A stretch of 64,000 nt of DNA from Alkalihalobacillus sp. AL-G (lineage in GTDB: Bacteria > Bacillota > Bacilli > Bacillales > Fictibacillaceae). Positions within the stretch are counted from its first letter, which is position 1; every line of letters starts with the position of its first letter. The position numbers and the translations under genes were made by a program. Location of the stretch: positions 1,922,001 through 1,986,000 of the forward strand of contig NZ_CP094656.1 in assembly GCF_030643805.1 (NCBI RefSeq), in the 5' to 3' direction. Below the pieces are notes generated by a model. It was not told where the DNA came from. It did no database searches and worked only from the letters and a program-made list of their open reading frames with translations. Below, piece by piece: positions 1-64,000 of this stretch.

Positions 1-996
1 TTGGCCGATGTACTCTCACAAAACGAAATCGATGCTTTATTGTCCGCGATTTCTACGGGTGAAATGGATGCTGAAGAACTTCGAAAAGAAGAAATTGAAA
101 AAAAGGTTAAGGTTTATGATTTTAAAAGAGCATTAAGGTTTTCAAAAGATCAAGTAAGAAGTTTAACCCGAATTCATGAAAATTTTGCCAGGCTTTTGAC
201 TACTTACTTTTCGGCTCAATTACGTACATATGTTCAAATAGCGGTTGCTTCTGTCGATCAGCTTCCCTATGAGGAGTTCATTCGATCGGTACCGAAAATG
301 ACTATCTTAAACTTGTTCGAAGCACCGCCTCTTGAAGGAAGAATGCTTGTTGAAGTGAATCCGAACATTGCTTACGCAATGCTAGACAGGGTACTAGGTG
401 GACAAGGAACCGGAATGAACAAAGTCGATAGTTTAACTGAAATCGAGACTCGGATTATGAATCAGTTATTTGACCGAGCAATTGAAAGCTTTGGGGAAGC
501 ATGGAATACAATTGTTGAGGTTGAACCGGAAATGGTTGATTTTGAAGTAAATCCACAATTCTTGCAAATGGTATCTCCGAACGAAACGGTTGTCGTGATT
601 TCACTGACGACAACAGTTGGGGAGACGAGCGGAATGATTAATATTTGCTTGCCCCATGTCGTCCTTGAGCCGATCATTCCAAAGCTTTCCGTACATCATT
701 GGATGCAAAAGAAACAAAAAACAAGATTACCAGAAGAAATTCAAAAAATAGAAAAAAGGGTTAAAGCTGCCCAATTACCGATTACAACTGAACTTGGTCG
801 ATGCCAAATTTCGATTCAGGAATTTTTATCAATAGCAACTCATGATGTGATCGAGCTCGATCAAAAGATTACAGATCCGCTGGTGATCAGTGTTCAAGGC
901 AAACAAAAGTTCCAAGGTCAACCTGGTAAGGTCAGAAATCGGATGGCAGTACAGGTTCTCAACGATTTTATGAAGGAGGATGATGGAGATGAGTGA
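1..996 (+). CDS. fliM: Flagellar motor switch protein FliM
   Basis: C-ring switch protein that binds phosphorylated CheY and transmits the signal to the rotor. The N-terminal CheY-binding peptide LSQNEIDALL is at residues 5-14, followed by a CheC-like middle domain (about 40-240) and a C-terminal SpoA/FliN-type domain (about 255-325). The length of 331 aa is normal. The reading frame opens with TTG on the first base of the window, giving MADVLSQ, which matches where Bacillus FliM proteins start, so the gene is probably complete, but its ribosome-binding site lies outside the window. Its stop overlaps the fliY start, so the two are translationally coupled. Confidence 0.97.
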   Translation: MADVLSQNEIDALLSAISTGEMDAEELRKEEIEKKVKVYDFKRALRFSKDQVRSLTRIHENFARLLTTYFSAQLRTYVQIAVASVDQLPYEEFIRSVPKMTILNLFEAPPLEGRMLVEVNPNIAYAMLDRVLGGQGTGMNKVDSLTEIETRIMNQLFDRAIESFGEAWNTIVEVEPEMVDFEVNPQFLQMVSPNETVVVISLTTTVGETSGMINICLPHVVLEPIIPKLSVHHWMQKKQKTRLPEEIQKIEKRVKAAQLPITTELGRCQISIQEFLSIATHDVIELDQKITDPLVISVQGKQKFQGQPGKVRNRMAVQVLNDFMKEDDGDE

Positions 997-2128
997 CGAT
1001 ATGCTCTCCCAAGAAGAGATTGATGCACTTTTAAACGGTGGAAACGATGACTCGAGTGAGCAATCTGTTGATGAACTGCTCACAGGCATAGAACGCGATG
1101 CGATCGGTGAAGTAGGGAATATCTCATTTGGCAGTGCCGCCACTGCACTTTCAACACTGTTGAATCAAAAGGTTGAAATTACAACACCAGATGTAACGGT
1201 TGTCGAACGGGATAAACTTTCTGATGAATTCCCAGTGCCTCACGTTGCAGTATTAGTAAAATACACAGAAGGTTTTAACGGGTCAAACCTGCTAGTTATC
1301 AAAACATCTGATGCACAGATCATTGCCGACCTAATGCTTGGCGGTGATGGAACGAATCCGAATGGCGAACTCGGAGAACTACACTTAAGCGCTGTCCAAG
1401 AGGCGATGAACCAGATGATGGGATCGGCTTCCACCTCGATGTCGACTGTATTCAATAAACGTGTTGACATTTCACCACCTGCCATCGATATGATGCATGT
1501 TGAGGCAAATAAAGGAACCGAACACATTCCGGATGAAGAGATGCTCGTAAAAGTATCCTTCAATCTAAAGGTAGGAAATTTGATTGATTCAAACCTGATG
1601 CAGCTTATCCCGGTTCAATTTGGGAAAGAGCTCGTTGAAGAATTGATGAATCCAGGAGGGGATGAAAAACCATCTGATCCGCAACCAGTTGAACAAACAA
1701 CAATTGATCAAAGCCCTACATCACATCGTACGGCGGAGGCATCATCTAATCCAGCAAATGAAAGAAATGCGCAGGAGGCAGTCCCTTCATTTTCAAACCG
1801 GAGAGATGCTAACGTTCATCCGGCAGCATTTTCAGATTTCTCAAATACTGAATCGGTTGCTGTTGATCGACGAAACCTGGACATGCTTCTCGATATCCCA
1901 TTACAAGTAACCGTTGAGCTTGGACGAACAAAAAGGTCTGTCAAAGACATTCTTGAGATGTCACAAGGATCGATCATCGAGCTTGACAAGCTTGCAGGTG
2001 AACCTGTCGATATACTTGTTAATCAAAAGTTGATCGCCAAGGGTGAGGTTGTCGTAATAGATGAGAATTTTGGTGTCAGAGTAACAGAAATTATCAGTCA
2101 AAAAGACCGCATAGAAAAGTTGCAATAA
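989..2128 (+). CDS. fliY: Flagellar motor switch phosphatase FliY
   Basis: Switch-complex protein of Gram-positive bacteria that replaces FliN and dephosphorylates CheY-P. It has an N-terminal CheY-binding peptide (LSQEEIDALLN), two CheC-type phosphatase helices with the E...N signature (ERDAIGEVGN and QEAMNQMMG), a Pro/Gln/Ser-rich linker at about 225-290, and a FliN/SpoA domain at the C terminus. Three in-frame ATGs occur at 980, 983 and 989. The one at 989 is chosen because AAGGAGG (973-979) lies 9 bases upstream, giving 379 aa starting MSDDML. It overlaps the end of fliM by 8 bases. Confidence 0.96.
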   Translation: MSDDMLSQEEIDALLNGGNDDSSEQSVDELLTGIERDAIGEVGNISFGSAATALSTLLNQKVEITTPDVTVVERDKLSDEFPVPHVAVLVKYTEGFNGSNLLVIKTSDAQIIADLMLGGDGTNPNGELGELHLSAVQEAMNQMMGSASTSMSTVFNKRVDISPPAIDMMHVEANKGTEHIPDEEMLVKVSFNLKVGNLIDSNLMQLIPVQFGKELVEELMNPGGDEKPSDPQPVEQTTIDQSPTSHRTAEASSNPANERNAQEAVPSFSNRRDANVHPAAFSDFSNTESVAVDRRNLDMLLDIPLQVTVELGRTKRSVKDILEMSQGSIIELDKLAGEPVDILVNQKLIAKGEVVVIDENFGVRVTEIISQKDRIEKLQ

Positions 2129-2147
2129 ACCAAGGGGGAACAAGAAA

Positions 2148-2513
2148 ATGGCATACCGAATTTTAATTGTGGATGACGCAGCATTTATGAGAATGATGAT
2201 CAAGGATATTCTAACGAAAAATGATTTTGAAGTTGTTGGAGAGGCTAGTGATGGTGCTCAGGCAGTAGAAATGTATATGGAACATAAACCAGACCTCGTT
2301 ACAATGGATATTACGATGCCAGAAATGGACGGGATCACTGCATTGAAAGAAATCCGTGCAACGAATGCGGATGCGAAAGTAATCATGTGTTCTGCGATGG
2401 GACAGCAAGCTATGGTAATCGATGCGATTCAAGCAGGAGCGAAGGATTTTATCGTCAAGCCTTTCCAAGCTGACCGTGTACTCGAAGCGATCAAGAAAAC
2501 GCTGGAAGCATAA
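2148..2513 (+). CDS. cheY: Chemotaxis response regulator CheY
   Basis: Single-domain receiver that is phosphorylated by CheA and binds FliM/FliY at the flagellar switch. The acidic pocket D9/D10, the phospho-acceptor D54 (VTMDITMPEMDG), S82 and K104 (IVKPF) are all present. At 121 aa it has no output domain. An AAGGGGG ribosome-binding site lies about 12 bases before the ATG. Position between fliY and fliO is the usual Bacillus order. Confidence 0.97.
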   Translation: MAYRILIVDDAAFMRMMIKDILTKNDFEVVGEASDGAQAVEMYMEHKPDLVTMDITMPEMDGITALKEIRATNADAKVIMCSAMGQQAMVIDAIQAGAKDFIVKPFQADRVLEAIKKTLEA

Positions 2514-2526
2514 GCTGGTGTTTTTA

Positions 2527-3186
2527 ATGAATGTTAAACGCCTGTTACCTGTTCTTCTAATGCTGTATTTAATAGGAGGATCAGGAGAGGCACTAGCAAA
2601 CTCAGATCAATCAACTAGAACAGACTGTGACGGTTCGGTCGCTGCATGTGTCCAGCAAAATGGAGATCAATCAAAGACAGCGAGGACGAATTCCGAAGCG
2701 CCTCCCTTAAAAACCGAATCCAATTCATCAACCGTTACAACAACGGTTAAGGTTATCTTTGCGTTAATTTTTGTCGTTGGATTGATGATCGTTGTGCTCA
2801 AGCTTTTACATAAGAGAACACAGATTTTTCAACAAGGGAAGGGAATTCAAACGCTGGGTGGTGCAATGCTTGGAAACCAGCGTTCTGTCCAAATGGTTAA
2901 AGTTGGGAACCGTGTATTGATTGTAGGCGTAGGTGACGATGTTTCGTTAATTAAAGAAATTGATGATCAACAAGAAATGAAGGAACTATTATCTCAATAT
3001 GAATCGGGGAGCAGTTCGATTCAAATGAGAGCCAGTCTGTTCGAATGGATAAAGGAACGCCTGAAGTCGAGTTCAAAACAACCAGGAAACAGCTTTCAAG
3101 AAACGTTAAAACAGCGACTAGATGAGGCGAAAAAAGGGCGAACTGAGATCTATGAAGCATTGAAAAAGGAGCAGAACAATGATTGA
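2527..3186 (+). CDS. fliO: Flagellar export accessory protein FliO (FliZ in Bacillus)
   Basis: Membrane protein that helps assemble the FliP/Q/R export gate. From the ATG at 2527 it is 219 aa, the same length as B. subtilis FliZ. It has an N-terminal hydrophobic segment that looks like a signal peptide (residues 6-24), an extracytoplasmic stretch of about 50 residues containing two cysteines (C34, C41), a transmembrane helix at about 75-94, and a cytoplasmic tail. A GTG at 2518, with GGAAG at 2504-2508 upstream, is an alternative start three codons earlier. Family identity rests on topology, length and position. It overlaps fliP by 8 bases. Confidence 0.88.
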   Translation: MNVKRLLPVLLMLYLIGGSGEALANSDQSTRTDCDGSVAACVQQNGDQSKTARTNSEAPPLKTESNSSTVTTTVKVIFALIFVVGLMIVVLKLLHKRTQIFQQGKGIQTLGGAMLGNQRSVQMVKVGNRVLIVGVGDDVSLIKEIDDQQEMKELLSQYESGSSSIQMRASLFEWIKERLKSSSKQPGNSFQETLKQRLDEAKKGRTEIYEALKKEQNND

Positions 3187-3853
3187 ACTACCAGGAATAA
3201 GTAACGAGATTTTAAACAGTAGTCCCGATGGTGTTGCGACTACCGTTCGATTGCTAATCCTGCTGACCGTTCTTTCGTTGGCGCCTGCAATTCTTATTTT
3301 GATGACCTCATTTACACGGATCATCATCGTACTTTCTTTTGTCCGAACAGGTTTGGCTACCCAACAAATGCCTCCCAATCAAGTGTTGATCGGTTTAGCA
3401 CTATTTCTTACATTTTTCATAATGGGTCCTATTCTCTCTGAAGTGAATGACGAAGCGTTAACACCATTTATGGAAGGAGAAATTGGCCAAGAAGAGGCAT
3501 TTGAACGAGCAAGCATACCGATTAAAGAATTCATGGCCAAGCATACCCGTCAAAAAGATCTTGCCTTGTTCATGGAATACACGGGGGAGGAGCGTCCTGA
3601 ATCCGTACAGGACATTCCACTCACAACACTCGTCCCAGCTTTTGCCATCAGTGAATTGAAAACAGCTTTTCAAATGGGTTTTATGATTTTTGTGCCGTTT
3701 CTTGTTATTGATATGATTGTTGCCAGTGTTTTGATGGCAATGGGAATGATGATGCTTCCGCCAGTTATGATCTCATTACCATTTAAAATTTTATTATTTA
3801 TTTTGGTCGATGGCTGGTATTTGATTGTACGTTCGTTGCTTGAGAGTTACTAG
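3179..3853 (+). CDS. fliP: Flagellar type III export gate protein FliP
   Basis: Core membrane component of the flagellar export gate, which forms a pentamer with FliR and FliQ. There are four predicted transmembrane segments and the conserved LILMTSFTRIIIVLSFVR region (residues about 40-57) and FQMGFMIFVPFLVIDM near the C terminus. Length 224 aa is typical. The ATG lies within the end of fliO, with AAAGGAG about 8 bases upstream. The fliP-fliQ-fliR-flhB-flhA order is the standard export cluster. Confidence 0.97.
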   Translation: MIELPGISNEILNSSPDGVATTVRLLILLTVLSLAPAILILMTSFTRIIIVLSFVRTGLATQQMPPNQVLIGLALFLTFFIMGPILSEVNDEALTPFMEGEIGQEEAFERASIPIKEFMAKHTRQKDLALFMEYTGEERPESVQDIPLTTLVPAFAISELKTAFQMGFMIFVPFLVIDMIVASVLMAMGMMMLPPVMISLPFKILLFILVDGWYLIVRSLLESY

Positions 3854-3875
3854 AACTAGAGAAGAAGGTGTACAG

Positions 3876-4148
3876 ATGGATTCGCAATTTGTTATCTCAC
3901 TTGCAGAAAAGGGCGTATATACTACTTTACTAGTCAGCGGGCCGTTATTGATTCTAGCGCTTGCTGTCGGATTGCTGGTAAGTGTATTTCAAGCAACTAC
4001 TCAAATACAGGAACAGACACTTGCTTTCATACCAAAAATCGTTGCGGTACTCGTTTCTCTTATCTTTTTCGGACCGTGGATGTTAACCGAGATGGTCACA
4101 TTCACCTATGAGCTTCTTAGTAATATGAACGAATACATAGGCTTGTGA
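3876..4148 (+). CDS. fliQ: Flagellar type III export gate protein FliQ
   Basis: Small two-helix membrane protein that packs around the FliP/FliR pore. The 90 aa protein starts MDSQFVISLAEKG and contains the conserved ATTQIQEQTLAFIPKI segment between its two hydrophobic helices. The ATG at 3876 is preferred over an in-frame extension back to 3825, because GAAGAAGGTG just before it provides the ribosome-binding site and family members begin here. Confidence 0.95.
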   Translation: MDSQFVISLAEKGVYTTLLVSGPLLILALAVGLLVSVFQATTQIQEQTLAFIPKIVAVLVSLIFFGPWMLTEMVTFTYELLSNMNEYIGL

Positions 4149-4152
4149 TTAA

Positions 4153-4929
4153 ATGGTTGAGTTTATTAATAGTATCCCAGCCTTTTTATTAATATTAGTC
4201 CGCATAACAGGCTTTTTTGCAACTGTACCGATATTTTCATACAAAAATATTCCTGGAATCCATAAAGTGGGCTTATCACTCATTCTTTCATTTTTTGTTT
4301 TAGCGATGATACCCGCTCCGGCGATTGAATTAAACGGCTATTATATCCTTTATATTTTAAAAGAACTACTCGTCGGCATGAGTATCGGGTTTATCGCATC
4401 AATTGTGCTTTATGCTTTGCAGGTGGCGGGAGGCTTTATCGACCTTCAGATGGGGTTTGCAATCGCTAACGTGTTTGACCCGCAAACAGGAATACAGTCA
4501 CCACTTATCGGTCGATATCTTTATATTTTAGCGATGTTGTTTTTACTGACGATTGATGCTCATCATATGCTGCTTAATGGAATCTTTCAAAGTTATCAGC
4601 TCGTACCGATTGAAGGGTGGAGCCTATCATTTGGGCAAGGTGGAATGGCGCAGTTAGTGGTTGAAACGGTTAGTCGGATGTTTTATATCGCTTTTCAAAT
4701 CGCGATCCCTGTTGTTGGATGTTTGTTTCTTGTAGATTTGGCGCTCGGAATCATTTCAAGAACTGTTCCGCAGGTCAATGTATTTATCGTAGGTTTACCC
4801 TTGAAAATTGGAGTCAGCTTTATAATCATCCTGCTTATTACACCGATGATTTTTCAGCTAGTACAAGACCTATATGTTGAAATGCTGACTTCGATGAGAA
4901 AAATGATGAACCTGATAGGTGGTCCGTAA
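4153..4929 (+). CDS. fliR: Flagellar type III export gate protein FliR
   Basis: Integral membrane protein that completes the FliP5-FliQ4-FliR1 gate. At 258 aa with five to six hydrophobic segments, it carries the family stretch GGFIDLQMGFAIANVFDPQ. It starts 4 bases after the fliQ stop with only a weak ribosome-binding site, suggesting translation coupled to fliQ. Confidence 0.96.
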   Translation: MVEFINSIPAFLLILVRITGFFATVPIFSYKNIPGIHKVGLSLILSFFVLAMIPAPAIELNGYYILYILKELLVGMSIGFIASIVLYALQVAGGFIDLQMGFAIANVFDPQTGIQSPLIGRYLYILAMLFLLTIDAHHMLLNGIFQSYQLVPIEGWSLSFGQGGMAQLVVETVSRMFYIAFQIAIPVVGCLFLVDLALGIISRTVPQVNVFIVGLPLKIGVSFIIILLITPMIFQLVQDLYVEMLTSMRKMMNLIGGP

Positions 4930-4931
4930 TC

Positions 4932-6014
4932 ATGCCATATTTATCGCTTGATCTTCAATATTTTTCACAAGAAAAAACTGAAAAAGCAACCCCGAAGAAA
5001 CGGCAGGAAAGTCGGAAAAAGGGACAGGTTGCGAAATCAGGCGATGTGAATACAGCTATTATCCTGTTAATCATTTTCTTGTTTTTATGGATGATCGGCC
5101 CTTATATGTTTGACATAATGCTGAAAATATACCGGGTTAGCTTCCAGGATTTCATCCATTATGAGATAACGATTGACAATATCCAACAAGTTATGTCTGC
5201 ATTATCGTTGGAAGCTGTCATGGCTGTTGCACCGATATTGTTAGTTGCAATGGTCGCTGGGGTTGCCGCAAATTACCTTCAGGTTGGCTTTTTGTTTACA
5301 ACTGAACCTTTACTCATGAAATTAGAAAGAATCAACCCATTAAAGGGATTCAAGCGGATTTACTCTTTAAGAGCAATCGTTGAACTATTAAAATCAATTC
5401 TCAAAATATCCCTGGTTGGACTTGTTACATTTTTTGTACTTTGGATCCACCGGGAAAAGATCATTCAACTTTCCTATGCAACTGTGGAACAGGCTCTGTT
5501 AATTATTGGAAAGCTAGCGATACAAATGGGTCTTGCAGCTTCTGCATTGCTCATTTTTCTAGCCGTTCTCGATTTCATGTATCAGAAATTTGATTTTGAG
5601 AAAAACATCCGAATGAGTAAACAGGATATTAAAGATGAGCACAAGAAATCGGAGGGAGATCCGCTGATTAAATCCCGGATCAAGGAAAAACAGAGGCAAA
5701 TGGCGATGCAACGGATGATGCAGGAGGTTCCAAAAGCTGATGTAGTGATCACAAACCCAACCCATTATGCAATCGCCTTAAAGTATGATGATTCGCAAAT
5801 GGATGCCCCCATTGTAGTTGCAAAAGGACTTGATTATGTAGCTTTAAAGATCCGTGAGATTGCTAAACATAATGAAATTGCGACTGTGGAAAACCGTCCT
5901 CTTGCCCGTTCTTTGTATGAGCAGGCAGAAATAGGGGATATGGTACCGGAAACATTGTTTAAAGCTGTTGCAGAGGTGCTTGCGTACGTGTACAGATTAA
6001 AAAAGCGAGTTTAG
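4932..6014 (+). CDS. flhB: Flagellar export apparatus switch protein FlhB
   Basis: Membrane protein that switches export specificity from rod/hook to filament substrates by self-cleavage. The N terminus carries the typical QEKTEKATPKKRQESRKKGQ segment, then four transmembrane helices (about 35-210) and a cytoplasmic domain with the autocleavage motif NPTH at about residues 275-278 (VITNPTHYAIAL). Its 360 aa match the B. subtilis protein. It begins 3 bases after fliR. Confidence 0.97.
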   Translation: MPYLSLDLQYFSQEKTEKATPKKRQESRKKGQVAKSGDVNTAIILLIIFLFLWMIGPYMFDIMLKIYRVSFQDFIHYEITIDNIQQVMSALSLEAVMAVAPILLVAMVAGVAANYLQVGFLFTTEPLLMKLERINPLKGFKRIYSLRAIVELLKSILKISLVGLVTFFVLWIHREKIIQLSYATVEQALLIIGKLAIQMGLAASALLIFLAVLDFMYQKFDFEKNIRMSKQDIKDEHKKSEGDPLIKSRIKEKQRQMAMQRMMQEVPKADVVITNPTHYAIALKYDDSQMDAPIVVAKGLDYVALKIREIAKHNEIATVENRPLARSLYEQAEIGDMVPETLFKAVAEVLAYVYRLKKRV

Positions 6015-6016
6015 GG

Positions 6017-6031
6017 CTCACACGATGTGAG
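6017..6031 (+). other. Small hairpin between flhB and flhA
   Basis: CTCACA-CGA-TGTGAG forms a perfect 6-bp stem in the 59-base gap between flhB and flhA. No T-tract follows, so it is unlikely to terminate. It could stabilise processed mRNA or be without function. Confidence 0.4.
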
Positions 6032-6073
6032 TCAGATCATCCATGTTTAGTGAAATAAAAGGAGAGTTCAGCA

Positions 6074-8110
6074 ATGAAGCCAAGAGATTTCGCCGTCCTT
6101 ATAAGTGTTATTTTAATCATCACGATGTTAATCATCCCGCTTCCCACTTGGATGCTGGACTTCTTGATCATCACGAATATATCCCTTGCATTGTTGATCA
6201 TTTTAATTGCAATGAACACAAATGAACCACTGCAATTTTCCATCTTTCCTTCATTGCTTTTGCTCGTAACGTTATTTCGTTTGGGGCTGAACGTATCTAC
6301 GACCAGGTCGATATTGAGCGAAGGGGATGCAGGGAACGTTATTGATACGTTCGGCTCCTTTGTTGTTGCAGGGAATGTGCTTGTTGGTTTTGTCGTGTTC
6401 GTCATCTTAGTCATTATTCAATTTGTTGTCATCACAAAAGGTTCTGAACGGGTATCAGAGGTTGCTGCACGTTTCACTCTTGATGCGATGCCTGGTAAAC
6501 AGATGAGTATCGATGCAGACCTTAATGCCGGTTTGATTTCCGATCGGGAAGCACGTGAGCGGCGCCAAAAGATTGAACAGGAAGCCGATTTTTACGGTGC
6601 TATGGACGGTGCAAGTAAATTTGTTAAAGGAGATGCAATTGCAGGTATCATCATTGTCATCATTAATATGATTTTCGGAATCATCATCGGTATGGTGCAA
6701 ATGGATCTGTCACTTTCTGAATCATCTGTCACCTATACATTGTTGACGGTCGGCGACGGTCTCGTCAGTCAAATTCCTGCACTCATCATCTCGACAGCAA
6801 CAGGGATTATCGTCACAAGAGCCGCATCAGATGGAAACCTTGGCCAAGACATCGCGAAACAGCTTCTAGCATTCCCGAAAATGTTATATGTGGCTGCAGG
6901 CGCAATCTTCTTTCTCGGTGTGTTTACTCCGATTTATCAATTCTACACACTTCCAATTGCAATATTATTGGCCGTAGGAGGTTTCAAGCTTGGCAAAGTT
7001 GAACGCGAACGGATCGAATCAGAAGAAGACGTGGAAGAAGAGATTCAGACAGAAGAATTCAAGAGCCCTGAAAGTGTCGTCAACCTGTTACAAGTCGATC
7101 CGATCGAGTTTGAGTTCGGATACAGTCTGATTCCTTTGGCAGATACAAGCCAGGGAGGAGATTTGTTAGACCGGATCGTAATGATTCGAAGGCAGCTTGC
7201 TCTAGAGCTTGGTCTAGTTGTACCGGTTGTCAGGATTCGCGATAACATTCAACTGCAACCGAACGAGTATCGAATCAAAGTGAAAGGGAACGAAATCACA
7301 AGGGGGGAACTGCTTCTCGATCATTACCTTGCAATGTCACCGGGGGTGGATGATGAAGAGGTTGAAGGGATTGAAACGGTTGAACCCGCCTTCGGACTTC
7401 CTGCATTATGGATATCCGAGGAACAGAAGGAACGGGCAGAACTATCGGGTTATACCGTTGTCGACCCACCATCAGTCGTTTCGACACACTTAACCGAAAT
7501 CATTAAAAAGCATGCACATGAACTTCTTGGAAGGCAAGAGGTGAAGCAGCTCGTTGAACATCTGAAAGAAACTCATACCGCATTGGTAGAGGATGTGACC
7601 CCTGATCCATTATCAATTGGTGAAATCCAGAAGGTTTTAGTTAAGTTGCTTAAAGAAAACATTTCGATCCGCAATTTACCGATCGTATTTGAAACTCTCG
7701 CAGACTATGGACAAATGACAAAGGATTCAGACCTGTTGACCGAATATGTTCGCCAGGCACTATCAAGGCAAATATCAAAGCAGTTTGCAGATGATCAGGC
7801 TTCCCTGAAGGTCATAACACTATCAGGTATTGTTGAAAAGAAAATTGCAGAATCGATTCAACAAACGGAGCATGGGAATTATTTATCAATGGACCCGAAT
7901 GATTCACAAGCTATTTTCGATTCGATTACACATGAAATTAAACGAGTAAATGAGGTCAATCCGATGACTGTGCTCTTATGTTCGCCAGCTGTTCGGATGT
8001 ATGTCCGCCAGTTGATCGAACGGTATCTGCCTGATGTAGTAGTATTATCGTACAACGAACTTGAACCAAATCTAGAAGTACAAAGCATCGGGGTGGTGAA
8101 TGCTTCATGA
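6074..8110 (+). CDS. flhA: Flagellar export gate protein FlhA
   Basis: Large export-gate component that couples ion flow to secretion and docks chaperone-substrate complexes. The N-terminal half (about 1-320) holds eight transmembrane helices with the conserved cytoplasmic FHIPEP-type loop (RFTLDAMPGKQMSIDADLNAG); the C-terminal half (about 340-678) is the cytosolic docking domain. The length of 678 aa is normal. GGAGAG precedes the ATG. The stop overlaps flhF by four bases (ATGA). Confidence 0.97.
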   Translation: MKPRDFAVLISVILIITMLIIPLPTWMLDFLIITNISLALLIILIAMNTNEPLQFSIFPSLLLLVTLFRLGLNVSTTRSILSEGDAGNVIDTFGSFVVAGNVLVGFVVFVILVIIQFVVITKGSERVSEVAARFTLDAMPGKQMSIDADLNAGLISDREARERRQKIEQEADFYGAMDGASKFVKGDAIAGIIIVIINMIFGIIIGMVQMDLSLSESSVTYTLLTVGDGLVSQIPALIISTATGIIVTRAASDGNLGQDIAKQLLAFPKMLYVAAGAIFFLGVFTPIYQFYTLPIAILLAVGGFKLGKVERERIESEEDVEEEIQTEEFKSPESVVNLLQVDPIEFEFGYSLIPLADTSQGGDLLDRIVMIRRQLALELGLVVPVVRIRDNIQLQPNEYRIKVKGNEITRGELLLDHYLAMSPGVDDEEVEGIETVEPAFGLPALWISEEQKERAELSGYTVVDPPSVVSTHLTEIIKKHAHELLGRQEVKQLVEHLKETHTALVEDVTPDPLSIGEIQKVLVKLLKENISIRNLPIVFETLADYGQMTKDSDLLTEYVRQALSRQISKQFADDQASLKVITLSGIVEKKIAESIQQTEHGNYLSMDPNDSQAIFDSITHEIKRVNEVNPMTVLLCSPAVRMYVRQLIERYLPDVVVLSYNELEPNLEVQSIGVVNAS

Positions 8111-9252
8111 AGATAAAAAAATATATCGCACCGACAATGCCTGACGCGATGAAACGAATCAGGCAGGATTTTGGTAAGGATGGGGTTATCTTAAATTCTA
8201 AAGAAGTTCGTACGGGAGGATTCCTTGGGTTCTTTACAAAACCTGCATTGGAAGTAATTGCTGCCTATGATCCGGACCCCTTATCTACAGGAAATGTAAT
8301 GGAACAATCCGAAAAGCCATTGCCGACAATAAAGAATCCTGCCAAACAGAGTTCGATAGAGCAAGAACCGGTGGATGAAATAAACGAGAAAAATCTTTTC
8401 AGGATCCAAGATAAGGCTAAGGATAAGCCTATCCCATTTGTCGGGCCACATTTACCGCAATCAATTGAAAAGCTTACACACTCGTTAACAGCACAGGGAA
8501 TCCAACCGGAATTACGGACGGCAGTAGTCGACCATTTATTAAGAAGCTGGTACCGGGAGGATTCAGAATCCGTCGCAGAGCAATTGATAGAAAAGTGGTT
8601 GGAAGAAAGTCTGTTGAAATTGATTTCTGACCGACCGTTTGGAGAATTCGACTATACGAAAAAGTTCTTGAACTTAATTGGCCCTACTGGTGTTGGAAAG
8701 ACGACGACAATCGCTAAGATTGCAGCTGATGCAGTGTTGAATAAAAAGAAGAAAGCAGCATTGATTACTACTGATACATACAGAATTGCAGCGATTGACC
8801 AGTTGAAGACGTATGCGGAAATTTTAAATATACCGTTGGAAATCGCTTATAACAATGAAGATTTTAAACAGGCAAAAGAACGATTCAAAGATTACGATGT
8901 CATTTTTGTCGACTCTGCCGGCAGGAATTTTAAAAACAAACAATATGTTCAGGACTTAAAACAGATCATTCAATTCGATTCAGAAATGGAAAACTATTTG
9001 GTTCTATCAATGACCTCTAAATACAGCGATATGATCAAGATTGCGAATCAGTTTACGAGTGTACCGATTAAAAAGCTCATTTTTACAAAAAAAGATGAAA
9101 CCGATACATATGGAGATCTGTTAAACATCCTTCATGAAACAGGGCTTGGGATCGCATATGTCACAACAGGGCAAAACGTTCCTGACGATATTACGGAAGC
9201 AACTCCACAACAAATTGTTTCACTATTGATAGGAGATAGACATCATGCATGA
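8107..9252 (+). CDS. flhF: Flagellar placement GTPase FlhF
   Basis: SRP-type GTPase that sets the position and number of flagella. The N-terminal basic domain and a variable linker (about 60-130) precede the NG domain. The P-loop GPTGVGKTTT is at about residues 192-201, and TTDTYRIAAIDQL, DSAGRNFKNK and TKKDETDTYG supply the other G motifs. Length 381 aa. It overlaps flhA at its start and flhG at its end, so the three are tightly coupled. Confidence 0.96.
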   Translation: MKIKKYIAPTMPDAMKRIRQDFGKDGVILNSKEVRTGGFLGFFTKPALEVIAAYDPDPLSTGNVMEQSEKPLPTIKNPAKQSSIEQEPVDEINEKNLFRIQDKAKDKPIPFVGPHLPQSIEKLTHSLTAQGIQPELRTAVVDHLLRSWYREDSESVAEQLIEKWLEESLLKLISDRPFGEFDYTKKFLNLIGPTGVGKTTTIAKIAADAVLNKKKKAALITTDTYRIAAIDQLKTYAEILNIPLEIAYNNEDFKQAKERFKDYDVIFVDSAGRNFKNKQYVQDLKQIIQFDSEMENYLVLSMTSKYSDMIKIANQFTSVPIKKLIFTKKDETDTYGDLLNILHETGLGIAYVTTGQNVPDDITEATPQQIVSLLIGDRHHA

Positions 9253-10126
9253 TCAAGCTGAAACACTTAGAAGAAAACTAAAGGCCGATCATGATCATCC
9301 GAATGCAAAGGTTTATGCAGTAGTTAGTGGAAAAGGTGGTGTTGGGAAATCAAACTTTTCATTAAACCTTGCTTTATCATTATCCGAAAATGGAGGAAAG
9401 GTTCTTGTCGTTGACCTTGATATCGGAATGGCTAATCTAGACATCTTGATGGGCGTAAATTCCCGTTACAATATTGCAGACTTAATCGAGAACCATCTAC
9501 CGATTACAGACATAATAGAAAAAGGACCTGGAAACCTCCATTATATTGCAGGCGGAAACGGTCTTAACGGTTTAGTGGAAATATCGCAAATGCAGTTTGA
9601 TCATTTTTGCGAACAAGTCAGCATTTTACAATCGGAATATGATTATATTTTGTTCGACATGGGGGCTGGAGCAACGAAGGAAAGCTTACAATTCATCGTA
9701 TCAGCAGACGAAGTCCTACTGCTTGTAACACCCGAACCGACTGCAATTACAGACGGTTATGCAATGCTGAAGCACATACATAATCTTAGTCCGGAACTGG
9801 ACGTTTCCATCATCGTCAACCGAATCGAGTCCGCTCAGGAAGGTGACCAGGTAGGCGGTAGACTGAAAATGGCTGCAAAGCAGTTTTTACATAAATCCAT
9901 TACAGTGAAAGGGGCGATACCTGAGGATCGTAACGTGTTTCTAGCAGTTAAAGACCAGAAACCTTATTTGATCCGTTTTCCGAATAGTAAAGCTGCACGA
10001 GCTGTCAGGGGAATTGCAGCCCTCCTTCTGAATGAAATGGAAAGAACCGTAAACTTAGAGCCTCACGGGCAAAGCTTTTTATCAAGGTTCAAGAGGTATT
10101 TTCAAAAAAGGCAGGTAATGAGATGA
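9245..10126 (+). CDS. flhG: MinD-like ATPase FlhG (YlxH)
   Basis: ParA/MinD-family ATPase that stimulates FlhF GTPase activity and helps set the flagellar pattern. The deviant Walker A motif SGKGGVGKSN is at residues 28-37, with VVDLDIGMANLD and LFDMGAGA as the other nucleotide-contacting motifs. The N-terminal DQAETLRRKL helix resembles the FlhF-activating region. Length 293 aa. It starts inside flhF and overlaps cheB by four bases. Confidence 0.95.
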   Translation: MHDQAETLRRKLKADHDHPNAKVYAVVSGKGGVGKSNFSLNLALSLSENGGKVLVVDLDIGMANLDILMGVNSRYNIADLIENHLPITDIIEKGPGNLHYIAGGNGLNGLVEISQMQFDHFCEQVSILQSEYDYILFDMGAGATKESLQFIVSADEVLLLVTPEPTAITDGYAMLKHIHNLSPELDVSIIVNRIESAQEGDQVGGRLKMAAKQFLHKSITVKGAIPEDRNVFLAVKDQKPYLIRFPNSKAARAVRGIAALLLNEMERTVNLEPHGQSFLSRFKRYFQKRQVMR

Positions 10127-11178
10127 AGTTCATAAACGTGCTTGTCGTAGATGATTCTGCATTGATGAGAAGAGTCATCACTGACCTGTTATCTAGTGAT
10201 CCTGAAATCAAAGTGTGTGGAACTGCCCGTAATGGAGAGGATGCTCTCAAAAAGATTCCAGAGTTATCCCCGGATGTAATTACACTGGATGTTGAAATGC
10301 CTTTGAAAAACGGGCTTGAAACATTGAAGGAGATTATGGAGAAGGATCCACTGCCCGTCATCATGCTTAGCAATGTAACGAGAGCAGGAACGTCTCAAAC
10401 GATTGAGGCGATGCAACAAGGAGCCATTGACTTTATTTCAAAGCCATCCGGGCAAATATCACTGGATTTACATACAGTACAATCCGAGCTCATTGAAAAA
10501 GTGAAATTAGCTAGTCAGGTGAGGATTCGAGATGTAATTAGCCAAAAGGAAGACCGGGATGTTCCGACAAGTACGATTAAAGTAAACAGACCGAAGGCAA
10601 ACAAAAAGAGAATTATTTCGATTGGTACTTCTACAGGCGGCCCAAGAGCGTTGGTCGAGGTTTTCTCTAAACTGCCAGACAGTCTTGACGCACCAGTTCT
10701 TGTCGTCCAGCATATGCCATCTGGTTTTACAAGATCGCTAGCAGAGCGATTGAACAGAACATCAGCATTAGAAGTAAAGGAAGCTGAAGAAGGAGACATT
10801 CTTGAAAGGGGCAAGGCTTATATTGCACCAGGTGGGTTTCATTTGATCATAACGGAGGTTGGAGAAGACCTCATGATTAAACTTGATGAACAAATCCCCC
10901 CAACGAGAGGGCATAGACCGTCCGTCGATCAGATGTTTAGTAGTCTTGCAGGTTTAAAGAATTACCAGAAAATAGCAGTCATAATGACAGGAATGGGCTC
11001 TGATGGTAAAGATGGCCTGCTCGCATTAAAGTCTGATCCTGATACAGTTGCGATTGCCGAATCTAAAGAATCATCCGTTGTTTTCGGGATGCCAAGGGCT
11101 GCAATCGAAACCAAAGAGGTAGATGAAATACATCATGTAAAAGACATCGCGAAGTGTATTCTAAGCTATACCAATTAG
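10123..11178 (+). CDS. cheB: Chemotaxis protein-glutamate methylesterase CheB
   Basis: Removes methyl groups from (and deamidates) chemoreceptors when phosphorylated by CheA. It has an N-terminal receiver domain with D10/D11 and phospho-acceptor D56 (TLDVEMP), a linker at about 130-160, and an esterase domain with the Ser (IGTSTGGPRAL), His (VVQHMPSGF) and Asp (MTGMGSDGKDG) catalytic residues. Length 351 aa. The start overlaps the flhG stop. Confidence 0.97.
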   Translation: MKFINVLVVDDSALMRRVITDLLSSDPEIKVCGTARNGEDALKKIPELSPDVITLDVEMPLKNGLETLKEIMEKDPLPVIMLSNVTRAGTSQTIEAMQQGAIDFISKPSGQISLDLHTVQSELIEKVKLASQVRIRDVISQKEDRDVPTSTIKVNRPKANKKRIISIGTSTGGPRALVEVFSKLPDSLDAPVLVVQHMPSGFTRSLAERLNRTSALEVKEAEEGDILERGKAYIAPGGFHLIITEVGEDLMIKLDEQIPPTRGHRPSVDQMFSSLAGLKNYQKIAVIMTGMGSDGKDGLLALKSDPDTVAIAESKESSVVFGMPRAAIETKEVDEIHHVKDIAKCILSYTN

Positions 11179-11190
11179 GGGGTTGTTGTA

Positions 11191-13203
11191 ATGGATATGA
11201 ATCAATATTTGGATGTGTTCGTTGAAGAAAGCAGGGAGCACTTACAGTCGATTAATGAACATATGCTACGACTTGAAAATGAGCCGAACGAAAAGTCGAT
11301 TGTGAATGATATCTTTCGTTCAGCACATACGTTAAAGGGTATGTCTGCAACGATGGGGTATGAGGATCTCGCTAATCTTACTCACAAAATGGAAAACGTT
11401 TTAGATGCGCTCAGACAAGAACAAATCGGGGTTACATCGGATGTAATCGATGTACTGTTCGAATCTGTCGATCACCTTGAGGCGATGGTTGAATCGATCA
11501 TTGAGGGTGGGGATGGAAAACGAGATGTATCAAAAACTGTCGCAATATTGAATCGAATCGAAAACGGGGAGGATTCCTCTGAGCAATCGAAGGAGACATT
11601 CGTTTCAGAAGGAACGAATGGTCTAGATGAATTTCAAAGGTCCGTGATACTAGAATCAATCGAACAAGGTTTTCATCCCTTATCCGTGAAAATTGCGCTC
11701 GATAAAAATTGTATTTTAAAAGCAGCACGAGTATATATGATTTTTGAAGTGATTGAGCAGGTTGCAGAAGTCATACATTCCAATCCCTCGGTCAATGAAT
11801 TGGAGCAAGAGCAGTTCGATCTCGATTTCACGGTCAACCTTTTGACGAAACTTGATTCAGAGGAGCTTGAAGCACGGATAGGCAAGGTTTCTGAAATTGA
11901 TTCCGTTCATATAAGCCGACTAAACATAGAAGCTACTGCAGAACCTCAATCTGAGTCAGCAGCAACTACCGAAGTAGAAACGAAAGAGTCAAATACAAAG
12001 GGATCAAATACAAAAGACTCGAAGGCAGCAGCTTCCTCAACTAAGCCAAATGCCGGAAATAAGACAATAAGGGTGAACATTCAACGACTTGATCAGCTGA
12101 TGAATTTATTTGAAGAGCTCGTAATCGATCGAGGAAGACTTGAAACAATCGCAAAAGAGCTTAAGCATACTGACTTGAACGAAACGGTTGAGCATATGAC
12201 ACGTCTCTCGGGTGATCTCCAAGATTCGTTACTGACGATGCGGATGGTTCCGATTGATCAAGTGTTCAATCGTTTTCCTCGGATGATTCGCAGTTTGGCA
12301 AAAGATCTTGGCAAAAAAGTGAATCTCGAAATTGAAGGTGGAGAAACGGAGCTTGATAGGACTGTCATCGATGAAATTGGTGATCCGCTCGTTCACCTGT
12401 TGCGTAATTCGGTGGATCACGGTATCGAACGCCCGGACAAACGGAAATCCAATGGTAAGGGCTCTGAAGGAACGATTTCTCTCGTAGCCTATCATAGCGG
12501 AAATCATGTTTACATTGAAATTACAGATGATGGTGGCGGTATTAATAGAGAAATGGTTCTGAAGAAAGCGATTGAAAACGGGATCGTCAATCCATCGTCA
12601 GCATCTGAAATGAAGGATGAAGAAGTCTACCAGCTCCTGTTTGCTTCAGGATTCAGCACAGCAGAAACCGTATCGGATATTTCCGGTAGAGGAGTTGGAC
12701 TGGATGTTGTAAAGAGCAAAATTGAATCGATAGGTGGACAAATCGGCGTCACATCTGATCCGGGTCAAGGGTCTAAGTTTTCGATACAGTTGCCTCTAAC
12801 GATGTCAATATTATCGGTCATGCTTGTCACTTCTGGTGAAGAAACTTACGCAATTCCATTATCAAACATTGTGGAAAGTGCGATTATCGCCAAAGCGGAT
12901 ATTCTTAACGCACATCGTCAGCATGTAATCGATTTTCGTGGGAAGGTCGTTCCGCTCGTTTCACTTAAAGAGGTCCTGGATATATCGGGTGAACAAGATG
13001 ACGATGACTATATTTCGGTAGTCGTAGCACGTAAAGGAGACAAAATGGCTGCACTTGTAGTTGATTCCTTTATCGGACAGCAGGAAGTTGTACTAAAACC
13101 GCTTGGAGACTATTTAACAAATATATTTGCAATTTCTGGAGCGACTATTCTCGGAAATGGACAGGTTGCTCTAATACTTGACTGTAACGATTTGATCAAA
13201 TAA
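11191..13203 (+). CDS. cheA: Chemotaxis histidine kinase CheA
   Basis: Receptor-coupled kinase that phosphorylates CheY and CheB. Domains in order: P1 with phospho-accepting H46 (SAHTLKGMSATMG), P2 response-regulator docking (about 145-235), a low-complexity Thr/Ser/Lys linker with a repeated ESNTKGSNTKDSK pattern, P3 dimerisation (about 290-350), P4 ATPase with LLRNSVDHGIE, DDGGGI and GRGVGLDVVK, and a CheW-like P5 (about 535-670). Length 670 aa. A GGGGG ribosome-binding site precedes the ATG, 12 bases after cheB. Confidence 0.97.
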   Translation: MDMNQYLDVFVEESREHLQSINEHMLRLENEPNEKSIVNDIFRSAHTLKGMSATMGYEDLANLTHKMENVLDALRQEQIGVTSDVIDVLFESVDHLEAMVESIIEGGDGKRDVSKTVAILNRIENGEDSSEQSKETFVSEGTNGLDEFQRSVILESIEQGFHPLSVKIALDKNCILKAARVYMIFEVIEQVAEVIHSNPSVNELEQEQFDLDFTVNLLTKLDSEELEARIGKVSEIDSVHISRLNIEATAEPQSESAATTEVETKESNTKGSNTKDSKAAASSTKPNAGNKTIRVNIQRLDQLMNLFEELVIDRGRLETIAKELKHTDLNETVEHMTRLSGDLQDSLLTMRMVPIDQVFNRFPRMIRSLAKDLGKKVNLEIEGGETELDRTVIDEIGDPLVHLLRNSVDHGIERPDKRKSNGKGSEGTISLVAYHSGNHVYIEITDDGGGINREMVLKKAIENGIVNPSSASEMKDEEVYQLLFASGFSTAETVSDISGRGVGLDVVKSKIESIGGQIGVTSDPGQGSKFSIQLPLTMSILSVMLVTSGEETYAIPLSNIVESAIIAKADILNAHRQHVIDFRGKVVPLVSLKEVLDISGEQDDDDYISVVVARKGDKMAALVVDSFIGQQEVVLKPLGDYLTNIFAISGATILGNGQVALILDCNDLIK

Positions 13204-13215
13204 GGAGGAGTTAAA

Positions 13216-13701
13216 ATGTCGGATATAAAAACTGTAGAAAAAGAGATGAAAGCGATCGTTTTTCAACTTAAGGATGAGGAATATGGTGTGGATGTCCATC
13301 AGGTTAAATCCATTGAACGGATACAGGAAATTACACGCGTTCCACGTACACCGTCTTTCGTAAAAGGTGTGATTAATCTCCGTGGGATCGTAACACCAAT
13401 CATTAACCTTCGAAGTCGATTTGACATTGAAGAAGCAGATTATACAGAAGATACGAGGATTGTCATTGTACATGCAAATGATCTTGAAGTCGGAATGATT
13501 GTGGACTCTGCTAATGACGTTATCGACGTACCGGTTGATTCTGTCGAACCGGCACCAGAGGTTGTTGGCGGTATTAGTGCTGAATATTTAGAAGGTGTTG
13601 CAAAGCTTGAGCGTCGTTTACTTATTTTACTAAATCTTGAAAAGGTATTGAACCCTGAAGAAATCATCGCACTTCGACAGGTTAAGGAGAACAATGAATG
13701 A
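13216..13701 (+). CDS. cheW: Chemotaxis coupling protein CheW
   Basis: Links CheA to chemoreceptor signalling tips. A single CheW domain spans most of the 161 aa, with the usual EEYGVDVHQVKSIERI and VKGVINLRGIVTPIINL segments. AAGGAGGAG lies 8 bases upstream of the ATG. The stop overlaps the start of cheC in an ATGA-type junction. Confidence 0.96.
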   Translation: MSDIKTVEKEMKAIVFQLKDEEYGVDVHQVKSIERIQEITRVPRTPSFVKGVINLRGIVTPIINLRSRFDIEEADYTEDTRIVIVHANDLEVGMIVDSANDVIDVPVDSVEPAPEVVGGISAEYLEGVAKLERRLLILLNLEKVLNPEEIIALRQVKENNE

Positions 13702-14336
13702 TCACCCCGGAGCAGCTGACTGATTTTCAAAAGGATGTTTTAAAGGAAATCGGTAACATCGGTGCTGGTAATGCAGCAACTGCTCTATCACGACTTGTTC
13801 AAAAATCAGTAGATATGGAAGTGCCTTCTGTGAAACTCATCCCTTTTAATGAAGTAACCGACATGATCGGGGGAGCGGAACTCGTTGTAGCTGCTACCTT
13901 CCTTCGTGTCACTGGGGATGCACCAGGGAATATGTTCTTCATTTTACCATTGGATGAAGCGGTTCATCTCATCAAGCAATTGACAGGCGATGAATCGATA
14001 ACGGAGGAATCAATTGTTCAATCTGAGCTCCCATGCTCCGCTCTGCAGGAGACAGGTAATATTTTAGCCGGTTCGTACCTATCATCCTTTTCCGACTTTA
14101 CAGGATTGCAACTCGTTCCATCAGTTCCTTATTTAACGGTGGATATGGCAGCAGCTATTCTTTCACAAGGCTTATTTGAAATGTCACAGGTAAGTGATTA
14201 CGCCATAATCATCGATACACAGCTAAAGGATTCTGTACACATCAACACAGGTGTGAAAGGCCATTTTTTGCTATTACCTGATCCGGAGTCGTTTCAAAAA
14301 ATCTTTCATTCGCTCGGGGTTCCTTTAAATGAATAA
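13698..14336 (+). CDS. cheC: CheY-P phosphatase CheC
   Basis: Dephosphorylates CheY-P and interacts with CheD in the Bacillus adaptation circuit. Both phosphatase helices are visible: LKEIGNIGAGNAATAL (E, N) at about 14-29 and LQETGNILAGSYLSS at about 115-129. Length 212 aa is normal. AAGGAG in the end of cheW lies 8 bases before the ATG. It overlaps cheD by 8 bases, which fits the physical CheC-CheD pairing. Confidence 0.96.
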   Translation: MITPEQLTDFQKDVLKEIGNIGAGNAATALSRLVQKSVDMEVPSVKLIPFNEVTDMIGGAELVVAATFLRVTGDAPGNMFFILPLDEAVHLIKQLTGDESITEESIVQSELPCSALQETGNILAGSYLSSFSDFTGLQLVPSVPYLTVDMAAAILSQGLFEMSQVSDYAIIIDTQLKDSVHINTGVKGHFLLLPDPESFQKIFHSLGVPLNE

Positions 14337-14829
14337 CATAGTAGAAATTGTCCAGGTTGGTATCGCAGATTTTCAACTCGGACAGGCACCTCAACATTTA
14401 AGAACAACAGGGTTAGGATCCTGTGTCGGAGTTGTCATATTTGATCCTATAACCCAGGCAGCAGGGATGGCACATATTATGCTGCCAAACTCAAATCTTT
14501 CTAAAGGGGCAACGTTCAATCAGGCAAAGTATGCCGATACAGCAATCCCTGAAATGGTATCAGAACTCGGTCATTGCTATGGTATTGATCGAGAACGCCT
14601 ACAGGCTAAAATTGCCGGTGGTGCACAAATGTTTCAATTTTCAAGCCAAAGTGATGCGATGCGTGTCGGTCCACGCAATGTCGAGGCTGTGAAGGATATA
14701 CTCAAGTCTTTAAATATCCCCATCATTGCAGAAGATGTAGGAGGAAATAACGGTAGAACAATCGAGTTTGATCCGTGTTCATCCAGACTTGCGATTCGCA
14801 CGATTCATAAAGGAATGAAATCGATCTAA
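14329..14829 (+). CDS. cheD: Chemoreceptor glutamine deamidase CheD
   Basis: Deamidates specific receptor glutamines and is itself a CheC partner. The catalytic Cys is C32 (GLGSCVGVV) and the catalytic His is H49 (GMAHIMLP), both in the family contexts. Length 166 aa. It starts inside the last codons of cheC. The fifty bases after it carry only the sigD ribosome-binding site. Confidence 0.96.
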   Translation: MNNIVEIVQVGIADFQLGQAPQHLRTTGLGSCVGVVIFDPITQAAGMAHIMLPNSNLSKGATFNQAKYADTAIPEMVSELGHCYGIDRERLQAKIAGGAQMFQFSSQSDAMRVGPRNVEAVKDILKSLNIPIIAEDVGGNNGRTIEFDPCSSRLAIRTIHKGMKSI

Positions 14830-14879
14830 CCTAGATTCGCAGACTTTTTAATTAAAACACATAAAATAGGAGAGATAAG

Positions 14880-15644
14880 ATGCAAAGTGCTGCTAGTAGT
14901 GAAGCGAGTGTTTATTGGGACAGTTGGGCGAAAAATCGGGATAAAGACTCTTGCGAAGCTTTACTAGAGATGCATTTACCTCTGGTTCAATACCACGTTC
15001 AGCGAATTGCAGTAGGTTTACCGAGGAACGTGAATAAAGATGAGCTTAGAAGCCATGGATTAATGGGGCTTTACGATGCATTGAACAAATTCGATCCAGG
15101 CAGGGACTTGAAGTTCGATACATATGCCTCTTTTCGAATTAGAGGTGCAATCATAGATGGGTTACGAAGGGAAGACTGGTTACCGAGATCAATGCGGGAA
15201 AAGTCAAAGAAAATTGATGCAGCGATTGAACGTATGGAGCAAGAGGAAATGCGGTCAGTTTCAGCTGCAGAGGTCGCAAGTGAATTAGGCTACTCAGAAG
15301 AGGATGTCTTGACCATCATGTCGGAAAGCTTTTTAGCCAACGTTTTATCGATTGATGAAGAGAACAAGGAAAGTGATTCCAACGAAAAAATCGGTTATAC
15401 AATCGAGGATAAAAAGGTTAACACACCTGAGACCATATTGCTGACGGACGAGCTTCACCAACATCTGACTGAAATAATCAAAGAATTAAATGAAAAAGAA
15501 CAGCTTGTAGTCAGCTTATTTTACTATGAAGAACTTACCTTAACTGAAATTGGTCATGTCCTAGGACTTTCAACATCAAGAATCTCTCAGATCCATTCAA
15601 AGGCACTTTTTAAACTTCGAAATGTATTGTCGAAATATCTTTAA
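14880..15644 (+). CDS. sigD: RNA polymerase sigma factor SigD (motility, FliA family)
   Basis: Sigma-28 type factor that transcribes flagellin, chemoreceptor and autolysin genes. Region 2 (FDTYASFRIRGAIIDGLRREDW) and region 4 (LTLTEIGHVLGLSTSRISQI, a helix-turn-helix) are intact. Length 254 aa equals the B. subtilis protein. TAGGAGAG lies before the ATG. As in B. subtilis it is near the distal end of the fla/che operon, a position known there to influence the ON/OFF motility decision. Confidence 0.97.
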   Translation: MQSAASSEASVYWDSWAKNRDKDSCEALLEMHLPLVQYHVQRIAVGLPRNVNKDELRSHGLMGLYDALNKFDPGRDLKFDTYASFRIRGAIIDGLRREDWLPRSMREKSKKIDAAIERMEQEEMRSVSAAEVASELGYSEEDVLTIMSESFLANVLSIDEENKESDSNEKIGYTIEDKKVNTPETILLTDELHQHLTEIIKELNEKEQLVVSLFYYEELTLTEIGHVLGLSTSRISQIHSKALFKLRNVLSKYL

Positions 15645-15663
15645 ATATGTGGGGTAGTTTATT

Positions 15664-17043
15664 ATGCAGAAAACATCAGTGAGTGATTGTGTGCAGCTTA
15701 AGGTTTCAGAAAATCGTATGCGGGTTGTAATGATCCCGATTCACTCATGTGAGTTTCAACCAGAATTCCAAGATATACTGGATTTTTTACAATCAAAAAA
15801 CGTCACCTTTGGTATTAAGGAAGTTTCAATTTCAGAAATTCTAGCTGATTTCGAGCACTGGCTTGAACCTGTAATCGTGGCGGAAGGATCTAAACCTATA
15901 CCAGGTGAACCAGGTTTTTTAAAGGAACGGGCACAGGCTGCAAAACAAAAGAGCCCTGAATCGGATCAAAAGTTCGTCGACCTAAGATCAAGAACTGAAA
16001 TTTTGTCCGTAAAAAAAGGCGAGAGGATTGCCGATATCATTCCCCCTACAGATGGAGTGCCTGGAATGACGGTTGATGGAGTAGAAGTTCCTGCAAAGCC
16101 AGGGAAGCCTCTTCGGTTGAAACAAGGCAGAAATACGGTGATCAATGAGGAAAAAAACAGCATCTATGCAACGACTGATGGGCAAGTCAGTTTTCAAAAA
16201 AAAGCGGTGCACGTTTACCCGGTATATGAAGTTAAAGGAGACCTGGATTTAAAAACTGGTAATCTTGAATTTGTTGGTAATATACACATATTTGGTGATG
16301 TACCTTCCGGCTATAAAATCCAGGCAGAGGGTGACATCAGAATCGATGGAATAGTAGAAGGGTCAGAGCTGCGTGCAGGTGGCTCTATTTATATAAAGAA
16401 TGGCATCGCAGGACAGGGTAGGTCACTCATCCAAACCGAAAATGACTTACACACTGGTTATATTAATCAAGGGAATATTAAAGTGGGCGGAGATCTTCAT
16501 ATTCACTTTCTAAACCACAGTAATGTACTTGTTGAGGGAAATATATATTGCCAGAAGGGGAAAGGAATGATTGTGGGAGGGAATACGACAGCAGGCTCGA
16601 ATATATATGTGAACCGATTAGGAACCGAATTGATGACAAAAACCGCAATTTATTTTGGTGTCGCACCAGAACTACTAAATGAATGGGATAAACTCTCGGT
16701 TCAAGTACAAAAGGATGAAGAAAGCTTCAATAAACTGAACCGATTAAAAACAGCAGTTGACAGTAAACCGACTTCCCAACAAACCGATAAGGAGCGGATT
16801 TTACTTTTGAAGGTAAGAAATACACACGGGCAATTGGTGAATTCATTACAACAAAATAAAGATAGGCTGAATGAGCTTAATGACTCGATATCAAACGTGG
16901 GGGATGCAACACTTACCATTGCAGATAGAGTTCAGCCAGGTGTAGAAATTACGTTTGGGAAATATAAGCGTAAAATCCAAACGGTTTATGAGTCTGTAGA
17001 AATCAATCTAAGGTCAGGCGAGATTGTTATCGGACACTTATAA
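15664..17043 (+). CDS. DUF342 / FapA-like polymer-forming protein
   Basis: The 459 aa protein belongs to the DUF342 (FapA) family, by the pattern SVKKGERIADIIPPTDGVPG followed by a beta-helix region rich in G-D-I-x-I-x-G repeats (about 190-330; for example EGDIRIDGIVEGSELRAGGS) and a coiled-coil segment at about 345-415. The biochemical role of the family is not settled; members occur in flagellar and envelope gene clusters. It starts 20 bases after sigD, so it is probably in the same operon. B. subtilis has no gene at this position between sigD and swrB. Confidence 0.8.
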   Translation: MQKTSVSDCVQLKVSENRMRVVMIPIHSCEFQPEFQDILDFLQSKNVTFGIKEVSISEILADFEHWLEPVIVAEGSKPIPGEPGFLKERAQAAKQKSPESDQKFVDLRSRTEILSVKKGERIADIIPPTDGVPGMTVDGVEVPAKPGKPLRLKQGRNTVINEEKNSIYATTDGQVSFQKKAVHVYPVYEVKGDLDLKTGNLEFVGNIHIFGDVPSGYKIQAEGDIRIDGIVEGSELRAGGSIYIKNGIAGQGRSLIQTENDLHTGYINQGNIKVGGDLHIHFLNHSNVLVEGNIYCQKGKGMIVGGNTTAGSNIYVNRLGTELMTKTAIYFGVAPELLNEWDKLSVQVQKDEESFNKLNRLKTAVDSKPTSQQTDKERILLLKVRNTHGQLVNSLQQNKDRLNELNDSISNVGDATLTIADRVQPGVEITFGKYKRKIQTVYESVEINLRSGEIVIGHL

Positions 17044-17103
17044 TAGATAATTCAAAAAGGTATCCAACTGCACTAATTAACCCATTTACAGGGAGTGGGA
17101 AAG

Positions 17104-17409
17104 ATGAGTTTGAAATCGATTGAACTTCAAGTAGCCTTACCAAGAACGTTAGATGCTAGCAAAGTTCAAGAACAGCTACAACAGCGTTCTCAAATCGATC
17201 AATCCCAGACAGCCTTTGCTCAGGCTAAGGAAGCAGAACATAGACGCAAATCTATTGAAAAACAGGAGCAAACGAATAAAACAGATTTGTCCGGAGATCA
17301 GAAGGGCTCCAATCCACATTTTCAGCAGGAGGAAAAAGAACAGGATACGTCTGAAAAAACAGCTACGAATCATCCATTTAAAGGAAAGCATATTGACTTT
17401 TCTGGTTAG
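17104..17409 (+). CDS. Small hydrophilic protein of unknown function
   Basis: A 101 aa, highly charged, Gln/Lys/Glu-rich protein with no hydrophobic segment and no recognised domain. The first 35 residues (MSLKSIELQVALPRTLDASK) look ordered; the rest is low complexity and likely disordered or coiled coil. The ATG at 17104 is preferred over a GTG at 17095, because GGGAG at 17091-17095 then lies 8 bases away. It ends 9 bases before the swrB-like gene, which argues for a real operon gene. No function is inferred. Confidence 0.6.
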   Translation: MSLKSIELQVALPRTLDASKVQEQLQQRSQIDQSQTAFAQAKEAEHRRKSIEKQEQTNKTDLSGDQKGSNPHFQQEEKEQDTSEKTATNHPFKGKHIDFSG

Positions 17410-17418
17410 GGGGAACTA

Positions 17419-17940
17419 ATGACAGGCTTTCTATTGACGATAAGCTTTATCCTTCATTTAACTACACTCTTAGCCGTTTTGATTGTTTGGAAGAAGTTTG
17501 ATGCATCTGATAAAAATGATATCGATCGAGTAAAATCAGAAATGGAAGATATCTTAATGGCTTATTCCACAGAAATGAAGGAAGAAAACGAAGCCTTCCT
17601 TGAACATCTACGCTCAATAAAGAGTGACCAATATAAAAATGATCGACTAAAGGAAGGTCTTCACAAACCCTCAACGTTCCAATCGATAAATAATGATGAA
17701 GTATCATTAACACAGCCCACGCCGACGCAAACACCACAATCACATAATGAAAAAGAGGATCCAAACTACACTCCTCCACCACCGATTACAAAGGAAAAGG
17801 AACAATTCGGACCATCCATGGCAGCAGAAGTGCTTTCTTTACAGAAAAAGGGTTACTCGCTCGACGAGATTGCCAAAAAAGTAGACAAAGGCAAAGGAGA
17901 AATAGAATTACTCATTAAATTTTACCAAGATGGGCGATAG
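17419..17940 (+). CDS. swrB: SwrB/YlxL-like membrane protein
   Basis: A 173 aa protein with one N-terminal transmembrane helix (residues 4-23), a charged coiled-coil-like segment, a Pro/Thr-rich linker (about 90-130), and a C-terminal helix-turn-helix-like stretch, AAEVLSLQKKGYSLDEIAKK then KGEIELLIKF. This layout and the location between the sigD region and rpsB match B. subtilis SwrB, which promotes flagellar basal-body completion. Sequence similarity is concentrated in the two ends, so the assignment is probable rather than certain. Confidence 0.72.
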   Translation: MTGFLLTISFILHLTTLLAVLIVWKKFDASDKNDIDRVKSEMEDILMAYSTEMKEENEAFLEHLRSIKSDQYKNDRLKEGLHKPSTFQSINNDEVSLTQPTPTQTPQSHNEKEDPNYTPPPPITKEKEQFGPSMAAEVLSLQKKGYSLDEIAKKVDKGKGEIELLIKFYQDGR

Positions 17941-17944
17941 ATAC

Positions 17945-17974
17945 TTGCAGGAATAGATCTGTTTATGGTATAGT
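17945..17974 (+). promoter_or_regulatory. Candidate sigma-A promoter of rpsB
   Basis: TTGCAG (17945-17950), an 18-base spacer and TATAGT (17969-17974), preceded by TG one base upstream (extended -10, TGGTATAGT). It starts directly after the swrB stop with no terminator between, so fla/che transcripts could also read into rpsB. The same TTTATGGTATAGT block occurs at the rimP promoter. Confidence 0.6.
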
Positions 17975-18089
17975 TACTTTCGGTGTTTATACAACCACAC
18001 ACGTTCGTGGATTTAATTGCCGGTGCTTATATGAAGTTTTGTTATTGCGCCAAACATTACCGTCAAATATCTTTGTTACGTCGTCATTC

Positions 18090-18132
18090 AAGTCCTCATG
18101 TAGGTTAATCTACATTTTGGCTTTCATGACTT
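18090..18132 (+). promoter_or_regulatory. Structured rpsB leader hairpin
   Basis: The 250-base untranslated leader from about 17981 to 18234 has no open frame with a credible ribosome-binding site. Its clearest structure is ATGTAG-GTTAAT-CTACAT (18098-18115). An alternative pairing joins AAGT/CATG with CATGACTT (18090-18100 with 18125-18132). A long leader before rpsB would fit ribosomal-protein autoregulation, but no known S2-binding motif was recognised. Confidence 0.4.
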
Positions 18133-18234
18133 GCGTGCCTCGATCTACTCGGTTCTGTTTACCTCATAATAAAACAAGATAAGTTGCAATTATTGAGAAG
18201 CGGGCGGAGGAAAAAACCACAGGAGGTGCCTGAG

Positions 18235-18966
18235 ATGGCAGTAATTTCAATGAAACAATTGCTAGAAGCAGGTGTTCACTTCGGTCACCAAACACGCCGT
18301 TGGAACCCTAAGATGGCACGTTACATCTTTACAGAGCGTAACGGCATCTATATTATCGACCTTCAAAAGACAGTAAAGAAGGTCGAAGAAGCGTATAATT
18401 ATGTACGCGACATCGCAGCTGATGGAGGAAAGGTATTATTCGTCGGAACGAAGAAGCAAGCTCAAGAGTCTGTAAAAGATGAAGCTAAGCGTGCTGGTCA
18501 ATACTACATCAACCAACGTTGGTTAGGTGGAACATTGACAAACTTCGACACGATTCGCAAGCGTATCAGACGTCTAAAGGATCTTGAAAAAATGCAAGAA
18601 GATGGAACGTTCGAAGTCCTTCCTAAGAAAGAAGTAATCCTTCTTAACAAGGAAATGGATCGTCTTGAAAAATTCCTAGGTGGAATTAAAGATATGAATG
18701 GTCTTCCTGATGTTCTTTTTGTAATCGATCCTCGTAAAGAGCGTATCGCCATAGCGGAAGCTCGTAAACTTAACATTCCGATCGTTGCTATTGTTGATAC
18801 AAACTGTGACCCGGATGAAATTGACGTAATCATTCCTGGTAATGATGACGCAATCCGTGCCGTCAAGCTATTAACTTCTAAAATGGCTGACGCAGTAGTT
18901 GAAGGTAACCAAAGCGATGTTGAAGAGGAACCTTCAGAAGAGGAAGAAGCAGAAGTAAAAGCATAA
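18235..18966 (+). CDS. rpsB: 30S ribosomal protein S2
   Basis: Small-subunit ribosomal protein needed for S1/S21-type mRNA platform assembly. The start [25 protein letters not shown]-type N terminus (residues 1-20 shown by [20 protein letters not shown]) is the family signature, and AGGAGG at 18221-18226 sits 8 bases before this ATG, ruling out the longer frame from 18184. Length 243 aa, ending in a very acidic tail rich in Glu. It is followed by a strong terminator. Confidence 0.97.
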
Positions 18967-18982
18967 ATATATGTTTGATAAG

Positions 18983-19018
18983 GGTGATAGAGGGGACTGA
19001 CCCTTTATCACCTTTTTT
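18983..19018 (+). terminator. Terminator after rpsB
   Basis: GGTGATAGAGGG / CCCTTTATCACC gives a 12-bp stem with one G-U pair, a 6-base loop (GACTGA), and a run of six T (19013-19018). Confidence 0.9.
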
Positions 19019-19027
19019 AAAGAAAGG

Positions 19028-19197
19028 AAGTTCAAATAGTCATCAAGGGCTCATGTACCTTCGTCTACAAGTATATCTAGGATGAAAGCTTCCTTAGTAC
19101 AACTCGTAGCTTTTATGCAAGTACGGCTGGTCGCTCCGGTCCTCAAAACTGTCCTGCCTTGAACTTCTTGTTTCTAATTTGCCGAATTTTGAACTCT
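19028..19197. repeat. Dispersed inverted-terminus repeat, copy before tsf
   Basis: About 170 bases from AGTTCAAATAGTCATC to GAATTTTGAACTC. The interior matches copies near 40.2 and 40.4 kb in several blocks: CAAGGGCTCATGTAC, CGTCTACAAG, GTACAACTCGTAG, ATGCAAGTAC, CGGTCCTCAAA and GAACTTCTTGTTTCT. The ends are imperfect inverted repeats. It has no coding content. With the rpsB terminator it fills the 293-base rpsB-tsf gap. Confidence 0.8.
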
Positions 19198-19259
19198 TAT
19201 TGAAAATGAAAGACAAAAGACTACTTTAGTAAGTACATATTAAAAGGAGGAAATCACAC

Positions 19260-20144
19260 ATGGCAGTTACTGCACAAATGGTCAAAGAATTACGTGGAAA
19301 AACAGGTGCTGGAATGATGGATTGTAAAAAAGCACTTACTGAAAACGATGGTGATATGGACAAAGCGGTTGATTGGCTTCGTGAAAAAGGGATCGCAAAA
19401 GCAGCGAAGAAAGCTGACCGAATTGCAGCAGAAGGTTTGACTCATATTGAGACAAACGGAAATGACGCCGTTATTGTTGAGGTTAACTCTGAAACAGACT
19501 TTGTTGCGAAAAATGATGCATTCAAAAATTTAATTAAGGAAATTGCTCAACATCTTTTACAGAACAAGCCATCTACTGTTGAAGAAGCAGTTAAACAAAC
19601 GATGGTTGGTGAAGACATTCCAGTAGAAGAGTATATCAACAATGCTATTGCGAAGATCGGTGAAAAGATTTCCCTTCGTCGATTCACGATCCTCACAAAA
19701 GAAGACGGTGACGCATTCGGTGCCTACTTACACATGGGTGGACGAATCGGTGTTTTATCCGTAATCGGCGGATCGAACGATGAAGATTTAGCAAAGGATA
19801 TCGCGATGCACGTTGCTGCAGTTAACCCTCGTTACGTTAACCGTGATAAAGTTTCTGAAGAAGAAGTTGCGCGTGAACGTGAAGTACTTACTCAACAAGC
19901 TTTGAACGAAGGTAAGCCAGAGAAGATTGTTGAAAAGATGGTTGAAGGCCGCCTTAACAAGTTCTTTGAAGAAATTTGCCTTGTTGATCAAGGGTTTGTT
20001 AAAGACCCTGACCAAAAAGTTGGCAAATACGTAAACAGTAAAGGTGGAACCGTTAAAGGCTTCATTCGTTATGAAGTTGGAGAAGGTATGGAGAAACGAG
20101 AAGAGAACTTTGCTGAAGAGGTCATGTCACAGGTGAAAAAGTAA
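19260..20144 (+). CDS. tsf: Elongation factor Ts
   Basis: Guanine-nucleotide exchange factor for EF-Tu. The N-terminal UBA-like motif [19 protein letters not shown] (residues 8-26) and the core signature [15 protein letters not shown] are intact. Length 294 aa is standard. AAAGGAGG precedes the ATG by 9 bases. The terminator after rpsB means it relies on readthrough or on a weak promoter in the gap; none was convincing. Confidence 0.97.
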
Positions 20145-20249
20145 AACATCTAAACGATTCTTGGCAATTGCCAGTCTTCGCGAAGGTGATTGATTTAGCT
20201 GCACTTATATTATAGAAAGTATTCAACTTTCTTAGTGTGCAAAGAAAAG

Positions 20250-20278
20250 GGGGACACGGTAAGTGTTCCCTATTTTTC
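20250..20278 (+). terminator. Terminator after tsf
   Basis: GGGGACAC-GGTAA-GTGTTCCC forms an 8-bp stem with one G-U pair, followed by TATTTTT. Confidence 0.8.
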
Positions 20279-20279
20279 A

Positions 20280-20472
20280 AAAGAAAAGTGCTGGGTGCTA
20301 ATAAGTAATGTTTAGCTGCAGCGTCTAGGTGCTTACGCTTTTCTATTATATGTGGCTGCATCGCCTAGCCTCTTGGATCACTTCAGCCTCCTGTGGCGGC
20401 GACAGCCTCCTCGGGGGACTTCCAGTGTCCATCGTGGCTGATCATGATCAGGGCGCGTGCGCTTTTCTTATA
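20280..20472. repeat. GC-rich Bacillaceae-type intergenic repeat before pyrH
   Basis: The 369-base tsf-pyrH gap holds the tsf terminator and this element. It contains two nested versions of one unit: a short one, AGCTGCAGCGTCTAGGTGC then TTACGCTTTTCT (20313-20344), and a longer one from GGCTGCATCGCCTAGCC (20351) through GGCGGCGACAGCCTCCTCGG and GGCTGATCATGATCAGGGCG to GTGCGCTTTTCTTA (20472). From memory, similar CTCCAGCGCCTAG...GCGCTTGCGCTTTTCT elements occur between genes in many Bacillaceae. No open frame is credible here. Confidence 0.65.
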
Positions 20473-20513
20473 GCAGACCGATAGAATACAGGAAACGCTG
20501 ATGGAGGGAAAAG

Positions 20514-21236
20514 ATGAGTACACCAAAATACAACAGAGTGGTCTTAAAATTAAGCGGAGAAGCATTGTCAGGACAAATGGGATATGGCATTGACCCTGGC
20601 GTGATTCAATCGATTGCAACTCAAGTGAGTGAGATTGTAAAGATGAATGTTGAAGTTGCGGTCGTTGTTGGTGGGGGAAACATCTGGAGAGGTAAAGCTG
20701 GAAGTGAAATGGGTATGGACAGAGCTACTGCTGATTACATGGGTATGCTGGCAACTATCATGAATTCACTCGCGCTACAAGATAGCCTCGAAAATATCGG
20801 CGTTGAAACGAGGGTGCAAACCTCTATCGAAATGCGTCAGGTTGCAGAGCCTTATATTCGACGTAAAGCTATTCGTCATCTTGAGAAGAAGCGGGTCGTA
20901 ATCTTTGCAGCAGGTACAGGTAATCCGTACTTTTCAACAGATACTACTGCAGCCCTCCGTGCGGCAGAAATTGAAGCAGAAGTCATTCTGATGGCGAAAA
21001 ACAACGTTGATGGTGTATATTCTGCTGATCCTAAAATGGATGAAAGTGCAACGAAATATAAGAGTTTATCTTATTTGGAAGTGTTGAAGGAAGGTTTAGC
21101 AGTAATGGATTCAACTGCTTCCTCACTCTGTATGGATAATGATATCCCGTTAATTGTGTTCTCAATAATGGAAGAAGGAAATATCAAGCGTGTTATTGAA
21201 GGAGAAAATATCGGAACAGTAGTAAGGGGGAAATAA
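20514..21236 (+). CDS. pyrH: UMP kinase
   Basis: Converts UMP to UDP in pyrimidine nucleotide synthesis; bacterial PyrH belongs to the amino-acid-kinase fold and is regulated by GTP and [21 protein letters not shown] (residues 9-26), [11 protein letters not shown] and [17 protein letters not shown] are family motifs. Length 240 aa equals B. subtilis PyrH. GGAGGGAAAAG precedes the ATG. It ends one base before frr. Confidence 0.97.
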
Positions 21237-21237
21237 A

Positions 21238-21795
21238 ATGTCTCAAGCAGTTATTCAGCAAACAGAAGAAAAAATGAAAAAAGCAGTGGCCTCATACCGC
21301 CGGGAGTTATCGACTCTACGAGCAGGCCGAGCTAATCCATCTATCCTTGATCGGGTTACAGTAGATTATTATGGTGCTCCGACACCGCTTAACCAAATGG
21401 CGGGTATTTCAGTACCTGAGGCGCGCTTACTTGTCATCCAGCCTTACGACAAGTCGGTGATCGGTGATATTGAAAAAGCGATCCAAAAAGCTGAACTTGG
21501 TCTTACACCGTCGAATGATGGCGACATCATTCGAATTGCTATCCCTGCTTTAACCGAAGAGCGACGTAAAGAACTTGTAAAGCTTGTTAAAAAGTACGCA
21601 GAAGAAGGAAAAGTTGCAGTACGCAACATCCGTCGAGATTCTAATGAAGAATTGAAAAAGCTTCAAAAGGGCGGAGACATGACAGAAGACGATCTAAGGC
21701 ATTATGGTGATGAGGTTCAAAAGCTGACTGACAAATATGTTGCTGAAATTGACACCATTGCTTCGGAAAAAGAAAAAGAAATCATGGAAGTATAA
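21238..21795 (+). CDS. frr: Ribosome recycling factor
   Basis: Splits post-termination ribosomes together with EF-G. At 185 aa it has the two-domain RRF pattern, with the hinge near [21 protein letters not shown] (about 45-65, quoted in part) and the conserved helical [22 protein letters not shown] region. A GTAAGGGGG ribosome-binding site overlaps the end of pyrH. Confidence 0.97.
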
Positions 21796-21825
21796 CGCAA
21801 TTCAAGTTAAAATAAGATAAGTGAA

Positions 21826-21903
21826 GTGGGGATCTGACACAATCATGGTTAGTTTCCCTCGTTTAAAGGGGTGGCTCCCAAGCCTTGAGTCATCCCTTTT
21901 TTT
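21826..21903 (+). terminator. Tandem hairpins and terminator between frr and uppS
   Basis: The first hairpin, GGGGA-T-CTGAC / GTTAG-T-TTCCC, spans about 21827-21858. The second, GGGGTGGCTC (21868-21877) with GAGTCATCCC (21887-21896), is followed by seven T and is a normal terminator. GGGGATCTGACACAAT at the start and TTGAGTCATCCC at the end resemble the closing sequences of the leader elements before asd and spoIIIE. Confidence 0.75.
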
Positions 21904-21990
21904 ACACTTTACTTTAAGGAAGGATAATCATTCTTTCTATAGGACAAGTGCAAATGCTTTCAGGTCATCCCTTTTGGGATCAAGTTTTCT

Positions 21991-22020
21991 TTGCACATTA
22001 GATACAATACATATTACAAT
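21991..22020 (+). promoter_or_regulatory. Candidate sigma-A promoter of uppS
   Basis: TTGCAC (21991-21996), an 18-base spacer and TACAAT (22015-22020), followed by about 65 bases of leader. It lies after the frr terminator and would drive uppS-cdsA-dxr-rasP. Confidence 0.55.
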
Positions 22021-22088
22021 AGTAAGATATTATTAAACCAATCCATCACTAGTTTTCGATTTGATTTTATCTCGATGGGGGATACATG

Positions 22089-22856
22089 ATGCTGAATAAG
22101 CTTGTCAACTTAACCAAAATGAACAAAGAAATAACTGACGATAATAAGCTCGATCGCAGCCGGATTCCTTCACATATCGCAATTATTATGGATGGTAACG
22201 GCAGATGGGCTAAAAAGCGTGGACTGCCAAGGATTGCGGGTCACCGTGAGGGGATGAAAGTGGTCCGAAGAATAGTCAAACGTGCTAACCAGCTAGGTGT
22301 AAAAGCACTGACCCTTTATGCATTCTCAACCGAAAACTGGAAAAGGCCGAAACCTGAAGTGGAATTTATCATGAAATTGCCAGAACAATTCTTGCTTACT
22401 TATTTACCTGAATTGATCGAAGAAAATGTTCAAGTACGTACAATCGGACAAAAAGAAGGAATCCCTTCTTATACACAAAAAGCAGTAAACGAGGCAATTG
22501 AAAAAACAAAACATAATGATGGTCTTATATTGAATTTTGCGTTGAATTATGGCAGTCGTTTTGAAATCACCGAGGCAGTTCGCCAGTTATCAAAGGATTT
22601 GGATGCTGGTACAATAAGTGCAGAAGATGTCGATGAAAATTTGATTGGATCCTATATGATGACAAAAGGAATCGGGGATCCCGATCTGTTAATCCGAACA
22701 AGTGGCGAAATCCGTCTCAGCAATTTTATGCTCTGGCAGCTTGCCTATACTGAATTGTGGTTTACCGACGTGTATTGGCCTGATTTTTCTGAGGTAGACC
22801 TTGAGCAGGCGATACTCGATTATCAGAATAGGGGCAGAAGATTCGGAGGGGTATGA
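22089..22856 (+). CDS. uppS: Undecaprenyl diphosphate synthase
   Basis: cis-Prenyltransferase that makes the C55 lipid carrier for cell-wall synthesis. The catalytic Asp lies in IAIIMDGNGRWAKKRG, with the GHREG and LLIRTSGEIRLSNF substrate-binding motifs. ATGs occur at 22086 and 22089; the second is better spaced from GGGGG (22077-22081), giving 255 aa. The stop overlaps an ATG at 22853 that is not used for cdsA. Confidence 0.96.
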   Translation: MLNKLVNLTKMNKEITDDNKLDRSRIPSHIAIIMDGNGRWAKKRGLPRIAGHREGMKVVRRIVKRANQLGVKALTLYAFSTENWKRPKPEVEFIMKLPEQFLLTYLPELIEENVQVRTIGQKEGIPSYTQKAVNEAIEKTKHNDGLILNFALNYGSRFEITEAVRQLSKDLDAGTISAEDVDENLIGSYMMTKGIGDPDLLIRTSGEIRLSNFMLWQLAYTELWFTDVYWPDFSEVDLEQAILDYQNRGRRFGGV

Positions 22857-22873
22857 CCTTTAGGAGGAAAATC

Positions 22874-23671
22874 ATGAAGGAACGAATTATTACTGGTCTT
22901 TTGGCAGCAATAATCTTTATTCCAATAGTCTTTTTTGGTGGAATATTGTTTTATAGTGCAATTGCTTTACTTTCAATTCTTGCACTTCGCGAGCTATTAC
23001 GGATGAAAAAAATTGTTCTCTGGGATTTTGCAGGTGTCGTTTCCTCCGTTATGGTACTTATTCTCATTATTCCTGACGATCTAGGTGAAAGGATTTTTGA
23101 GGACGCGTCGATCAAAATCACAACGATTATATTCGGGTTACTCTTGTTGCTGACCTGGACCGTTATTACGAAGAATCATTTTTCCTTTGAGGATGCAAGT
23201 TTTGTATTAATGGCAACGCTTTATCTCGGCGTTGGTTTTTTATATCTGAATGAAACGCGAGCATTGGATAACGGTGTAAGCAGTATCTTTTTTGTTTTAT
23301 TTATCGTATGGGCAACAGATACAGGTGCATACTTTTTTGGGAAATCGTTTGGGAAACGTAAGCTATGGCCAGTGATCAGTCCTAACAAAACGATTGAAGG
23401 CTCGCTTGGAGGATTGGCTTGTGCAATTCTTGTAGCAGTTGTTTATCAGTTGCTACTTCCGATTTATTCTGCCTTTATCTTTGCTATATTAGCAGCAATC
23501 ATAATAGGCATTTTCGGACAAATTGGTGATTTGGTCGAGTCCGCATTTAAACGACATTATCAAGTGAAAGATTCAGGAACACTTCTACCTGGTCACGGGG
23601 GGATACTGGATCGGTTTGATAGCATTTTGTTCGTATTACCGATTTTACATATCTTACAGCTGATGTCTTAG
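22874..23671 (+). CDS. cdsA: Phosphatidate cytidylyltransferase
   Basis: Makes CDP-diacylglycerol from phosphatidic acid and CTP, the branch point to PG, PE and cardiolipin. Multiple transmembrane segments, and the C-terminal CdsA signature [20 protein letters not shown] followed by [19 protein letters not shown] at 22862-22867 points to the ATG at 22874 ([11 protein letters not shown]), as in B. subtilis CdsA, rather than the upstream ATG at 22853. Length 265 aa. Confidence 0.96.
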
Positions 23672-23696
23672 TCAGTATGGTGAAATGGAGGCAATT

Positions 23697-24845
23697 ATGA
23701 AAAATGTCAGCGTGTTAGGAGCTACCGGCTCGATCGGTACCCAAACACTTGAAGTAGTGCGGGCGAATCCTGAACAGTTTAGTATTACTTCATTATCCTT
23801 TGGCACAAACGTTGAGGCAGGAGTTCAGTACATCAATGAATTTCGCCCGAAGCTTGTATCTGTTGCGACGAAAGAGGTTGCAGAAAAAATTAATGGGACT
23901 ATCGATTCAGCCTGTCAAGTATACTATGGTGAACAGGGATTAATTGAAGTTGCGACTGACCCCGACTCCGATATACTCGTTAATGCGGTAATGGGAAGTG
24001 TCGGTTTAAATCCAACATTAACGGCCATAAATGCAAAGAAAACCATTGCCCTTGCTAACAAGGAAACATTGGTGACTGCAGGGCATATCGTTATGGAACA
24101 AGCGAGGAAGAATGAAGTCGATATTTTACCAGTTGATAGTGAGCATTCTGCAATATACCAATGTCTTAATGGGGAAAACAAGGCTGAAATGTCCAGGATG
24201 ACTTTAACGGCATCCGGAGGGAGCTTCCGTGATTTTACGAGAGAGGAATTAATGGATGTTTCTGTGGATCAAGCCTTAAACCACCCGAACTGGTCGATGG
24301 GCTCTAAAATCACAATCGATTCAGCAACAATGATGAACAAGGGTCTCGAAGTCATTGAAGCACATTGGTTATTCAATACACCTTATGATCAAATCGATGT
24401 CCTTTTGCACCGGGAGAGCGTTATCCATTCAATGGTTGAATTCATCGATGGAAGTGTCATCGCTCATTTGGGTACGCCAGACATGAAGGTACCCATCCAA
24501 TACGCACTAACACATCCGGATAGGCTTGAAGTGACAAACGGAAAAAGGTTAAACTTAGTTGAGGTTGGTACTCTTCATTTCGAAAAAATGGACTTGCAGC
24601 GTTTTCCTTGTCTCCGTTTAGCTTTTGAGGCAGGTAAGGCTGGCGGGACGCTGCCAACGGTTTTAAATGCAGCAAATGAGGCAGCTGTTGAAGCTTTCCT
24701 CAGAGGTAAAATTCGGTTTTTGGATATCGAAATGTTCATTGAAAGAGCTTTAGAACAACACTCTCTCATAAAAGATCCTACTCTCGAAGAGATTCGTGAA
24801 GTCGACCTTATGTCACGTGAATTTGTACAATCACTTCTTGTTTAA
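23697..24845 (+). CDS. dxr: 1-deoxy-D-xylulose 5-phosphate reductoisomerase
   Basis: Second step of the MEP isoprenoid pathway, NADPH-dependent. The NADPH-binding GATGSIG is at residues 8-14. [12 protein letters not shown] and the flexible loop [20 protein letters not shown] carry the metal- and substrate-binding residues. GGAGG at 23687-23691 selects the ATG at 23697, giving 382 aa, against 383 in B. subtilis. It supplies precursors for the UppS product made two genes upstream. Confidence 0.96.
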
Positions 24846-24858
24846 AGGTGGTCAGTAA

Positions 24859-26118
24859 ATGAATACATTTATCGCGATCGTAATTATTTTTGGTGCACTT
24901 GTGTTTTTCCATGAGTTGGGTCACCTTTTACTTGCAAAACGTGCAGGTATACTTTGCCGGGAATTTGCAATCGGATTTGGTCCGAAGATTTTTTCTTCTA
25001 AAAAGGGAGAAACGCTATACACGGTCAGATTACTTCCTCTAGGTGGATTTGTAAGAATGGCCGGAGAAGACCCTGAGGGTATAGAAGTCAAGCCGGGTTC
25101 GCGTGTAGGGCTTGTTTTTGATGCGGAAAATCGCGTCAAGGAAATTGTTGCAAATCAAGTTTCCAAATATCCAAATGCTAAGGTTGTAACGGTTGAACGA
25201 GCTGATATTGAAAGAGAGCTTATTATTAAGGCTCATGTTGATGATGAATTATCTGAAACGTATCCTATCCACCCAGAAGCTAATTATGTTCAAGATGGAA
25301 TGCTTACTCAGATTGCTCCGTATGACAGGCAGTTCGGTTCAAAACCATTGCTAGCTCGTTTTCTTGCTATTTTTGCCGGGCCGTTAATGAACTTTTTACT
25401 AGCATTTGTCCTCTTAGCAGCCTATGCACTAACACAAGGTATTCCTGTCAATGAATCAATGCTTGGAAAGGTTGTTGACGGTGACCCTGCTGCGGAAGCA
25501 GGCTTACAAAAGGGAGACCGAGTTTTAGCAGTAGATGGGGAAGCTGTTAACACATGGGAAGAGCTGGTTATCGTCATTCAGAAGAACCCGAACGAAGAGC
25601 TTCAATTTTCGATTGAACGAAATGGGGAAACAGTGTCTGTTCCGGTTACACCTGGTGAAAGAGAAGGAAGTAACGGAAAGGCTGAAGGGTTTGTTGGTGT
25701 TTATATGCCAACAGAAATTTCCTTCCTTGGTTCGTTGCAATATGGACTCGAGAAAACGGGTCAACTTACAGTGGCCATCATTCAGGCACTTGGCCAGTTA
25801 GTCACCGGACAAATCTCGATCGATAATTTATCAGGTCCAGTCGGAATTTATAAGTATACGGATCAAGCAGCAGATGAAGGAGCTTTTGTCCTTTTACAAT
25901 GGGCAGCCTTCCTCAGCATCAACCTGGGAATCTTTAATCTATTACCACTGCCTGCACTTGACGGAGGAAGATTGACGTTTCTTGCAGTCGAGGGAATCCG
26001 TGGTAAACCAATCGATCCACAAAAGGAAGGCATGGTCCATTTTATTGGATTTGCGCTTCTGATGCTGCTGATGATTGTTGTTACTTGGAACGATATCCAT
26101 AAATTTTTCATCCAGTAA
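24859..26118 (+). CDS. rasP: Site-2 intramembrane metalloprotease RasP (RseP family)
   Basis: Zinc protease that cleaves membrane anti-sigma factors and remnant signal peptides. HELGH is at residues 18-22 in the first transmembrane helix and the second metal ligand is in LPLPALDGGRL near the C terminus. A PDZ domain is visible in between (about 195-275; AAEAGLQKGDRVLAVDGEAV). Length 419 aa. It follows dxr by 13 bases and is closed by a terminator. Confidence 0.96.
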   Translation: MNTFIAIVIIFGALVFFHELGHLLLAKRAGILCREFAIGFGPKIFSSKKGETLYTVRLLPLGGFVRMAGEDPEGIEVKPGSRVGLVFDAENRVKEIVANQVSKYPNAKVVTVERADIERELIIKAHVDDELSETYPIHPEANYVQDGMLTQIAPYDRQFGSKPLLARFLAIFAGPLMNFLLAFVLLAAYALTQGIPVNESMLGKVVDGDPAAEAGLQKGDRVLAVDGEAVNTWEELVIVIQKNPNEELQFSIERNGETVSVPVTPGEREGSNGKAEGFVGVYMPTEISFLGSLQYGLEKTGQLTVAIIQALGQLVTGQISIDNLSGPVGIYKYTDQAADEGAFVLLQWAAFLSINLGIFNLLPLPALDGGRLTFLAVEGIRGKPIDPQKEGMVHFIGFALLMLLMIVVTWNDIHKFFIQ

Positions 26119-26150
26119 AGGTAGAAATGATTTAGAGTTGTTCCTACTTT

Positions 26151-26191
26151 GGCAATCGCCACCGTTTTGGCCAGGCGGTTGCCATTTTTTT
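26151..26191 (+). terminator. Terminator after rasP
   Basis: GGCAATCGCC / GGCGGTTGCC (26151-26160 with 26174-26183) forms a 10-bp stem with one G-U pair, a 13-base loop and a seven-T run from 26185. Confidence 0.88.
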
Positions 26192-26228
26192 ATCTATTGC
26201 TATATTATTTTTTTAAGAAGGTGTTAAT

Positions 26229-27938
26229 ATGAGACAAAGTCAATTATACAGCCCAACATTAAGGGAAGTCCCGGCTGATGCTGAAGCCAAAAGCCATCAG
26301 CTTTTGCTTCGAGCAGGTTTTATTCGTCAGAATGTTTCTGGAGTATATTCGTTTCTACCGTTAGGGAAAAAAGTCCTTCGTAAAATTGAAACAATCGTAC
26401 GTGAAGAGATGGACTTCATCGGTTCCCAGGAAGTCTTAATGCCTGCACTTCAACCATCAGAGGTATGGGAAGAATCGGGAAGATGGTATACATATGGACC
26501 GGAGCTTATGCGGTTAAATGATCGACATGATCGTACGTTTGCATTAGGTGCGACACATGAGGAACTAATCACAAGCCTCTTACGGGATGAAGTGAAATCC
26601 TATAAAAAGTTACCGATGGTTTTATATCAAATCCAAACGAAGTTTCGTGATGAGAAACGACCACGATTCGGTCTGCTTCGCGGAAGGGAATTTATTATGA
26701 AGGATGCCTATTCCTTTGATGTGGATCAAGAGGGACTCGATCGTAATTACGATAACATCTTTCATGCATACAAGAATGTATTTACTCGTTGCGGTTTGGA
26801 TTTTCGTGCAGTACTAGCAGATTCCGGAGCGATGGGCGGAAGGGATACACATGAATTTATGGTGTTGTCTGAAATTGGAGAGGATACGATCGCTTATTCG
26901 GACCGTTCGGAGTTCGCAGCCAATATTGAGATGGCTCCTGTCAAGGTCATTTATGCGAAGAAAGATAGTGAACTTAGAGAAAAAGAAATCATCATGACTG
27001 AAAATAAAAGGTCGATTAAAGACGTAGCAGAGTTCCTTGATATCCCTGAACAGGAATGCATCAAGTCGTTGCTCTGGATTGTTGATGAACAACCTGTGCT
27101 AGTCCTTACCAGAGGAGATCACCAAATTAACGATATCAAACTAAAGAATGCACTTGAAGCATCCATCGTTAAACTAGCAACCGAGGAACAGACCAACGAA
27201 ATACTTAACAGTGAAATCGGCTTCATTGGTCCTGTTAACGTACCTGATGGAATCAAAGTGATTGCAGATGAAGCTGTACGTTCGGTCGTAAATGGGGTCT
27301 GTGGTGCAAATGAACAGGACAAGCATTTTGTAAATGTAAATCCTGATCGTGATTTTAAGGTGGATTTCTATGACGATCTTCGGTTTATAAAAGAGGGAGA
27401 TCCTTCTCCGGATGGTAATGGGACGATTGTTTTCGCAAAAGGGATTGAAGTGGGACACGTCTTTAAACTCGGTACTCGATACAGTGAATCAATGAATGCT
27501 GAAATATTAGATAAAAACGGGAAATCAACGCCGATCGTAATGGGATCCTATGGAATTGGAGTGTCTCGAACGCTTGCGGCTGTCGTCGAACAAATGCATG
27601 ATGAAAACGGAATCTTATGGCCAACCCAATTATCACCGTTCGATTTGCACCTTATCTGTGTCAATCCGAAAAATGATTCTCAGTCAGCACTAGGTGAAAA
27701 GCTATACGAGGAGTTAAAATCGAACCGTTTTGACGTTTTATATGATGACCGGAAAGAACGGGCAGGTGTCAAATTTACTGATGCAGATCTGATCGGAATT
27801 CCTATTCAAATCATTGTCGGAAAACGTGCAGAAGAAGGAATCATTGAAATGAAGAATCGAAAGACAGGTCATAAGGATGAAGTACATGTTTCAGAATTGC
27901 TAGCATCCATTGCTCAGCATCAAGCTGAGTCTCGTTAA
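26229..27938 (+). CDS. proS: Prolyl-tRNA synthetase (bacterial type, with INS editing domain)
   Basis: Charges tRNA-Pro. Class II motifs are present (motif 2 around [19 protein letters not shown]; motif 3 [13 protein letters not shown]). Between them lies the YbaK-like insertion domain (about 225-385) that clears Ala-tRNA-Pro. A C-terminal anticodon-binding domain follows. Length 569 aa. AAGAAGGTG precedes the ATG. The 110-base upstream gap has no T-box features. Confidence 0.97.
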
Positions 27939-27987
27939 TAGATAAACGATGTGATTTTCATCAATATGGAAAGGAGCCGAAAAGATC

Positions 27988-30900
27988 ATGGAAGATCTTG
28001 AAATTCGAAAAGAGCGGTTGAACCTTTTATTAGAACAGATTGCTTTTCCTGAAGATAAAAAAACGTGGTTTGAAAATGGCTATGTACAAAAGCTATCAAT
28101 TCAAAAAGAGCAGAAAAAATGGACCTTTCATATTCATGTCTCACGTCCATTGCCATACCCAGTGTTCCAATTATTCGATTCATTGCTGACAAAGGCATTT
28201 GAAACGATTGCTGCAACCGAAAGTGTAATTCATTGCTCTGAAAGTGAACTGACAAAAGAGCTCCTTGAAGGGTATTGGAATCCTTGTTTAGAACGCCTAA
28301 AGGAAAGCTCATTACCTGTAAGGGAGATGCTCGGAGCTCAATTGCCTACCATACAAGGCAGCAAAGTTACAGTAAAAGTTAGCAATGATGCGCAATCAAT
28401 GTTATTTCAAAGAAAACTAGCTCCCGTATTAGGCCAATCTTTTTTAAAGCTCGGCTTTCCTCCGCTCACATTTGAAACGCTCGTTGAAAGAAATGAGGAA
28501 GACTATCAAAAGTTTGTCGAACAAAGAGAGCAAGAAGATAAATCGAAGGTAATGGCCGCATTGATGGAGAAAGAAAAGGCTGAGAAAAAACTAGAGAGTG
28601 GAATACGACAGGAACGTCTTAAAATCGGTTACGGCATAAAGGATGATCCTGTAGAAATCCAGTCGATTGTTGATGAGGAACGAAAGATCACTGCCCAAGG
28701 TTATGTTTTTGATGCTGAAACTCGTGAGCTGCGTAGCGGCCGTGTACTGTTGACGTTTAAAATCACGGATTATACGGATTCAATTCTGGTCAAAATGTTC
28801 TCTCGCGATAAAGAAGACATTCCAAAGCTTCAGGCTGTTCAAAAAGGTATGTGGGTCAAAGCACGTGGTGGAATACAAAATGATACCTTTGTACGGGACC
28901 TTGTCATGATTGCCAATGATGTCGAGGAATTGACTCCAGTGTTAAAGGAAGATAAAGCGGCGGAAGAAGAAAAGCGGGTCGAGCTTCATCTGCATACACC
29001 TATGAGCCAAATGGATGCAGTGAGCTCAACTTCGGCATTGGTGGAGCAAGCCGCAAAGTGGGGGCATCCAGCAGTTGCTATCACGGACCACGCTGGAGTC
29101 CAGTCTTACCCGGAAGCTTACTCAGCAGGGAAAAAACATGGCATCAAAGTAATATTCGGGCTAGAAGCTAACCTTGTCGATGACGGGGTGCCTATTGCCT
29201 ACAACGATCAACATAGACCATTACTTGATGAAACCTACGTTGTTTTTGATGTTGAAACGACTGGACTAAGTGCTGTATATAATAAAATCATTGAACTTGC
29301 TGCAGTGAAGGTGAAGGATGGGGAAATTATCGATCGATTTGAAGCGTTCGCTAACCCACATCACCAGCTTTCTCAAACAACAATTGAACTGACAGGTATT
29401 ACCGATGATATGGTTTCAGACGCTCCTGAAATTGAGGACGTATTAAAAGACTTTAATGAATTTATCGGTGATGACATACTTGTTGCACATAATGCAAGTT
29501 TTGATATGGGGTTTTTAAACGTAGGATTCCGCAATATCGGGATTGGAGAGGCAAAAAACCCTGTCATTGATACTCTTGAGTACGGCCGTTTTCTATACCC
29601 AGAGTTTAAAAACCATCGACTTAATACGTTATGTAAAAAGTTCGATATCGACCTTACCCAACACCATAGAGCAATCTATGATGCAGAAGCGACAGGGTAC
29701 TTATTATGGAAAATGGTGAAAGATGGTGTCGAAAAAGGTATTACCTATCACGATGAATTAAACGATCATATGGGTCAAACTGGATTTGAACGAACCCGAC
29801 CCTCTCATTGCATTTTACTTGCTACTAATCAAGAGGGGATCAAAAACATCTATAGGCTCGTTTCAGAGTCTCATCTGAATTATTTTTATCGAACCCCTCG
29901 TATCCCGCGTTCAAGACTGATGAAATACCGCGATGGCTTATTAGTAGGGTCAGGGTGCGACAAAGGTGAAGTATTCGAAGGGATGATGCAAAAGTCACCT
30001 GAAGAGGTTGAGGAAATTGCAAAATTCTATGACTATCTGGAGATTCAGCCTTTAGGGAACTATGAACATTTAATTGATAGAGAGCTTGTTCGTGACGAGC
30101 TTGCATTGCGAGAGATTGTTTCAAACATTGTAAAATTAGCAGATAAACTGGATAAAAGGGTAGTCGCAACCGGAAATGTCCATTATTTGAATGAAACGGA
30201 TAAGGTTTATAGGCAGATTCTAATCGGAAGTCAAGGAAATGCCAACCCGCTGAATCGTCAACGACGTTTGCCCGATGTCCATTTTCGGACGACCGATGAA
30301 ATGCTAGAATGTTTTTCTTTTCTCGGTAAGGAAAAGGCAAAGGAAGTTGTCATAACGAACTCACAAAAGGTTGCCGAACAAATTGATGAAGTGAAACCGA
30401 TTCCGGATGATTTATATACACCGAAAATTGAAGGTGCGGACGATGAAGTTCGAAACATGAGCTATGAGATGGCAAGAAGTATCTATGGTGAAGAGCTGCC
30501 TGAAATCGTTGAACAAAGGTTGGAAAAAGAGCTGAAGAGTATTATTGGTCATGGATTTGCCGTCATATATCTTATCTCTCATAAACTTGTAAAAAAATCA
30601 CTCATAGATGGTTACCTTGTAGGGTCGAGGGGATCAGTCGGCTCCTCTTTTGTAGCGACGATGACAGAAATTACAGAAGTAAATCCATTACCACCTCATT
30701 ACGTTTGTCCATCCTGTAAACACTCGACGTTTTTCGATGATGGTTCAGTCGGTTCGGGATTTGATTTGCCAGATAAAGACTGTGATCGATGCGGAGTGAA
30801 GTATACGAAGGATGGCCATGATATACCTTTTGAAACGTTCCTTGGTTTTAAAGGGGATAAAGTACCCGATATCGATCTGAACTTTTCAGGCGAGTATCAG

Positions 30901-32286
30901 CCAAGAGCACATAATTACACGAAGGAACTGTTCGGTGAAGAATATGTGTATAGAGCAGGTACGATCGGAACGGTAGCCGAAAAGACTGCTTACGGTTACG
31001 TCAAAGGCTATGCTTCAGATCATGATCTTCATTATCGATCTGCAGAGATTGATCGGCTCGTTTCAGGTTGTACGGGTGTGAAACGAACGACAGGACAACA
31101 TCCAGGGGGGATCATTGTAGTTCCAGATTACATGGACATTTATGATTTTTGCCCTGTTCAATTTCCGGCTGATGACAAAAACTCAGAATGGAAAACGACC
31201 CATTTTGATTTCCATTCGATCCATGACAATCTGTTAAAGCTTGATATTCTCGGGCACGATGATCCAACAGTAATTCGTATGTTGCAGGATTTGAGTGGAA
31301 TTGATCCAAAGACGATACCGACAGACGATAAAGAAGTTATGAAAATTTTTAGTGGTCCAGAAGCGCTAGGGGTTACAGAGGATCAGATCATGTGTAAAAC
31401 AGGAACGTTAGGAATCCCGGAATTCGGTACACGTTTTGTCCGCCAAATGCTTGAAGAAACCAAACCAAGCACGTTCTCTGAACTTGTACAAATATCAGGA
31501 CTTTCTCACGGAACGGATGTATGGCTCAATAATGCAAACGAGCTGATTGCAAATGGAACATGCGAGCTTAAGGACGTAATCGGTTGCCGTGACGATATTA
31601 TGGTCTATTTGATTTATAAAGGGCTTGAACCTTCACTTGCTTTTAAAATTATGGAGTTCGTCCGTAAGGGGAAAGGGCTTCAAGACGAATGGATCGAAGA
31701 AATGAAAAACAACGATGTACCAGACTGGTATATTGATTCATGTAAAAAGATCAAATATATGTTCCCGAAGGCCCATGCGACTGCTTATGTGCTGATGGCA
31801 GTCAGAATCGCTTACTCTAAGGTACATTATCCAATCTGGTTTTACGCCGCATACTTTACAGTTCGAGCAGGCGACTTTGATCTGGATGCTATGATCAAGG
31901 GTACAGCAACCATTCGCCACCGGATGGAAGAAATAAACCAAAAGGGATTGGATGCATCCCCGAAGGAAAAGAGTTTACTAACTGTTCTCGAAATTGCTCT
32001 TGAAATGTGTGAAAGAGGATTCGGATTCAATAAGGTCGATCTGTACCGTTCTTCTGCATATGAATTTATCGTAGACGATAACAAATTGATCCCTCCCTTC
32101 AATGCGATTCCTGGACTCGGAACGAATGCGGCGATCAACATAGTAAACGCAAGAGAAAACGGGGAGTTTCTATCGAAGGAAGATTTACAACAACGAAGTA
32201 AAATTTCGAAGACAGTTCTTCAGTACCTGGATGATCAAGGTTGTTTGGATGGGTTGCCTGATGCGAACCAGCTATCCCTTTTTTAG
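27988..32286 (+). CDS. polC: DNA polymerase III alpha subunit, PolC type
   Basis: Main replicative polymerase of low-GC Gram-positives, with built-in proofreading. Order: N-terminal and OB domains (1-330), PHP domain from [10 protein letters not shown] (about 333), a DnaQ-type exonuclease inserted in PHP starting at [10 protein letters not shown] (about 418-590), a zinc-binding CPSC...CDRC segment at about 906-930, then the palm/fingers domains ([24 protein letters not shown]) to the C terminus. Length 1432 aa is normal. AAGGAG precedes the ATG. No frameshift is seen. Confidence 0.98.
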
Positions 32287-32339
32287 AGAGGAAGTTTAAA
32301 GAGGCACCGGGCGATTCCCATCGTTCGTTACTGTTCCGT

Positions 32340-32425
32340 TGTACCTGCATGTACAAGAGAAACCTTTGATGTAGACTTCCTCGCTACAATGCGCAGCCTA
32401 GATGCAAGTGGTCCAGTTGCAAGCG
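32340..32425. repeat. Diverged copy of the dispersed repeat before rimP
   Basis: TGTACCTGCATGTACAAGAG, CTTCCTCGCTACAATGCGCAG and GATGCAAGTGGTCCAGTTG align block by block with the interior of the copies at 19.0, 40.2 and 40.4 kb. No inverted termini remain. The right part overlaps the rimP -35 hexamer. The first 50 bases of this 306-base polC-rimP gap show nothing else recognisable. Confidence 0.5.
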
Positions 32426-32446
32426 GTTTGACGTTTATGGTATAGT
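32417..32446 (+). promoter_or_regulatory. Candidate sigma-A promoter of the rimP-nusA operon
   Basis: TTGCAA (32417-32422), an 18-base spacer and TATAGT (32441-32446), with TG for an extended -10 (TGGTATAGT). The last 13 bases, TTTATGGTATAGT, are identical to the rpsB promoter. About 145 bases of leader follow. Confidence 0.65.
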
Positions 32447-32479
32447 AAAATTGGAAATACTAGTGAATAGGTCGTCTCG

Positions 32480-32509
32480 GAAAGAGTGGGTGCCCAAACC
32501 CGCTCTTTC
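32480..32509 (+). promoter_or_regulatory. rimP-nusA leader hairpin (possible attenuator)
   Basis: GAAAGAGTGGGT-GCCCAA-ACCCGCTCTTTC forms a 12-bp stem with one G-U pair, about 27 bases into the predicted transcript. The bases after it, ATTATGTTT, make only a broken U-tract. NusA of B. subtilis is known to autoregulate through a NusA-dependent terminator upstream of rimP (ylxS)-nusA, so a similar role here is a reasonable inference. Confidence 0.55.
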
Positions 32510-32592
32510 ATTATGTTTGACATCTTTTTTATTCGGAATATGAAAATTTATGGAAAGTTAAATCGTTTTCGGTTAGTAAAGGAGGACCATTC

Positions 32593-33063
32593 ATGAGCAA
32601 AAAGGTGACCGAGATAGCGGAAGACCTCGTTACACCAATATTAGATTCCATGAACCTTGAACTCGTTGACGTTGAGTTTGTCAAAGAGGGGAAGGACTGG
32701 TTTTTAAGAGTGTATGTTGACAGTGATCATGGTGTAGACATCGAAGAATGTGGAAAAGTCAGTGAACAGCTCAGTACAAAACTGGATGAATCCGACCCGA
32801 TTCCACAAGCATACTTCCTTGAAGTTTCATCTCCAGGAGTCGAACGCCCATTGAAAAAAGAGCAGGACATTCATAAAGCGATCGGGAAATTGGTACATAT
32901 AAAAACCTATGAACCAATCGATGGGCAAAAAGAGTTCGAGGGTGAACTAAAGGAATTTGATGGTAATGATTTAACGATAGAGGTTCGTGTGAAAACTCGT
33001 ACAAAAACATTCTTGATACCGTATGAAAAAGTAGCGAACGCGCGTTTAGCGGTATCATTTTAA
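32593..33063 (+). CDS. rimP: Ribosome maturation factor RimP
   Basis: Assists 30S subunit assembly. The 156 aa protein has the RimP N-terminal alpha/beta domain ([20 protein letters not shown]) and the SM-like C-terminal domain ([15 protein letters not shown]). AAAGGAGGACC precedes the ATG by a normal distance. It leads the nusA-infB operon, 20 bases before nusA. Confidence 0.96.
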
Positions 33064-33082
33064 TAATAAGGGGGAGAGTCTA

Positions 33083-34186
33083 ATGAGTGATTTGATGGAT
33101 GCGTTAACAGTTCTTGAAAAGGAAAAAGGAATCAGTAAAAACGTTATTGTTGAAGCAATTGAAGCAGCACTGATTTCTGCATACAAACGTAATTTTCATC
33201 AGGCACAGAACGTCCGTGTCGACTTTAACCAAGATACGGGAAGTGTAAAAGTATTTGCTCGAAAGAACGTTGTCGAAACTGTCGAGGATGACCGTTTAGA
33301 AATTTCAATTGACAAAGCAAAAGATATGAGCCCTCAATATGAGGTTGATGATGTTGTTGAGCTTGAAGTTACTCCGAGAGACTTCGGACGGATTGCTGCG
33401 CAGACTGCAAAGCAGGTAGTAACCCAAAGAGTAAGAGAAGCTGAGCGGGGTATCATCTATTCCGAGTTCATAGATCGAGAAGAAGACATCATTACAGGCG
33501 TCGTTCAACGACAGGATCACCGCTATATGTATGTCGATCTTGGTAGAGTTGAAGCCTTACTACCGACTACAGAACAAATTCAGAGTGAGAAATATAAAAC
33601 GAATGATCGTATCAAAGTATTTATTACAAAAGTTGAAAAAACAACAAAAGGGCCGCAAATCATGGTTTCTAGAACACATCCAGGCTTATTGAAGCGATTA
33701 TTTGAGCTTGAAGTGCCAGAAATCTATGACGGAACTGTTGAGATAAAGTCAATTTCGCGAGAAGCAGGCGATCGTTCTAAAATTTCTGTCCATGCAGAAG
33801 ACCCAGAAGTAGACCCAGTAGGATCATGTGTTGGTCCTCGAGGTCAACGTGTTCAAACAATTGTCAATGAACTTCACGGTGAAAAAATCGACATCGTCCG
33901 CTGGTCAAATGATCCGGTCGAATATGTTGCAAACGCACTAAGTCCTTCTAAAGTGGTAGAGGTTCAAGTTAATGAAGAAGACAAAATGACCCGTGTTATT
34001 GTTCCGGATTATCAGCTTTCCCTAGCAATTGGAAAACGCGGACAAAATGCTAGATTAGCCGCTAAACTAACAGGCTGGAAGATTGATATCAAGAGCGAAT
34101 CAGAAGCAATTGAACAGGGATTATACGATCCGAATAAGGAAGAAGTCAGTGATCAGGAATTACACGAGGATGATCAGGAATTTTAA
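33083..34186 (+). CDS. nusA: Transcription elongation/termination factor NusA
   Basis: Modulates pausing and intrinsic termination. The N-terminal RNAP-binding domain is followed by an S1 domain (about 135-200) and two KH domains (about 230-345; [18 protein letters not shown] and [16 protein letters not shown]). Length 367 aa and absence of C-terminal acidic repeats are typical of Bacillota. An acidic tail ends the protein. Confidence 0.97.
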
Positions 34187-34201
34187 AAGGAGAGGGAAAC
34201 A

Positions 34202-34474
34202 ATGAAAAAACGGAAGATTCCGATGCGAAAATGTGTGGCTTGTCAAGAAAACAAGCCGAAAAAAGAACTCATTCGCATAGTCCGTTCTCCAGAAGGAAAC
34301 GTTTCAATCGACCACAGTGGAAAAAAGTCTGGTCGGGGCGCATACATCTGCAACCAAAAGTCATGTTTTGAACTGGCACATAAGAAAAAGACTCTCCAAA
34401 ATCAATTGGCTGCTCAAGTTGATGATACCGTATATGAAGAACTTAAGAAGCAAGTTAGCGAAACGAGGGATTAG
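34202..34474 (+). CDS. ylxR: YlxR family RNA-binding protein
   Basis: A 90 aa basic protein with the YlxR/DUF448 pattern MRKCVACQENKPKKELIRIV and GRGAYICNQKSCFE. Members bind nucleic acid; a regulatory role and an effect on RNase P have been proposed in B. subtilis. It lies between nusA and ylxQ, the conserved position, and ends one base before ylxQ. Confidence 0.93.
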   Translation: MKKRKIPMRKCVACQENKPKKELIRIVRSPEGNVSIDHSGKKSGRGAYICNQKSCFELAHKKKTLQNQLAAQVDDTVYEELKKQVSETRD

Positions 34475-34777
34475 ATGAGGTCATCCTGGACATCGCTGTT
34501 AGGACTTGCAAACCGCGCTGGGAAATGTATATCAGGGGAAGAGCTGGTCATAAAAGAAATACGACATAACCGTGCCAAGATCGTTTTGCTTGCAGAAGAT
34601 GCATCCGCAAACACACGAAAAAAAGTGATTGATAAATGCACTTATTATCAAATTCCTTACTATTTCGTTCCGAACCGTCTCGAATTAGGAAAAGCAATTG
34701 GGAAAGAACAACGGGTAACCGTTGCAGTGATCGATAATGGATTTGCCAAAAAGTTAAAAACCTTAGTCGATCAATAA
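34475..34777 (+). CDS. ylxQ: L7Ae-family ribosomal protein YlxQ
   Basis: A 100 aa member of the L7Ae/L30e/S12e family, with [16 protein letters not shown] and the [16 protein letters not shown] segment that contacts kink-turn RNA. B. subtilis YlxQ binds K-turns, but its physiological role is unclear. It directly abuts ylxR and precedes infB by 16 bases. Confidence 0.93.
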
Positions 34778-34793
34778 CTTTGGGGGTGACAAA

Positions 34794-36998
34794 ATGAGTA
34801 AGATGCGTGTCTATGAATTTGCGAAAAAACACAATTTACAAAGTAAAAATATTATTCAAAAGCTAAAGGACATGAATATAGAAGTTTCTAACCATATGTC
34901 TATGATCGATGATGGCACTGTTGAGAAGCTTGAAAAATCGTATCAATCTCCAAAACAAGAACAAACTAAGAAACAATCAGGTGTTAATCAACAAAAAGCT
35001 GCCAAACAGCCTAATAAAGCACCAGCAGGGAATAAGTCGGATAAACGTCCAAATGGTGGTACGCCAAATAATACAAGTCGTGGAGATAAACAAACATCAG
35101 TGAATAAACCAAAAAAAGACAACAAACCTAAAAAATTCAATCAACAAGATAACAAGAACCATCGCGGAAACAACCGTCAAAGAGGAAACAGAAGGCGGCC
35201 TGTAAACGACCAAAAACCACAACAGGTGCAACAAAAGCCTAAAACTCCTGAGAAAATCACCTTTGAGGGTTCATTAACTGTCGGTGAAATAGCGAAGAAG
35301 CTTCATAAGGAATCATCTGAAATTATTAAAAAACTGATGGGTCTTGGAGTTATGGCTACGATTAACCAGGAGCTGGATAAAGAAACAATCGAGTTGATCG
35401 GTGCAGATTACAACGTGGAAGTCGAAGAAGAAATCATTATTGATGAAACGGACTTCGAAAGCAACGAGATTGTTGAAGATGAGTCGAAATTGGCGATCCG
35501 TCCACCGGTTGTAACAATCATGGGGCACGTTGACCACGGGAAGACGACTCTTTTAGATTCAATCCGCCACACTAAGGTAACTGCAGGTGAAGCTGGCGGA
35601 ATTACCCAGCATATTGGTGCATACCAGATTAAAGAAAATGGAAAGCCGATAACATTCCTTGATACTCCAGGTCACGCAGCATTTACAACAATGCGTGCTC
35701 GTGGAGCACAGGTTACCGATATTACGATTCTGGTCGTTGCAGCAGATGATGGTGTTATGCCACAAACGATTGAAGCAATCAATCATGCAAAGGCTGCTGA
35801 AGTACCGATTATTGTTGCAGTAAACAAGATGGATAAAGAAGGAGCAAATCCGGATCGGGTTATGCAAGAGTTGACAGAGCATGGTCTCATACCTGAAGAC
35901 TGGGGTGGAGATACAATCTTTGTTAAACTTTCTGCTATAAATGGAGAAGGTATCGACAGCTTATTAGAAATGATCCTTCTCATTTCAGAGGTTGAAGAAT
36001 ACAAATCGAATCCAGATCGATTCGCCAACGGAACGGTTATCGAGGCACAATTGGATAAAGGGCGAGGACCGGTTGCAACATTACTTGTTCAAGGAGGGTC
36101 TTTAGAAGTCGGTGATCCGATCGTTGTAGGAAATACGTTCGGACGCGTTCGTGCAATGGTAAATGACCTTGGACGACGAGTGAAAAAAGTCGGACCATCC
36201 ACACCTGTTGAAATTACAGGGCTGAATGATGTCCCGCAAGCCGGGGATCAATTCCGTGTATATAAGGATGAAAAGAAAGCACGTTCAATTGGAGAAACAA
36301 GAGCGAAACGTCAAATTGAACAACAACGAAAAGAAACTTCTAAACTCAACCTGGATGATCTCTTCGAACAAATTAAAGAAGGCGAAATAAAAGAGATCAA
36401 TGTAATTGTCAAGGCTGATGTACAAGGGTCCGTAGAAGCTCTCGCAGGTTCACTTCGTAAAATTGAAGTCGAAGGTGTAAAGGTGAAAATCATTCACACT
36501 GGTGTTGGAGCGATTGCTGAATCGGATATTATTCTAGCCTCTGCTTCGAATGCGATTATCATCGGATTTAATGTTCGACCGGACAACAATGCAAAACGTA
36601 CAGCGGATGCTGAAAATGTCGATATCCGTCTACACAGAATCATTTACAACGCAATAGATGAAATTGAGTCTGCCATGAAAGGAATGCTCGATCCTGAATT
36701 CGAAGAAAAAGTTATCGGTCAGGTAGAGGTTCGTGCGACGTTTAAAGTATCTAAGGTTGGAACAATTGCAGGCTGTTATGTTACAGATGGGAAAATCACA
36801 AGAGATTCTGGCGTTCGACTCGTCCGCGACGGCATTGTCGTTTTTGAAGGAGTTGTCGACACGCTCAAGAGATTCAAGGATGATGTAAAGGAAGTTGCAA
36901 CAGGGTACGAATGTGGGATTACGTTGGAGAAATTTAACGATATTAAAGAAGGCGACGTTATCGAAGCATATGTAATGGAAGAGGTAAAACCTAAATGA
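34794..36998 (+). CDS. infB: Translation initiation factor IF-2
   Basis: GTPase that places initiator tRNA on the 30S subunit. An N-terminal IF2N domain is followed by a Lys/Asn/Gln-rich linker (about 50-150), a second IF2N-like segment, and the GTPase domain with GHVDHGKT (about 243-250), DTPGHAAF and NKMD. Domains II to IV complete the protein. Length 734 aa is close to B. subtilis IF-2. GGGGGTG precedes the ATG. The stop overlaps ylxP (ATGA). Confidence 0.97.
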
Positions 36999-37273
36999 TC
37001 GGAAGCTTAAAGTGTGAGTGTCATATTTATGATGCTCACTCTTTAAAAGAAAAACGGTCTGTTGTCAAAAGGGTTATACAACGGTTGAAAAACAGTTACA
37101 ATGTTGCCGTTGCAGAGACAGATTACCATGACTTATGGCAGCGGTTTGAACTAAGTATTGCGACAGTATCCAAGGATAAACAGATTATCGAAAAAGAGCT
37201 GCAGCAGGTAATAAAATTCATTGATCGTTTTGAAGAGTTCGAACTTTCGAATTACGAAATCGAACTTCTCTGA
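36995..37273 (+). CDS. ylxP: YlxP family protein (DUF503)
   Basis: A 92 aa protein with the DUF503 pattern: [20 protein letters not shown] near the start, then [20 protein letters not shown]. The function is not settled; position between infB and rbfA suggests a link to ribosome biogenesis. It overlaps infB by four bases. Confidence 0.92.
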
Positions 37274-37312
37274 CAAACAACCCTCGTCAATTGGACGAAA
37301 AGAGGTGCTACG

Positions 37313-37663
37313 ATGTCAAACTTGCGTGCGAACCGGGTTGCCGAACAAATGAAAAAGGAACTCGGAGAAATCATCGGTCAAAAAATTAAAGATCCACGTG
37401 TAGGGTTCGTCACTGTTACTGCAGTTGAGGTTACAGGAGACCTTCAACAGGCTACAGTCTTCATCTCAGTATTTGGTGACGACGAAGAAAAGGCAAAAAC
37501 GTTAGCAGGGCTTGCAAAAGCAACTGGCTTCCTCCGTTCTGAAATCGGAAAACGAATTCGATTAAGAAAAACACCTGAGATTTTATTTGAATTCGACCAC
37601 TCGATTGAATACGGAAACCGCATTGAAACATTGTTAGGAGATCTCAATAAAGATCGAGACTAA
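37313..37663 (+). CDS. rbfA: 30S ribosome-binding factor RbfA
   Basis: KH-type assembly factor acting in 16S rRNA 5'-end maturation. The 116 aa protein has the RbfA core ([20 protein letters not shown] then [19 protein letters not shown]). AAAAGAGGTG precedes the ATG. It ends the cluster and is followed by a terminator. Confidence 0.96.
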
Positions 37664-37671
37664 TTTTTGAA

Positions 37672-37734
37672 GGGGCTGACCTTAAGCCAGACATATGTCT
37701 GGCTCCCGTTTATGTGTCGGCTCCTTTCTTTTTT
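37672..37734 (+). terminator. Terminator after rbfA with an internal perfect palindrome
   Basis: The outer stem, GGGGCTGAC / GTCGGCTCC (37672-37680 with 37716-37724), has two G-U pairs and is followed by a T-rich run. Nested inside is AGCCAGACATATGTCTGGCT (37685-37704), a perfect 20-base palindrome. Confidence 0.8.
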
Positions 37735-37735
37735 A

Positions 37736-37790
37736 GGTTGTATTCAAAAAGTACGGAAGCTTTTCAAGTCCCCCTTTTTGAACGCGCACT
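37736..37790. repeat. Short form of the dispersed repeat before truB
   Basis: TTGTATTCAAAAAGTAC (37738 on) and CCCCTTTTTGAACGCGCAC (about 37771-37789) are the two inverted ends of the dispersed element, with about 20 bases between them and no conserved interior. Confidence 0.55.
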
Positions 37791-37823
37791 TTTACATAGA
37801 AATCTAGGTAGGAGGGATTTATT

Positions 37824-38738
37824 TTGAAAGTGGCTATAGATGGAATCATCCCTTTGTTTAAGCCTGCAGGATTAACCTCTCATGATTGTGTGGCTCGACT
37901 CCGGAAACTACTTGGTACGAAAAAGGTTGGACATACTGGGACACTCGACCCTGCAGTCACAGGTGTTTTGCCGATTTGTATCAATCGAGCTACCAAAGTG
38001 GCGGAATACATGAGCGACTATAATAAAACATATGAAGCAGTTGTATCGCTGGGGTCATCGACAACAACAGAAGACCAGACTGGTGAAATTGTTGATAAAA
38101 AGGTAATCGATAATATAACTTCAGCAGAAATAGAACATGTACTAAACGAGTTCATTGGTACAATAAAACAAATTCCCCCAATGTATTCTGCCGTGAAGAT
38201 TGATGGAAAAAAGTTGTATGAATACGCTAGAGCAGGGAAAACCGTCGAACGACCAGCAAGAACTGTGGAAATTCTCTCATTAAAATTACTCTCCGACCCT
38301 TCACGGGTTGAGTCCGGAAATGTAACGTTTAAAATTCAGGTGTCATGCAGTAAAGGAACCTACGTCCGAACACTAGCTGTAGATATCGGGAAAAGGCTCG
38401 GCGTTCCTGCACACATGGCTTTATTGGTGCGGACTCAATCAGGTCCTTTTAAACTAGAAGACACCATTTCTTTTGATGAACTAGAGGAAGTAGTAAATGA
38501 TGGCAGAATTTCAGAATATGTTTTACCTATTGAAAAGGCGGTATCGATTTTTCCGTCAACCACAGTTTCAGGTGCATTAGAACAGCAAGTATTGAATGGT
38601 GCTGTGCTTGAAGAGACCAAAAGCCTTTCAAATCTAAGGACTGCCGTTTATAATGAACAGGGAGAGTGTTTGGCGATTTATAAACCACATCCGAAGCGCC
38701 CTGGATGGGTCAAACCTGAAAAAGTGATTAAAATATAG
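37824..38738 (+). CDS. truB: tRNA pseudouridine(55) synthase TruB
   Basis: Makes pseudouridine 55 in the T-loop of tRNAs. The catalytic Asp is D42 in GHTGTLDPAVTGVLP, preceded by LFKPAGLTSHDCVARLR, and the C-terminal PUA-like segment is present. Length 304 aa. The start is TTG at 37824, with GGAGGG (37811-37816) 7 bases upstream; no closer ATG gives the conserved N terminus. Confidence 0.96.
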   Translation: MKVAIDGIIPLFKPAGLTSHDCVARLRKLLGTKKVGHTGTLDPAVTGVLPICINRATKVAEYMSDYNKTYEAVVSLGSSTTTEDQTGEIVDKKVIDNITSAEIEHVLNEFIGTIKQIPPMYSAVKIDGKKLYEYARAGKTVERPARTVEILSLKLLSDPSRVESGNVTFKIQVSCSKGTYVRTLAVDIGKRLGVPAHMALLVRTQSGPFKLEDTISFDELEEVVNDGRISEYVLPIEKAVSIFPSTTVSGALEQQVLNGAVLEETKSLSNLRTAVYNEQGECLAIYKPHPKRPGWVKPEKVIKI

Positions 38739-38759
38739 AGCAGAACTTAGGTGGTTCTT

Positions 38760-39710
38760 TTGAAAACATTCCGTATTGATTTTAACTTGATGAACAAAGA
38801 CATGACTTTTCCTCCTACAGCTATGGCAGTAGGTTATTTTGACGGTATTCACCGCGGTCATAAACAAGTGATTGACAAAGCGAAACAGATTGCGGATGAG
38901 CACGATTACGAATCCGCTGTCATGACGTTTGATCCGCATCCATCCGTCGTACTTGGTAAAGGTACTGGTGAACATGAACACATCACACCTGTAGAAGACA
39001 AGGTGGAAATCATGGAGGACCTTGGAATCGACCGGCTTTACATTATAACCTTCAGTAAGGAGTTTGCATCTCTGACTCCTCAGGAATTTGTAGATTTATT
39101 CGTCATCGGTTTTAACGTAAAACATGTCGTTGCTGGATTTGATTTTTCCTTTGGTAAAAAAGGAGAAGGTACGATGGAAACACTTCCTTTCCACTCAAGA
39201 GGTAAATTTGACCATACAACCGTTGATAAGGTTGCTATTAATGGGGAAAAAGTGAGCTCAACTTTGATCCGAACATTGATACGCACTGGGTCTGTAGAGC
39301 GGATTCCGAATTACATGGGCCGCCGGTATCGTCTGAGAGGATCCGTTGTACGAGGTGAACAACGAGGGAGTACGATTGGGTTTCCGACTGCGAATATTTT
39401 GCCGGCTGATTCATATTTGTTTCCTGCAACAGGTGTATATGCAGTGAAACTATTCGTTAACGCAAACTGGTACAAAGGCGTTTGCAACGTAGGCTATAAA
39501 CCGACTTTTCATAATGAAATGGAAGGACTGCCATCAGTGGAAGTGCACTTGTTCTGTTTTAATCAATCGATCTATGGCGAAAAGGTTATTGTAGAATGGT
39601 GTCAGCGTCTTCGCGATGAAAAAAAGTTTTCATCTGCGGAAGAATTAATTAAACAAATATCAATAGATAGTGAGATGGCGATGGCATACTTCGAAAACTC
39701 TTCAGAGTGA
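38760..39710 (+). CDS. ribF: Bifunctional riboflavin kinase / FAD synthetase
   Basis: Makes FMN and then FAD. The N-terminal nucleotidyltransferase domain has VGYFDGIHRGHKQVI and VVAGFDFSFGKKGEG; the C-terminal riboflavin kinase domain has RGSTIGFPTANI. AGGTGG (38749-38754) lies 5 bases before TTG at 38760; this gives 316 aa, the same as B. subtilis RibC, and is preferred to GTG at 38751. B. subtilis names: ribC/ribF. No FMN riboswitch precedes it. Confidence 0.96.
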   Translation: MKTFRIDFNLMNKDMTFPPTAMAVGYFDGIHRGHKQVIDKAKQIADEHDYESAVMTFDPHPSVVLGKGTGEHEHITPVEDKVEIMEDLGIDRLYIITFSKEFASLTPQEFVDLFVIGFNVKHVVAGFDFSFGKKGEGTMETLPFHSRGKFDHTTVDKVAINGEKVSSTLIRTLIRTGSVERIPNYMGRRYRLRGSVVRGEQRGSTIGFPTANILPADSYLFPATGVYAVKLFVNANWYKGVCNVGYKPTFHNEMEGLPSVEVHLFCFNQSIYGEKVIVEWCQRLRDEKKFSSAEELIKQISIDSEMAMAYFENSSE

Positions 39711-39715
39711 ATGGG

Positions 39716-39744
39716 TTGCAATTAAGCTCAAAAAGATGTATTCT
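39716..39744 (+). promoter_or_regulatory. Candidate sigma-A promoter of rpsO
   Basis: TTGCAA (39716-39721), a 17-base spacer and TATTCT (39739-39744). It starts immediately after the ribF stop. The predicted start is near 39751, at the 14-base palindrome TGTACAATTGTACA (39751-39764). Confidence 0.6.
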
Positions 39745-39750
39745 TGAACA

Positions 39751-39839
39751 TGTACAATTGTACAGAACCGTTTCTTGGCAAAGCGAATCACCGACGTTTG
39801 CTAGGGAATCGGGGATTATCAGAAAAGGAGGTGAATGGG
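39751..39839 (+). promoter_or_regulatory. Structured rpsO leader, probable S15 autoregulatory RNA
   Basis: CTTGGCAAA(G)CG (39774-39785) pairs with CGTTTGCTAGG (39795-39805): nine base pairs, one bulged G, two more pairs and a 9-base loop. CCG (39768) can pair with CGG (39810) below it. AAAGGAGG follows at once. Bacillales rpsO genes are known to be repressed by S15 binding to such leaders. Assignment to a particular leader class was not tested. Confidence 0.6.
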
Positions 39840-40109
39840 ATGGCTATTTCACAAGAACGTAAGAATAATTTGATCGAAGAATATAAGACTCATGATAATG
39901 ATACAGGGTCTCCAGAAGTACAGATTGCTATCCTTACTGAGCAAATTAACGAATTAAACGATCATCTACGAACTCATAAGAAAGATCATCACTCACGTCG
40001 TGGTCTTCTAAAAATGGTTGGTAAGCGTCGTAATTTGTTAACGTACTTACGTAATAAAGACGTAACACGCTATCGTACACTAATCAACAAGCTTGGTTTA
40101 CGTCGATAG
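39840..40109 (+). CDS. rpsO: 30S ribosomal protein S15
   Basis: Primary 16S rRNA-binding protein that also contacts the 23S bridge. The 89 aa protein has [19 protein letters not shown] and [18 protein letters not shown], the rRNA-contacting segments. AAAGGAGG lies 9 bases before the ATG at 39840; in-frame extension upstream has no support. Confidence 0.97.
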
Positions 40110-40115
40110 TCAGAA

Positions 40116-40141
40116 AAAAGCGGGTTAGTCCCGCTTTTTTT
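40116..40141 (+). terminator. Terminator after rpsO
   Basis: AAAAGCGGG-TTAGT-CCCGCTTTTTTT: an 8 to 9-bp stem with a T-tract. Confidence 0.92.
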
Positions 40142-40155
40142 GTACGTTTAGAAGG

Positions 40156-40300
40156 TATAAGAGGTTGTTCAAAAAGTATCCAAGGGCTCATGTACATGCG
40201 TCTACAAGAGGTAAGCTTCTTCGGTACAACTCGTAGTCTTCGTGCAAGTACCGCTCGTTGATAAACGGCGAATTTCTGTGCTACTCGGCTTTTCCGGTCC
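40156..40300. repeat. Dispersed repeat, first tandem copy before pnp
   Basis: The left end TATAAGAGGTTGTTCAAAAA begins at 40156; the interior (AGGGCTCATGTACATGCG, TCTACAAG, GGTACAACTCGTAG, GTGCAAGTACCG) matches the copy before tsf. The right half degenerates and runs straight into the next copy without a clear right terminus. Confidence 0.75.
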
Positions 40301-40462
40301 AAAGTATGAGCATATGCACCTGCGTCTACAAGCTTATCTTCTCAGAAGGCTTTCTCGGTGCAACTCGCAGTATTTATGCAAGTTTCGCTCGTCGCTTCGG
40401 TCCTCAAAGCTGTTGTGCCTGGAACTTCTTGTTTCTGATTCGTCTACTTTTTGAAATCACAC
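40301..40462. repeat. Dispersed repeat, second tandem copy before pnp
   Basis: Starts AAAGTATGAGCATATGCACC and keeps the right half: GTCGCTTCGGTCCTCAAAGC, GCCTGGAACTTCTTGTTTCT and the right end CTACTTTTTGAAATCACAC. The right half is nearly the same as in the tsf copy. The two copies and the fragment that follows occupy most of the 466-base rpsO-pnp gap. Confidence 0.8.
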
Positions 40463-40508
40463 TATAAGAGCTTGTTCAAAAAGTCCGGTCAAATTGCCTT
40501 TTTGATTA
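40463..40508. repeat. Short form of the dispersed repeat beside the pnp promoter
   Basis: TATAAGAGCTTGTTCAAAAA starts at 40463, abutting the right end of the previous copy, and GCCTTTTTGATTAC closes it at about 40508. There is no conserved interior. The closing T-run supplies the proposed pnp -35. Confidence 0.6.
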
Positions 40509-40527
40509 CAAAATTTTGGGTTATAAT
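40499..40527 (+). promoter_or_regulatory. Candidate sigma-A promoter of pnp
   Basis: TTTTTG (40499-40504, a weak -35), a 17-base spacer and a perfect TATAAT (40522-40527). About 40 bases of leader follow before the pnp start. Confidence 0.5.
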
Positions 40528-40575
40528 AAATAATGGTAGCAATAATTTGAAGTTTGAGAGGAGTTCTCACAGAAT

Positions 40576-42681
40576 ATGGAGCATAATAAGCACGTTTATT
40601 CCCTTGACTGGGGTGGTCGTAAACTGACCATTGAGACTGGGAACCTAGCTAAACAGGCTAATGGCGCCGTTATGGTTCGCTATGGTGATACAGCGGTACT
40701 ATCAACTGCAACTGCATCAAAAGAACCAAAAAACTTAAGTTTCTTTCCGTTAACAGTTAACTATGAGGAACGACTATATGCGGTCGGGAAAATTCCTGGT
40801 GGTTTCATAAAACGAGAAGGAAGACCAAGTGAAAAGGCAGTACTTGCATCCCGTTTGATTGATCGACCGATTCGTCCTTTGTTTGCTGATGGTTTCCGTA
40901 ACGAAGTACAAGTCATCAGTATTGTTATGAGTGTCGATCAGGATTGTTCATCTGAAATGGCAGCAATGTTCGGATCCTCATTAGCTCTTACTGTATCTGA
41001 CATTCCGTTCGAAGGTCCAATCGCTGGTGTAACAGTAGGACGTATCAATGAAGAATTTGTCATCAATCCTACTATTGAACAGAAGGAACAAAGTGACATT
41101 TCCCTAATCGTTGCTGGAACGAAAGAAGCCATCAACATGGTGGAAGCTGGTGCAGATGAAGTACCAGAAGAAGTAATGCTTGAAGCGGTCATGTTCGGTC
41201 ATGATGAAATTAAAAAGCTTGTCGAATTCCAGGAAATGATTGCCAAGGAAATTGGAAAAGAAAAGACACAAGTGAAGCTTCACCAGCTTGATACAGATCT
41301 TACAGAAGAAGTTCGTAGTAAATTCATAGCTGACGTTAAGGAAGCGGTTAAAGTAGTTGAGAAGCATGCACGTCGAGATGCATTGGATGCAGTCTCAGAT
41401 AAAGTGCTTGCCGAATATGAAGATGATGAGGAAAAAGCAACAGAGACGAAAGAAATTTTACATACACTCATCAAAGAAGAGGTGCGCCGTTTAATTCTGA
41501 TCGATAAGGTGCGTCCTGACGGTAGAAAGATCGATGAAATCCGTCCACTTTCTTCTGACACAGGTTTACTTCCAAGAGCCCATGGTTCTGGGTTATTCAC
41601 ACGAGGTCAGACACAGGCGTTAAGTATTTGTACCCTTGGTGCACTTGGAGATGTTCAGGTCCTTGATGGATTAGATATTGAAGAATCGAAAAGATTCATG
41701 CATCATTATAATTTCCCTCCGTTCAGTGTAGGAGAAACCGGATTCATGCGTGGACCAGGACGTCGGGAAATCGGACATGGAGCCCTTGGGGAACGAGCAC
41801 TCGAACCTGTAGTTCCTTCCGAAGCGGATTTCCCATATACGATAAGACTTGTAAGTGAGGTACTTGAATCAAACGGGTCGTCCTCACAGGCGAGTATTTG
41901 CGCAAGCACAATGGCGATGATGGATGCAGGTGTACCGATTAAAGCACCAGTTGCTGGAATTGCGATGGGACTCATCAGTGACGGGGATGATGTAACCGTA
42001 CTTACAGATATTCAAGGGATGGAAGATCACCTTGGTGATATGGATTTTAAAGTAGCCGGAACGAAGCAAGGTGTTACAGCGCTCCAAATGGATATTAAAA
42101 TCTCTGGAATCAGCCGAGAAACCCTTCAAGAAGCATTATTCCAAGCGAGAGAAGGCAGAATGGCCATCCTTGATTCAATGCTAAGTACAATTTCCGAGCC
42201 CCGCAATCAGTTGTCTCGGTACGCTCCAAAGATCTTGACAATGAAAATCAATCCGGATAAGATTCGCGATGTAATAGGTCCAAGCGGAAAAGTGATCAAT
42301 AAAATCATCGAAGAAACCGGAGTGAAAATCGACATTGAGCAAGACGGCATGGTATTCATCGCCTCAGCAGATGAATCGATGAACCAAAAAGCAAAGAAAA
42401 CAATCGAAGACATCGTTCGCGAAGTGGAAGTCGGAGAAGTGTACCTCGGGAAAGTAAAACGAATCGAAAAGTTTGGTGCATTCGTAGAACTGTTCAGTGG
42501 TAAAGATGGTCTCGTCCACATTTCCGAGCTTGCGGAAGAACGTATACCAAAAGTTGAGGACGTTGTGAAACTTGGAGATGAAATCCTCGTAAAAGTAACG
42601 GAAATCGACAATCAAGGCCGGGTCAACCTTTCACGGAAGGCTGTTATAAAAGAACAAAAGAAAGCACAAGAGCAAAAGTAA
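40576..42681 (+). CDS. pnp: Polyribonucleotide nucleotidyltransferase (PNPase)
   Basis: Phosphorolytic 3'-5' exoribonuclease and degradosome component. Two RNase PH domains (about 1-230 and 310-540; [12 protein letters not shown] and the active-site [19 protein letters not shown] region), then a KH domain ([15 protein letters not shown], about 560-620) and an S1 domain (about 620-695). Length 701 aa, normal for Bacillaceae. GAGAGGAG precedes the ATG. Confidence 0.97.
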
Positions 42682-42714
42682 GAGTCGGATAACTAGTCCG
42701 TCTCTTTTTTTTTT
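42681..42714 (+). terminator. Terminator after pnp
   Basis: AGAGTCGGA / TCCGTCTCT (42681-42689 with 42697-42705) pairs except for one T-T mismatch, followed by a run of nine T. The first base of the stem is the last base of the pnp stop codon. Confidence 0.85.
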
Positions 42715-42801
42715 GCCTTTTTTACCTTGTTCTATCTTGTCCGGTCAAATCATAACCTTTAAATAGAGGCAATAATCAGTGTTGGAAAGGGGAGAGTGGG
42801 T

Positions 42802-43806
42802 TTGAGACGGCATATTCATATTGTTATAGTTGTTGTTTTACTCATAGTCACATACTCGATAATTCAAAACCCCTTGTCACATCGATATATAGAGACATTA
42901 AAAGGAACATCCCAACCAGTTTCCAATCAGAAGGTTCATCCGGATAAATTATTGGAACAAATAAAAACGTATGCATCGAAGCGAAATGAATTACCAATCA
43001 ATGCCCGAATAGATCCTGTATGGAAAGCGATCCCGGGTTATAATGGTATCCTTGTTGATGTAGATGCATCGTATGACCGGATGAAAAAGAAGGGAAAATT
43101 CGATTTGTCGTTGATCGTTTACAAGCAAACATCCCCAGAAGTAACTCTCAACGACCTACCGCCTGCCCCTATTTTTCGTGGGAACCCTAATAAACCGATG
43201 GTCACTTTTTTAATAAACGTTGCATGGGGGAACGAATACCTACCAGGAATGCTTGAAACATTGAAAGAACACAAAATACACGTGACATTTTTCCTTGATG
43301 GATCCTGGGTCAGGAAAAACCAAGAGATGGCGAAAATCATATACGAGGAAGGTCATGAAATCGGCAACCACGCATATTCACATCCGGATATGAGAACGTT
43401 GACGAATGGTCGTATTGAAGAGGAAATCCGCAAGACGAACGAAATGATTGAAAGCACCTTAAATGTGACTCCCGCTTGGTTTGCACCACCTAGTGGCAGT
43501 TGGACGAACAATGTCGTCAATGTTGCTGCTTCACTAAAAATGAAGACGATTCTTTGGTCTGTTGATACAATCGATTGGAGGAAGCCTGATCCTGAACAAA
43601 TGGCGAATCGAATTATCGACAACATACACCCAGGAGCAGTTGTTCTTATGCATCCAACTGTGTCTACTGAGAAAGCTTTGGATCAAATGATCAAAGGAGT
43701 CCAAGAAAAAGGTTATTCAATCGGAACCGTCTCCCAGCTAATGAATGAAAAGCGGGTTATACGTTCAGATACAAAGGTAGATTTCGACAAAAAATTGTCG
43801 AAATAG
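42802..43806 (+). CDS. ylxY: Polysaccharide deacetylase family protein YlxY
   Basis: A 334 aa NodB-type protein with an N-terminal membrane anchor/signal (RRHIHIVIVVVLLIVTYSI). Typical NodB motif 1 (T-F-D-D) is replaced: at the expected site the sequence reads VTFLINVAWGNEY. Motif 2 is EIGNHAYSHPDM, and WFAPPSGSW and LMHP are recognisable. TTG at 42802 lies 7 bases from AAAGGGGAG and is preferred to GTG at 42796. In B. subtilis ylxY is sporulation-associated with unclear activity. Confidence 0.88.
   Translation: MRRHIHIVIVVVLLIVTYSIIQNPLSHRYIETLKGTSQPVSNQKVHPDKLLEQIKTYASKRNELPINARIDPVWKAIPGYNGILVDVDASYDRMKKKGKFDLSLIVYKQTSPEVTLNDLPPAPIFRGNPNKPMVTFLINVAWGNEYLPGMLETLKEHKIHVTFFLDGSWVRKNQEMAKIIYEEGHEIGNHAYSHPDMRTLTNGRIEEEIRKTNEMIESTLNVTPAWFAPPSGSWTNNVVNVAASLKMKTILWSVDTIDWRKPDPEQMANRIIDNIHPGAVVLMHPTVSTEKALDQMIKGVQEKGYSIGTVSQLMNEKRVIRSDTKVDFDKKLSK
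43781..43804. promoter_or_regulatory. Inverted pair of perfect Spo0A boxes
   Basis: ATTTCGACAA-AAAA-TTGTCGAAAT is a perfect 10-bp inverted repeat. It contains TTCGACAA (43783-43790) and TTGTCGAA (43795-43802), each an exact Spo0A box, in opposite orientation. It covers the last codons of ylxY and overlaps the -35 of the candidate mlpA promoter. Read as RNA it is also a hairpin, but no T-tract follows. Confidence 0.55.
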
Positions 43807-43825
43807 TACTTAAGTGTGGTATAGT
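43795..43825 (+). promoter_or_regulatory. Candidate mlpA promoter overlapping a Spo0A box
   Basis: TTGTCG (43795-43800), a long 19-base spacer and TATAGT (43820-43825) with an extended TG (TGGTATAGT). The 19-base spacing with a 0A box over the -35 resembles Spo0A-activated sigma-A promoters. Confidence 0.5.
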
Positions 43826-43926
43826 GGTTTTAGAAGTTAGACAAAAGAACCATAATTATACTTATAGAGGATGCCCAAATAATACATAGTTTTTCCTGTT
43901 GGTTGAATGAATTAGGAGGATAAATA

Positions 43927-45168
43927 TTGATTACCAAACATACATGTAAAAATGGAGTTCGTATTGTAACGGAAAATATTCCAACAGTTCGTTCAGTTGC
44001 GATTGGAATATGGATTGGAACAGGATCTCGATTTGAAGATAAAAACAACAACGGTATTTCCCATTTTCTCGAACATATGTTTTTCAAAGGTACAAAAACG
44101 AGAAGTGCAAGAGAGATTGCTGAGTCATTTGACTCCATTGGAGGTCAGGTTAATGCTTTTACGTCAAAAGAGTACACCTGTTATTATTCAAAAGTTTTGG
44201 ACAAACATGCCGACTATGCACTAGATACACTTGCTGATATGTTCTTTAATTCGACATTTGTAGATGAGGAATTGGTGAAGGAAAAAAATGTTGTCTTAGA
44301 GGAAATTAAGATGTATGAGGATACACCAGATGATATCGTTCATGATCTGCTGAGTCAGGCAACCTACAGTCACCATCCACTTGCCTACCCGATCCTAGGA
44401 ACTGAACAGACATTGAAATCTTTCACAGGTGATTCACTGCGTAAGTATATGAATGAATATTATACACCTGATAATATCGTGATCTCTATTGCTGGTAACA
44501 TCGATGCCTCATTTATTCAAAAAGTTGAAGATTATTTTGGGGGTTTTAAAACTGAACATACAAAGCCTGAAATGATCAAACCTCAATTTTGTGCTGAAAA
44601 AAAGGCACGTAAGAAAGAGACAGAGCAGGCACATCTTTGCCTTGGATATGAAGGACTTCCTGTTGGGGATGACAGCATTTTTGATTTGATCGTATTGAAT
44701 AATATCTTTGGCGGAAGCATGAGCAGTCGATTATTCCAAGAAGTTCGCGAACAACGAGGATTGGCTTACTCAGTATTTTCTTATCACTCCGCACATCTTG
44801 ATACAGGGGTATTCAACATTTATGCAGGTACAGCGCCTGGTCAGATCGATGAGGTTTACAAAACGATCGACTCTATCATTGACTCTCTTAAACAAAACGG
44901 TGTAACAGATAAAGAGGTTTCCAACAGTAAAGAGCAAATTAAAGGTAATTTGATGTTGAGTTTGGAAAGTACTAATAGTCGTATGAGTCGAAATGGAAGG
45001 CACGAGCTTTTGTTGAAGCATCATCGATCGTTGGATGAAATGACGGAGCGTATTGATGCAGTGTCCAAACAAAACGTAGACCGGTTGGTCCATTCGATTT
45101 TTTCAAATGACTTTTCTAGCTCATTGATTAGCCCAACTGGACAATTTCCATCTAAATTCCCGAATTAA
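43927..45168 (+). CDS. mlpA: M16 zinc metalloprotease MlpA (YmxG)
   Basis: Insulinase/processing-peptidase family protein of 413 aa. The zinc motif HFLEH is at residues 46-50, and the third ligand Glu lies in KNVVLEEIKMYEDTPDD. The C-terminal M16 half (GGSMSSRLFQEVREQRGLAYS) is complete. The start is TTG at 43927, with AGGAGG (43914-43919) 7 bases upstream. In B. subtilis mlpA has been linked to extracellular protease control; the substrate is not known. Confidence 0.95.
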   Translation: MITKHTCKNGVRIVTENIPTVRSVAIGIWIGTGSRFEDKNNNGISHFLEHMFFKGTKTRSAREIAESFDSIGGQVNAFTSKEYTCYYSKVLDKHADYALDTLADMFFNSTFVDEELVKEKNVVLEEIKMYEDTPDDIVHDLLSQATYSHHPLAYPILGTEQTLKSFTGDSLRKYMNEYYTPDNIVISIAGNIDASFIQKVEDYFGGFKTEHTKPEMIKPQFCAEKKARKKETEQAHLCLGYEGLPVGDDSIFDLIVLNNIFGGSMSSRLFQEVREQRGLAYSVFSYHSAHLDTGVFNIYAGTAPGQIDEVYKTIDSIIDSLKQNGVTDKEVSNSKEQIKGNLMLSLESTNSRMSRNGRHELLLKHHRSLDEMTERIDAVSKQNVDRLVHSIFSNDFSSSLISPTGQFPSKFPN

Positions 45169-45186
45169 AATATAATGAAAAAGAGG

Positions 45187-45231
45187 GGGCTGACTCCAAC
45201 ATCGATAGTTGATGTTGAAGTCAGCCCTTTT
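45187..45231 (+). terminator. Terminator after mlpA
   Basis: GGGCTGACTCCAACATC / GATGTTGAAGTCAGCCC pairs over 17 positions with one mismatch, a 7-base loop and TTTT. Confidence 0.85.
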
Positions 45232-45320
45232 GAACCTTTTAGAAGTGCATTTACAATTAGAAGCTTTAAAGGTACTAATTAATGTTACATGGTAATTCTG
45301 AGTTTTTGCTCATATATATG

Positions 45321-45421
45321 TATAAGGGTTGTTCAAAAGGTAACGAAGGGCTCGCTGTAACGTATTTAGTCGAAGTTCCATAAGCTTCTGAATAGTCTAT
45401 TTTTGAAACTTACTATAAAAA
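45321..45421. repeat. Mid-length form of the dispersed repeat before ylmC
   Basis: Left end TATAAGGGTTGTTCAAAAGG (45321-45340), a short GAAGGGCTCGCTGTAACG remnant of the interior, and right end TATTTTTGAAACTTACTATAA (about 45399-45419). The central TACAACTCGTAG block is missing. Confidence 0.65.
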
Positions 45422-45442
45422 CATATGTACTGGAGGCTAATG

Positions 45443-45703
45443 ATGAGACTAAGTGAAATTTTAGGTAAAGAAATGATTGATTACACGAAAGGTGAAAAGT
45501 TAGGAGTTCTTTCACATGCAGAATTTACGATTGATGAACATTCTGGATACATACACTCTCTTGAAATTCCAGTATCCCAATGGAATGGGTGGAGAAAACA
45601 AAAATCAACGATACGTTTTCAATGGAACAAAATCTACCGGGTTGGTGAAGAAACGATTTTGATTGATCCATCACAAGCAGAAGTACAATCCGACTATAAA
45701 TAA
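45443..45703 (+). CDS. ymxH: YlmC/YmxH family sporulation protein (PRC-barrel)
   Basis: An 86 aa protein starting MRLSEILGKEMIDYTKGEKL with the PRC-barrel pattern GVLSHAEFTIDEHSGYIHSL. TGGAGG (45431-45436) lies 6 bases before ATG 45443, so the upstream ATGs at 45425 and 45440 are not used. Located between mlpA and spoVFA as in B. subtilis ymxH; the molecular role is unknown. Confidence 0.9.
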   Translation: MRLSEILGKEMIDYTKGEKLGVLSHAEFTIDEHSGYIHSLEIPVSQWNGWRKQKSTIRFQWNKIYRVGEETILIDPSQAEVQSDYK

Positions 45704-45704
45704 T

Positions 45705-45733
45705 CACCATGATGGTGTCTCCTTCATATGATG
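45705..45733 (+). promoter_or_regulatory. Candidate sigma-K promoter of spoVFA
   Basis: CACC (45705-45708), a 16-base spacer and CATATGATG (45725-45733). The mother-cell sigma-K consensus is mACm, 16-17 bases, CATAnnnTA; only the last base differs. The -35 overlaps a small inverted repeat, CACCAT-G-ATGGTG (45705-45717). spoVF is a sigma-K gene in B. subtilis. Confidence 0.55.
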
Positions 45734-45799
45734 TTGAAGAATCAGCACTTAGATTACTATTCCTCCAATCAAAACCATGAAAGAGGAAGGGGAGGAAGG

Positions 45800-46678
45800 A
45801 TGTTAACAGGAATTAAAGCAGCAATCATCGGTGGAGATGCACGTCAGCTTGAGGTCATACGGAAGTTGACTGAATTAAATGCGACGTTGTATTTAGTCGG
45901 CTTTGATCAATTAGACCATGGTTTTACAGGTGCTAAGAAAGTAGGCCTAGAGGAAATTCCGCTTAATGAACTGAATGCAATTATACTTCCGGTTAGCGGA
46001 AGTGGTTCAACGGGTGAAATTGAAACGATTTTTTCAAACAAAAAAATATATCTTACTGAAGAGATACTTAAACAGACCAATCAAACCTGCACAGTATACT
46101 CTGGAATTACAAATGATTATTTGACAAATTGTACAAAAAGCTTGAATCGAAAACATGTCAAGCTGTTCGAGCGGGATGATGTAGCTATTTACAACTCGAT
46201 CCCAACCGTTGAAGGCACAATCATGATGGTCATTCAACATACCGATACGACAATTCATCAGTCAAACGTAATGGTTCTTGGGCTTGGGCGTGTAGGTATG
46301 TCTGTAGCACGAACGTTCGCAAATCTTGGGGCAAATGTCTCTGTTGGAGCAAGGAAGTCTGAACACCTTGCACGAATTACGGAAATGGGTTTGAAGGCAT
46401 TTTATCTTAAAGATCTTGAATCAGAAGTGAATAAGGTTGATGTTTGTATAAACACCATACCGATCCAAATTGTAACAGCGAATGTGATTGCTAAAATGCC
46501 AGCTCATACGCTCATTATTGACCTTGCTTCCAAACCGGGAGGAACGGATTTTCGGTTTGCTGAAAAGAGAGGAATCAAAGCATTGTTGGCGCCAGGATTA
46601 CCTGGGATTGTAGCTCCGAAAACTGCGGGTAAAATCATAGCGAATGTATTGACACAACTGCTAATCGCAGATCAATAA
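45800..46678 (+). CDS. spoVFA: Dipicolinate synthase subunit A
   Basis: With SpoVFB it converts dihydrodipicolinate to dipicolinic acid for the spore core. The 292 aa protein has an N-terminal domain from MLTGIKAAIIGGDARQLEVI and a Rossmann NAD(P)-binding segment, VMVLGLGRVGMSVARTFANL. AGGGGAGG precedes the ATG at 45800; the in-frame extension to 45728 has no ribosome-binding site. Also called dpaA. It precedes spoVFB by 20 bases. Confidence 0.95.
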   Translation: MLTGIKAAIIGGDARQLEVIRKLTELNATLYLVGFDQLDHGFTGAKKVGLEEIPLNELNAIILPVSGSGSTGEIETIFSNKKIYLTEEILKQTNQTCTVYSGITNDYLTNCTKSLNRKHVKLFERDDVAIYNSIPTVEGTIMMVIQHTDTTIHQSNVMVLGLGRVGMSVARTFANLGANVSVGARKSEHLARITEMGLKAFYLKDLESEVNKVDVCINTIPIQIVTANVIAKMPAHTLIIDLASKPGGTDFRFAEKRGIKALLAPGLPGIVAPKTAGKIIANVLTQLLIADQ

Positions 46679-46698
46679 TTTGGGAGGGAGCAAGGAGA

Positions 46699-47283
46699 AT
46701 GAACCTCGAAGGAAAACACATCGGCTTTGGATTGACAGGATCTCACTGTACGTACGAAGCAGTTGCTCCACAAATTCAAAGCCTTATGGACGCGGGTGCG
46801 AAAGTCACGCCATTCGTAACGTTTACAGTGAAAAATACGACAACACGTTTCGGTAAAGGGGAAGACTGGATCCGAAAAGTAGAAGAACTTACTGGAACTG
46901 AAGTAGTTGATTCGATTGTGAAAGCAGAACCATTCGGTCCAACAATACCACTCGATTGCATGGTTATAGCGCCCCTCACCGGTAATTCGATTAGTAAATT
47001 CGCCAACGCAATGACAGATTCCCCAGTACTAATGGCTGCTAAAGCTACGATGAGGAACTTGAATCCAGTCGTATTGGGGATTTCAACAAATGATGGTCTT
47101 GGTTTAAACGGGGTAAACATCATGCGATTAATGTCAGCGAAAAATATTTATTTTATTCCATACGGCCAAGACTCTCCTCAAAATAAACCCAATTCACTCG
47201 TTGCCCAAATGGATTTATTAAAAGAAACTGTTGAGGCGGCATTAGATGGTCTACAATTACAGCCTGTCTTACGAATATATTAA
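46699..47283 (+). CDS. spoVFB: Dipicolinate synthase subunit B
   Basis: Flavoprotein-like (Dfp/UbiX fold) partner of SpoVFA in dipicolinate synthesis. Motifs: GFGLTGSHCTYEAVAPQI at the N terminus, and MVIAPLTGNSISKFANAMTD with PVLMAAKATMRN. Length 194 aa. CAAGGAG precedes the ATG. Also called dpaB. The substrate comes from the asd-dapG-dapA pathway encoded just downstream. Confidence 0.95.
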   Translation: MNLEGKHIGFGLTGSHCTYEAVAPQIQSLMDAGAKVTPFVTFTVKNTTTRFGKGEDWIRKVEELTGTEVVDSIVKAEPFGPTIPLDCMVIAPLTGNSISKFANAMTDSPVLMAAKATMRNLNPVVLGISTNDGLGLNGVNIMRLMSAKNIYFIPYGQDSPQNKPNSLVAQMDLLKETVEAALDGLQLQPVLRIY

Positions 47284-47347
47284 TTATAGGGCATATCTCT
47301 ATACTCAATGTTATGGTAAAATAAATGACAATATGACTGTATAAAAT

Positions 47348-47432
47348 GGGGTTGACTCAATATAGATTCAGACGGCCACCAAGATGGGATCTCACTTTCT
47401 TTGGTAAAAGTCTGTGTCCGATGAGTCACCCC
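47348..47432 (+). promoter_or_regulatory. Structured leader element before asd
   Basis: Closed by GGGGTTGACTC (47348-47358) with GAGTCACCCC (47423-47432), one bulged base. Inside, CAGAC pairs with GTCTG, and ACCAA with TTGGT. No T-tract follows, so it is not a plain terminator. It does not carry the lysine riboswitch core. It shares its closing sequences (GGGTTGACTCAATA, GAGTCACCC) with the element before spoIIIE. Confidence 0.55.
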
Positions 47433-47481
47433 GTTCAATTGTGGATAGGGGTTTAATCGTAAGAGGAGGGACAAATTCAAA

Positions 47482-48531
47482 ATGGAAACGAGTAGTGGTT
47501 ATCATGTTGCTGTCGTCGGCGCAACCGGTGCTGTCGGACAACAGATGCTCCAAACGTTACAAGAAAGAAGTTTTCCAATTGCCTCGTTAAAGTTACTTGC
47601 GAGTGCACGTTCTGCAGGAAAAAAGATAATGTTCAATGGTTCAGAATATACGCTTGAAGAAGCTAGACCTGAATCGTTTGAAGGGGTTCAATTGGCATTG
47701 TTTTCTGCTGGAGGTTCAATTTCTAAAAAACTTGCTCCAGAGGCTGTAAAAAGAGGCGCAATCGTAGTTGACAATACGAGCGCATACCGAATGGATGGAA
47801 GAACGCCTCTAGTTGTTCCAGAGGTAAATGAAGAAGATCTGCGCAACCATAATGGGATTATTGCAAACCCGAATTGTTCTACGATTCAAATGGTCGTTGC
47901 ATTAGAACCGATTCGAAAAAAATATGGACTTAAAAAAGTAATCGTATCCACTTACCAAGCGGTTTCAGGTGCCGGTGCGAGTGCAATCAATGAATTAAAG
48001 GACCAATCACGTGCTATTTTGGATAATAAGGACTACACACCTGAAGTATTGCCAGTTGCAGGTGATGAAAAACACTACCCGATCGCTTTCAATGCGATTC
48101 CGCAGATTGATAAATTTCAAGAAAACGGCTATACGTTTGAAGAGATGAAAATGATCAATGAAACAAAGAAAATCATGCATATGGAAAAGCTTGAAGTATC
48201 CGCTACGTGTGTTCGACTTCCGGTAGAAACAGGACATTCTGAGTCTATTTACATTGAAATTGATCAAGATAATGTAAATGTTGAAGAATTGAAAAACCTG
48301 CTTAAAGATTCTCCAGGAATCGTATTAGAGGATGATCCGGCAAATCAAGTTTATCCTATGCCAGCACATTGCGTTGGAAAGCGTGACGTATTTGTCGGCC
48401 GCATAAGACAGGATCTGGATCGACCTTATGGATTCCATTTATGGGTCGTATCAGATAATTTGCTTAAAGGGGCAGCATGGAATTCAGTTCAAATCGTAGA
48501 AAGTCTAGTAAAGTTAGGAATGTTGAAATAA
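47482..48531 (+). CDS. asd: Aspartate-semialdehyde dehydrogenase
   Basis: NADPH-dependent second step of the aspartate family pathway, to lysine/DAP, threonine and methionine. The NADP motif is GATGAVGQQM at the N terminus, and the active-site Cys is in ANPNCSTIQM (about residue 130). Length 349 aa. AGAGGAGGG lies upstream of the ATG. It forms a tight operon with dapG and dapA. Confidence 0.97.
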   Translation: METSSGYHVAVVGATGAVGQQMLQTLQERSFPIASLKLLASARSAGKKIMFNGSEYTLEEARPESFEGVQLALFSAGGSISKKLAPEAVKRGAIVVDNTSAYRMDGRTPLVVPEVNEEDLRNHNGIIANPNCSTIQMVVALEPIRKKYGLKKVIVSTYQAVSGAGASAINELKDQSRAILDNKDYTPEVLPVAGDEKHYPIAFNAIPQIDKFQENGYTFEEMKMINETKKIMHMEKLEVSATCVRLPVETGHSESIYIEIDQDNVNVEELKNLLKDSPGIVLEDDPANQVYPMPAHCVGKRDVFVGRIRQDLDRPYGFHLWVVSDNLLKGAAWNSVQIVESLVKLGMLK

Positions 48532-48549
48532 GTTTAAGAAGGTGCACTC

Positions 48550-49770
48550 ATGAACATAGTTGTACAAAAATTCGGCGGGACATCTTTAAAGGATGAGGAC
48601 AGTCGCAGCAAGGCGATTGATCATGTTTTAAATGCAGTTCAAAAAGGCCAAAAAGTGGTGGTCGTCGTTTCAGCGATGGGACGTAACGGGGATCCATACG
48701 CAACTGACACCTTGTTGGGCCTGATCGGTGGGAGCCAATCGAAAGTGTCCAATCGAGAGTTGGACTTATTAATGTCATGCGGAGAAATTATTTCATCTAT
48801 CGTATTTACTGAACTTTTAAACAGTAGACAGATCAGTGCCATTTCACTAACAGGTGCTCAGGCTGGTTTCCGAACGACCAATGAGCACAATAATGCGAAA
48901 ATTATCGAAATGAATTGTGAACGTATTTATACCGCATTTGAGCAAAATGATGTCGTTGTTGTTGCTGGTTTTCAAGGACAATCTGACTCTGGAGATGTGA
49001 CAACACTCGGACGTGGCGGAAGCGACACCTCTGCTGCAGCACTCGGAGCGGCTCTTAATGCAAGTGTAATAGATATTTTTACAGATGTTGAAGGAGTAAT
49101 GACGGCAGATCCGAGAATCGTACAAGATGCACGCCCGTTGAACATCGTGTCCTATAACGAAATTTGTAACATGGCTTATCAGGGAGCAAAAGTCATTCAT
49201 CCGAGGGCGGTTGAAATTGCTATGCAAGCGAAAATCCCACTCCGGATCAGATCAACCTACAGTGATAATGAAGGGACACTTGTAACTTCATCGATTAGTG
49301 AAGAAGCAGGAAAAGACATTGAGGAACGTTTGATCACAGGGATCGCCCACGTCGCAAATATTACACAGCTCAAAGTAAATGCAAAAGACGGAGATTATGA
49401 TTTCCAGAGCAATATATTTAAGGCGATGGCTAAACAACAGATTAGCGTCGACTTTATAAATATTAGTCCTAAGGGTGTTGTATACACAATTAATGCCGAT
49501 CTAACTGACATTGCTGTTTCAACTTTGAAGGCTATTGGTTATGAACCTGAACTGCACCACCGATGCGCGAAAGTGTCAGCTGTCGGTGCAGGGATCGCAG
49601 GAACACCTGGTGTAACGGCAAAAATAGTTGAAGCCCTAGCCAAAGAGGGGATCCATATCCTCCAATCTGCAGACTCCCATACAACCATATGGGTTCTTGT
49701 GCAAGAGGACGATATGGCGAAGGCTGTAAATGCCCTTCATAAAGCCTTTGCATTGGATCGAAGTGAATAG
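48550..49770 (+). CDS. dapG: Aspartokinase I (DAP-sensitive type)
   Basis: Phosphorylates aspartate at the head of the lysine/DAP pathway. The kinase motif VQKFGGTSL is at residues 4-12, the catalytic domain covers about 1-245, and two ACT domains (about 265-400) carry feedback control. Length 406 aa. In B. subtilis this isoform is inhibited by meso-diaminopimelate; that property is inferred here from synteny with asd and dapA. Confidence 0.95.
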   Translation: MNIVVQKFGGTSLKDEDSRSKAIDHVLNAVQKGQKVVVVVSAMGRNGDPYATDTLLGLIGGSQSKVSNRELDLLMSCGEIISSIVFTELLNSRQISAISLTGAQAGFRTTNEHNNAKIIEMNCERIYTAFEQNDVVVVAGFQGQSDSGDVTTLGRGGSDTSAAALGAALNASVIDIFTDVEGVMTADPRIVQDARPLNIVSYNEICNMAYQGAKVIHPRAVEIAMQAKIPLRIRSTYSDNEGTLVTSSISEEAGKDIEERLITGIAHVANITQLKVNAKDGDYDFQSNIFKAMAKQQISVDFINISPKGVVYTINADLTDIAVSTLKAIGYEPELHHRCAKVSAVGAGIAGTPGVTAKIVEALAKEGIHILQSADSHTTIWVLVQEDDMAKAVNALHKAFALDRSE

Positions 49771-49807
49771 CAAGGCAGAAGGGATATACAAGTAAAAGGA
49801 GGAGAGA

Positions 49808-50680
49808 ATGTTGAAATTTGGTAGCGTATTAACAGCTATGGTCACACCATTTGACCACAAAGGAAATATTGATTTTACGAAAACGACAAAATTAGTTGAG
49901 TATTTGATCAAAAATGGTTCCGATGCTCTTGTAGTTGCGGGTACAACAGGAGAATCCCCTACATTAACGAAAGAAGAAAAAATCGCTCTATTCCGACACG
50001 TTGTGAAGGTAGTGGATCATAGGATCCCCGTCATCGCAGGTACCGGAAGCAATAACACCCACGCATCCATTGAGCTTACACAGAAAGCACAGGAAGCTGG
50101 TGTAGATGCAGTTATGCTCGTCGCTCCATATTACAACAAGCCTAACCAAGAAGGTATATACTTACACTTCAAAACGATTGCTGAGTCAACGGACCTGCCG
50201 GTAATGCTTTACAATATACCAGGACGTTCTGTAATCAATATGACCATTGATACGATCATTCGTCTTTCTGAGGTTTCAAATATCGTATGTGTAAAAGAAG
50301 CAAGTGGCGATCTGGATCAAATGACAGAAATTGTTACGAAGACTTCTGATGATTTCCATCTTTACAGCGGTGATGATGGATTAACGCTGCCTGTCCTCTC
50401 TATAGGAGGAGATGGCATCGTATCTGTTGCATCGCATGTTATTGGAAATGAAATGCAGGCGATGGTTTCGGATTTCAAGGAAGGTCGTATAAAGGATGCA
50501 GCCGAAAAGCACGGTAGGCTGTTACCGGTGATGCGTGAACTTTTCGCAGCACCGAGTCCTACGCCTGTGAAAACGGCACTTCAGATTCGAGGGATTGATG
50601 TTGGTGGTGTACGTTTACCACTTGTTCCTTTGAATGAACAGGAACGTGTTCGGTTATCTGCGGTGTTAAGCGAAATTTAA
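49808..50680 (+). CDS. dapA: 4-hydroxy-tetrahydrodipicolinate synthase
   Basis: Condenses pyruvate with aspartate semialdehyde. The Schiff-base Lys is in VCVKEASGD (about residue 161), and VVAGTTGESPTLTKEEK is the family signature. Length 290 aa. AAAGGAGGAG precedes the ATG. Its product feeds lysine, peptidoglycan DAP and, through SpoVFA/B, dipicolinate. Confidence 0.97.
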   Translation: MLKFGSVLTAMVTPFDHKGNIDFTKTTKLVEYLIKNGSDALVVAGTTGESPTLTKEEKIALFRHVVKVVDHRIPVIAGTGSNNTHASIELTQKAQEAGVDAVMLVAPYYNKPNQEGIYLHFKTIAESTDLPVMLYNIPGRSVINMTIDTIIRLSEVSNIVCVKEASGDLDQMTEIVTKTSDDFHLYSGDDGLTLPVLSIGGDGIVSVASHVIGNEMQAMVSDFKEGRIKDAAEKHGRLLPVMRELFAAPSPTPVKTALQIRGIDVGGVRLPLVPLNEQERVRLSAVLSEI

Positions 50681-50688
50681 TTTATAAG

Positions 50689-50756
50689 AGACTGACAATG
50701 TGACTGGCATCTTCCATGAATGATGAGATGTTGATCAATGTGTCAGTCTTTTTTTC
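50689..50756 (+). terminator. Terminator after dapA
   Basis: AGACTGACA (50689-50697) pairs with TGTCAGTCT (50741-50749), followed by TTTTTTT-type sequence. The 43-base interior can form a second stem (GCATC / GATGT). Confidence 0.82.
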
Positions 50757-50767
50757 GATTTGAAAAA

Positions 50768-50797
50768 TTGTAAATAAGGCTAATTCTTGGATAGAAT
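50768..50797 (+). promoter_or_regulatory. Candidate sigma-A promoter of tepA
   Basis: TTGTAA (50768-50773), an 18-base spacer and TAGAAT (50792-50797), about 60 bases before the tepA start. Confidence 0.45.
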
Positions 50798-50857
50798 GAA
50801 TCACAATAAGACAATACTAAAGTGAGAGTATAGCTTGTTGTGAAAGGAGCCTCACCC

Positions 50858-51637
50858 ATGAATCAGCAACCGGACCGAAACGATGCACGGGTAACACCTA
50901 GTACACCGGCGCAGCCTAGCAAACCACAAAAGCAGAATCAACCGAATAAAGACAGCGATAATCTTGTAAACAAAATACAGCAAATGGGACAGACGAACAT
51001 TCCACAAGTGGAGCAGTCCAATATCCACTGTTTGACGATTATTGGACAAATAGAAGGGCACGTACAATTACCGCCTAATAATAAGACGACTAAATATGAG
51101 CATATGATTCCCCAGCTCGTTGCAATCGAACAAAACCCGAAAATAGAAGGTGTGCTTGTCATTTTGAACACAGTAGGCGGAGATGTAGAGGCAGGCCTTG
51201 CAATTGCTGAAATGATCGCCTCCCTTTCCAAGCCGAGCGTATGTCTTGTTTTAGGCGGAGGGCATTCGATTGGAGTTCCGATCGCTGTAGCAGGAGATTA
51301 TTCATTTATCGCAGAAACCGCTACAATGACAATACATCCAGTTCGATTGACAGGCTTAGTTATCGGAGTTCCTCAATCCTTTGAATATATGGATAGAATG
51401 CAGGATCGGGTAATCAGTTTTGTTTTGCGGCATTCGAATATTGAAGAGGAAAAATTTAAAGACCTCATGCTATCAAAAGGAAACCTTACACGGGATATCG
51501 GTACGAATGTAGTTGGTGATGATGCTGTCGAATATGGACTGATCAATCAGGTAGGCGGACTTGGGATGGCAATGAAGAAATTGAACGAGTTGATCGAATC
51601 GAATAAACCTAAAGAAGAACAGGATTATGTCCAATGA
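50858..51637 (+). CDS. tepA: ClpP-like serine protease TepA (YmfB)
   Basis: A 259 aa ClpP/SppA-fold protein. A polar, Pro/Gln-rich N-terminal tail of about 45 residues precedes the protease domain; the nucleophile Ser is probably in [17 protein letters not shown] and the His in [11 protein letters not shown]. Known in B. subtilis as a translocation-enhancing protein, with later work pointing to spore proteins. AAAGGAG lies 8 bases before ATG 50858; GTG 50840 is less likely. It overlaps ylzJ by four bases. Confidence 0.92.
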
Positions 51638-51858
51638 TTTTATATACAGTCATGCCTCATGAGTTCATGTTCGAGTCTAAACTGTCCGATTATGAAAAGC
51701 AGTCGGTCATTGAATTGAACGGCGTACCTGTGATGGTCGAACGTATGGAAGACCAGAACTGCAGAATTGTGCGTATGATGAGCACGGATCCAACCCATTT
51801 TATGAATCCGAACCTTCAACCAGGAACAATCTTAAAGATGTCCTACACGTGGGAGTAA
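51634..51858 (+). CDS. ylzJ: YlzJ-like protein
   Basis: A 74 aa protein with the YlzJ pattern: [14 protein letters not shown] at the start, [20 protein letters not shown], then a short tail. The function is unknown. Its position between tepA and spoIIIE and the overlap with tepA match B. subtilis. Confidence 0.9.
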
Positions 51859-51886
51859 AGTCGTGCTAGTTCACTTCATTTTCGTA

Positions 51887-51895
51887 TGATATAAT
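51887..51895 (+). promoter_or_regulatory. Candidate extended -10 promoter of spoIIIE
   Basis: TGATATAAT is a perfect -10 with the extended TG. The -35 region (TAGTTC near 51867) is poor. The predicted start near 51902 lies about 11 bases before the long hairpin element, so that element would form the 5' end of the spoIIIE transcript. Confidence 0.45.
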
Positions 51896-51912
51896 TACAA
51901 TATTCAGCAGGA

Positions 51913-52035
51913 GGGTGACTCAATAGAGGCCAGACTCGCTCCGGATAAATAGGATTACTCATTTGGACAGGCTAATGTTCTTTGAGTAAGATCTATTTTG
52001 GGGTGCCTGGCTCCTTGAATGTGAGTCACCCTTTT
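51913..52035 (+). promoter_or_regulatory. Long hairpin element between ylzJ and spoIIIE
   Basis: GGGTGACTC (51913-51921) pairs with GAGTCACCC (52023-52031), followed by TTTT. Inside, GCCAG pairs with CTGGC, AATAG with CTATT and TTACTCA with TGAGTAA, so the 119-base unit folds into one long interrupted hairpin. It may terminate ylzJ transcripts, act as a leader attenuator, or be a palindromic repeat. The remaining 115 bases before spoIIIE show nothing clear. Confidence 0.6.
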
Positions 52036-52150
52036 ATAGACTTCTTATTACATATTCGTCTTTTATTTAACACATATTCATCGATAATTTACATAATCAC
52101 CCCTTACATAACATCAAGAAACTAAAATTAATGAGAGGTGAAATCGAATC

Positions 52151-54502
52151 ATGCCAAAACGAAAAAAGAAAAACAAAAAGAAATCGAGCTGGAAATCTCA
52201 ACTTTCTTTTGAGATCTTCGGCTTGTTATTGCTTGCATTAACACTGATCGCTGCTGCTGAATTCGGGAAGGTAGGCCAAGCTTTTGCAAATTTATTCCGA
52301 ATATTCGGTGGTGAGTGGTACGGAATATTATTACTAGGAGTTTTCTTTTTATCCATTTATATGATCTGGAAACGAAAGCTTCCTGCTTTTTTTACACGTC
52401 GCCTTACAGGAGCATACCTTTTCGTTTTTGGATTGCTATTGCAGAGCCATATAAAACTGTTTGAGCTATTATCAGGGAATGGGGATTGGAAGAATGCTTC
52501 TGTCATTCAAAATACGTGGGAATTGTTTGTGTTGAAGCAGGGTGGAAACCCAGCGTATGACGATCTTGGCGGGGGTATGATCGGAGCGGTCGGCTTTGCG
52601 TTTACGTATTTTTTATTTGCTGCCGAAGGGACACAGGTCATTATTTTCTTCCTTTGGATTATAGCTGTTCTGTTAATAACCGGATTATCGATGAAGGATA
52701 TTCTTGCAAAGTTCATTTTACCGGTTAAATCATTAATAATAAATACATATGAGGATTGGAAGGACCATTTACAAGGATGGAAAGATCAGAAGAAGGCTGA
52801 GAAAAAGAAAGAACGGAAATCACGAGGTCATCGAACGACAAAACAAGAGTCGGATGATAAAAATGAAGAAGGCATCGAATATTCTGAGCCGATTATTGAA
52901 GATTTCACTGAAAATGCATATCAGGAATCGTTTGAGTTTGAAGAGCTCAAGAACAATAAACAAGAAAACAAGCAAGCAGATGTACAAAAGAGCACTGAAA
53001 AGAGTCCAAAAGTGTCTAAAAGCGATAATCTGGATGTATCTTCTGGATTTTCGGTTACAGAAGTGGAAAATGAATCGTATGAGCTTCCTTCCTATGAACT
53101 TCTGGATCGTCCTGTAAAAACGGGACAGCACCGGGAACGGCAGCATGTATCAGAGAATACTAGAAAGCTTGAAAGAACCTTTGAAAGCTTCGGTGTCAAA
53201 GCAAAGGTTGTAAAGGTGCATTTAGGTCCTGCCGTAACAAAGTACGAGGTTCAGCCAGCAATCGGAGTAAAGGTGAGCAAAATCGTAAACCTGACTGATG
53301 ATCTTGCTCTTGCTTTAGCAGCCAAGGACTTACGAATCGAAGCACCTATACCTGGAAGATCAGCAATTGGGATTGAGGTACCGAACCAGGAAGTTGCAAT
53401 GGTTTCCTTAAGGGAAGTAATCGATTCGAAACGGAATGATCATGAATCAAAGCTTAGCATCGGTCTTGGTAGAGATATTTCCGGAGAACAGATTCTTACA
53501 GATTTGAGTAAGATGCCGCATTTACTTGTAGCTGGAGCTACAGGAAGCGGGAAGAGTGTTTGTATTAACGGCATCATTACCAGCATCCTGATGAAGGCTA
53601 AGCCGCATGAAGTGAAAATGATGATGATTGACCCGAAGATGGTCGAATTGAATGTATATAATGGAATCCCTCACTTATTAGCACCTGTCGTAACAGAACC
53701 GAAAAAGGCAGCTCAAGCGTTAAAACGTGTTGTTAATGAGATGGAACGTCGCTATGAACTATTTTCGCATAGTGGTACGCGGAATGTTGAGGGCTATAAC
53801 AATATGATCAAGCGTAACAACGAGGGAACCGATGCGAAACAACCGCTGCTGCCATACATTGTTGTAATCGTAGATGAATTAGCTGACTTAATGATGGTAG
53901 CATCAGGTGATGTCGAAGATGCAATTACAAGATTAGCACAAATGGCACGTGCTGCTGGAATACACTTGATCATTGCAACACAAAGACCATCTGTTGATGT
54001 TATAACGGGTGTCATTAAAGCGAATATCCCATCTAGAATTGCGTTTAGTGTGTCCTCCTCAACAGATTCACGTACGATTCTTGACATGGGTGGAGCGGAA
54101 AAGCTTTTAGGAAAAGGGGACATGCTTTTCTTCCCGATCGGTGCGAACAAGCCTACACGTGTACAAGGAGCCTTTTTATCCGATGAAGAAGTCCAGAAGG
54201 TTGTCGATTTCGTCATATCCCAGCAAAAAGCAAAATATCAGGAAGAAATGATTCCTACTGATGAACCTGAAAAAACCATTCAGGAGGTTGAGGATGACTT
54301 GTTCGATGATGCGGTCAGCTTGATTTTGGAAATGCAAACAGCATCTGTTTCAATGCTGCAACGACGGTTCCGAATCGGCTATACACGAGCAGCACGGCTT
54401 ATCGATGCGATGGAAGCAAGAGGTATCGTTGGTCCATATGAGGGAAGCAAACCGAGAGAGGTTTTAATTTCAGCACACGAAAACGATGCATCATCAAGCT
54501 AA
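52151..54502 (+). CDS. spoIIIE: DNA translocase SpoIIIE/FtsK
   Basis: Pumps the chromosome into the forespore during sporulation and clears DNA from closing septa. Four transmembrane helices lie at about 20-185, then a charged linker (about 200-330) and the FtsK motor with Walker [11 protein letters not shown] (about 459-468) and Walker [16 protein letters not shown]-terminal gamma winged-helix ([18 protein letters not shown]) reads SRS/KOPS sites. Length 783 aa. A clear terminator follows. Confidence 0.97.
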
Positions 54503-54547
54503 TTCAAAAATCATAAGAAGCGTTCTGTCGATCGGTTAAGTAAAATC

Positions 54548-54575
54548 GAGAGCCATTCAGGCTCTCAATTTTTTT
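54548..54575 (+). terminator. Terminator after spoIIIE
   Basis: GAGAGCC-ATTCA-GGCTCTC, then AA and a seven-T run. Confidence 0.9.
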
Positions 54576-54653
54576 GCTGAAGGCTCCTTTTTTATGACAT
54601 ACTAGTAATCTAAACGAAATAATTTTATTTTTTATGTAAAATTAGTATTTATT

Positions 54654-54685
54654 TATCATTGTAAAAATGATATAGTATTGTCGAA
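54654..54685 (+). promoter_or_regulatory. ymfC promoter region with palindrome and Spo0A box
   Basis: TATAGT (54671-54676) with TG at -15 (TGATATAGT) is a likely -10. Overlapping its upstream side is TATCATT-GTAAA-AATGATA (54654-54672), a perfect 7-bp inverted repeat suited to a dimeric repressor. Directly downstream is TTGTCGAA (54678-54685), an exact Spo0A box at the expected start point. No good -35 is seen. Confidence 0.45.
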
Positions 54686-54751
54686 TCTTGTTACATTTCA
54701 TTTACTTGAACATTACACAAATGTATACGCTTTCTAGGGGTGGGAGAACGG

Positions 54752-55474
54752 TTGACTATAAAAACAGACCATAGGTTATTATATTTACAAGTGATCGAAC
54801 ACATAAAACAGGATATAGAAGCTGGGAAATACCAAGAGGGTGAACGGCTTCCAAGCGAATTTGAACTTTCCAAGCAACTGGGAATCAGCAGAGCAACCTT
54901 GAGGGAAGCGTTACGTATTCTTGAGGATGAAAACATCGTTGTACGTCGTCACGGTGTTGGTACGTTTGTACGAGCACGAGCACTATTTTCGTCAGGTATA
55001 GAGGAATTGTTCAGTGTCACAGAAATGATTGAACGTGGAGGAAAAAAGCCTGGAACAGTTTTTTTATCATCAAACACGAGACAAGCTACAGAGGAAGAAG
55101 CAAGACGGTTCAAGCTTCATACAGAGGAATCTGTCCTTGTTGTTGAACGGGTCCGTACAGCAGATCATGTACCTGTCGTCTATTGTTTGGATCACATTCC
55201 ATCCAACCTTCTACCAATAAAACATAATCAAGAAGAATCATTGTTCAATTTGCTGGAAAAAGAGGCAAACAGAAGTGTTTTGTATGCGGTTACACACATC
55301 GAACCAATTGGTTATCATAATCGGATATCTGAAATATTAGAATGTCCACCGGAAGCTTCATTACTTGTATTGAAGCAAATGCATTATGACCAGAATGATA
55401 AACCCGTGCTTTACTCAGTCAATTATTTTCGGTCCGATACGTTTGACTTCCATGTTGTCAGACGTCGGGTGTGA
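54752..55474 (+). CDS. ymfC: GntR/HutC-family transcriptional regulator YmfC
   Basis: A 240 aa regulator with an N-terminal GntR winged helix ([20 protein letters not shown], then [19 protein letters not shown]) and a C-terminal UTRA ligand domain (about 85-240). TTG at 54752 follows GGGAG (54742-54746) and yields a length close to B. subtilis YmfC; GTG 54740 would overlap the ribosome-binding site. It lies 106 bases upstream of a nucleoside-type ABC importer, so that operon is a plausible target. The ligand is unknown. Confidence 0.9.
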
Positions 55475-55580
55475 TGAAAGTCAACTAATTTAAGGGGGTG
55501 TTGGGCCTAACCGTTAGTAGTCGTGTTAGAAGGGATTGCATTATACTTAAAAAAATATAACTTTTGGGGGTTTTACGAAC

Positions 55581-56681
55581 ATGAAAAAACGTTATGGTTT
55601 ATTGATGTCAATGGTTTTAGCTGCTGGTACTTTGCTAACTGCATGCGGTGGCGGAGACGATGAAGCAGGAGATACTGGAGGAAAGAAAGAGGATTCGTTT
55701 AAAGTAGCAATGGTTACAGATACTGGTGGGGTAGACGATAAGTCGTTTAACCAATCAGCATGGGAAGGTCTTAAAAAGTTTGGTGCAGACAATGATTTGA
55801 AGGAAGATGAAGGCTACACTTACCTTCAATCAAACGACCAAAGTGATTACCGCCCAAACCTTAATAACTTGATTCGTCAAGGTTATGATCTTGTATTCGG
55901 GATCGGGTTTCTTATGCAGCAGGATATTCAAGACGTAGCAATGCAACAAAAGGATGCAAAGCTTGCACTTGTTGACAGTGTTGCAGTTGGAGAAGATAAA
56001 AAGCCACTTGAAAACGTTGCAAGTATTACCTTTAAAGAGCATCAAGGCTCATTCCTAGTTGGACTAGTCGCAGGACTTCAAACTACAACGAATAAAATCG
56101 GTTTTGTCGGTGGAGTTGAAAGCGCACTGATCAAAAAGTTTGAAAACGGATTTAAAGCAGGTGTTCTTACAGCAAATCCAGACGCTGAAATTTATGTGCA
56201 ATATGCAGGGGACTTCAACGATGCTGCAAAAGGTGCAACCATCGCTTCTACACTTTACGGTAAAGGCGCAGACATCATCTACCATGCAGCAGGAGGAACT
56301 GGTGCAGGCGTATTCACTGAAGCAATCAACCGTAAGAAAAATGGTGAGGATGTTTGGGTGATCGGTGTTGACCGTGACCAGTTTGCTGAAGGTGTTTACG
56401 ATAAGGAAAAAAACAAAAGTGTAACGTTAACATCTATGGTTAAACGTGTAGATACTGCAGTATACGAAGTTTCAACTCAAACGATGGAAGGAAACTTCCC
56501 TGGTGGAGAAATTGTTGAATTCGGACTAAAGGAAGACGGGGTCGGAATTGCTCCAACAAAGGACAACGTTTCTGAAGAGGCTCTTAATACGGTTGACGAG
56601 TACAAAGAAAAGATCATCAACGGTGATGTAACTGTACCAAAGACTGATGAAGAGTTCGAAACATTCAAGAGTGAAATGTAA
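55581..56681 (+). CDS. nupN: BMP family nucleoside-binding lipoprotein
   Basis: Extracellular solute-binding lipoprotein of the BmpA/TmpC/PnrA family. The signal peptide ends in the lipobox LTAC with the lipidated C22, followed by a Gly/Asp-rich tether. The purine-nucleoside-binding fold shows VAMVTDTGGVDDKSFNQSAW and GIDRDQ-type VIGVDRDQFAEG. Length 366 aa. With the three genes after it, it corresponds to B. subtilis nupNOPQ (yufNOPQ), a guanosine importer; the symbol is by similarity. Confidence 0.9.
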   Translation: MKKRYGLLMSMVLAAGTLLTACGGGDDEAGDTGGKKEDSFKVAMVTDTGGVDDKSFNQSAWEGLKKFGADNDLKEDEGYTYLQSNDQSDYRPNLNNLIRQGYDLVFGIGFLMQQDIQDVAMQQKDAKLALVDSVAVGEDKKPLENVASITFKEHQGSFLVGLVAGLQTTTNKIGFVGGVESALIKKFENGFKAGVLTANPDAEIYVQYAGDFNDAAKGATIASTLYGKGADIIYHAAGGTGAGVFTEAINRKKNGEDVWVIGVDRDQFAEGVYDKEKNKSVTLTSMVKRVDTAVYEVSTQTMEGNFPGGEIVEFGLKEDGVGIAPTKDNVSEEALNTVDEYKEKIINGDVTVPKTDEEFETFKSEM

Positions 56682-56699
56682 CTAATTTAATTGCACATT

Positions 56700-56730
56700 A
56701 CAAAGGCTGGTATTCATTACTGGCCTTTGT
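56700..56730 (+). terminator. Hairpin between nupN and nupO
   Basis: ACAAAGGC pairs with GCCTTTGT across a 15-base loop, followed by only a weak T-run. It probably gives partial termination or 3'-end protection, so that more binding protein than ABC components is made. Confidence 0.55.
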
Positions 56731-56871
56731 TCATGTAATAGCATAGTTTTAATTGGTGGAAAATAAGGGAGATTATATAAAAAAGCACGATGAAAACGGA
56801 CTTTAGGAATTTTCAGGTGAACAGCATTTATTCAAGAGAATAGAAGGATATGAGAACGGGAGGGATGGTTA

Positions 56872-58398
56872 TTGGATTACGTAATTGAAATGCGGAACAT
56901 TCGTAAAGAGTTCCCTGGCATTGTTGCAAACGACAATGTAACACTCCAGGTTGAAAAAGGTGAAATACATGCACTATTAGGAGAAAATGGAGCTGGTAAA
57001 TCTACGTTGATGAACGTTCTCTTTGGGCTGTACCAGCCAGAAAAAGGAGAGATCTACGTTCGTGGTGAAAAAGTAGAAATTACCGACCCGAACATTGCAA
57101 ATAACCTTGGAATCGGAATGGTCCACCAACATTTTATGCTCGTAGAGAATTTTACCGTTACTGAAAATATCATCCTTGGCCACGAGCCTGTCAGCGGTGG
57201 ACAAGTAGATATTAAAAAAGCGGCTAAGAAAGTTGAAGAAATTTCCGAGCAATATGGTCTGAAAGTTGATCCTTTTGCAAAAATAGAGGACATTTCGGTT
57301 GGAATGCAACAGCGTGTTGAAATCCTTAAGACACTTTATCGTGGTGCGGAAATTCTGATCTTTGATGAACCTACTGCGGTGCTTACACCCCAAGAAATCA
57401 AAGAGCTGATTCAAATTTTGAAGAGGCTGATTGCAGAAGGCAAATCAATTATCTTGATCACCCATAAGCTTAAGGAAATCATGGAGGTCTGCCATCGTTG
57501 TACGGTCATTCGTCGCGGTGAAGGAATCGGAACTGTGAATGTAGCAGATACAAATCGTGATGAATTGGCATCGATGATGGTCGGACGTGATGTCTCATTT
57601 ACTATTGAAAAAGATGAAGCCAAGCCGCAGCAGTCTGTCCTTGAAATCGAAAATATTACGGTTAAAGATTCAAGGGGAATTTCTGCTATCAATGGCTTGA
57701 ATCTTACCGTACGGGCAGGAGAAATCATTGGAATCGCAGGTGTTGACGGCAACGGCCAGACCGAACTTATTGAAGCAATCACAGGTTTAAGGAAGGTTTC
57801 AAGCGGAAAGGTTCAATTGAATGGGAATGACATTACCAATCATAAGCCTCGTAAGGTTACTGAGGCGGGTGTCGGTCATATTCCCCAGGACAGACATAAA
57901 CATGGTCTTGTACTTGATTTTTCAATCGGTGAGAACATGGTGCTGCAAACGTACTATCAGGAACCTTTTTCTAAATATAAACAATTGAATGCAAATCAAA
58001 TTTTCAGTAAAGCGAAGCAGTTGATCGATCAGTTTGACGTTCGGACCCCTAGTGTTCAAACGATGGCTCGCGCATTATCAGGTGGGAATCAGCAAAAAGC
58101 GATTATTGCGCGTGAAGTTGACAGAAGCCCTGATTTGTTAATTGCGGCACAACCTACCCGGGGTCTTGACGTAGGTGCGATTGAATTCATTCATTCTAAA
58201 TTGATTGAAGAACGTGATGCGAATAAAGCAGTTCTACTCGTGTCATTCGAGCTTGAAGAAGTTATGAACGTGAGTGATCGGATAGCGGTTATTTATGAAG
58301 GGGAAATTGTTGCAATTGTCGATCCAAAAGAAATATCAGAACAAGAATTAGGCTTGCTAATGGCAGGCTCTAAGCAAAAGAAAACGGAGGAGATGTAA
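56872..58398 (+). CDS. nupO: Nucleoside ABC transporter, double ATPase subunit
   Basis: A 508 aa ABC protein with two fused nucleotide-binding domains. The first has Walker A GENGAGKS and signature SVGMQQR; the second has Walker A GVDGNGQTE and signature LSGGNQQK. The second Walker B region reads LIAAQPTRGLD, a variant usual for this transporter class. The start is TTG at 56872, with GGGAGGG 7 bases upstream. It is followed at once by two permease genes. Confidence 0.92.
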   Translation: MDYVIEMRNIRKEFPGIVANDNVTLQVEKGEIHALLGENGAGKSTLMNVLFGLYQPEKGEIYVRGEKVEITDPNIANNLGIGMVHQHFMLVENFTVTENIILGHEPVSGGQVDIKKAAKKVEEISEQYGLKVDPFAKIEDISVGMQQRVEILKTLYRGAEILIFDEPTAVLTPQEIKELIQILKRLIAEGKSIILITHKLKEIMEVCHRCTVIRRGEGIGTVNVADTNRDELASMMVGRDVSFTIEKDEAKPQQSVLEIENITVKDSRGISAINGLNLTVRAGEIIGIAGVDGNGQTELIEAITGLRKVSSGKVQLNGNDITNHKPRKVTEAGVGHIPQDRHKHGLVLDFSIGENMVLQTYYQEPFSKYKQLNANQIFSKAKQLIDQFDVRTPSVQTMARALSGGNQQKAIIAREVDRSPDLLIAAQPTRGLDVGAIEFIHSKLIEERDANKAVLLVSFELEEVMNVSDRIAVIYEGEIVAIVDPKEISEQELGLLMAGSKQKKTEEM

Positions 58399-59454
58399 GT
58401 GAAACTGCAAAAAGCATTAGTCAAGCTCATTGTACCGATAATTGCAGTCATGTTAGGTCTCCTCATCGGTGCGATAATCATGATGACAAGTGGGTATAAC
58501 CCTCTTGAAGCTTATACGGCATTATTCAATGGGATTTTTAGTGAACCGTACTTCCTTGGCGAGACAGTTCGTCAAATGACACCGTTGATCTTGTCTGGAC
58601 TCGCAGTTGCGTTTGCGTTCCGTACAGGACTATTTAATATCGGTGTTGAGGGTCAATTGCTTGTTGGTTGGCTAGCATCTGTTTATGTCGGTATTGCTGT
58701 TGAAGGTCTTCCGGCATTTATTCATGTACCGCTTGCGATTCTAGCAGCAGCGGCAGCAGGTGCTTTATGGGGATTGGTACCTGGTTATTTAAAGGCAAGA
58801 TTCAGAGTGCACGAAGTAATTACTACGATTATGTTGAACTATGTTGCATTGCATGTAACAAACGCTATTATTCGTGCGTATCTTCTTGCTCCGGGTGAGC
58901 GTACGGAAGATATCCAATCGAGCGCATCGTTGGCTTCACCATTTTTACAGGAAATCACAGACTTTTCCAGGATGCATTATGGGTTCATCGTAGCTCTAAT
59001 AGCTGCTGTACTTATGTGGTATATCCTTTGGAAAACAACAACAGGTTACGAGTTAAGAGCAGTTGGATTCAATGAGCATGCATCAAATTATGCTGGGATC
59101 AATGTTCGCAAAAACATCATCCTATCAATGTGTATTTCTGGTGGATTTGCAGGAGTAGCAGGTGCGATGCAAGGCTTGGGAACGTATCAATATATGACAA
59201 TTAATGCAGCATTTACAGGGGTCGGATTTGATGGGATCGCTGTTGCCCTTCTTGGTGCGAACAGTGCAATCGGCATCATCCTAGCTGCAGGTTTGTTCGG
59301 AGGATTGAAAATCGGTGCACTGAACATGCAGGCAATCGCTAATGTTCCACCGGAGCTGATCACAATTGTCATTGCGCTGATTATTTTCTTCGTTGCATCC
59401 AGCTATCTCGTTCACTGGTTACGAAACCGGATTAACAAAAGGGGGAAAATCTAG
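58399..59454 (+). CDS. nupP: Nucleoside ABC transporter permease 1
   Basis: A 351 aa BPD_transp_2 family membrane protein with about eight to nine hydrophobic segments. GLFNIGVEGQLLVG and the cytoplasmic-loop region GYELRAVGFNEHASNYAGI are typical. GTG start directly after nupO, with CGGAGGAG upstream. The stop abuts nupQ. Confidence 0.92.
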   Translation: MKLQKALVKLIVPIIAVMLGLLIGAIIMMTSGYNPLEAYTALFNGIFSEPYFLGETVRQMTPLILSGLAVAFAFRTGLFNIGVEGQLLVGWLASVYVGIAVEGLPAFIHVPLAILAAAAAGALWGLVPGYLKARFRVHEVITTIMLNYVALHVTNAIIRAYLLAPGERTEDIQSSASLASPFLQEITDFSRMHYGFIVALIAAVLMWYILWKTTTGYELRAVGFNEHASNYAGINVRKNIILSMCISGGFAGVAGAMQGLGTYQYMTINAAFTGVGFDGIAVALLGANSAIGIILAAGLFGGLKIGALNMQAIANVPPELITIVIALIIFFVASSYLVHWLRNRINKRGKI

Positions 59455-60417
59455 ATGGATCTCATGCAAATCTTATCAATCATCGTACCAACAGCCATCT
59501 TTGCTGCTGCCCCGTTAATCCTGACCGCACTTGGCGGAGTATTCAGTGAACGGTCTGGAGTCGTCAACATCGGCTTGGAGGGCCTCATGATGGTGGGTGC
59601 CTTCACGGGTGCCGTATTCACTTATTTCGGAGAGACTTGGGGCTTTGGTGCTGCTTCTCCATGGTTTTCATTTGTTGTAGCAATCATTTTCGGTGCATTG
59701 TTTTCATTGCTTCATGCAGTGGCAAGTATTTCTTTTCGTGCCGATCAAGTAGTCAGTGGTGTTGCCTTGAATTTTCTTGCTGCAGGACTGACGATTTTCC
59801 TCGTGAAAAAGATATTCGATGCAGGGCAGTCACCTTATATTACACATCGGATTTTTAAAGGTGATGTTCCTTTTCTAAGTGATATACCAATCATTGGGCC
59901 ACTATTATTCAGTAAGGCTTATGTAACGTCATATATAGCAATTGCACTTGCTTTTGTCGTCTGGTATATCATTTATAAAACGCCATTCGGTCTTCGACTA
60001 CGGTCTGTCGGGGAACACCCTATGGCTGCAGACACGATGGGAATCAATGTAACGAAAATGAGATACATGGGTGTCATGCTGAGTGGTGCTTTTGCTGGAC
60101 TTGGTGGAGCAATATATGCTACATCGATCAGTGGAAACTTTACGCATTCTACGATTGCAGGACAAGGATTCATGGCTCTTGCAGCGATGATTTTTGGGAA
60201 ATGGCATCCGCTCGGAGCACTTGGTGCTGCACTATTCTTCGGGTTAGCGCAGTCCTTAAGCATTACCGGTCAACAGATTCCATTATTGAAGGAAATTCCG
60301 GATGTATATTTGCTAATTTCACCTTATGTGTTAACGATTCTTGCACTTGCTGGATTCGTTGGACGTGCAGATGCGCCAAAAGCAATCGGAAAACCTTACG
60401 AAAAAGGAAAACGATGA
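59455..60417 (+). CDS. nupQ: Nucleoside ABC transporter permease 2
   Basis: A 320 aa BPD_transp_2 permease, paired with nupP. SGVVNIGLEGLMMVGAF and the loop GLRLRSVGEHPMAADTMGIN parallel the motifs of nupP. The ATG immediately follows the nupP stop. A terminator closes the operon. Confidence 0.92.
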   Translation: MDLMQILSIIVPTAIFAAAPLILTALGGVFSERSGVVNIGLEGLMMVGAFTGAVFTYFGETWGFGAASPWFSFVVAIIFGALFSLLHAVASISFRADQVVSGVALNFLAAGLTIFLVKKIFDAGQSPYITHRIFKGDVPFLSDIPIIGPLLFSKAYVTSYIAIALAFVVWYIIYKTPFGLRLRSVGEHPMAADTMGINVTKMRYMGVMLSGAFAGLGGAIYATSISGNFTHSTIAGQGFMALAAMIFGKWHPLGALGAALFFGLAQSLSITGQQIPLLKEIPDVYLLISPYVLTILALAGFVGRADAPKAIGKPYEKGKR

Positions 60418-60425
60418 TGGTTAGA

Positions 60426-60456
60426 GAACTTCTCTTTATAAGGGAAGTTCTTTTTT
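60426..60456 (+). terminator. Terminator after nupQ
   Basis: GAACTTCTCTT / AAGGGAAGTTC, an 11-bp stem with one T-G pair and a 3-base loop, followed by TTTTTT. Confidence 0.9.
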
Positions 60457-60563
60457 ATAGGATGTTCTCATACTTTTATATGTCCATTACGTATACTATA
60501 TTGGTTTATGATTCCGTACTAGTTAGGGTAGACTAACTAAAAAAAGAAGGAGAGGTCCGTTTC

Positions 60564-61853
60564 ATGACAAAAACAAAAGAACCTCGTACAACCAACTACG
60601 AGGGCTTTAGACTGCATCTTATTGAAACTGAAAAGTATAAAACGACAACAATTGCAGTGAACATCAAACGAAAAATCGAACCTGAAAATGTCACAAAACG
60701 AGCGTTATTGTCACAAGTTTTAAAAAGCGGAACGAAATCCTATCCATCTTCACTACATATCCACCGTTTTTTAGAAGATATGTACGGGGCAGGATTTTCT
60801 TCGTCTGTCGTAAAAAAAGGGACATATCAGATCATTTCAGTACGCATGGATGTTTCGAATGAAAGGTTTTTATTAGAGCAAACGCCACTATTGGATCGTG
60901 CACTTGCGTTTCTTGCAGAAGTTGTTCAAAATCCAGTGACTGATGGAAATCAGTTTGACGGAAAAATTGTTGAAAAGGAAAAACGGGTTTTAAAACAGCG
61001 GATTCAATCGATTTATGACGATAAAATGCGTTATGCAAATAAACGTCTGATTGAAGAAATGTTCAAAGATGATGTCTATGCCCACCACGCTTTTGGTAAG
61101 GAAGAGGAGGTTGATTCAATTACATCTGCTGATCTCTATTCTTATTATCAAAATGTGCTTAAAAACGATGAAATCGATATTTATGTGATTGGCGATATCG
61201 AAGGCACATCGGTTGAGAACAGCGTTCAAACAAATTTTCAATTAAGCGCGCGTGAAAACGTTGTAGATCCGGGTACATCTAGATATGAACGAAAACAAAA
61301 AGAAAATGTAATATTCGATGAGCAGGATGTCAAACAAGGCAAGCTTCATATCGGCTATCGGACCTCGATAACGTTTTCTGACCCGAAGTATTACGCAATG
61401 CAAGTGTTCAATGGAATTTTCGGGGGGTTCTCACACTCGAAATTGTTTATTAATGTCCGTGAAAAAGAGAGCCTTGCATACTATGCAGTTTCAAGAATGG
61501 AGAGTCATATTGGTGCACTTTTTGTCATGTCCGGGATTGAATTCCAAAATTATGAGAAGGCAGTAAAGATTATCCGTGAACAGATGGATCACATGAAAAA
61601 CGGATCAATAACAGATGCTGAATTTAATCAAACAAAGGAAATGCTGCGGAATCAAATACTTGAATCCGTAGATAGCCCTAACGGCTGGATCGAATTGTTG
61701 TACCACTCACAAGTTTCAGGTGTGGAAAGAACGATTGATGAATGGCTGGAAGGAATCAGCAAAGTTACGTTACAGAAAGTCGTTGAAGCTGCGGATACAG
61801 TAACCCTCGATACGATTTATTTCTTAAAAGGGGAGGGTCAATCGAATGAATGA
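60564..61853 (+). CDS. ymfF: M16 family protein YmfF (zinc motif lost)
   Basis: A 429 aa M16-fold protein, the pair partner of YmfH. At the place of the HxxEH zinc motif it reads RFLED (residues 68-72), so both histidines are missing and it should lack peptidase activity. The C-terminal half retains FGGFSHSKLFINVREKESLAYY. M16 enzymes often pair one active with one inactive subunit. GAAGGAGAGG precedes the ATG. It overlaps ymfH by 8 bases. Confidence 0.93.
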   Translation: MTKTKEPRTTNYEGFRLHLIETEKYKTTTIAVNIKRKIEPENVTKRALLSQVLKSGTKSYPSSLHIHRFLEDMYGAGFSSSVVKKGTYQIISVRMDVSNERFLLEQTPLLDRALAFLAEVVQNPVTDGNQFDGKIVEKEKRVLKQRIQSIYDDKMRYANKRLIEEMFKDDVYAHHAFGKEEEVDSITSADLYSYYQNVLKNDEIDIYVIGDIEGTSVENSVQTNFQLSARENVVDPGTSRYERKQKENVIFDEQDVKQGKLHIGYRTSITFSDPKYYAMQVFNGIFGGFSHSKLFINVREKESLAYYAVSRMESHIGALFVMSGIEFQNYEKAVKIIREQMDHMKNGSITDAEFNQTKEMLRNQILESVDSPNGWIELLYHSQVSGVERTIDEWLEGISKVTLQKVVEAADTVTLDTIYFLKGEGQSNE

Positions 61854-63135
61854 GATCAATTATGACCAGCTGAAGGAAACACTTTATTCTGAAGTGCTTG
61901 ACAATGGATTGAAGGTTTATATTTTACCGAAAAAGGGATTCAACAAAACATTTGCAACGTTTACCACAAAATACGGATCGGTTGACAATCATTTTGTACC
62001 ACTCGGAAAAGACGAAAAGGTCATTGTACCTGATGGAATTGCTCATTTTCTCGAGCATAAACTATTTGAAAAAGAAGATGGGGATGTATTTCAAGATTTC
62101 AGTAAACAAGGAGCATCCGCAAATGCATTTACTTCCTTTACGCGTACGGCATACTTGTTTTCGAGTACATCATACGTTAAGAAAAATCTAGAAACGTTAA
62201 TCGATTTTGTTCAAGAACCGTATTTTACAGAAAAAACAGTTGAAAAGGAAAAAGGGATTATCGCCCAGGAAATCGAGATGTATGATGATAATCCGGACTG
62301 GAGAGTATATTTCGGCGTAATCGAAAATATGTTCCACCATCACCCAGTTAAGATTGATATCGCAGGTACTGTTCCGTCAATCGCAAAAATTACGAAGGAT
62401 CTTCTTTATACGTGTTATGAAACGTTTTACCACCCAAGCAATATGCTGTTGTTTGTCGTAGGTAATGTCGAACCTGAAGGAATCATGAAGTTTGTTAAAG
62501 AAAATCAGTCCAAAAAAGAGTTCGCCCCCAAGGAAGAGATTAAACGCTTTTCAGAAGAAGAACCTGCTGAAGTCGCAAAAAAGAAATCGGTTATAAAGAT
62601 GACAGTCCAAACACCAAAATGTATGATTGGATTCAAGGAATCAAAACCGAACCGTTATGGTGAGGAACGTTTAGTACAGGAGATTACTGTCAACCTGCTT
62701 CTCGATTATATGTTCGGTCAAAGTTCGATCTACTATGAAGAGCTTTATAATGAAGGCTTGATCGATCAAACATTTTCATTTGATTACACTGAAGAAGGTG
62801 AATTCGGTTTTTCATTGATTGGCGGAGATACGAGTGATCCGGATCAGCTCTCGGAACGTCTAGTATCAATTATTGATACAGTAAAATCAAAAGGGATCGA
62901 CATTGAATCGATAGATCGTTTAAAAAAGAAAAAAATGGGCGGATTTTTAAGATCAATGAATTCACCTGAGTATATTGCAAATCAGTTTACTCGCTATGAG
63001 TTTGGAGATATGGATCTTTTCAAAGTGGTCGAAACCTATGAAAAAGTCACACCGGAAATTTTAGAACGAACATTGAACCAACATTTTGATCAAAAAGCAT
63101 TTACAAGTTGTCAAGTTCGACCGAAAAAGGGATAA
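61846..63135 (+). CDS. ymfH: M16 family zinc peptidase YmfH
   Basis: A 429 aa M16 peptidase with an intact HFLEH motif (residues 67-71) and third ligand in GIIAQEIEMYDDNPDWR. The C-terminal half has the usual substrate-chamber region (SIYYEELYNEGLIDQ). GGGGAGGG lies before the ATG inside ymfF. Probably acts as a heterodimer with YmfF; in related bacteria similar pairs process small peptides, but the substrate here is unknown. Confidence 0.94.
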   Translation: MNEINYDQLKETLYSEVLDNGLKVYILPKKGFNKTFATFTTKYGSVDNHFVPLGKDEKVIVPDGIAHFLEHKLFEKEDGDVFQDFSKQGASANAFTSFTRTAYLFSSTSYVKKNLETLIDFVQEPYFTEKTVEKEKGIIAQEIEMYDDNPDWRVYFGVIENMFHHHPVKIDIAGTVPSIAKITKDLLYTCYETFYHPSNMLLFVVGNVEPEGIMKFVKENQSKKEFAPKEEIKRFSEEEPAEVAKKKSVIKMTVQTPKCMIGFKESKPNRYGEERLVQEITVNLLLDYMFGQSSIYYEELYNEGLIDQTFSFDYTEEGEFGFSLIGGDTSDPDQLSERLVSIIDTVKSKGIDIESIDRLKKKKMGGFLRSMNSPEYIANQFTRYEFGDMDLFKVVETYEKVTPEILERTLNQHFDQKAFTSCQVRPKKG

Positions 63136-63153
63136 TAGGATGTGGATGGTAAT

Positions 63154-63184
63154 GGGGTTGGCTCACCTGAGTCAGCTCCTTTTT
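63154..63184 (+). terminator. Terminator after ymfH
   Basis: GGGGTTGGCTC (63154-63164) pairs with GAGTCAGCTCC (63169-63179), 11 bp with three wobble pairs, a 4-base loop and TTTTT. Confidence 0.82.
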
Positions 63185-63243
63185 AGAGGACGTTTTTCTT
63201 AAGTTGAAGCACGGATTTTACGATTCATATTATGGAGGAACTG

Positions 63244-63966
63244 ATGAAGAAATATGCGCTAATAACAGGTGCTAGCGGGGATATCGGCAAATCGATTGCA
63301 GCCGGACTTGCTGCAGACGGCTACAACCTTTACATACATTACTTTCAAAATAAACAGAGCTGTGAGCAATTGAAAAATGAACTAGATAAGCGGGTAGAGT
63401 GCCATCTTGTCCAAGCCGATCTTGCTCAAGCTGATGGAGTTCAAAATCTTGTTCGTCAGCTTTCAACACCGATTGATGTACTTGTCTATAACTGTGGGCG
63501 CTCGGTGACAGGATTGATTACCGATGTATCACCGCAAGAACTTGATGAAATGACCCAGCTCCATTTGAAAAGTCCTTTTCAGATCGTTCAATATTTGCTC
63601 CCAAATATGATTTCAGAAAAGGAAGGGTCAGTTGTCATGATCTCCTCGATCTGGGGAGAAACCGGGGCATCTTGTGAGGTCCTTTATTCAATGGTTAAAG
63701 GCGGGATCAATTCCATGGTAAAAGCATTATCGAAAGAACTTGCACCGAGTGGAATTAGAGTAAATGCAGTGGCACCGGGTATGGTCGCAACTAAAATGAA
63801 TCAGTATTTAACAGAGGAAGAACTTGATGACCTCCAGGATGACATACCTCTCGGAAGACTAGGTCTACCTGATGAGATTGCTGATGCGGTCGGTTTTCTC
63901 GTCTCCAAAAAGTCATCTTATATCACTGGACAAATCATTTCTGTGAATGGTGCTTGGTATTGTTAA
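63244..63966 (+). CDS. ymfI: Short-chain dehydrogenase/reductase YmfI
   Basis: A 240 aa classical SDR related to FabG. The cofactor motif is ALITGASGDIGKSIA; the catalytic Ser lies in MISSIWGE and the Tyr-Lys pair in YSMVK; VNAVAPGMVATKM follows. TGGAGG (63233-63238) lies 5 bases before ATG 63244, which is preferred to ATG 63232. The substrate is unknown. In B. subtilis ymfI follows ymfH in the same order. The last 34 bases of the window hold nothing recognisable. Confidence 0.93.
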   Translation: MKKYALITGASGDIGKSIAAGLAADGYNLYIHYFQNKQSCEQLKNELDKRVECHLVQADLAQADGVQNLVRQLSTPIDVLVYNCGRSVTGLITDVSPQELDEMTQLHLKSPFQIVQYLLPNMISEKEGSVVMISSIWGETGASCEVLYSMVKGGINSMVKALSKELAPSGIRVNAVAPGMVATKMNQYLTEEELDDLQDDIPLGRLGLPDEIADAVGFLVSKKSSYITGQIISVNGAWYC

Positions 63967-64000
63967 AGCTCTGATGCATAAATTTCCCTCTATTAGAGAT

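Follow-up and report, generated by a model that had tools for sequence, protein, structure and literature searches.

The 302-bp stretch that lies in the rpsO-pnp gap of Alkalihalobacillus sp. AL-G is very probably a non-autonomous mobile element (MITE), with hairpin modules in its interior; a transposase would act on it in trans. Taken as a family, it is a mobile repeat that is real, widespread and non-autonomous, a variant of the modular MITEs in which hairpin modules are common to different repeats. No description of the element was recognised in the open-licence literature that we searched. The order Bacillales thus gains a small mobile element of wide occurrence, one that explains variable stretches beside housekeeping genes which might otherwise pass for regulatory RNA. 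We analysed a window of 64,000 nucleotides, corresponding to bases 1,922,001-1,986,000 of the single 4,155,898-bp contig in which further copies were sought; unless stated otherwise, the coordinates of the gap are those of the window.

Mechanical repeat finding located a 22-nt left-end repeat at 40156-40177 and 40463-40484, and a 19-nt interior repeat at 40190-40208 and 40314-40332. An earlier note on this DNA had given two left ends (40156 and 40463) and one right end, all of which are present as written, and had listed words shared by the interiors, which are real and belong to a module that we call M1 (at 40184-40258 and within 40301-40392). However, that note had seen in the gap a tandem pair of one unit followed by a third, end-only copy. 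We conclude instead that the gap has one element, because a single left end and a single right end bound the segment 40161-40462; the appearance of two tandem units arises from the doubling of M1 inside it. The element, which is of end type T2 and is oriented on the plus strand with all of its parts, starts with GAGGTTGTTCAAAAAG and finishes with CTTTTTGAAATCACAC. It consists of the left end GAGGTTGTTCAAAAAGTATCC (40161-40181), the first copy of M1 (40184-40258), a core segment TGATAAACGGCGAATTTC...CCGGTCC (40259-40300) that is common to other T2 copies, a second and longer copy of M1 (40301-40392), and the right-hand portion of the core (40393-40462), which includes the right end CTACTTTTTGAAATCACAC (40444-40462). 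Both M1 copies were delimited by repeat finding, with boundaries set by eye; the second replaces a short hairpin, CACGTAT...ATACG, that occupies the same site in other copies. The pentanucleotide TATAA, which has no strand and is present on both sides of the element (40156-40160 and 40463-40467), is read from its sequence as a target duplication, in a register that was tested on other copies as described below. Immediately to the right, at 40468-40510 (+), is a 43-bp hairpin made of ends only. The third, end-only copy of the earlier note therefore exists, but as a separate, older minimal copy and not as part of a stack, and the 302-bp element would have inserted beside it. Minimal copies of this kind (36-62 bp) were found elsewhere in the same genome too.

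Three observations on the surroundings of the element can be added here. To the left of the window element, the flanking sequence (CGTTTAGAAGGTATAA) resembles half of the hairpin of a second dispersed repeat, AGAAAGTATAAAAATACTTTCTATAGTATAAG...AAGGCTTGGC...CAAGTTTTC, which by eye is present in the corresponding gap of Pseudalkalibacillus decolorationis (L079) and partly near, and upstream of, a RAYT-like gene (L077). A further piece of the element, a partial blastn match, is located at window 19053-19190 (+), and an isolated right end at 37773-37787 (+) shortly precedes a truB-like open reading frame.

The closest named relative through pnp is P. decolorationis (91% identity), whose gap, examined by eye, contains a degenerate minimal hairpin and is without the 302-bp element. 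We kept 80 named pnp loci for the comparison of orthologous gaps. Paired ends within 700 nt before pnp were found in 0 of the 80, at a stringency that misses the degenerate P. decolorationis hairpin, and a profile of the core gave no match in these loci at E≤0.01. When the whole window was compared with Rfam, no match reached the gathering score; at E≤1 there were two sub-threshold matches, both of them outside the element, over rpsO.

The earlier claim of a dispersed repeat is borne out by searches of the own genome. A blastn search with the 353-bp region gave at least 61 matches there (best 40 of 119 candidates scored), and the left end occurs at 33 places as compared with 1 for a reversed control; corresponding values are 15 and 1 for the right end, and 49 and 6 for a looser version of it. 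Our search for paired ends, which covered 351,841 own-genome bases and 20 stretches from four other genomes, yielded 64 copies, or 62 after two false pairs (2633024 and 2828535) were dropped from the register, outer-stem, frame and end-type counts. These 62 copies comprise 46 from the own genome, 9 from G001, 1 from G006 and 6 from G040. Fewer than a handful of genome copies had been named beforehand as an argument against a mobile repeat; the portion of the own genome that was covered holds 46. Own-genome copies range from 36 to 465 bp, in agreement with the variable length noted earlier. The ends are conserved and have the form GAGG(N)TGTTCAAAAAG...CTTTTTGAACACRCAC. That these ends are inverted is evident from the outer stem, in which 626 of 682 cells are Watson-Crick among 62 copies that had been found by their ends. 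We distinguish two end types, T1 (AAAAAGTCC...CCTCCTTTTTG) and T2 (AAAAAGTATCC...GTCTACTTTTTG). End typing keyed 61 of the 62 copies, and among the 39 that were classed at both ends there were 24 T1/T1, 15 T2/T2 and 0 mixed copies. The interior had also been called non-coding, and with this we concur: after end-paired copies under 100 bp were dropped, no coding frame was common to 73 copies, and a coding element is ruled out even though some copies are open in one frame.

Evidence for movement was sought in the flanks of the copies. In the own genome, 18 of 38 copies had flanks sharing a word of at least 5 nt, whereas 24% would be expected (p 0.0002 by permutation, row 73447 having been dropped). 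Under a fixed register, which takes 5 bp on the outer side of GAGG and 5 bp on the outer side of the closing AC, 26 of 62 copies matched at 4 or more of the 5 positions, as against 12.3 expected; the own copies by themselves gave a modest signal (15 of 46, 8.8 expected). Because this register had been chosen after the first flanks were seen, we applied it to a further set of 28 copies from 28 other genomes, one being G040. The set represents 28 of 30 loci; L319, which belongs to the own genome, and L296, which lacks a right end, were left out. At least 4 of 5 positions matched in 23 of these 28 copies, where 7.5 would be expected, and 15 were exact at 5 bp. The duplicated sequences vary, examples being TAATA, TTATA and TTAAA.

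We also looked for empty sites in four relatives, using as queries the sequences on either side of 12 own copies. For 8 of the 12 sites an orthologous gap was readable, and at each of the 8 at least one relative was without the long element; no readable gap was obtained at 1135569, 2511782, 2739176 and 1567280. In one example, the own genome has TTTTATAATTATTTAT[element]ATTATTAGGAGGAG where G001 has TTTTATAATCATTAGGAGGAG. At another site, 2947089, G001 is empty and three others have short hairpins resembling minimal copies. Both checks that the earlier note had proposed, for target duplications and for empty sites, thus came out in favour of insertion, and its comparison with a MITE is upheld by a non-coding interior, inverted ends, 5-bp duplications, relatives without the insert, many copies and a patchy spread.

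As to the spread, exact matches to the T1 left end GAGGNTGTTCAAAAAGTCCGG were obtained for 29 of the 397 order genomes drawn, spread over 17 of the 135 genera, and for none with the reversed control; in this draw, both of the other genomes of the own genus, Pseudalkalibacillus, are without it (G003 and G006). Many of the copies elsewhere are 153-157 bp long. A 409-bp copy gave matches in 28 of 60 genomes searched, the own genome included, many of them to only a 41-nt piece of M1. The same copy had no match among plasmids or phages; with a core consensus of 155 nt assembled by hand, two marginal matches to plasmids (E 0.01 and 0.03) and none to phages were obtained.

On the mechanism that we favour, a DDE transposase, possibly of the IS1182 family, would act on the MITE in trans and would make cuts staggered by 5 bp where the sequence is AT-rich, for example at TATAA or TTTAA; own-genome copies would persist mostly in AT-rich stop-to-start stretches, where damage would be small. 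The element thereby points to a possible IS1182-type mobiliser. DDE_Tnp_1 domains (PF01609) were found at 20 loci in five genomes, and one of these loci (L332, in G040) has matching ends. The element there is 1,926 bp long, and its ends GAGGCTGTCTAAAAAGTCC and GGGGTTGTCCAGAAAGTC are two and three mismatches, respectively, from GAGGNTGTTCAAAAAGTC; as a background, a scan of 1,283,862 positions in 80 unrelated loci gave 5 places that differ by no more than three mismatches. The 514-aa transposase of this element scores above the NCBIfam cut-off for IS1182, and the G040 genome has 26 exact T1 ends. Matches to the transposase at E≤0.001 were found in 15 of 24 genomes, mostly picked as carriers of the MITE or its modules. 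In G401, an IS copy has GGGGCTGTCCAAAAAGTC at both ends, and in G276, G004 and G193 (a fragment) one IS end each is like GGGGCTGTCCAAAAAGTC. The IS of G040 and its relatives in G401, G276 and G004 match the left-end pattern of the MITE with one to three mismatches, but they differ from it in encoding a transposase, and the right end of the MITE is less like the IS ends than its left end is. More distant family members (44% or less) had no MITE-like ends. We regard the IS1182-type element as a candidate mobiliser, and as only a candidate, since the best match to its transposase in the own genome is partial and 27% identical, G001 gave no match, and the two complete candidate IS copies (L394 and L395) have no 5-bp duplication at their ends. 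About seven transposase fragments, each from residue 413, are present on contigs C4, C22, C31, C34, C67, C121 and C148 of G317, which suggests internally deleted derivatives of the IS1182-type IS.

The resemblance to REP elements had been raised in the earlier note, and on such a reading the RAYT-like transposase of the own genome would move a REP/REPIN family. We consider this most improbable. The own genome has two Y1_Tnp matches, and a gene for a 192-aa Y1 transposase is separated from one element copy by about 0.5 kb; however, fabZ lies between that gene and the copy, and the immediate flanks of the gene are without a copy. On these grounds the RAYT-like gene, the one gene examined in the own genome, was rejected as mobiliser. 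The element copies also have 5-bp duplications, which are not known as products of Y1 transposases. The gene occupies L077 1285-1863 on the reverse strand (own genome 3827961-3828539), upstream of fabZ, and further upstream of it is a tandem array with the unit TACAAGTCTAACTCGGAAAA.

We next consider the structure of the core and the possibility that the element functions as RNA. A core consensus of about 155 bp, derived from the 14 cores with a length of 120-165 bp that were kept from 30 loci, forms one long imperfect hairpin from end to end, with 39 pairs, 12 of which show double changes; its consensus energy was -25.7, as compared with -3.1 (sd 2.2) in 20 column shuffles. Among 45 copies of up to 330 bp, the mean folding z was -3.26 for the sense strand and -3.49 for the antisense strand (40 shuffles each). 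The antisense strand was more stable in 14 of 14 cores, and the sense strand was the lower in 32 of the 62 end-paired copies. The ratio of G-U to A-C pairs was 15:8 in the outer stem, 10:24 in the core and 56:11 in a second module, M4, where one constant T-G pair accounts for 36 of the 56. Because these ratios conflict and the core folds better as antisense in every case, no consistent RNA strand emerges, and selection on a sense-strand RNA fold was rejected, the strand signs disagreeing among outer stem, M4 and core.

This bears on a reading in which the element would be a regulatory RNA leader, selected upstream of genes that include pnp. Apart from the strong folding, the reading draws on gene context in the own genome, where copies between co-directional genes are sense in 31 cases and antisense in 7 (p 0.00012), and where the start of a downstream sense gene is no more than 40 bp from the end of the copy in 21 of 38 cases; by eye, many are located just before a Shine-Dalgarno site. 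Genes were called here by a simple script, one call of which, at 1532877, is plainly wrong. The sense:antisense ratios in G001 (6:1) and G040 (4:0) have the same direction as in the own genome. In contrast, the 28 copies from other genomes showed no bias, 12 being sense and 11 antisense, a distribution of gene sense that differs from that of the own genome (p 0.02). In the latter, gene sense is also inseparable from replication direction (30 copies sense and co-directional with replication, 8 sense and opposite, 4 antisense and co-directional, 4 antisense and opposite, with the terminus assumed at 2.10 Mb). Regulation is not supported, because a sense bias is missing from the 28 other-genome copies; the stability of the antisense cores, the equal standing of the two strands in own copies, and the related gaps without the element argue in the same direction. 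By these criteria we judge a selected regulatory leader to be unlikely, and retain the mobile element as the explanation.

The interior of the mobile element would, on our reading, consist of smaller structured repeats that entered the core loops by insertion or by recombination. The nested insertion suggested by the earlier note is real to this extent, as hairpin modules inside elements, but not as three stacked copies. The best-defined module, M4, is 61 nt long and consists of a hairpin followed by a stem around a second hairpin with an AGGAC loop. In a model built on 16 copies that were picked by hand, 94.5% of the cells are paired, as compared with 43% or less in slid versions; double changes were seen in 9 of 17 pairs, and the covariation score was reached by 0 of 500 shuffles. 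With 136 candidates scored per genome, M4 matched at 79 places in the own genome and 100 in G001, and in 16 of 40 genomes and 9 of 20 genera altogether. A GGA motif in a loop is CsrA-like, and one M4 loop has GG in 40 of 40 distinct copies (from 72 raw matches). Against a CsrA-like role for the GGA loops, the other loop is often CGA and the remainder of the module is equally conserved.

Placement of the modules is what bears on their origin. Possibly, M4 (and perhaps M1) is itself mobile and enters the loops of folded repeats in either orientation, including, recursively, its own loop; we advance this tentatively, the movement of M4 as a unit being inferred from its placement. In cores from other genomes there were eight M4 matches at seven loci, five sense and three antisense, with core L297 having M4 in both orientations and the match in L308 being weak (E 0.077). 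By eye, M4 is also located inside repeats with CTTTCCGCGGG ends (L356, L357 and L371, and reversed in L354 and L369), stands alone in L353, L358 and L360, and appears within another M4 at 2801562, L385 and L381; minimum-energy folds recovered the last arrangement partly for L381 and not for L385. If this proposal is correct, the long elements are hairpin stacks built by a loop-targeting process, of which we found no description in the literature searched. The interiors might also be what is left of one long ancestor, from which parts were lost and the remainder was shuffled by recombination between copies, an origin that we hold to be possible at somewhat less than even weight. It would fit the single orientation that modules inside the element keep throughout the own genus, with the exception of false pairs and a handful of weak word matches, and the resemblance of the 36-62 bp minimal copies to internal deletions. 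It fits poorly with M4 lying both ways round in cores from other genomes, with its presence in unrelated repeats and alone, and with the 41-nt M1 piece, which in other genera sits in a different host repeat. That repeat (L198 and L201-L208), which has CTTTCCGC and GTTGATTTCCG near its end, contains the M1 core (CCTGCGTCTACAAG...CTTCCTCG). The sharing of hairpin modules by different repeat families provides natural with/without comparisons of module movement. By eye, another hairpin repeat appears to have inserted in the core copy of L296, as read from the left end of that core.

With regards to known repeats, the closest kind, by description, is the pneumococcal BOX. According to PMC3049150, the elements of Streptococcus pneumoniae and S. 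suis are modular, non-coding, 67-637 bp long, and have inverted ends and target duplications; inner modules are common to end types in S. suis, the elements insert into one another and form composites with T-box riboswitches, and they are overrepresented between convergent genes. A modular interior between fixed ends is also a property of the present element. However, its own-genome copies are mostly between co-directional genes, and one of its modules occurs as well in unrelated repeats, either way round and, as it appears, within itself, features that set it apart from BOX as described there. The bcr1-bcr3 repeats of the Bacillus cereus group (PMC6542083, PMC3446304, PMC2267715) are folded, intergenic and often located in UTRs or operon gaps, and bcr1 is MITE-like, tied to a TTTAT motif and 147-167 bp in size (PMC2267715). 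The present element is similar to bcr1 in size and as a MITE-like, intergenic, folded repeat, but lacks the constant TTTAT flank motif, its 5-bp duplications being variable. The core consensus matched no Bacillus plasmid at E≤1, which is a weak and indirect test of homology to bcr1. GTAG- and CGTC-tagged REPs (PMC3733652) are units of 20-40 bp; they are likewise dispersed, palindromic and patchy among species, whereas the elements reported here are flanked by duplications and are up to 465 bp long in the own genome.

There were also two observations on T-box leaders. The serS T-box leader at L031 1322-1643 (own genome about 22172-22493), whose match is 322 nt against a 219-position T-box model, has a copy of the element at about L031 1501-1584. 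At L045 1176-1297 (+), a Bacillaceae-1 RNA (RF01690, 55.2 bits) has both a T-box and an element copy in its vicinity.
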